Source: Chloroflexota bacterium
Lineage (GTDB): Bacteria; Chloroflexota; Dehalococcoidia; Lucifugimonadales; Lucifugimonadaceae
DNA length: 32,278 bases
Assembly (NCBI GenBank): GCA_024275195.1
Contig: JAJRZP010000151.1
Coordinates: 1-32,278, forward strand
Direction of reading: 5' to 3'
Position numbers and translations under genes: made by a program. Below, piece after piece: positions 1 through 32,278 of this stretch (its first letter is position 1; every line of letters starts with the position of its first letter). The notes beneath the pieces are model-generated. The model was given only the letters and a program-made list of their open reading frames with translations. It was not told the DNA's origin and made no database searches.

Positions 1-2
1 CG

Positions 3-1241
3 GGTCGACGACTCGAGTGGACGTACATGATGGCTGCCGACATGCGACGTCGCGCCGAACTGACCGATGGAGCAACAACTCCCGCTGAAGCAAACAAGCG
101 ATGGAGTGAAGTTGAGCGCGGCAAGTACATGTGGTGGCTGCCGTTAAGCGAGATCCCGGGCAATGTATTTTCAGAACTCGACCCTCAGTTACAGGCGTAT
201 CACCGGGCACAAAACGGCGAATTTCAGCATTTCGGAGATATCCACCCGAAGATTCAAACACCGATCTACCAGATAACCGGTTGGTGGGACCGGCTGATTG
301 GGACGATCGATAACTTTGAGGGGATTACGAAGAACGGCCCCGGGGAACTCCGCGACAGGCACAGACTGATCATCGGTCCATGGGGACATGACGCGACGGA
401 GTACACCGGCAAGATCGGCCCTATCGACTACGGCCCCGAAGCTGCTACCACGTACGCCGACCTGATTGCTCGCTGGTATGACTTCGATCTCAAGGGTGTC
501 GACAATGGAGTAGGTGATGAAGCACCGGTACAGATGTGGGTGCTTGGTGAGGATAAATGGCGTGGTGAGAATGAATGGCCACTGGCTCGGACCGAGTACA
601 CCGAGTTCTATCTTCACTCTTCAGGCAGCGCGAACACGGTTGGTGGCGACGGCATCCTGTCGTTGGAAAAACCGACACCTGACGGGAGCGAATTCGATGA
701 ATATATATACGACCCGCGCGACCCGGTAATGAGCTTGATGCGTGCCGATTCGCAGGCAGCACCGGTCGATCAATCACCACACGATCATCGGGAAGACATC
801 CTCGTGTACGACTTTCCAGTTTTCGGCGAGGATATCGAGATCACAGGTCCGGTCTCTCTCAGGTTATGGGCGCGAACTGACGGGTTGGACACCGATTGGA
901 CGGCAAAGCTGGCGGTTGTGTACGAGGATGGCATGGCTGTAAACCTTACGTATGGAATCATGCGCGCTCAGTACAGAGACGGTTACGAAAATCCGACATT
1001 GCTCGAACCCGGCGAGATTGCTGAATATACGATCAAGCTGAATCCGATAGGTTGTATGTTCAAGCGGGGCCAGAAGTTGCGCCTGTACGTTTCCAGTTCA
1101 GATTTTCCGAACTTCGATAGGAACCACAACACCGGCAAGGACTACTGGAGTGACGCAGAACTGCGGATTGCCAGACAGACGATATTCCATTCGAGCGACC
1201 GACCATCACACCTCGTCCTTCCCGTAATACCGCGCCAGTAA
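3..1241 (+). CDS. CocE/NonD-family hydrolase (X-Pro dipeptidyl-peptidase-like), 5' truncated by window edge
   Basis: Frame is open from the window start (GRRLEWTYMMAADM...). Contains GWWDRLIGTIDNF, HRLIIGPWGH and the C-terminal jelly-roll-like ITGPVSLRLWARTDGLDTDWTAKL typical of the CocE/NonD family. Ends TAA. Confidence 0.85.
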   Translation, partial: GRRLEWTYMMAADMRRRAELTDGATTPAEANKRWSEVERGKYMWWLPLSEIPGNVFSELDPQLQAYHRAQNGEFQHFGDIHPKIQTPIYQITGWWDRLIGTIDNFEGITKNGPGELRDRHRLIIGPWGHDATEYTGKIGPIDYGPEAATTYADLIARWYDFDLKGVDNGVGDEAPVQMWVLGEDKWRGENEWPLARTEYTEFYLHSSGSANTVGGDGILSLEKPTPDGSEFDEYIYDPRDPVMSLMRADSQAAPVDQSPHDHREDILVYDFPVFGEDIEITGPVSLRLWARTDGLDTDWTAKLAVVYEDGMAVNLTYGIMRAQYRDGYENPTLLEPGEIAEYTIKLNPIGCMFKRGQKLRLYVSSSDFPNFDRNHNTGKDYWSDAELRIARQTIFHSSDRPSHLVLPVIPRQ

Positions 1242-1312
1242 CGTCATACAGACGGGTTCTGTGCAGATTCGATCCTGTGTTCCGGCGTTCACTGTGATTG
1301 AATAGAACTGAT

Positions 1313-1909
1313 ATGAGCGATCAACAACAAAGTTATTTTCAACAGGTGAAGGCATCCCGTCGCATGTTCGGGTTTCTGGGACTGATGCTCGGAGGCACGG
1401 CCGGGGCGATGACCGGTGTAGCTATCAAAGGACTGATAGGGGATCCTCTGGTTTCGGGTAGTGGGGCACTGGCGTTTTATGCCGCGTTCGGTCTCAGCTC
1501 ACTGATGACCATGTACGTCATGCTCAACTACTTGACGATGAACTTGCGAGTTTCGAGCGACGGAGTCGACATTCGGCTTGGAATGAAATCATCGGTTGTA
1601 AACGGGGTTGACATCAAAGATGTTCGAATAGCTGAACCCAAGTCGAGAATGATCCGGGTGGCGGCGCAGGCAAGACCGGATATGCGCAGCATTGCGAAGC
1701 TGTGGAGCGTACTCGGGGTGAAGACCGGGATTGAAATCGATATCCGGCAAACCAACTCCGGTGGCGACGACCGGATAGAAACGTGGTTCATAGCCTCGAA
1801 CGACCCCGAAACGCTTAACGGAAAAATAAACTTACTGATTCTGACGCCCGCGCGAGATGATTCCGGTGAGGCGGACTTGAAAACAGAAGGCACGTCTGAG
1901 GTTACTTAG
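1313..1909 (+). CDS. Hypothetical membrane protein with two predicted TM segments and a PH-like C-terminal part
   Basis: ORF with hydrophobic segments (FGFLGLMLGGTAGAMTGVAIKG; ALAFYAAFGLSSLMTMYVML). ATG at 1313 is preferred over the upstream TTG at 1298. Confidence 0.6.
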   Translation: MSDQQQSYFQQVKASRRMFGFLGLMLGGTAGAMTGVAIKGLIGDPLVSGSGALAFYAAFGLSSLMTMYVMLNYLTMNLRVSSDGVDIRLGMKSSVVNGVDIKDVRIAEPKSRMIRVAAQARPDMRSIAKLWSVLGVKTGIEIDIRQTNSGGDDRIETWFIASNDPETLNGKINLLILTPARDDSGEADLKTEGTSEVT

Positions 1910-2946
1910 TCGCCGCCAACATACTGGTCGGTAGCCTCGTTGAGCGCTTCGAATTCGTCAGCCGATAAATTCCACGTCATAGCCAGCGCATTATCGGTCG
2001 CCTGAGCCGCCGATTTCGCCCCCGGAATGGGCAGCGTGTTTCTTGCGATGAGCCAGTTCAGTACCACCTGAGAAGCAGAGGCATTGTGAGCATTTGCAAT
2101 GTCACTCATGAGCGATATCAGCGGTGGCAGCATTTTTAGTCGTTTGCGTGCCCATCTCCATCTACGCAGCAGTGGTGGAGGGTTCTCGGTGCGGTACTTT
2201 CCAGTGAGCAGACCTTCAGATAGTGGACCGTACGAGATAACCGAGATACCCAGATCATGGCACGTATCCAGAATTCCATTCGATTCGATCTTGCGGTTTA
2301 GCAGGCTGTAGCCGACCTGATTCGTTGCGAGGACGACTCCACGCCTTGAGAGAAGTTCATGGGCACGCTTCGTCTGCTCTGCCGAAAAGTTTGAAACCCC
2401 CACCGCTTTGACCAGCCCGTCCTGTGCTGCATCGGCAAGTGCATCGACCCAGTACTCGAAACTGCGAGGTCGAAAGGGGAAATGGATCTGGTAGAGATCT
2501 ATCGAATCGGCATTGAGACGGCGAAGGCTTGCATTGACCGCCCGACGAAGCGAAAATCGATGCCACCTCCACGGATAAGGAAAGAATTTTGTTGCCACCA
2601 GCGGTCTGGCAGATGATGCGTTCTGGGGCGTGACTGCGCCGTTGACCAGACCGCCTACTATTCGTTCAGAGCGACCTCGGCCATAGATTTCGGCAGTATC
2701 AAACCAGTTGATTCCATGTTGGATACTCGCGGCGTAGGCTTCGAACAGATCGACATCGGAATACGAGCGACCGTATCCCCAGTAAAACGCTCCACCCCAC
2801 TGCCAGGTACCAGTTCCGATTGGGCTGACTTTCAGATCGGATTGTCCGAGTGAGGTGAGTTTTGTTGCCGTGGTCACGAGATTCGCGGAGTTGTTGTCGT
2901 TGGGATTCACTGCCACAAGGTTACGGCCTATCACGTAAATCGGCAT
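1906..2946 (-). CDS. Aldo/keto reductase
   Basis: LTSLGQSDLKVSPIGTGTWQWGG, GINWFDTAEIYGRGRSERIVGG, IDLYQIHFP, VKAVGVSNFSAEQ and NQVGYSLLNR are AKR hallmarks. The true start may be internal (for example the GTG before TTATKLTSLGQ). Confidence 0.9.
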   Translation of the reverse strand: MPIYVIGRNLVAVNPNDNNSANLVTTATKLTSLGQSDLKVSPIGTGTWQWGGAFYWGYGRSYSDVDLFEAYAASIQHGINWFDTAEIYGRGRSERIVGGLVNGAVTPQNASSARPLVATKFFPYPWRWHRFSLRRAVNASLRRLNADSIDLYQIHFPFRPRSFEYWVDALADAAQDGLVKAVGVSNFSAEQTKRAHELLSRRGVVLATNQVGYSLLNRKIESNGILDTCHDLGISVISYGPLSEGLLTGKYRTENPPPLLRRWRWARKRLKMLPPLISLMSDIANAHNASASQVVLNWLIARNTLPIPGAKSAAQATDNALAMTWNLSADEFEALNEATDQYVGGD

Positions 2947-3023
2947 TGATACCCGTTCAATACTGGCTTAGTCTTCCGGCAGAATCCAATGAATCCCGAT
3001 GGTGCCGAACAAGCGCACTCGGA

Positions 3024-4541
3024 ATGCACGACCGGAGTAGTACATTGTCCGCAGTTCAACCGCGACCTAATATCGTTTTTCTGTTCCCTGACCAGTTTCG
3101 AGCCGATTTTGCCGGGTGCAACGGTGCCGACTGGTTACAGACGCCAAATATCGATTCGATTGCAGAGAATGGCGTGCGTTATACAAATTCATTCTCGGCA
3201 TCACCGATCTGTGTGCCCGCCCGTACGGCGCTGTTGACGGGAATGAACGCCATGCGAAACGGTGTCATGGGCAATCTTCAGAATCTTAGGGCTGACTGGC
3301 GGGATGCCGGTCTGCGCACGTGGCCTGAAATTCTCGGAGAAAACGGCTACTACACAGCGGGCATCGGCAAGATGCACTTCTACCCGTGGGACGAGCGACG
3401 CGGTTTCCAGTATCGGGTTGTCTGCGAGGACAAGCGCTGGCTTGAAGTACGCGACGACTACTATCACTACCTGCGTCGGCACGGTCTACGAAAGCTGCAC
3501 GGCAATGAAATGCCCGGCTACCACGAGAACAAAGGGGCAGTGATCCACAACGTTCCATGGGAGCACTCGTGGGATAGGTTTGTGGGTTCGGAAGCAGTGA
3601 AATTCATCGAGGATTACGGTGCTGACCAGCCGTTCGCCATGATGGTCGGCTTCCCCGGCCCCCACTGCCCGTACGATCCTGGCGAACGATTTCTGGAAGG
3701 AATAGACGAATCGAAGATTCCTGAGGCTGCACCCGAGGTGCCGGGCCATACTCCCCATCTGCGCCAAGGCAATATTGATGGCAATAAGCGGCCATGGAAC
3801 GGTGTTGACTACACCGAGTTCCCGGATTCGGCAAAGCACACGGTTAGGAAGCACTACTCGGGATTGGTACAGCAAATCGACTTCGAAGTCGGGGCGATTC
3901 TGGATGCACTACGGAAAAGAGGATTGCTCGAAAACACGTACGTCATCCTAGCTTCCGATCACGGCGACTATCTCGGTGATCATAACCTGATCGGCAAAGC
4001 ATCGTTTTATGAATCGGCAATACGGGTGCCAATGGTTGCCATGGGACCGGGTATTGAGGCAGGTCAGGTTCAGGAAGGCATGGTCGAACTACGCGACGTT
4101 ACTGCAACGATGCTCGCCTGGGCAGGGGTTGAGCAGCCGGGCTGGTATGACGCCATGCCGCTGCCGGGCGAGGGCATGCCGGGCGACTCGGCCCGAGAGA
4201 ACATCTTCGGCCTTCTCGGTGACGGTTGGATGAATTTCGATGGTCGTTACAAACTGCATAAGTACCGGACTGGCGAGACACTTCTGTTCGACATGCTGAA
4301 CGATCCGCAAGAGCAGGTGAATCTGTACGAGAACGCCGAGTTTGCGGATATAGTGCGGCGGCTGGAGGTTGAACTGACTGTCGAGTTGATGGAGTCGGTG
4401 GAGTCCTCGATGGACGACCGGCTGGCACAGAACGGTGACATGTCGCAGGATCCGACATTTGGTTACGAAAGCTGGGTTCGCCCGTGGCCCAATGCGCCAA
4501 GGACAAGTTCGCCAACCTATGAGAAACCGAAGACTGTATAA
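3024..4541 (+). CDS. Sulfatase (type I, Cys-type formylglycine motif)
   Basis: RPNIVFLFPDQFRADFAGCNG, SPICVPARTALLTG (C-x-P-x-R), SDHGDYLGDHNLIGK. The ORF opens at 2862, but the internal ATG at 3024 avoids overlap with the divergent AKR gene. Confidence 0.9.
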   Translation: MHDRSSTLSAVQPRPNIVFLFPDQFRADFAGCNGADWLQTPNIDSIAENGVRYTNSFSASPICVPARTALLTGMNAMRNGVMGNLQNLRADWRDAGLRTWPEILGENGYYTAGIGKMHFYPWDERRGFQYRVVCEDKRWLEVRDDYYHYLRRHGLRKLHGNEMPGYHENKGAVIHNVPWEHSWDRFVGSEAVKFIEDYGADQPFAMMVGFPGPHCPYDPGERFLEGIDESKIPEAAPEVPGHTPHLRQGNIDGNKRPWNGVDYTEFPDSAKHTVRKHYSGLVQQIDFEVGAILDALRKRGLLENTYVILASDHGDYLGDHNLIGKASFYESAIRVPMVAMGPGIEAGQVQEGMVELRDVTATMLAWAGVEQPGWYDAMPLPGEGMPGDSARENIFGLLGDGWMNFDGRYKLHKYRTGETLLFDMLNDPQEQVNLYENAEFADIVRRLEVELTVELMESVESSMDDRLAQNGDMSQDPTFGYESWVRPWPNAPRTSSPTYEKPKTV

Positions 4542-4714
4542 ATGACGAACTACTTCTCCTGTGGGAGAAAATCCGATTCAGTGACCAGAAAGTAGGCACG
4601 ATCAAACTAATAATGGTGTGACCGTACCGAAAACACCTTTGCCACTGAGCTATCCAACCCAGCCCTCTACCTCAGATGAGGATGTTTAAACACATTCTTA
4701 TACAGGAGCCACCG

Positions 4715-6394
4715 ATGCCAGAAAACCCAGCGTCCGAACCCATCAAGAAACCAAATATCATCGTGATGATGGTCGACGATCTGGGGTACTCCGATCTTGG
4801 GTGCTATGGCGGTGAGATAAGCACCCCGAATATCGATTCACTCGGCTATAACGGCTTGCGATTTACCCAGATGTACAACGGCGCCAGATGCTGTCCATCA
4901 AGAGCGGCGTTGCTGACGGGCCTGCATCCCCATCAGGCAGGTATCGGCCAGATGACGGCTGATCTCGGGGTTCCTGCCTACCAGGGCTACTTGCGAGAGG
5001 GCTGTGTGACTATCGCCGAGGTGATGAAGACCGCCGGATATCGGACGATGATTTCTGGCAAGTGGCACGTTTCTGGCAGTTGGGACAATCGAAATCGAGA
5101 TAACTGGATTCTGGGCGATAAGAAGCATCCACTGCCCAAGCAACGTGGCTTCGATCGGTCGTTCGGCTTGCTCAACGCCGCCGATTCCTTCTGGAACCCG
5201 AAATCTCTCATCCTTGAGGACGTTCTAATCGACGTCGAAACCAACGACTTCCATATGACCGACGCGATCGGCGATCACGCGGTGAACCAGATCGAGGAAT
5301 CGGTCGAGATGGGCATGCCGTTCTTCCAGTACGTTGCCTTCACTGCGCCCCACTGGCCGCTTCATGCATGGGAAGACGACATCGTGAAGTATGAAGGCAA
5401 ATACATGGCCGGGTACGATGCCATTCGCACGTCACGCCACGAACAGCAGAAGGGTCTCGGGGTTGTTGACGACGGGTGGGTGATTTCACCTCGAGATTCC
5501 GACTCGCCCGATTGGAACGACGTTCAAAACAAGGAATACGAAGACATTCGCATGGCAACCTACGCCGCCATGATCGAACAAGTAGATCGTACTGTCGGCC
5601 GGATAGTGGATTCACTCAAAAAGGCTGGCGTGTTCGAAAACACCGTCATCATGTTCCTGTCAGACAACGGTGGTTGTGCCGAGTTGTTCCAAGAGGATTC
5701 AGACTGGCCGGACGCCTCGCAGTGGGAGACTTCGACTACGCTTGATGGTGAGCCGGTGCGTGTTGGCGACATTCCTGAGCTGCGACCCGGCCCTGACACA
5801 ACGTTTCAGGCGGTTGAGCTTCCGTGGGCAAATGTTTCTGACGCTCCGTTCCGCCTGTTCAAGCGTTGGGTTCACGAAGGTGGGATTTCAACGCCGTTTA
5901 TCGTTCACTGGCCCGAGGGAATTGAGAAACCGAACATCCTGAACAATCCGATGCACATCATCGATATTTCAGCGACGTGCTACGACATTGCCGGAGCGCA
6001 GTATCCAAAGGAGCATCACGACACGGAGATTACTCCGCTGGAAGGCGAGAGTTTCCTGCCTGCACTGCAGGGGCGAAAGCTGGAACGTGAGCATCCGATC
6101 ACGATCGAACACGAAGGCAATCGCGGGGTACGTGTTGGTGATTGGAAGCTAGTCGCAGAGTGGGACAAGCCGTGGGAGTTGTACAACATTTCGGACGACC
6201 GCACAGAGCAGAACGATCTGATCGACGGGGAGAAAGACCGTGCGAAGGAGCTCAAGAAGCAGTATTTCGAGTGGGCAGAGCGCGCAGAAGTTCTACCGTG
6301 GCCGGTCGATCCGAACGTGTTGGCAAAGCGGTTGAAAGGCGAACACGCCCATATCTCGCAGCACCGGGCAGCCACTGACGGAGTCTGGAAGTAG
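4715..6394 (+). CDS. Arylsulfatase-family sulfatase
   Basis: KPNIIVMMVDDLGYSDLGCYGGEISTPNID, GARCCPSRAALLTGLHPHQAGIG (C-x-P-S-R), MFLSDNGGCAE. AGGAGCC precedes the ATG at 4715. Confidence 0.93.
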   Translation: MPENPASEPIKKPNIIVMMVDDLGYSDLGCYGGEISTPNIDSLGYNGLRFTQMYNGARCCPSRAALLTGLHPHQAGIGQMTADLGVPAYQGYLREGCVTIAEVMKTAGYRTMISGKWHVSGSWDNRNRDNWILGDKKHPLPKQRGFDRSFGLLNAADSFWNPKSLILEDVLIDVETNDFHMTDAIGDHAVNQIEESVEMGMPFFQYVAFTAPHWPLHAWEDDIVKYEGKYMAGYDAIRTSRHEQQKGLGVVDDGWVISPRDSDSPDWNDVQNKEYEDIRMATYAAMIEQVDRTVGRIVDSLKKAGVFENTVIMFLSDNGGCAELFQEDSDWPDASQWETSTTLDGEPVRVGDIPELRPGPDTTFQAVELPWANVSDAPFRLFKRWVHEGGISTPFIVHWPEGIEKPNILNNPMHIIDISATCYDIAGAQYPKEHHDTEITPLEGESFLPALQGRKLEREHPITIEHEGNRGVRVGDWKLVAEWDKPWELYNISDDRTEQNDLIDGEKDRAKELKKQYFEWAERAEVLPWPVDPNVLAKRLKGEHAHISQHRAATDGVWK

Positions 6395-6582
6395 TGATCT
6401 GGTCGGCTGGCGTGGCAGTCAGCGTTTGATCTCTCGAATTCAGGAGTACCGAGTAAGGCGTATTGGTAGGTCGGGCGAAACAAGTGCACGTCGCGACGAT
6501 GTCGCCACAGCCGTTAACTTGCAGCCGGAACCAGCGCATATACTGTCGGAACAATTTGACACGTTGTTCATGGAGTTTCTTG

Positions 6583-7164
6583 ATGGCTAGTTGGAATCTG
6601 CGGAGAGCAAAACACGGGATTGTGATAGTTGCGATAGCGCTGTTCACCCTTGCGTTGACGGCATGTGGTGGCGGTGGTGACAATGTCGAGAATTTCGAGC
6701 AGATAAGGACGGCTCCGGCAAACTACACGATCGACGATTTGAAGGCGTTCGGACTCAAAGCCAACAAGCAGTACGATGTCGAGGGGTTGCCTGACGCTGT
6801 CGACGCTTGGAAGGGTTTCTGGGGTCTGGATCCTTATAGTCGGAACGACTACGAGATACGCTTCTATCCCTCGCATGAAATCGCTGTGGCGAGTGGTAAG
6901 GAGCTGGCGATAAACGCGACCGGCGCGGAGTTCGAGGCAACTCGTGACGAACAGGTTTGGACCGAAGGCGTGAAGGATCGCTGGCAGGCGCGTGGTGTTA
7001 CCGACGTATCCAGTGGTGGATCAAGGCAGGCGCCGGGGCCGACCTACCAGGACTGGGCGATTGTTGGCAACATGGTAATTCTGTGCGACGGCTTCGATTC
7101 TGAACAGGCGTTGATCAGATGTGCCTCGCTAATCAACAATTTCCTGCCGGGTGATGCGGGATAG
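6583..7164 (+). CDS. Hypothetical secreted lipoprotein
   Basis: Signal peptide with lipobox-like sequence (MASWNLRRAKHGIVIVAIALFTLALTACGGGGD). ATG at 6583 inside ORF 6463..7164. Ends TAG. Confidence 0.7.
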   Translation: MASWNLRRAKHGIVIVAIALFTLALTACGGGGDNVENFEQIRTAPANYTIDDLKAFGLKANKQYDVEGLPDAVDAWKGFWGLDPYSRNDYEIRFYPSHEIAVASGKELAINATGAEFEATRDEQVWTEGVKDRWQARGVTDVSSGGSRQAPGPTYQDWAIVGNMVILCDGFDSEQALIRCASLINNFLPGDAG

Positions 7165-7191
7165 TCACGAACTTGACCCGGATCTCGCTCG

Positions 7192-7677
7192 TTAGATTTC
7201 AGTGCGGCGTATGCGGTGCCACAGTGGGCCTTCCCTGCGCGCCACGATGATCACCAAGACTGCTACGAGAACGACAAGTACGGCTGAAAGTATGCAGTAC
7301 TGGCAGACAGCCTTGATTACGAACAGTTCGATAGCTGTCAGGTAGATTGATGCCAGTACGCCGATCCCCGCGATTCCGGTGACGATCTGGCGACCTCTGA
7401 GATCGTCTATCGGTGATTGATAGGCGTGCAGTGCGGCGAGCATGATGATGGCGTAAGTCCCCATGCCGAATGCCGAGACCGGGGTGCCCATTATCTTCGA
7501 CCATTTGCTGCTCAGAACCGTGTTGCACCCGCTGAGGCTGCAGCCGACTTCTGTGTGAGCGAGGGCATTCGTCGTCAAATACGTCGTCACTGCCAGGCCG
7601 ACGAGTCCGAAGAGGGCTATCAGGAGCCAGAGCTTGGAAGGCTGTGTAGAGATCGTCATTCCCTCACTCACGCTCAA
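7192..7677 (-). CDS. Vitamin K epoxide reductase (VKOR) family protein
   Basis: Multi-TM protein with loop cysteines (VGCSLSGCNTVLSSKWSKIMGTPVSAFGMGTYA) and the C-x-x-C redox motif (VCQYCILSAVL). Confidence 0.92.
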   Translation of the reverse strand: MSVSEGMTISTQPSKLWLLIALFGLVGLAVTTYLTTNALAHTEVGCSLSGCNTVLSSKWSKIMGTPVSAFGMGTYAIIMLAALHAYQSPIDDLRGRQIVTGIAGIGVLASIYLTAIELFVIKAVCQYCILSAVLVVLVAVLVIIVARREGPLWHRIRRTEI

Positions 7678-7689
7678 AACGAACCGGCG

Positions 7690-8394
7690 CTATCGTCCTA
7701 CTTCAGCCAGTGCCTCTTCGAGCCGTACCCGGTAGAAGCCGTAATCGCGCAGCCCGCCGAGATTTACACCGTTCAGGAAAAATGTGGGTGTCGAATTGAC
7801 CCCGGCAGCTATCGCCGCGTCACGGTCGGTCTGGACTTTGGGCAGATACTTGTTCGTACTCATGCAGCCATTGAACTGCTCCATATCAAGTCCGACCATT
7901 CCGGCGAAAGCACTCAGATTCTGATCGCTGTAAGCGCCCTGATTTCCTCCGTTCCAGTTGGTGTATACGGTCTGTTCGTACTCATAGAACCGCCCCTGCT
8001 CGGCGGCGCACTCTGATGCCTCGGCCGCACGCCACGACTCGTTACCGATGAACGGGAAATGCCTGTAAAGAATGTTTACGCGCCCGGTGTCTACGTACTC
8101 ACGAACGATCTGTCGCCCTGGCCCGAGGGCGAAATTTGCGCAGACTGATCACTGAAAATCCCCGAATTCGACAAGCGTGACCGGAGCATTGGGATCGCCG
8201 ATTAGCGAGCCACCCGATAGCAGCGCCGATTCATCGGCCGTACCGCCACTTGTTGGAAGTAGGCCGACAACAGCGACGGCTGCAACAGCGATGACTACGA
8301 CCACTACCCCACCCCAGAGCAGCCATTTGCTCTTACCTGTGTTGGTGGTCGATTTTTTCGTTTTGTTTCTTCGGCGTTGTTGTCTGGACGTCAA
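7690..8394 (-). CDS. DsbA-like thiol-disulfide oxidoreductase with in-frame TGA at the active site (candidate selenoprotein)
   Basis: The track ORFs 8149..8394 and 7690..7899 share one frame, and hand translation of 8148..7900 shows no other stop. Product: N-terminal basic stretch plus TM anchor, then GDPNAPVTLVEFGDFQ-[TGA]-SVCANFALGPGRQIVREYVDTGRVNILYRHFPFIGNESWRAAEASECAAEQGRFYEYEQTVYTNWNGGNQGAYSDQNLSAFAGMVGLDMEQFNGCMSTNKYLPKVQTDRDAAIAAGVNSTPTFFLNGVNLGG. TPTFFLNG is the cis-Pro loop. TTG start, TAG terminal stop. Confidence 0.85.
8113..8132 (-). promoter_or_regulatory. Candidate bacterial SECIS (bSECIS) hairpin downstream of the in-frame TGA
   Basis: mRNA-sense UCGCCCU-CGGGCC-AGGGCGA: perfect 7-bp stem and 6-nt loop with G at loop position 2. 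The stem begins at nt 17 and the apical loop at nt 24 after the TGA (8149..8151). Confidence 0.6.
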
Positions 8395-8459
8395 TTGGGA
8401 TCTTTAAATCGGGGTGTATCCAGCCTCTACCGCTATGTAACTATATAAACGGTATCAGC

Positions 8460-9125
8460 CTACGTTTTACGCCCAATGAAAATTATGTGACGAATACCAC
8501 CTTTGCCACGGTGTGTTTGGACCTGACGTTTCTCGGAGCGAAATCCGTTGCGACGCATTCGTGACGTAAATCTTGGCTCATCACCCGCCGACCAGATGGC
8601 GACCCGGCCACCGTTTTTCAGAGCGCCACGAATCGCCTGAAGTCCGTAGTCGGTGTAAAGCCACGCATTGCGCTCATCGACCAGAGCCGACGGACCGTTG
8701 TCGACGTCGAGTATGATGGAGTCGTATTCGTTGCGAGCCCCGCGGATAACTTTCGAAACGTCGTTCTGCACCAGTTCGGTTCGCTTGTCGTTGAGCGGGT
8801 GATTTGCGAACGGTCCAAGTGGCCCTTTGTTCCACTCGATCACCTCTGGAACGAGTTCGACCTGCACTACCTTGCCATCTTTCGGGAGAAGATCGAGAGC
8901 CGACCGAAGCGTGTAGCCGAGTCCCAGCCCGCCGATCATCACTCTGGCTCCGGGTTTTAGTTTGTTGCAAACGACCCGCGCCAACTCGACTTCGGAGTGG
9001 TGCATTCGAGTCGACATCAAAGGCAGGTCATCTGCCTTGATTATGTACTCACCATCATGTTCGACCAGTTCGAGACGAGTACCGTCGGGCGACACGGCCT
9101 CGCCGATTGTGATCCAGGGTTTCAT
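8460..9125 (-). CDS. Spermidine synthase-like SAM-dependent methyltransferase-fold protein
   Basis: MIGGLGLGYTLRSALDLLPKDGKVVQVELVPEVIEWN and YDSIILDVDNGPSALV match the spermidine-synthase-like Rossmann pattern. Confidence 0.8.
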   Translation of the reverse strand: MKPWITIGEAVSPDGTRLELVEHDGEYIIKADDLPLMSTRMHHSEVELARVVCNKLKPGARVMIGGLGLGYTLRSALDLLPKDGKVVQVELVPEVIEWNKGPLGPFANHPLNDKRTELVQNDVSKVIRGARNEYDSIILDVDNGPSALVDERNAWLYTDYGLQAIRGALKNGGRVAIWSAGDEPRFTSRMRRNGFRSEKRQVQTHRGKGGIRHIIFIGRKT

Positions 9126-9333
9126 GTGCCTAAGTGTAGAGGACGCAACGTTCGTTTCGAGCAGAAATTACTGCCGAGTTCCAGAGAGTGGGTTGGAAGG
9201 AATCTCTAATGTATGACGTAGCCGGTTAAGGCGACCGGGTCGGAATAGTCAACCAGACTGACCGCTGACTTCTGATGACTAATTTTGACTCATCCGAACA
9301 CTCTCCCGCTGGTGAACGATTCACTCGGAAGCG

Positions 9334-10914
9334 CTAACCCGGGTAGTCGGGCTCTTCGAACGGGTAGAGTGGAACTCGACGGTTCTTGAACTCGAATGTA
9401 TCGAGATCGGCAGAGGTGACGCCAGGACTGTTGACGATGATGATCTCGGCAGCGACAGGCTAGTACGCAGGTCGCGGCGAGCTTACGCCCTTCGCGACAA
9501 CAACCCGATAGTCTTCCGGCCGTATGCCCATCGAGTACATCTGCTCACGAGCCGTGTTTCCGCTCCGCACCGACGTGAGCAAGATAGTCATACCATCGAC
9601 CGTGTTAAACAGCACTCGCTTGCCATCGTTGTAGAAGCGAAAGCCGCCGTGGGTTGGGCGAGTCTCCTCGTAGGGACCGTCGTGGATTACCGAGACTGTG
9701 CCAACTACATGGATCGGCTCGCCGTGCATATCGTCGGTTTTGCCACCCACGTCGATGGCAATCTCGGCACCGATGCCTGCTGTAACGCATGCCTCGACCG
9801 CCTCGGGGTCGTAGAGGGTCTGAAGGAATCCTGTCACACCCATCTCTTTTGCCACTTTCAGGATGTGGGTCGAATCGGCCGATGAGCCACCACCGATATT
9901 GTCGCCAACATCCATGAGTACGATCGGCCCGAGGTGTGAATGATCTGAAGGTTCGGCCTCTGCCAGCGCAGTACCGTCGCTTGGTACGTAGTTTTCAACG
10001 CCTTCCGGTTTCGGCCCGACGTATCGTTCTTCTGCCTGCCTCAGGGCATCGGCGATGCTTGCAACTGGCTTGTTGAGATCGACTCGCCTAAGCCATGCCT
10101 TTGCCGCCATGTCTTTCGCAGTTTTCTCAGCAAGTTCGGCATCCCCGTCGGTGATCGCTATCCACGACATGCCCATCTCATCGACGTCGGCGTACGGATA
10201 GCCTTCGGCAATCGAGGTGTCGAGGACGTTCGGGATTTCGTTCGCCTCAACACATTCATCGACAAGGCTCTTCATTGGCTCTTGCCCGGTGAACTGCTTG
10301 ACGATGTTGACCAGCATCGGAGGCATCTCGATGAATTGAACCGGATGGATCTCACCTTTCACCGTGCGATAGATCAACTCCGCAGTCTTGCGGGCACGTT
10401 GCTTGGCATCGAGATGTGGGCAGGTCCTCCAGACAATGCAGACATCGGTGTTGGCGACGGTGTCTTTAGAGATATTGGCGTGCATATCGAGCGTTACACC
10501 AACGGGAACATCTGGCCCTACGATATCTCTGACAACGCGGGTGAATTCGGCATCCATGTCCGGGTATTCCTCGGATACGGCCGCACCGTGATTGCTGATC
10601 AGAACTCCATCCCACGGCCCTTGATCTCGAAGCATCTGGTGCATTTCGCCGGAGAGACGGTCGTAGGCGTCCTTTGTGATCGTGCCAATCGGACCGGTAT
10701 TCGCGTACATCAGCGGTACTGCCTCGAAACCCAGTTCTTCGGCACCCTGAAGATAACCTGAGATTGTGTACTGGGATTCGGCGTATTCGTCGACCATTTC
10801 CTGCCCGCGGAGAATGTGCGCATTCTCGAACTGCTCGTAGGTTGCCGGAACCTTCGAAAACGTGTTTGTCTCATGCGAAATGCCGAGAATAGCGAATCTC
10901 ATCGTGGTCTCCAT
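9334..10914 (-). CDS. M81-family metallopeptidase / MlrC-like protein, interrupted near the C-terminus by an in-frame TAG (9460..9462)
   Basis: MRFAILGISHETNTFS, DGVLISNHGAAVSEEYPDMDAEF, VGVTLDMHANIS and IVLMDVGDNIGGGSSADSTHIL are MlrC hallmarks. After the TAG the same frame continues PVAAEIIIVNSPGVTSADLDTFEFKNRRVPLYPFEEPDYPG* as in MlrC C-termini. The internal start at 10902 (MRFAIL) is an alternative. Confidence 0.85.
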
Positions 10915-10939
10915 ACTGAGTTGGGCGAGTCGTGAACTG

Positions 10940-11734
10940 TTAGCTATCTGCCGGTCGAGATAATACCTCGACCCAGGTGGGTTTGAATCCCGCAGTGAGG
11001 GCAGTTCTCATCGAAGGGATGTTGGATGCGGACGTTCCGTAGTACGGAAGTTTGCCTTCGTTGAGAACCGCCTCGGCAACGGCTGTTGTCAGGGCGGGCG
11101 CGATTCCACGTCCCTGATGTTCAGGCGTAACGTCGATACCGAGTTGCCACATGAAGGGCGAGTCGGCGGAGGCGCCACATACACCGACTATTTCACCCTC
11201 TTGTTCGGCGATTGCGGCGATCATGGTTGGGCGAGCTGTTTCAGTTGGGACTTTGTAGATCGCATTGTGCCAGCGGGCGCGTTGGCCGATAGCGTCGGCA
11301 CCTTCCTGACCGACCACTCTGACGCTGTATCCAGCGGGTGCCTCAACCTGCGTAAGCGTGCTGTGGGAGACAGCGAACCGTGGAAACGGCCCGTAGAGCA
11401 ACAGGCCTTCAGGGCGTACGAGGTCGGCCATTCGCCCCATGCGGTCGGGCATAAACAGTTCGTCTCGGGTTGTCTTCGGTTTTGGCTTGAAAACTTCTTC
11501 AGCCCACGCCAGATGCTGCTCGTCAACACAGACGACTCCGCCAAAGCCGAGGGATGCAATGCCGATTTTTCCGGGATGGGGATCGAACAGTCTGTGTGCC
11601 GCGTTTTTATGGGCTTCGGGGTCTCTGACCGAGATGTGAACCCGTCCGTCGGTGAGATCGGATGAAGCGCACGACAACTCGGCGCAGAGCATTTCTACAA
11701 CCGTGTCTCGAATGTCCTGCAGAGTCTCGATCAT
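10940..11734 (-). CDS. GNAT-family N-acetyltransferase
   Basis: C-terminal MWQLGIDVTPEHQGRGIAPALTTAVAEAVLNEGKLPYYGTSASNIPSMRTALTAGFKPTWVEV is the GNAT acetyl-CoA binding pattern. Confidence 0.85.
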   Translation of the reverse strand: MIETLQDIRDTVVEMLCAELSCASSDLTDGRVHISVRDPEAHKNAAHRLFDPHPGKIGIASLGFGGVVCVDEQHLAWAEEVFKPKPKTTRDELFMPDRMGRMADLVRPEGLLLYGPFPRFAVSHSTLTQVEAPAGYSVRVVGQEGADAIGQRARWHNAIYKVPTETARPTMIAAIAEQEGEIVGVCGASADSPFMWQLGIDVTPEHQGRGIAPALTTAVAEAVLNEGKLPYYGTSASNIPSMRTALTAGFKPTWVEVLSRPADS

Positions 11735-11796
11735 TGTCCTGACAGCCCCTTAATTCTCCGTCAACTCTGGCATCGCGGGATCACGCAATCATACCG

Positions 11797-13197
11797 TTAT
11801 GAACAATTCGGTGGGCTGAGAGTACTCCAGTCGGTGGTTTCATCGTAGGTGTGGGCGAGTTGGAGCAGCGATTGATCGGTGTGTAGATCACCAGTGAGCA
11901 TCGCACCAACTGGAATGCCAGCGTCGCCGAATCCTGCCGGAAGGCTTATTGAAGGATGCCCTGTGATGTTGAACGGTGCCGTGTAGCAGGCATTGATCCC
12001 GCGCGAGTGCTCGCCGGGTCGACGCGATCTCTCGGCTGTGGCGAAAGGCGAAGTAGGGGTGGCGATGGCCTTGAGACTCTGATCCGAGAGGATATGCGAG
12101 AAGTAGTTTTTGAACGCACGCCCAACTTCACCGGCGTTGAGCAGATCGTTCGCCGAAAGAAACGCTCCCTGCAACAGGTAAACACGGGTGATTGGCCCAT
12201 AGGCGTTCCAGCTTGACCTGAGGGATTTCTGGTGACGCTGATATGCCTCAGAGTTGAGGACGAGGAAGTTGGCAGCGCGAGCTTCCGCCATTCCGCGCAG
12301 ATCGATATCGACGAGTTCACAACCGAGTGATTCGAGTGTCTTCAGGAACGAATCGAATACATCGACTACTTCTGACTCGTTCGGAGCCGACGCGATGAAA
12401 TCACGCGGTATGCCAATGCGCCAACCCCGGATATCTTCTTCGATGTTTGCCGCGTACTCAGGTACATCACCGGGCCAACTCATGTCGTCTCCGGGTTCAT
12501 AGCCAACCATGGATTCGAGCATAATCGCTGTATCAAGCGCGGTTCTGCACAATGGCGAGATTTCACTATGGCTGTTGTGATCCATGCCAAGCCGACTCAC
12601 CAGACCGTGAGTTGGCTTGATGCTAAAAAGATTGTGTGCGCCAGACGGAAGGAGCGCACTCCCTCCGCCGTCGGTACCGATCGTTGCCGCTGCCATTCGG
12701 GCCGTTGTCACCGCTCCCGATCCGCTGCTCGAACCGACCGACATCCTGTCGGGATTCCAGGGATTCCATGGCGGAGGCATCAGATCGGCTTCCGATGGGC
12801 GTGACCAGCCGAACTCGTTGAGATTGGTCTTGCCGATGACGATGGCACCGGCCTTCCGCAGGCGGGCAACTGTGGCCGCATCTTCATCTGGGATCCAATT
12901 CTCAAGCAGGCGCGAGTTGTCAGTGGTTTTCAGGCCCGCAGTCGGGATAGAGTCTTTGACGCCCACCGTTGCACCTGCAAGTGGTCCTAATCGTTCACCG
13001 TTCGCTCGTGCCGTATCGATTGCTCGGGCCTGCTTCAACGCTCCTTCGGAATCGACGGTGATGAACGAATTGAGCCGGGGATTCAGCCCAATGATTACGT
13101 CGAGGTGTGCCTGAACCAGTTCGACAGCGGTTATCTCACCTTCCCGCAACAGTCGTATCTGCTGCGAAAGCGTGAGCAGGTGAGGTGAGCCGATCAA
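11797..13197 (-). CDS. Amidase (amidase signature family, GatA/AtzE/HpxY-like)
   Basis: PLAGATVGVKDSIPTAGLKTTDNSRLL, VIGKTNLNEFGWS, SVGSSSGSGAVTTARMAAATIGTDGGGSALLPSGAHNLFSIKPTHGLVSR (amidase signature). TTG start overlaps the upstream stop. Confidence 0.92.
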   Translation of the reverse strand: MIGSPHLLTLSQQIRLLREGEITAVELVQAHLDVIIGLNPRLNSFITVDSEGALKQARAIDTARANGERLGPLAGATVGVKDSIPTAGLKTTDNSRLLENWIPDEDAATVARLRKAGAIVIGKTNLNEFGWSRPSEADLMPPPWNPWNPDRMSVGSSSGSGAVTTARMAAATIGTDGGGSALLPSGAHNLFSIKPTHGLVSRLGMDHNSHSEISPLCRTALDTAIMLESMVGYEPGDDMSWPGDVPEYAANIEEDIRGWRIGIPRDFIASAPNESEVVDVFDSFLKTLESLGCELVDIDLRGMAEARAANFLVLNSEAYQRHQKSLRSSWNAYGPITRVYLLQGAFLSANDLLNAGEVGRAFKNYFSHILSDQSLKAIATPTSPFATAERSRRPGEHSRGINACYTAPFNITGHPSISLPAGFGDAGIPVGAMLTGDLHTDQSLLQLAHTYDETTDWSTLSPPNCS

Positions 13198-13427
13198 TTC
13201 GACCCCTCACCAACAGGGTTAGGGCTTGAACTGCCCGTCCCATCAACCGTCCCTGACATCTTCGAAACATCGATCTCGCCATCAAATTCTCGAATAAGGC
13301 TTTCCATGAGATCGGCAGCAGTACGGACACCGACGAGCAGATCATTGAGTTGTTCAATGTCGTCACTTGAAACGGAGGCTAGTTGTGCGGCTCGGGCTGC
13401 GACCTGTTCGTTGTTTCGGTACTCCAT
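13194..13427 (-). CDS. Small AtzG/HpxX/GatC-like amidase partner protein
   Basis: 77-aa ORF (MEYRNNEQVAARAAQLASVSSDDIEQLNDLLVGVRTAADLMESLIREFDGEIDV...). Its TGA stop overlaps the TTG start of the amidase (TTGA). Confidence 0.55.
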   Translation of the reverse strand: MEYRNNEQVAARAAQLASVSSDDIEQLNDLLVGVRTAADLMESLIREFDGEIDVSKMSGTVDGTGSSSPNPVGEGSN

Positions 13428-13633
13428 GCCTGTGCGAGCCTTTCGTCGTGTTGCTTTTGGCGACCGGGTATTCTCATTCTGGCAGGGAATACTACTCTGA
13501 GATAGCAGAACGGTGACGTACTGGACGAATCGATCTGGTGCGGGGCGTACCATGTCGCCGAACATCCGGTTCAAATTACGAGTCTTACCGACCGATCCCT
13601 CCGAGATTTTACGGTGGACATAGGAGTACCAGT

Positions 13634-15343
13634 TTGCAAATAAGTTCGTCGGCCGTTGGACATCAGGAGATTTCTGCTCGATCAGGGATGGTAGTCGCAC
13701 AGCATCGTACGGCTGCCGTGATTGGTGTCGAGGTGTTGCAGCGCGGTGGCAACGCAGTAGATGCGGCGATAACGACAGCATTTGCGAGTGGTGTTCTCCT
13801 GCCAATATGGAACGGCATTGGTGGAGGCGGTGTGATGACGGTTCATCTCGATGGCGACAAGAATGGCAGCACTGGCGGAACAGTTGATTTTGGGATGCAG
13901 ACCCCGGGTCTGGCACACGCCGACATGTACGAGCTGGAAGCCGAGAATGAGATGCAGGGACCGTCACGTAGATTTTCATGGGCCAAAGTTAAGAATAACG
14001 CCAACACTGAGGGCTACACATCGATAGCCATTCCGGGCACGGTCGCCGGTCTTACGACATCTCTGGAGAAGTGGGGGACCATCGATCTTGATCAGGCAGT
14101 AGCCCCGGCAGTGAAGCTGGCGCGGGAAGGATTCCCGCTTTCAAGGACGACCGCGCTCGCGATGGCCGAGAGGCACGAACTCCTGTCTAGATTTACGCCG
14201 ACCGCCGATGTGTATCTCGACGATGGTTCTCCGCTCGCGCCCGGCGCACACTTCGTTCAATCTGAACACGCCGATACATTGGAGCGATTGGGTCGAATCG
14301 GCGCATCTGATATGTACGGTGGTGAGACCGGTGCGAGGATCGCCGCGGATGTAGAGAAGAACGGCGGGTATCTGAGGCTCTCAGACCTCGAGCAGTATCG
14401 ACCGATCGTGCACGATCAGCCGTTGACTGGCAGTTACAGAGGGCTTGGAGTATCGGGAGTGACCGGGCCGTGTGCGGGTCCGACCGTGATCGAAATCCTA
14501 AATATCCTTGACCTATTCGATCTGGCCGGGATGGGGCACGGAACGGCCGATCTCCTGCACACGTTGATCGAAGCGGTGAAGCTTGCGGCTGTGGACAGGT
14601 TCAGCTTCATGGGTGATCCGGCGGTGTATGGATTTCCGATCGAGGTTCTTGCAGAACCAGAGTACGCAAGGAGTCGGGCCAGCGAGATCGATTCAACCAC
14701 AGCATGTGAATTTCTCGCTGGAGATCCTTGGTCGTTTGCCGGTGTAGACAGGCCTTCGAACTTTCCTGCTCCCGCAGGCGTGGCTCCCGACAACGGAACG
14801 ACATCGCTCACGACTGCCGACAGGCAGGGCAACATGGTCGCACTGACTCAGACCAATCTCGCTTTTAGCGGTGTCGTAAATCCGGGTGTCGGCGTGATGA
14901 TGAACAACGCGATGGGCTGGTCGGCTCCAATGCCCGGCACTGTCAATTCGATTGCGCCATTTTCACGTGCGTTGAACAACATGACTCCACTGGTGTTGCA
15001 CGAAGATGGCCGGGCTGTGATGGCGATCGGTGGTTCGGGTGGGCGGCGTATCTGGCCAGCTGTTGTTCAGGCGATCGTGAACAGGGTGGATTTTAAGATG
15101 GGACTGCAGGAGGCAATCGAACAACCTCGAATTCATGTCGAGTCAGATGATCCTGTCGTTGACCCAAGATTCGGCGATGATGTGCTGGCAGAGTTAAGTC
15201 GGAGAGGACACAAATATTCGCTTCCTCCTAGAGAATTTACGCTCTGGCCATTCTCGGAACCGAACGGAATAACGTCAGAATGCGGCGTGCTGAAGAGCGG
15301 AATTAGTCCGCAAATGAAACCTACGTACGCTGCGGGATTCTGA
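13634..15343 (+). CDS. Gamma-glutamyltransferase-family Ntn hydrolase
   Basis: SGMVVAQHRTAAVIGVEVLQRGGNAVDAAITTAFASGVLLPIWNGIGGGGVM; NGTTSLTTADRQGNMVALTQTN (nucleophile Thr region); GGSGGRRIWPAVVQAIVN. Possible TTG start at 13634 preceded by AGGAG; ORF opens at 13538. Confidence 0.85.
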   Translation: MQISSSAVGHQEISARSGMVVAQHRTAAVIGVEVLQRGGNAVDAAITTAFASGVLLPIWNGIGGGGVMTVHLDGDKNGSTGGTVDFGMQTPGLAHADMYELEAENEMQGPSRRFSWAKVKNNANTEGYTSIAIPGTVAGLTTSLEKWGTIDLDQAVAPAVKLAREGFPLSRTTALAMAERHELLSRFTPTADVYLDDGSPLAPGAHFVQSEHADTLERLGRIGASDMYGGETGARIAADVEKNGGYLRLSDLEQYRPIVHDQPLTGSYRGLGVSGVTGPCAGPTVIEILNILDLFDLAGMGHGTADLLHTLIEAVKLAAVDRFSFMGDPAVYGFPIEVLAEPEYARSRASEIDSTTACEFLAGDPWSFAGVDRPSNFPAPAGVAPDNGTTSLTTADRQGNMVALTQTNLAFSGVVNPGVGVMMNNAMGWSAPMPGTVNSIAPFSRALNNMTPLVLHEDGRAVMAIGGSGGRRIWPAVVQAIVNRVDFKMGLQEAIEQPRIHVESDDPVVDPRFGDDVLAELSRRGHKYSLPPREFTLWPFSEPNGITSECGVLKSGISPQMKPTYAAGF

Positions 15344-15531
15344 ATGGACTGAGCCACATATAGTCACTTCTGCCTGAGAGAAAAATCAAGGATGTGCTGA
15401 TATCGTCGAAGCATCGAGAAGGCAAATTCGTGGAGGTCTGCCATTTAGCGGTTGAGCTTCCCCGCTCCTGATCCCTCGACTGCCGCTCGGGACGCGAATG
15501 TGAATGACTGGTCGTGATTGTAGCTTGAAGG

Positions 15532-16311
15532 ATGGTCATGAGTAACGGAAAACTTGCAGGGAAGGTGGCACTCATTACGGGTGCTGGTTCGGGAATCGGG
15601 GCAGCAACCGCTCGGCTGATGGCAGCCGAAGGAGCTGCGGTGGCAGTAACGGGTATTCCTGAGGACGGAGTGATCGCAGTCGCGGCTGAGATAACGGCTT
15701 CAGGCGGTGCTGCCGTTGCAATTCCCACCGATGTCTCCATTGCGGAACAGGTAGAAGCGGCTATCGCCCAGACTGTCGAGGTGTTTGGGCGACTTGATAT
15801 TTTAGTTCCAAACGCTGGTATTCAGATGCACACCAGAGATCGGAACCTGCATGAGCTACCCGAAGAAGTGTGGGACCGTACTCATGACGTGAACTACAAA
15901 GGGCAGTATTTCACGTGTAAATACGGCCTGGCTCAGATGGTGAGGCAGGGTGAGGGTGGGGCAGTGATTATCGTGGTATCGGTCACGGCGTTGAGAGGTA
16001 CGACCCCGAACGTCTCATACTCGACAGGCAAGGCAGGCCTTGTGAACCTAGCGCGCCATATAGCCGTTCACTACGGAGATCAGGGCATACGTGCAAACAG
16101 CATTTGCCCCGGTGCACTCGAACTTACACCCGATCATGCCGATCTTCCCGACCCGGCAGGCCGAGAGGCTGCGATCGTGAAACGGGTTCCGTTGAACAGG
16201 CTTGGTACAGCGGAAGATATAGCCCCGTTCATCACGTTTCTGGCGTCTGATGATGCTTCGTACGCCACTGGCGCCAATTTTGTGATCGATGGTGGGCTGA
16301 CGATTACTTAG
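15532..16311 (+). CDS. SDR-family oxidoreductase (3-oxoacyl-ACP reductase-like)
   Basis: GKVALITGAGSGIGAATARLMAAEGA, ILVPNAGIQ, VSYSTGKAGLVNLARHIAVHYGDQGIRANSICPG, SYATGANFVIDGGLTIT. Confidence 0.95.
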   Translation: MVMSNGKLAGKVALITGAGSGIGAATARLMAAEGAAVAVTGIPEDGVIAVAAEITASGGAAVAIPTDVSIAEQVEAAIAQTVEVFGRLDILVPNAGIQMHTRDRNLHELPEEVWDRTHDVNYKGQYFTCKYGLAQMVRQGEGGAVIIVVSVTALRGTTPNVSYSTGKAGLVNLARHIAVHYGDQGIRANSICPGALELTPDHADLPDPAGREAAIVKRVPLNRLGTAEDIAPFITFLASDDASYATGANFVIDGGLTIT

Positions 16312-16338
16312 GCGTAGTCACGTCAGTTCTTTCAACTA

Positions 16339-17139
16339 CTAATTCCGTATCCGTGATCGGAATGCCCACAGCGCCAACGACATGCTTACGAGACCGACTC
16401 CCAGTACCGCGGCGAGTCCAATGGCAAGCGTCTCCGTGTCCCATCCAGTTGAAATCAGTGAGCGCAGCGCATCCAGTAAATAGGTCACGGGGTTGTAGGT
16501 GGCGACAGTCGACATCCACCCGGTCATCGCTTCCTGAGGCAAAAAGACCGTGGTCAGGAATACGAACGGCAAGAACAACAAGAACGACGAATTTACCGCG
16601 GCGGGATTCCCGGTTTTTAGAGCGATCGCGTACGGGAACCCGGTGTAGACCAGCCCCCATAGCCCAGCTATCAGCACAAACACCACGATGCCCAGAGGTC
16701 CGGTTTCGAATCCCACGCCCAGAATGAACCCGAATATAAGCACAGGGATTGTCAGAGCGATAACCAGCACGAAATCGGCGACCATCAAACCAAGCAAAAG
16801 AGCAAGACGATTGACCGGCGTGAGAGTTAACCGATCAAAGTAGCCAGTTTGGATATCGGTAACGACGGTGACTGCACGAGAGATACCTGTAACTGCAAAT
16901 ATGATCGCCACGGGTAGCTGGAATTCTTTGTAGTCGAAACCGGGGACTACTTCCGCCGCGGTCTGCAACGCACCTATGGTGATTGCGAACCAGAAGACTG
17001 GAAAAATAAGTGCTGGAATAACGCCTTCGGAATCACGAGTTACCGACCGAAGTGCGCGAACCGCGATCGCCCTCGTGTCGGCGAAGAAGCCACCACGTTT
17101 CGCTCGAATTCGGCCCTGTACAGATGTTGTTGTTGTCAT
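16339..17139 (-). CDS. ABC-2 type transporter permease (DrrB-like)
   Basis: Six hydrophobic segments. Overlaps the ATPase stop/start by 4 bp (ATGA). GYFDRLTLTPVNRLALLLGLM and AMTGWMSTVATYNPVTYLLDALRSL are ABC-2 permease motifs. Confidence 0.9.
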   Translation of the reverse strand: MTTTTSVQGRIRAKRGGFFADTRAIAVRALRSVTRDSEGVIPALIFPVFWFAITIGALQTAAEVVPGFDYKEFQLPVAIIFAVTGISRAVTVVTDIQTGYFDRLTLTPVNRLALLLGLMVADFVLVIALTIPVLIFGFILGVGFETGPLGIVVFVLIAGLWGLVYTGFPYAIALKTGNPAAVNSSFLLFLPFVFLTTVFLPQEAMTGWMSTVATYNPVTYLLDALRSLISTGWDTETLAIGLAAVLGVGLVSMSLALWAFRSRIRN

Positions 17140-18155
17140 ACCGTCACCTCGTCAAGCTCGATCGCATCGTCGGTCGGCATGCGCTCGCCCGTTACCTGTA
17201 GAAAAACATCGTCTAATGAAGGAGTACGTAGTGTTATCTCGCTAATACCGATCTCCGATTTGTTAAGAGCTACCGCTACATGACTGATGAGTTCAGCGCC
17301 GTTTTTAACACTGATTGTAAGTTCGGCATCGTATACGTCGACTTCTTCCACTCCTTGAATCTCACGCACGACTCGACCAGCAGCGCTCGAATCACCTTCG
17401 ATCTTAGTAACGATCACATCAGAGCCGATTGAACGTTTTAGCGCAGTCGGTGTGCCTTCGACCGCCAGCTTCCCTTGTCTTATGATCCCGACGCGGTCGG
17501 CAAGCTTGTCCGCTTCTTCGAGGTATTGTGTGGTGAGAAAAATCGTAACTCCAAACTTCTTGTTGATCGAACTTATCTCGTCCCACACACGGTTACGACT
17601 GACAGGATCCAGACCGGTCGTTGGTTCATCGAGAAAAATCATCTCGGGGTTGTGTATGAGGGATGCGGCCAGATCAAGCCTGCGTTTCATGCCGCCAGAG
17701 TACGTTCCGACCAACCTGTCTAATGCCTCGCCTAAATCGATCAAAGACGACAACTCCTTCATCCGCTGATCGATTTCTCGTCCGTTCAGCCCGTAGAGCC
17801 GACCCTGTAACGTAAGTAGTTCGCGACCTGTTTGCTTCTCATCTAACGCTGCGTCCTGTAACGCTGCACCAATGTTCAAACGTACATCCCGTGCTTGCTT
17901 GACAACATCCATACCTAAAACGCTGGCGTGCCCGCTGGTCGGCACGAGAAGGGTAGTCAGCATGCGCAACGTCGTCGACTTGCCTGCGCCGTTCGGCCCC
18001 AGAAAACCGTAAACCTCACCTCTGGATACCGAAAGATTAAGGGAATCTACTGCCCGAACTTCGTTGAAGTCGAGCACAAGACCTTCTGTTAAAACTGCCA
18101 ATCCGTTCACTGGGACCACTCCTGGCGTAAAAATTGTTGATTGAGCGGACAGCAT
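17136..18155 (-). CDS. ABC transporter ATP-binding protein (DrrA-like)
   Basis: GFLGPNGAGKSTTLRML (Walker A), YSGGMKRRLDLAASLIHNPEMIFLDEPTTGLDPVSR (signature and Walker B). Confidence 0.95.
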   Translation of the reverse strand: MLSAQSTIFTPGVVPVNGLAVLTEGLVLDFNEVRAVDSLNLSVSRGEVYGFLGPNGAGKSTTLRMLTTLLVPTSGHASVLGMDVVKQARDVRLNIGAALQDAALDEKQTGRELLTLQGRLYGLNGREIDQRMKELSSLIDLGEALDRLVGTYSGGMKRRLDLAASLIHNPEMIFLDEPTTGLDPVSRNRVWDEISSINKKFGVTIFLTTQYLEEADKLADRVGIIRQGKLAVEGTPTALKRSIGSDVIVTKIEGDSSAAGRVVREIQGVEEVDVYDAELTISVKNGAELISHVAVALNKSEIGISEITLRTPSLDDVFLQVTGERMPTDDAIELDEVTV

Positions 18156-18236
18156 TGGACGTCTTTATGACGTATTTCTTTCCAGCCGCTTCTAACTTGA
18201 ATCTGATTGAGTCCGTTACCGTATGTGTTTCTCTGT

Positions 18237-18947
18237 CTAGCTGGAAATCTCCACGCCACCCATGAAAACGCGCCCGCCTACAGTGAGTGTGGGGCCGGTT
18301 CGATCTCCCTCAATGGGTCTGCGGTTGTCTGAAATCTCGGCCATCGTGATGTCGGCCTGAATGTCTAGCTTCCAATCGTCGGGAACTCGGATTTTGTACT
18401 CGCCGAGTGTGACATCGAGGCTGAGCGTAGCCCCCTCGGCGGGCAGAGTGGCAAGGGAAAGATCCATGCGCTCACTGCCGAGTTTCACTCTCGCCGTACT
18501 ACCGGTGTACTCCCCTCCAAACTGACGCGCCTCGCCAGAGAAGTACTCATCAGAGTCATTGTTCGTGTGGCATCGCCGGCGGTTCTTCCAGCGATTGCCG
18601 CCGCCATGAAAGCCCATGATGAAACGACCTTTGTGACGCTTCCCATGGCGCTGTCCAAACAATATGGACACACCGACGGCAATCGCAAGCACCGGCCAGA
18701 AATCGACGAAACTTTTGTCATCGACCAGATTCTGGGCAAGCAAGATTCCGCCGAGCGACATCAACACCATGCTGCCGAGCCCTGGAAGCAGGCTTTTGCC
18801 AATCCAGCCTGCAAGTCCAAGAACGATCAGTATCACGGGCCAGTAGTCGCCCGGGATATCGCTGCCGGAGATGTCCAAATTGTCGAGCAGTAGCACGGCT
18901 CCGATTAGGACGACGATCAGTCCAAATAAAGTTCTGCTAAATCGCAT
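18237..18947 (-). CDS. LiaF/LiaI-like membrane protein (DUF5668-type TM region plus C-terminal adhesin-like domain)
   Basis: RTLFGLIVVLIGAVLLLDNLDI...YWPVILIVLGLAGWIGKSLLPG; C-terminal LSLDVTLGEYKIRVPDDWKLDIQADITMAEISDNR repeats resembling LiaF C-termini. Confidence 0.75.
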   Translation of the reverse strand: MRFSRTLFGLIVVLIGAVLLLDNLDISGSDIPGDYWPVILIVLGLAGWIGKSLLPGLGSMVLMSLGGILLAQNLVDDKSFVDFWPVLAIAVGVSILFGQRHGKRHKGRFIMGFHGGGNRWKNRRRCHTNNDSDEYFSGEARQFGGEYTGSTARVKLGSERMDLSLATLPAEGATLSLDVTLGEYKIRVPDDWKLDIQADITMAEISDNRRPIEGDRTGPTLTVGGRVFMGGVEISS

Positions 18948-18957
18948 TTTATTTCTC

Positions 18958-19404
18958 CTATTCGACGAACACTTTTACGGTGTGGTTGTCGACGGTCGCG
19001 TCGATACTGAGTTCCTGTAAGGCTTCAATCAGCTCATCAAGCGCACTGCCATCCAGCTTTGAGATATCGGATGCATAGCCTGTTTTGAGCAGGCTGCCCT
19101 GAACCACCTGTCCCGCCTCACCCGGGATCAGAGAGGCGAGATTTACGCCAGCCCGAACGATCTTCAATGGCACTCGGATATTCACGTGGTGCAGCGGGTT
19201 TGTGTGATCGGTGCCTTTTACAGGCTCGACAATTATTCGAATAAATCGTGGGTCTGCGACACGTTGTGGAACTGCCGGAAGTGAACTGCCATCTGCCGCC
19301 CTCCCTGAGACCTCCGTTGTGAGTTGCAACAATCGTTCCGCTTCCGCAACCGAAATTTTTCCAGCGGAAAGCATTTCTAGTATTTGTATTCGTTCGGTCG
19401 TCAT
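18958..19404 (-). CDS. SHOCT-like domain-containing protein
   Basis: N-terminal MTTERIQILEMLSAGKISVAEAERLLQLT is SHOCT-like. C-terminal part: LDELIEALQELSIDATVDNHTVKVFVE. Confidence 0.7.
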   Translation of the reverse strand: MTTERIQILEMLSAGKISVAEAERLLQLTTEVSGRAADGSSLPAVPQRVADPRFIRIIVEPVKGTDHTNPLHHVNIRVPLKIVRAGVNLASLIPGEAGQVVQGSLLKTGYASDISKLDGSALDELIEALQELSIDATVDNHTVKVFVE

Positions 19405-19447
19405 CTGTTGTTTGCTTTCACAGTGTGTCGCTGCGTTGGGTAATGGG

Positions 19448-19699
19448 TCATATCAATGAAATCTGGAAAGTGGTTCGATCGTTGCGTACATCGATCCGCA
19501 AACCCCGGGTAGCGCACACCATTTCGTATGCGGCGAGCGTCAGTCGGATCACCCTCCAGAATCTGGCTATGCGGCCCGTTACAAGCATGCTCAACATCAC
19601 GAATGGCAACAGAAGTAGCCAGATGATCAGCACAATAGGCCACAGCAGAAACAGTGGAATCCAGACTGCGAACCACCGGAACCTTATCCACATAACCAT
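19448..19699 (-). CDS. Small hydrophobic membrane protein
   Basis: MVMWIRFRWFAVWIPLFLLWPIVLIIWLLLLPFVMLSMLVTGRIARFWRVIRLTLAAYEMVCATRGLRIDVRN. Start uncertain; co-oriented within the DUF2089/SHOCT/LiaF cluster. Confidence 0.6.
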   Translation of the reverse strand: MVMWIRFRWFAVWIPLFLLWPIVLIIWLLLLPFVMLSMLVTGRIARFWRVIRLTLAAYEMVCATRGLRIDVRNDRTTFQISLI

Positions 19700-19763
19700 C
19701 GGAGGTATCACGGGAGTGGCGCCCTGAGTTTCGGTAGGTTGAGTACGGGTGCTGGACAGATGC

Positions 19764-20156
19764 TCACGACATTTTCCTGATCGCATCTTCGGCTGTGATC
19801 TCGCCGTGTGCCAGTTGGGCCAGGATTTCAGAGTTGCTTGACTGAGGAGGGGCTGTCTCGGTGAGCGGGAGTTGATCGGCAATGCGGGACAACCGGTTTT
19901 TCACGGTCGGGTAGCTGATACCGAATATCTTTTCCATCTCCTTGATCGATCCACTTGCCCGGATGAAGGCCATCACGAAGACCTGGTCCTCGGCAGTTAT
20001 CTGGGCGAGGGGCGGCAGATCGAATTCACTCTCTATCGATATGCCAGTTTCGATCACCTTGACTCGCTGAACGAGAATCGGCGCGCCCTGCGTCAGTTTC
20101 GTGAGTTCCTGCCAGTCGTTTGCCAATCCATGCTCCTTCGGGTATCTAAGTATCAT
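19764..20156 (-). CDS. DUF2089-family transcriptional regulator
   Basis: LPPLAQITAEDQVFVMAFIRASGSIKEMEKIFGISYPTVKNRLSRIADQL (HTH) followed by SNSEILAQLAHGEITAEDAIRKMS. ATG at 20156 chosen inside longer ORF 19764..20375. Confidence 0.85.
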   Translation of the reverse strand: MILRYPKEHGLANDWQELTKLTQGAPILVQRVKVIETGISIESEFDLPPLAQITAEDQVFVMAFIRASGSIKEMEKIFGISYPTVKNRLSRIADQLPLTETAPPQSSNSEILAQLAHGEITAEDAIRKMS

Positions 20157-20160
20157 GCCG

Positions 20161-20203
20161 GATAATATTGATAATATCAAGTACGGTATTGAATAAATCA
20201 ATA
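20161..20203. promoter_or_regulatory. AT-rich palindromes immediately upstream of the DUF2089 gene (putative operator/promoter)
   Basis: TGATA-A-TATCA at 20169..20179 and TATTGA-ATAAA-TCAATA at 20187..20203, plus direct repeat GATAATAT at 20161 and within 20170..20177. Confidence 0.4.
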
Positions 20204-20377
20204 ATATGCTGAATGTATATTGGAAACTTTGAATTTGCGAATGGTCGACGTTCAGGCTGATCCGAGTCAATCGAGTGGTTGCCCTGTAAAGTGTTGCCTC
20301 CGGCATAGGTCGGCGATCGAAACTAACCTGAATTATCCAGCCACAACCGCACCGGATACACAAAAGGATATTCAACC

Positions 20378-21463
20378 ATGCTCGAACGCTTCAAAGTTCC
20401 TGAGAAGGACCGCATATACGTTTCAGAGAAACGAATTCGGGCGGCAACGGAAGGAATCCTGAGGCACAGCGGCGTTCCAGCAAAGGAAGCTGCGAGTTCG
20501 GCTGATGTGCTGATAAAAAACGACCTGCGTGGGGTTGAATCGCACGGCGTATCGAACGGTTTGCGTCGTTACGTTGACGAATATGGTGCCAACAAGTTGA
20601 ACCCTGCTCCCGAGTTCAAGGTGCTTCGAGAGTCGAAAACAACTATGACGGTCGATGCCGATGGGGCGCTTGGAATCCATGTCGGCCCGTGGGCGATGCA
20701 GCAGGCTATCGACAGGGCAAAGGAGTTCGGCATGGCCGCTGTTGCGGTTACGAACTCGGGACACCTTGCCGGATGTGGCTACTACGCGATGATGGCTGCC
20801 GATCAGGGGATGATCGGCCACTGCATGACCGCTGGTGGATCGCTCCAGACGGTGCCGACCTTCGGAGCCAGGCCTGTAATGGGTACGAATCCGATTGCGT
20901 GGGCAGCCCCGGCACGGAACATGCCTCCATTCCTGTTCGATGTTGCGACAACCTAGGTTGCGAACAACAAGATCGGACTTGCCCGACGAACCGGGGCGAA
21001 GATCGAAGGCGGCTGGATCGCGGATCTTGATGGAGAGCCGATACTTGAGGAGATCGATCCACCCGACACCGGAGAGTACTACCTGCTTCACATCGGAGGA
21101 ACGCGTGAGAATGGTTCACATAAAGGTTTCGGACTGGCGCTGATGAACGAGATCATCTGTAACGAACTTTCTGGCTATGGGCCGGGTCCGGTGCACCGAA
21201 CACCCGGTGGTCACTTCTTCCAGGCGTACGACATCGAGGCATTTACCGACGCTGAAAAGTTCAGGGACGACATGGACGATCTATTGCGGTACATCGTTGA
21301 AGTACCGCCCGCTAAAGGCTTCGAGCGCGTACTTTATGCAGGGTTGATGGAAGATGAAGACGAGAAGAGGCGTCTCAAAGAAGGCATTCCGTATCACCGA
21401 GAGGTAGTTGAGTGGTTCGAGTCGTACTGTGCCGAAGTCGGTATCGAATGTGATCTGCGGTAG
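20378..21463 (+). CDS. Ldh2-family malate/lactate dehydrogenase, interrupted by in-frame TAG (20954..20956)
   Basis: LRGVESHGVSNGLRRYVDEY, DGALGIHVGPWAMQQAID, VAVTNSGHLAGCGYYAMMAADQGMIGHCMTAGG, GTNPIAWAAPA, FDVATT-[TAG]-VANNKIGLARRTGAKIEGGWIADLDGEP...GSHKGFGLALMNEIICNELSG. Both halves are in the same frame. Confidence 0.88.
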
Positions 21464-21660
21464 TTCTCGCCCCTCCTCAATATCTCGACTTCTGTGGAGT
21501 GACCCTCGGTGGATGGGTGGGTGGTGGGCTTGGTGTATTTGCAAAGTGCAACGTCGATCGTTCATACGTTTTTTGAATCCAGTAAGACACGGTGAACCTA
21601 TGAAGGTCTAAACTTGCCCGACATTCCCTGAAGTCCCGGTACTACATACAGGAGTTTTCG

Positions 21661-23049
21661 TTGCTCACCGCCGGAATTGCCCGAGTCGATATAAGCCCGA
21701 AGGTTGGAGTGGCCCATGCGGGATGGGGTGCCCAGACCCACCAGATTTCACTCGGAAATGACATGCCACTGTTGGTTACTGCTCTGGTGGTGGCCAATGA
21801 CGATATCGAGCTTGCGATAGTTGACGTAGATATCGGACTGTTTACGAGCCAGCAGGACAGAGATATACGTCAGTTGATTTCCGACAAATCCGGAATTCCG
21901 TTCGGCAACATCAGGCTCGGATACACCCATACTCATTCTGCGCCAATAACTTTCGGGCAATGGATCAAAGAGGGCATCGATCTCGCCAACGAGTGGTGGA
22001 ATACGATCCCTGATGCATGTGCGAAAGCTGTCGTAGATGCGAAAGCCTCAGCCCGGCCAGCTCGTACTGGATTCGGTCGCGGTAGCTGCGATGTGAATAT
22101 CAATCGCCGTCCTGCTCGCGACAACGGAGAGTTGTTTACGGGTCGGAACTGGGACGGATTCGTTGACCACGATGTCGATGTTGTCAGTTTCGATGACGTT
22201 GAAGGCAACCCGATCGCAACAATCGTCAACTACGCGATGCACCCAACGATTATGGCGCACGCGAATCAATGGGTAACACCTGACTTCCCGGGGCCTACGC
22301 GGTCGGTTGTCGAGCATACCGTTGGTGGGCTTTGCCTGTTCTTGCAGGGCGCGAGCGGCAATCAGGGGCCAGTCGATGGTTTCACCGGCGATCTCCGCGT
22401 CTATCGCAAGGCTGGTGCGAGACTGGGTGCCGAGGCCTCACGTGTGAGATTGGGCATTGATCCACTTGAACGCGAGGAGCGTCTCGATCAAATCCTCGTC
22501 TCAGGTGCCGATCTTGGCATCTACACCGATGTTCCAACCGGCGAGTCAGACGACACAGTCGCAGTAAGTAATCTTTCGGTTCAACTGCCGAGTCGTGTTG
22601 TTGAAAGCATTGCTGAAGCACAAAAAGGTTTCGAGAACGGTGAGAAGGAGTTGGAAGCGTTACGAGCGTCCGATGCTTCAAACGAAGAGATACAGCGAGG
22701 CGTATCGAAGGTTATGCGGGCGAACATTCGACTGAATGTGGCTCGAATGTCGGAGCTTTACACAACCGACGGACAGATCGAGATGGGCGTGCAGGCAATG
22801 CGGATCGGCGAGACTGTTCTCGTCTCGATACCGGTGGAGCCGTTCGCTGAACTCGCCGACGAAATAAAGAAACGCTCAAGCTCGGCAAGTACGGTATTTT
22901 CTGGATTCAGCAACGGTCACATGAACTACCTTGCGACCGATATGGCGTATGAAGAAGGTGGCTACGAAGTAGGCGTTACCCTTTTTGCGCCGGGTTCGGC
23001 CGGTTTGACGATAGAGGCATCGCTAGACGCGATCGACAACGTTCTTTAG
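21661..23049 (+). CDS. Neutral/alkaline non-lysosomal ceramidase-like protein
   Basis: MLTAGIARVDISPKVGVAHAGWGAQ, IRLGYTHTHSAPIT, IVNYAMHPTIM, LFLQGASGNQGPVDG match the ceramidase N-terminal domain family. TTG start preceded by GGAG. Confidence 0.8.
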   Translation: MLTAGIARVDISPKVGVAHAGWGAQTHQISLGNDMPLLVTALVVANDDIELAIVDVDIGLFTSQQDRDIRQLISDKSGIPFGNIRLGYTHTHSAPITFGQWIKEGIDLANEWWNTIPDACAKAVVDAKASARPARTGFGRGSCDVNINRRPARDNGELFTGRNWDGFVDHDVDVVSFDDVEGNPIATIVNYAMHPTIMAHANQWVTPDFPGPTRSVVEHTVGGLCLFLQGASGNQGPVDGFTGDLRVYRKAGARLGAEASRVRLGIDPLEREERLDQILVSGADLGIYTDVPTGESDDTVAVSNLSVQLPSRVVESIAEAQKGFENGEKELEALRASDASNEEIQRGVSKVMRANIRLNVARMSELYTTDGQIEMGVQAMRIGETVLVSIPVEPFAELADEIKKRSSSASTVFSGFSNGHMNYLATDMAYEEGGYEVGVTLFAPGSAGLTIEASLDAIDNVL

Positions 23050-23222
23050 GAATCGAGTTAGTACTTCGTCCCACCTCCGTTTCACAGCAATTGTCATCTA
23101 GGAACCGCATCCTGAGTCAATCGAACTGGAATTTGTTTGCGCCCTCTGTTTACGGCACACAATACGTCGCTTGCATACTCCGTGATCGCGAAATACCTCC
23201 CTCGGGAGACGCATGTAACCTG

Positions 23223-24476
23223 ATGCCGAACGAGACTGCAGGTATGACTTACAAATACAACCCGTTCTCTGCTGCCTACCCGTCTGACCGTGGGCCATTG
23301 GGTAAGATATTCCGCCCTGTGCTCGATCAGCGCACCTACCTGCGGACAGGTCACATGATCCTGATGTTCCCGTTGGGCATCGCTTATTTCGTGTTCTTGA
23401 TCGTCACGTTCTCCGTCGGTGGATCAATGATCTGGACACTGGTCGGCCCCATTGTCTTGCTCGCCACGCTATTTGTCTCTCGTTGGCTCGGAGACCTCGA
23501 AGCATTCACCGCGGGATACGTGAACGGTTCCACGATTCGCCGCCCCCCGTTCAGGCTTGAGGGTGTGAGTGGATTCAGGTCACAGGTGAAGATCCGACTT
23601 GTCGACCCGACAACGTGGACAGGGTTGATCTACCTCGCCGTACAGTTCCCAGTTGGCATAACCGCGTTCGTAGGGTTAGTCACGGTGTACGCATTCGTTG
23701 GTGCATTGATATTTGCACCGCTGGGTGTTCTGTTTAACGACAATTTCATCGATGTCACCCTGCCGTGGGGTGTGGAACTCGTATTCGATACGGTCGCAAG
23801 CTCTCTGGTACTCGTACCGTTCGGGCTTCTGGGTTTTGTACTTGCTTCACATTTGGTACTCGCGTTCTCGTCGCTTCACGGATGGTGGGCGAGGTTGATG
23901 TTGGGGTCGCGGTCAACCCGAGTTTCGAGTAGACCAGCACCAGCACCGACCGGTGATGAGCCACCCAGACCATCGACCGTAGCGGAACCGTTGGGTAGGC
24001 GTTCAGATGCGATCGCTCTGGAGGGTTCTGGATCGAACTCAGAAGCTACTGAGTCTGGTGCAGCCGGTGCTGGTACGACTTCCGACAGCAACATCGATTC
24101 ACCGAGAACCGCGGCTCACGCTCCGTCGACTCCTACTGCGTCCGTACCGACCAGTCCATTCCTGAAACCGGTTCCTGATCTTTCAGAGCTTCCGGTGGCT
24201 GTTCGGATTCCAGACTTGACACCGATTGCTGAGTTGACGGCGCGCGAGCAAGAGGTGTTCATGCTGATGGCACACGGCGACACCAATGCCGATATCGCCG
24301 AGGAGTTGTTTATCAGTGAGGGAACGGTGAAAACGCACGTCAAGCGGATCCTGTCGAAACTGAGCATGCGCGATCGTACGCAGGTGGTGGTGTTCGCATA
24401 CGAGGAGCGGCTGGTTGTGCCGGGTGCGACCGACATCATGGATGAGTCGTTCGAAGCACGCTCGTATGGTGGGTAA
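23223..24476 (+). CDS. Membrane sensor-domain protein with C-terminal LuxR-type HTH
   Basis: Multi-TM N-terminus (GHMILMFPLGIAYFVFLIVTFSVGGSMIWTLVGPIVLL...), low-complexity Pro/Ser/Thr linker, then LTAREQEVFMLMAHGDTNADIAEELFISEGTVKTHVKRILSKLSMRDRTQVVVFAYE. Confidence 0.87.
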   Translation: MPNETAGMTYKYNPFSAAYPSDRGPLGKIFRPVLDQRTYLRTGHMILMFPLGIAYFVFLIVTFSVGGSMIWTLVGPIVLLATLFVSRWLGDLEAFTAGYVNGSTIRRPPFRLEGVSGFRSQVKIRLVDPTTWTGLIYLAVQFPVGITAFVGLVTVYAFVGALIFAPLGVLFNDNFIDVTLPWGVELVFDTVASSLVLVPFGLLGFVLASHLVLAFSSLHGWWARLMLGSRSTRVSSRPAPAPTGDEPPRPSTVAEPLGRRSDAIALEGSGSNSEATESGAAGAGTTSDSNIDSPRTAAHAPSTPTASVPTSPFLKPVPDLSELPVAVRIPDLTPIAELTAREQEVFMLMAHGDTNADIAEELFISEGTVKTHVKRILSKLSMRDRTQVVVFAYEERLVVPGATDIMDESFEARSYGG

Positions 24477-24634
24477 CTCCGATTCGTTGATGAAGGAGAA
24501 CCTGGCGTGCTGTAGGTGTAGCTCGTTCCAATCGCTACAGGAGAAGACCAGATGAGTGGGTGCCTCACCGGTCCAGAAGCGGTTACAAAACGATTTTGCC
24601 AACCTTCACCGATTTCTCAGAGAAAGTAGCGTTG

Positions 24635-25522
24635 CTACCCTACCGGCATCGTTCGTTTCGAGTGGGCTCGTCCCACTTCGGCGGTGTCGGTTCGATGACC
24701 AGCGAAGATTCTTACACCTTCATCAATCTTCTCAGCCACATTTTCGGGGGTTGCCCCCTCAAGGAACGCAAGTCCGTTTGCATCGCAGGCATTCTTGACG
24801 CGCTCACGTGCCTCAAGCAGCCGAGGATCCATTGGCTTACTCGGATCACGCTTGATACCAAATGACATGTGGAGATCACCGGGGCCCCATTCGGCAAACC
24901 CGAGTCCGGGAACTGCAAGCGATTGTTCGCAGTTGGTTAGCGCTCGAATGGTTTCGATTTTTACGCCAAGCAGCAGTTCGCCATCAGGATTCAGAGGCCA
25001 TGGGTCGGCTTTATCAACGTAAGTATCGGCATCGACTCCCCAGACTGGAGCAGAAGTGGGTTGCGAGCCGGTACCTCTCGTCCCGCGTTCGAGACCGTAG
25101 CCAACCCCTTGCATGTTGATCGGATATCGGCACGACTCGACAAACGCTCGAACCGCGTCAGGCGTCTCTGCCTGGCAGAGGAGAATTCCATGAACCCCCC
25201 GTGCAAGGATCATTCGGAACTGCCATGCGTTAAAGCGGATGATCTCTTCGGAGGTGCCTTCGACGGGTGTCTCGACAATGATCGGTGGTGTGCGGTGCCC
25301 ACTCGCCGTAGGTCCACCATCGATCAGGCCGTTCATGTAGTTGTCGAGCCCGGTCATGTCGAACGCACCGTGTTCCATTCCCACGTTGATGTAGTCGGCC
25401 CACGTGTGGGCGTCCTTGAGCCCCTGTTCGTAAGTTAGAACGTGACCGGTGTGACCGCCATCGTAGTAGATCGGTTGATCCTGCTCGAGAAGTTCGATTG
25501 CCCGATTAATTCGCTTTGCCAT
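24635..25522 (-). CDS. HpcH/HpaI aldolase-family protein
   Basis: ADYINVGMEHGAFD, FNAWQFRMILARGVHGILLCQAETPDAVRAFVESCRYP, LLGVKIETIRALTNCEQSLAVPGLGFAEWGPGDLHMSFG. Confidence 0.88.
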   Translation of the reverse strand: MAKRINRAIELLEQDQPIYYDGGHTGHVLTYEQGLKDAHTWADYINVGMEHGAFDMTGLDNYMNGLIDGGPTASGHRTPPIIVETPVEGTSEEIIRFNAWQFRMILARGVHGILLCQAETPDAVRAFVESCRYPINMQGVGYGLERGTRGTGSQPTSAPVWGVDADTYVDKADPWPLNPDGELLLGVKIETIRALTNCEQSLAVPGLGFAEWGPGDLHMSFGIKRDPSKPMDPRLLEARERVKNACDANGLAFLEGATPENVAEKIDEGVRIFAGHRTDTAEVGRAHSKRTMPVG

Positions 25523-25966
25523 GCTTGCCTGTTCGCCGGTGTGTTGAGGAGGTATTGAAAGATGGGCGAATCGTACCTCGTTTTCCTTCCTGACGTTACT
25601 CGTACGGAGCGAAATCCTCGTTTGAATTAGATTAATGCGTCAAAGTTGTACAACCGACGACCTACAGGCATTAGCGTTCAACAGTTCTCATGCAAGAATC
25701 ACGGCGTTGAGTTGGCTGAGCAAGACTATTGCGTAGAGTGTGTGCAGAGGGGTAGCTACTTCAACCGTCTCATCATCATCGATATGTGTCGTCTGCGGAC
25801 GAAGTATCGGTCGCCGAAAACCCTCGGGGTTCAGTCACGAGAACGAATGGGTGTCGGCATCGTGTGACGGTCGGTTTGTCATCGTCCATAATTCTTCAGA
25901 GTTCGATTTGCGGGTCTGCAAACTGACCCGGTACGAATGGCCCAATCGATAGGGAGAGGGAGTTCG

Positions 25967-26308
25967 ATGAAAGAAATTACAGCGATTATTCAACCGGTAC
26001 GGCTGGGACCGGTGCGTGAGGCGCTATCTCTGGTCGGAGTTACCGGCATGACGATCTCGGATGTTCGAGGGTTTGGCTCGCAGGGTGGCTCGGTCGACAC
26101 TTACCGTGGTATCGAGTATCGAGTCGACTATGTACCGAAGATCAAGCTCGATATTGTCGTCGGTGATTCATTCGCCGAGCGAACGATTGACGCGATCATC
26201 GAGGCAACTCGTACCGACACCGTTGGGGACGGCAAGATCTGGGTCAAGAATGTTGACACAGTGATCCGAGTCAGAACTGGTGAGAGAGACGAGATAGCCC
26301 TGAACTGA
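25967..26308 (+). CDS. P-II family nitrogen regulatory protein (GlnB/GlnK-like)
   Basis: MKEITAIIQPVRLGPVREALSLVGVTGMTISDVRGFGSQGG...YRGIEYRVDYVPKIKLDIVV...RTDTVGDGKIWVKNVDTVIRVRTGERDEIALN: T-loop with the conserved RGxEY tyrosine. Confidence 0.95.
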   Translation: MKEITAIIQPVRLGPVREALSLVGVTGMTISDVRGFGSQGGSVDTYRGIEYRVDYVPKIKLDIVVGDSFAERTIDAIIEATRTDTVGDGKIWVKNVDTVIRVRTGERDEIALN

Positions 26309-26397
26309 TGCCATGTGTTGCCTGAACTGGGACTGGGCGAAAATTGACTCAGTTGTAGCGAGAAAAAAAAGAGAACGAGCTACCGACCCTGTATGAA

Positions 26398-28200
26398 TTA
26401 CGCGGGCGGCGGTTCGATCTGTTTTCGCGCCTGTTCATAGCTGGCTCGACGATCGCCGAGGTAAGCCGGTATCGGGACATCCCACCAACCTACTACCGTG
26501 CTGCCGGAATTCGGGAAGTCGCGAGCCACTTTGACCTCGACGAGCGATGGGCCATCGTGAGCCAGCGCGCGAGCTACGGCAGCTTGAATATCTCCGGGTT
26601 GTGTAACCAACTCTGACATGAGCCCGAATCCTCGAGCGATTGCTACGAAGTCGGGGGATTTGTCGGAGTCCCAATCGATCGCGATAGCACGGTCTTCGCC
26701 GAATTCGGCCATCTGCAAATCGCGAATCGAGTACCAGCCATAGTTGTTGAGTAGCACGACGACGACATTGATTCCGTACTCCATTGCAGTTGCCATTTCC
26801 TGCATCGTCATCATGAAATCGCCGTCACCGATCACAGCTAAGACCTGTTTGTCGGGAGCAGCCAGCTTTGCCCCAAGCGCAGCCGGGTACGCCCATCCCA
26901 TAGTCGAGAAACCGCCAGAAGTCAGGTTAGTTCGCGGCTCATAGAACGGAAACTCCAACAGGCAAGACTGGGCATGGCCTGATGATGTGACGATGATCGC
27001 GTCACGTTCGAGAACTGCCCGCAGTTCTTTGTAGAACCGAGGGACTGTCGATGGAACGGCTTCAGATTCCCGGAGTTCGGCTGTCTCTTCGAGCCATGCG
27101 TCCAGCAGTCGTTTAATTTCGGCTAGGTATTCGCTCGATTCGTAATCGGCAGAGTGTCCCAGATCAGAAAGTGTTGAATTGATCGCTGCAAGTACCAGCG
27201 AAGCATCTCCATTGATGGCCAGTTCGACCGAGTAGTTTTTGCCGAGTTCACGCGGGTCGATATCGATCTGGATAATCTTTGTGGATTCAGTGGCGATTGT
27301 CGTGCCTGCCCGGTACGACGAAGCGACCTGATCCGTGAACCGCGTACCAATCGCCAGAATTACGTCGGCAGAATTAGTCAGGGCATTTCCGATTGACGTA
27401 CCTTTTGTGCCAGGATGCCAACCGTAAAGCGGATGATCTTCTGGGAAGCACCCCTTGCCCTGAAGGGTCGTAACAACTGCCGCACCTGTTCGTTCGGCAA
27501 GTTCGAGGAGAGGCTGCTCGGCATTTGCCAGAGTTACGCCACCCCCGGCGATAATCACAGGTCGGTTGGCTGCTGCCAGTAGTTTCGCTGCTTCCTCGAT
27601 ACTCACCGATTCGCTCGGTGAGAGAGTTTCGGCTTCATCCCCGCTGGTCGAGGCAGCCTCGGGAACCTCTGCTGCTTCCGCCTGCACATCCATCGGGAGG
27701 CTTATGAATGTCGGGCCGGGTCGTCCGCTTGTCATTTCATGGAATGCGCTTGCGAGGTCGTCGAACAATTCCCTCTGTGAACGCGGTCGGTAGCTGGCTT
27801 TCACCAGTGGTTCGAATACGGTTGGGAGGTCGGCAGGCCGTTTACGTTCCAGTTCCTGTAATACCCCTCGCCCCTCCATATATGTGTGGGTTTCGCCCGA
27901 GATAACGAGTGCAGCAGTTGAATCGACGTAGCTGGCCCCGAGTCCGATCGCGGTGTTGAGCGCACCGGGGCCGATCGAAGTGAAGACAACCAGAGGCTTT
28001 CCGGTGACACGGTAATAGCCGTCGGCGAGATGCACGGCACTCTGTTCATGGCGTACTTGAACTATTTTTATTCGATCCTGCGTATCGTGAAAGGCATCGA
28101 GCATCGCAATGATCCCGTGTCCCGGGATACCAACTAGATAAGGCACTTCTTCGGCAAGAAGCTTGTCCTTTACGATCTCACCACCGGTTCGTTTAACCAA
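26398..28200 (-). CDS. Thiamine pyrophosphate-dependent enzyme (acetolactate synthase-like)
   Basis: VRHEQSAVHLADGYYRVTGKPLVVFTSIGPGALNTAIGLGASYVDSTAALVISG; C-terminal GDGDFMMTMQEMATAMEYGINVVVVLLNNYGW (TPP-binding motif). Confidence 0.93.
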   Translation of the reverse strand: MVKRTGGEIVKDKLLAEEVPYLVGIPGHGIIAMLDAFHDTQDRIKIVQVRHEQSAVHLADGYYRVTGKPLVVFTSIGPGALNTAIGLGASYVDSTAALVISGETHTYMEGRGVLQELERKRPADLPTVFEPLVKASYRPRSQRELFDDLASAFHEMTSGRPGPTFISLPMDVQAEAAEVPEAASTSGDEAETLSPSESVSIEEAAKLLAAANRPVIIAGGGVTLANAEQPLLELAERTGAAVVTTLQGKGCFPEDHPLYGWHPGTKGTSIGNALTNSADVILAIGTRFTDQVASSYRAGTTIATESTKIIQIDIDPRELGKNYSVELAINGDASLVLAAINSTLSDLGHSADYESSEYLAEIKRLLDAWLEETAELRESEAVPSTVPRFYKELRAVLERDAIIVTSSGHAQSCLLEFPFYEPRTNLTSGGFSTMGWAYPAALGAKLAAPDKQVLAVIGDGDFMMTMQEMATAMEYGINVVVVLLNNYGWYSIRDLQMAEFGEDRAIAIDWDSDKSPDFVAIARGFGLMSELVTQPGDIQAAVARALAHDGPSLVEVKVARDFPNSGSTVVGWWDVPIPAYLGDRRASYEQARKQIEPPPA

Positions 28201-28336
28201 CTGAAGTAATCCTCATTCGATTTATATAGTTTGTCGTTGCCTGCACACGGCTCCAACATTCACCCTGAAAGGGCTTTGCTCGATAGACCTTGTCGTATAC
28301 GATCCGCAATCGTACTGGCAATATTGGCTGATAGTT

Positions 28337-28753
28337 TTGGCAACACGATCCAATAAAAGATTTCAGCGAAGGATTTTGTCGTTCGCGTCGAGACTTGTCC
28401 CACTGGCAATGGTGATCGGGCTGTTGACTCCCATTTTAGGTCCAGTGATCTACCATCACTACTTCGATGTATCCCCTGCGCACGCCCATCTTTTCGTTGG
28501 AGATGAGACGAATCTCCATGTGCATCCGGTGACCTTCGACGATCATCCGCCCGGTGAAGAGTCAGGCGACGGTATTTCGATTGCGAGCACCTCGGCTTCT
28601 TCGGCTCAAAACCCTTTGACGCTTGACGGAGCCTCGCTTGAGTTGTCGATTCCAGATTTCGTCCAAGACATCATTGCATTGCATATCGGAGAATCTGAGA
28701 TTCTCAATGAAACTGCGATCTCACCTCTCGACAGACCTCCTCGCCGCGCCTGA
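28337..28753 (+). CDS. His-rich secreted/membrane-anchored hypothetical protein
   Basis: N-terminal hydrophobic segment then VIYHHYFDVSPAHAHLFVGDETNLHVHPVTFDDHPPGEE. TTG start, uncertain. Confidence 0.6.
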   Translation: MATRSNKRFQRRILSFASRLVPLAMVIGLLTPILGPVIYHHYFDVSPAHAHLFVGDETNLHVHPVTFDDHPPGEESGDGISIASTSASSAQNPLTLDGASLELSIPDFVQDIIALHIGESEILNETAISPLDRPPRRA

Positions 28754-28820
28754 ATTTTCAACTTATTCAGGTTTATAAGAGGCGGCCGTTTCATGATCGC
28801 TTCGAAGTCGGGAGCTAGAA

Positions 28821-29861
28821 ATGCATTTAGTAAATTGGCGCAGGCGCGCCGTACTTTTACTTACTGTTTTGTTTGCTATGTTCAGTACGGCTACAGCCCT
28901 CGCCCATGAAGGACGAGATGTGGGTGACTACAATCTGGTTGTGTCGTTTATCAGCGAACCGGCCGTCGAGGGGATGCTCAACGGCGTCCTGCTCAGTGTT
29001 TCCTCGCTAAAAGATGAAGGCCACAGCGATACCGCGACAGACCATGCTGACGAAACGAGCCATGAGATCGATCTGGTCTCCCATGGCGGTGTCTTTGTTG
29101 GTGAACTCGATGCAGGTGGTCAGTACGAGTTCACTTTCAGTGGTGATTTCGAGGGGATGACCGTCCCATTTCATGCGCATCCTGTCGAGACCGAGGGATC
29201 GATAATGATCGGCACCGATAATCCGGTGTCAGATGAAGTGGTCGTTGAGATCCGCGAGAGTGGATTTGGTCCTGCCATGGTAATGATTCAGGCAGGCACC
29301 ACCGTTAGATTCGAAAACCGAATGACCGACCCCACCGTGGTCATGAGCGGTCTGCTCGGAGAGACCGTTGCGTCCTCTGGCGGTTCAATAGCGACTGACG
29401 GGGTTTCTGGTATCAGAACATTGGAGGTCGAGGTTACACACATAGCGTCTGAAGTGTCGCAGACCATGGATTTCGAGGAGGATTTCATAAATCCAGGTCA
29501 GTACAAAGCTGAGTTCATTCCGACCTCACCGGGACCATACCGTTTTCGTATTTTCGGAGAGATCGAAGGTCAGGGTATCGATGAGACATTCGAATCGAGT
29601 AACACGACATTCGATGAAGTGATATCCGCATCCAATCTTCAATTTCCAGTACAGCTTGCGGCTCCGCGTGAAACAGAAAATGCCGCCCGCGGCGCGTTCG
29701 ACGCAGCAAGCGTTGCTGAGGCTAAGGCAACTGACGCCTCTAGCTCAGCATCGACAGCTACTTTGTTGGGTGTAGTTGCCCTGTTACTTGGCCTGTCGGG
29801 CTTGATTCTCGGTGGATTGGCATTCCAACGTTCTGGTAGCAAAGAGTGGACGAAAAAGTAG
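28821..29861 (+). CDS. Secreted, C-terminally membrane-anchored cupredoxin-like protein
   Basis: Signal peptide (RRAVLLLTVLFAMFSTATALAHEG), VMIQAGTTVRFENRMTDPTVVMSG and PGQYKAEFIPTSPGPYRFRIFGE (cupredoxin-like), C-terminal TM. Confidence 0.7.
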   Translation: MHLVNWRRRAVLLLTVLFAMFSTATALAHEGRDVGDYNLVVSFISEPAVEGMLNGVLLSVSSLKDEGHSDTATDHADETSHEIDLVSHGGVFVGELDAGGQYEFTFSGDFEGMTVPFHAHPVETEGSIMIGTDNPVSDEVVVEIRESGFGPAMVMIQAGTTVRFENRMTDPTVVMSGLLGETVASSGGSIATDGVSGIRTLEVEVTHIASEVSQTMDFEEDFINPGQYKAEFIPTSPGPYRFRIFGEIEGQGIDETFESSNTTFDEVISASNLQFPVQLAAPRETENAARGAFDAASVAEAKATDASSSASTATLLGVVALLLGLSGLILGGLAFQRSGSKEWTKK

Positions 29862-29869
29862 GAGATCAG

Positions 29870-30055
29870 ATGACACCGATACCGTTTGAACCGAATTACA
29901 TCCCCCTGCTTCATGGAGCAGGGGGTGGGTATGACGAGTTGATCATATTTGGCGGAATCGGTGCACTTTTACTTGTGCTGGGATTCTTGTCGTGGAAGGC
30001 AAGCAAAGACAAAGAGCACCGACGTAAAACGCGGAAGGCGCGACGAAAAAGATGA
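29870..30055 (+). CDS. Small single-pass membrane protein with basic C-terminus
   Basis: MTPIPFEPNYIPLLHGAGGGYDELIIFGGIGALLLVLGFLSWKASKDKEHRRKTRKARRKR; 4-bp ATGA overlap with the next gene. Confidence 0.65.
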   Translation: MTPIPFEPNYIPLLHGAGGGYDELIIFGGIGALLLVLGFLSWKASKDKEHRRKTRKARRKR

Positions 30056-32278
30056 ACCGAATATTCCGTTCAGGTGCCCTCAGGTCTAAGTTTTTACTTG
30101 GCCTGATTGCATTGACGATGATCTCCGCATACCTGGCTTCTCTGGCTACAACCGTGGAGGCACATGGAAACCAGATCAATTCGAGTCCGGCACCGAATAC
30201 GGTGCTTGAATCTTCCCCTGATCGTGTGATCGTGTGGTTTAGCGAGCCAATTGAAGAGACGTTCAGCGTTGTCACGGTATTGAACTCGGCTGCCGAGCGC
30301 GTCGATCTCGACGATTCAGCCCGCGATCCCTCTGTGCCATCTGCGATCTCGGTCGGACTGCCTCCTCTCGAAAACGACACTTACACGGTGGTATGGAAAA
30401 ACCTGTCATCGGTCGACGGACACAAAGTGATCGGATCGTATGTATTCGCAGTCGGCGAGTCGCTTTCGGCCGGTGCCCAGATCGCCGCGACAGAGCAACC
30501 ACTGCTCCAATCCGTTGCGGATCCGTGGCTGCGTTGGCTCGTATACCTAACTCTTGCAATGGTTATAGGCGGACTGACGTTCGAACTGTTCATCGGGGTT
30601 CCGGTTGTCTACGGTGATTCGTCCAAGAAAAGTTGGCAGATTGTTGGCACAGCAGTTTCGGCTGTGTGGTCTCGATTTGCGGTCATGGCGCTTGGTGTAC
30701 TTGTGCTCGCCATGCTTGGGCAACTACTTCAGCAGGCGAGCGTCCTGGCTGGGAGTGCATGGTTCGCCGTGGATTTCGAAGTATTGCGTTCCGTCGTTCT
30801 GGATAGTGGCTGGGGACGGCTCTGGACATACCGGTTCATCGCAGTAATCGGCATTTGGGTTCTGTTCTTCATTGCAAGGCGATCAGCCGCCCCAACCGAG
30901 GTTTACGAGGAAGACGGTGATGAAAATGAGCCAGAACTGGAAGGCACGTTAGCTGGCGATTCAGTGGCCGCACAGGCAGCGACTGTGCTTGGGCTGGTAT
31001 TCATGGGATTAGTCGCAGCCGGTAGCCACAATGCTGCGACACCATCAGCAGTAAAAGTTCTTGCAATCGTTACGGATTTTGTTCATCTCGTTGCTTCGAT
31101 GATATGGATTGGCGGCGTGATGTATCTGGCGATCGCGGTGCCGTTGTTCGTTCGGAGGTTAGGGATAGGCGACGGGGCGAAATTTTTAAACTCGGCAATT
31201 CCACGTTTCACTGTGTTGGGATTGCTCAGCGCGGGGATTCTTGTGACGACAGGCATCTTCTCAAGCTACATGCAGGTCACCGTACCGGAAGCAACGGCCA
31301 CACCTTACGGTTGGTTCTTTATCGGGAAGCTACTACTCGTTGTTCCGCTATTCGGTGTAGCGGCATTCAACGGCTTTAAGCTGGCGAGACGATTCGGGCG
31401 CGGCACAGAGAAGCGACTCGAAAAATCGCTTGTGGCTGAGGTTGTAATTGCTGTATCAGTGCTTATCACGGTCGGTTGGTTGGCTAGCCTGGAACCGGCT
31501 CGCCAGTACGCGGGTCGGACGGGAATTGGTGTCGAGGATGAGGTGGTCTACCAGGACACCGCCGAAGGCACGGAGTTCGATATAAGTATCAGCCCGGCCG
31601 AGGTTGGAGAGAATGATGTCGTCGTTCAGATCTCCAATCCAAGTGGTGAAGCAATTGAAAACGCGGTCGACGTGCGAGTCCGGCTCAAATTCGTCGATGA
31701 TGATCTTGGCGAACCGTTGGTATCGCTTGAGGATACGGGGGCCGGGATCTGGCGACTCAGCGCCGCACAACTGAATATTTCCGGCGAGTACCAGGCTGAA
31801 GTTGTTGTGCAGCGTCCGGATGCTTTCGATGCACGTACCGCGTTTCGCTTTGATGCCAGATCGACTGCAACAGCCGCGGACACGATTAAACCCGATACCG
31901 AGACCGCGAATTTTCTGTTCGGGTTACAACTGTTGATGATCGGTGGTTTCGTTGCGGTACTCGGATTTCGAGGCAAAATAGTGCCATCGATATTCAGCAT
32001 CAGGAAACCGCAAGCAACCATGCTGGCTCCCGGTGTGGTGGTCGCAGTCCTCGGCCTGCTGTTCGTGTTAAATGTGCAGGTATTGCGGGTTGGTCTTCCG
32101 GAAACCATCCGAAATCCATTTCCGCCAACAGCGGAATCAGTGGCTTTGGGCGCGCCTGCGTACACCGCCACATGTGCGGTATGTCATGGCGTGGGTGGAC
32201 TGGGTGACGGGCCAGCCGGTGCGGGCCTGCCAAAACCTCCGGCCGACCTGTTTGTCCACGTTCCTTTGCACAGCGATA
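30052..32278 (+). CDS. CopC-CopD fusion protein with C-terminal cytochrome c domain, 3' truncated by window edge
   Basis: CopC domain (HGNQINSSPAPNTVLESSPDRVIVWFSEPIEETF...DGHKVIGSYVFAVG), CopD-like TM region (DFVHLVASMIWIGGVMYLAIAVPL; GWFFIGKLLLVVPLFGVAAFNGF), then APAYTATCAVCHGVGGLGDGPAGAGLPKPPADL (CxxCH heme motif). The frame stays open to the window end, which is probably why the track omits it. Confidence 0.88.
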   Translation, partial: MNRIFRSGALRSKFLLGLIALTMISAYLASLATTVEAHGNQINSSPAPNTVLESSPDRVIVWFSEPIEETFSVVTVLNSAAERVDLDDSARDPSVPSAISVGLPPLENDTYTVVWKNLSSVDGHKVIGSYVFAVGESLSAGAQIAATEQPLLQSVADPWLRWLVYLTLAMVIGGLTFELFIGVPVVYGDSSKKSWQIVGTAVSAVWSRFAVMALGVLVLAMLGQLLQQASVLAGSAWFAVDFEVLRSVVLDSGWGRLWTYRFIAVIGIWVLFFIARRSAAPTEVYEEDGDENEPELEGTLAGDSVAAQAATVLGLVFMGLVAAGSHNAATPSAVKVLAIVTDFVHLVASMIWIGGVMYLAIAVPLFVRRLGIGDGAKFLNSAIPRFTVLGLLSAGILVTTGIFSSYMQVTVPEATATPYGWFFIGKLLLVVPLFGVAAFNGFKLARRFGRGTEKRLEKSLVAEVVIAVSVLITVGWLASLEPARQYAGRTGIGVEDEVVYQDTAEGTEFDISISPAEVGENDVVVQISNPSGEAIENAVDVRVRLKFVDDDLGEPLVSLEDTGAGIWRLSAAQLNISGEYQAEVVVQRPDAFDARTAFRFDARSTATAADTIKPDTETANFLFGLQLLMIGGFVAVLGFRGKIVPSIFSIRKPQATMLAPGVVVAVLGLLFVLNVQVLRVGLPETIRNPFPPTAESVALGAPAYTATCAVCHGVGGLGDGPAGAGLPKPPADLFVHVPLHSD

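Follow-up and report, generated by a model that had tools for sequence, protein, structure and literature searches.

A predicted selenocysteine-containing, membrane-anchored DsbA encoded beside VKOR in a marine SAR202-type Chloroflexota bacterium

The window analysed here, a stretch of 32,278 nucleotides (contig JAJRZP010000151.1, assembly GCA_024275195.1), belongs to a draft Lucifugimonadaceae genome of 2.70 Mb in 171 contigs (92% complete), whose contigs have marine SAR202-type Dehalococcoidia as their closest named relatives, among them the closed genome CP046147.1 of Candidatus Lucifugimonas marina JH1073. The paper describing JH1073, which is in culture and belongs to SAR202 group I, makes no mention of selenium (PMC10444878). 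On the minus strand, to which all features below belong, the window carries a dsbA-type gene (Thioredoxin_4/DSBA; 7690..8394; TTG start, TAG stop) followed 12 nt downstream by a gene for a VKOR-family membrane quinone reductase (7192..7677) with a GCSLSGC loop pair and an active CQYC. The upstream neighbour, a spermine-synthase-like gene (8460..9125), is conserved in position across all dsbA-bearing genus members. Further out, the stretches 2862-6394 and 9460-13197 hold two sulfatase-like genes and a cluster of amidase and M81-like peptidase genes (named by eye), which fit the catabolic repertoire described for SAR202.

The dsbA frame is interrupted by one TGA (8149..8151). Without readthrough the open reading frame ends after 81 amino acids, and no start codon beyond the TGA yields an in-frame ORF of at least 80 residues. 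With TGA read as U, 7690-8394(-) translates into 234 residues, with the TGA as codon 82 in the context VEFGDFQ-U-SVC-ANF; both the coordinates given in the preliminary description and its placing of the TGA exactly at the first redox-active cysteine held up, homologues having TGA or Cys at that column. Pfam matches to the restored protein span the interruption, each scoring above its cut-off (Thioredoxin_4 PF13462, E 1.1e-31; DSBA PF01323, E 2.6e-10). The N terminus is basic and leads through a hydrophobic segment (residues 25-43, 8266..8322; a low-confidence helix over residues 25-42 in the predicted model) into the thioredoxin domain with FGDFQ-U-SVC; with zero Cys among its first 81 residues, the protein has an anchor instead of a lipoprotein signal. 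Sequence and alignment place the resolving residue of USVC at Cys85 (8140..8142). Cys129 (8008..8010), invariant in the alignment, is presumed to form a second, structural disulfide with Cys177 (7864..7866), while the equally invariant Pro203 of an STPT loop (7786..7788) is presumed from alignment and model to be the cis-Pro facing the active site.

TGA occupies this column in each of the 14 same-genus homologues found, which comprise the window's own copy and 13 more at 58-75% protein identity, so its position is not due to chance. Their active-site motifs read USVC, UPVC, USHC, UPAC, UPYC, UVHC and, once, UPVU. Because the closed genome of the cultured strain JH1073 has the same dsbA TGA, a base-call error can be excluded for the family. 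Further TGA homologues occur in genera g2, g6, g8 and g11 and in Anaerolineae, and more distant Chloroflexota homologues have either TGA or Cys at the Sec82 column; in g5, none of the three homologues has the TGA, and the two that are readable at the motif have CPSC. The two states cluster on the tree, requiring 8 parsimony changes as against 27 in shuffles, although its well-supported branches force only 2 of the minimum of 8. No relative was found among IMG/VR viral contigs.

Past the hairpin described below, a median dN/dS of about 0.09, with synonymous sites close to saturation, indicates that the downstream part of dsbA is under purifying selection. A single base separates TGA from the Cys codons, as a pseudogene or a sequencing error for TGC or TGT would have it; we nonetheless rejected this reading, the chance of which is negligible given the same TGA in 14 independent genomes, one of them closed and from culture, the purifying selection beyond the TGA and the frozen SECIS codons. 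Sec insertion follows selenium supply, and a shortened product is expected under selenium limitation, which would suit a regulatory UGA stop with the 81-residue membrane peptide as main product and readthrough as a minor event. The strong constraint on the downstream domain instead marks the full-length protein as the selected product and makes a regulatory stop very unlikely.

A bacterial SECIS hairpin (8113..8132) begins 16 nt past the UGA, with a 7-bp stem (UCGCCCU/AGGGCGA), the loop CGGGCC and 23 nt from UGA to loop. The hairpin fits the bSECIS consensus, which specifies a loop of 3-9 nt, a stem of 4-16 bp, a G within the first two positions of the loop, a spacing of 16-37 nt and a minimum free energy (MFE) of at most -7.5 (PMC13188914): it combines a 6-nt loop with a G as its second nucleotide, a 7-bp stem and 23-nt spacing with an MFE of -11.8 to -14.6 kcal/mol. 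Codons +7 to +13 after the TGA are synonymously invariant across the genus at positions where the amino acid is unchanged, and the 8-codon windows over the hairpin are the most synonymously constrained of the 223 in dsbA. Within the genus, 3 of the 7 stem pairs show compensatory changes and 99% of cells are paired, as against about 55% or less in each slid register; in a second clade, a hairpin in a different register is 100% paired and has compensatory changes at 3 of its 6 pairs. TGA homologues fold better than their synonymous shuffles (mean z -1.38) and Cys homologues do not (mean z -0.18), the P of 6e-6 being indicative only since the rows share descent. It takes synonymous shuffles, synonymous constraint and covariation to bring out the signal: a single-sequence fold of 61 nt against dinucleotide shuffles gave z -0.22. 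Synonymous shuffles place the lipoprotein-like g2 homologues near z 0, with a bulged hairpin visible, and a single A-C mismatch lies within the stem of L030/L031.

Several variants of the gene were also seen. In G049 (L029/L059, DUCO01000046.1), TGA stands at both active-site positions (UPVU) and, if real, would specify a UxxU DsbA; we did not accept this diselenide variant, as it is confined to this one genome and the neighbouring VKOR gene on the contig carries a frameshift, and the UPVU is likely an assembly error. Groundwater and lake Chloroflexi contain tandem or two-domain DsbA genes (L070, about 3000-5040; L109, about 2990-5570), several with TGA at the active site. A Cys homologue (L093:3048, CPFC) that is sister to a Sec form retains a stable hairpin at the place of the SECIS (z -2.09) and perhaps represents a recent Sec-to-Cys change.

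The Sec-trait gene set is complete in the parent genome. Profile searches recovered SelA (511 bits), a selB split into two pieces at contig ends (N-part on C96, 283 bits; C-part on C14), a selD (371 bits; L012, G000:C68:7699-8628, minus) with its own in-frame TGA in CAGUAGK, and a tRNA-Sec (66.5 bits) with anticodon TCA (UCA); SelD is itself likely to be a selenoprotein (TCAGUAGK). Across 76 genomes of the family, SelA scored above cut-off in 22 of 23 with a TGA-DsbA, the remaining one (G002) having a contig-edge SelA fragment, and in 31 of 53 without (Fisher P 9e-4, indicative only for genomes related by descent). SelA is missing from all four g5 genomes, and in g6 it is confined to the genome with the TGA gene. 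A tRNA-Sec above 60 bits was not detected in 3 of the 23 TGA-DsbA genomes (G055, G025 and G002), which are drafts searched with strict filters. The preliminary description had proposed to judge a selenocysteine reading by the presence of selA, selB, selC and selD, by the alignment of homologues and by a SECIS search, and each came out in its favour: all four genes were found, TGA is shared by the close homologues and alternates with Cys among more distant ones, and the UGA is followed at a suitable distance by a bSECIS hairpin that shows compensatory changes.

A reassigned code in which UGA specified some other amino acid, such as Trp or Cys, would account for the open frame and for nothing beyond it. 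As stated in the preliminary description, TGA also serves as an ordinary stop in the window, where it ends the GGT, ABC ATPase and PII-like genes, and the code is therefore not globally changed; moreover, a tRNA-Sec(UCA) and a SECIS are present and homologues have Cys, not Trp. With the tRNA-Sec in place and TGA stopping other genes of the window, we rejected reassignment as wholly improbable. The selenocysteine interpretation of the dsbA TGA is strongly supported by these sequence data, and we regard insertion of Sec at this UGA, which would proceed via SelB, tRNA-Sec(UCA) and the bSECIS hairpin, as nearly certain.

In the parent genome and in closed JH1073, profile searches each time found one Thioredoxin_4 protein, the exported UxxC form, and one further PF01323 protein with a TGA. 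The latter (L148:1232; G000:C169:16507-16971), which reads FIDYT-UPWV, lacks an anchor and lies upstream of rnc, has TGA in all 15 genus copies inspected, with a SECIS less obvious than that of the window's dsbA; it is a predicted second, cytosolic selenoprotein of the DsbA superfamily. These searches, which cover the DsbA superfamily rather than TlpA-type exported thioredoxins and which divergent members may escape, detected no Cys-only DsbA-superfamily protein in either genome, and the window's DsbA would apparently be the sole exported DsbA of the cell. Another genus member, G042, has an extra Cys-type Thioredoxin_4 protein (ECPYC). Because the only DsbAs detected in JH1073 and the parent genome are two selenoproteins, extracytoplasmic disulfide formation in Lucifugimonas-type SAR202 may depend on selenium, with a single VKOR tied to the exported Sec-DsbA, a possibility that we raise tentatively, leaning slightly against it.

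The predicted structure (mean pLDDT 81, the domain mostly above 90) places residue 82 immediately ahead of an active-site helix (83-90), with the STPT loop containing Pro203, and in the PDB it comes closest to Wolbachia alpha-DsbA1, C. diphtheriae DsbA and B. subtilis BdbD. A thioredoxin fold with a helical insert, a C/UxxC motif and a presumed cis-Pro assign the protein to the DsbA superfamily. VKOR, a partner gene that the preliminary description overlooked, lies downstream of dsbA on the same strand in 14 of 14 genus members, and of 19 genus genomes, 14 have both the Thioredoxin_4 DsbA and VKOR and 5 have neither. The two genes have the layout of a putative DsbA-VKOR oxidative folding pair, in which a VKOR with a loop Cys pair and a CxxC is encoded beside a DsbA; many Cys homologues also adjoin VKOR, including those of g5 and g8. 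From the model and its PDB matches, together with VKOR adjacency and co-occurrence, we infer a disulfide oxidase with a VKOR-recycled Sec-Cys pair. Sec82 would replace the nucleophilic first Cys of CxxC in a membrane-anchored, extracytoplasmic DsbA and form a selenenylsulfide with Cys85, from which oxidation would be passed to secreted proteins, and VKOR, its presumed recycler, would re-oxidize the Sec-DsbA and deliver the electrons to quinone.

Only context speaks for an oxidase over a reductase or isomerase. As a rule, a Sec-Cys pair is more reducing than a disulfide, which does not obviously favour an oxidase; likewise, Sec lowers the redox potential in thioredoxin folds, which counts towards a genuine selenoprotein acting as an extracytoplasmic reductase, isomerase or peroxidase-like enzyme, with VKOR a mere neighbour without direct exchange. 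The relative NF041057 is named thioredoxin-like and reviews speak of DsbG-like proteins, and Sec homologues outside g1 are often without a neighbouring VKOR, none having been detected next to those of g2 and most Anaerolineae. Conversely, VKOR is adjacent in every dsbA-bearing genus member and the five genomes without DsbA lack it, the Cys homologues of g5 and g8 likewise stand beside VKOR, and DsbA oxidases are among the nearest solved structures, so that this alternative appears unlikely, if far from negligible. A VKOR-linked thiol oxidase role is accordingly graded as fairly probable, and a Sec-containing, membrane-anchored, extracytoplasmic DsbA recharged by VKOR is, on the genomic evidence, quite likely as the overall explanation of the locus.

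Since standard gene callers split dsbA in two, an abundant ocean lineage seems to be without a disulfide oxidase, while the correct reading suggests that the exported disulfide enzyme of a cultured SAR202 bacterium depends on selenium. This reading also raises the question of why a usually reducing Sec-Cys pair would be used in a VKOR-coupled DsbA; the cultured strain makes labelling and proteomic tests feasible.

The preliminary description had cautioned that DsbA-like selenoproteins were already on record, and the literature (Sargasso Sea, GOS and reviews) confirms this: reports of DsbA-like or DsbG-like UxxC selenoproteins go back to 2005 (PMC1088965, PMC2398784, PMC5029168, PMC9312934, PMC13188914). 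Among them, an Rcas_1661-type UxxC protein (PF13462) appears as a DsbG-like selenoprotein (PMC9312934, PMC13188914). Its family, NF041057 (Rcas_1661 (seleno)lipoprotein, PF13462, UxxC), shares the Thioredoxin_4 domain and UxxC with the window's DsbA and is its sole NCBIfam match (E 1e-39), although the score of 136.6 bits falls below the curated cut-off of 190 and leaves the protein outside the family; the window's DsbA further differs in having a membrane anchor, not a lipobox, and a VKOR operon. The Sargasso Sea and GOS proteins (DsbA 1/2/3, UxxC or UxxV) share with it a marine origin, membership of the DsbA superfamily, a Sec as first active-site residue and a bacterial SECIS downstream; the Sargasso family, however, was placed in COG2761 and GOS DsbA in PF01323, the available parts of the two reports name neither an organism nor a VKOR partner, and GOS DsbA 3 (UxxV) fits the UPWV gene better than the window's DsbA (PMC1088965, PMC2398784). 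No paper found in our literature search brought together selenocysteine, VKOR and DsbA, and the SAR202 papers it returned do not contain the term selenoprotein. Cys DsbA-VKOR pairs, with structurally solved relatives in alpha-DsbA1, C. diphtheriae DsbA and BdbD, have the same fold and active-site layout, with Cys where the window's DsbA has Sec. UxxC DsbA/DsbG-like selenoproteins are thus already described and the present protein adds to them; what looks new is the VKOR-linked setting of a sole exported DsbA, to which our analysis adds a putative VKOR partner, the apparent lack of any other exported DsbA and a predicted second, cytosolic DsbA-superfamily selenoprotein (UPWV).
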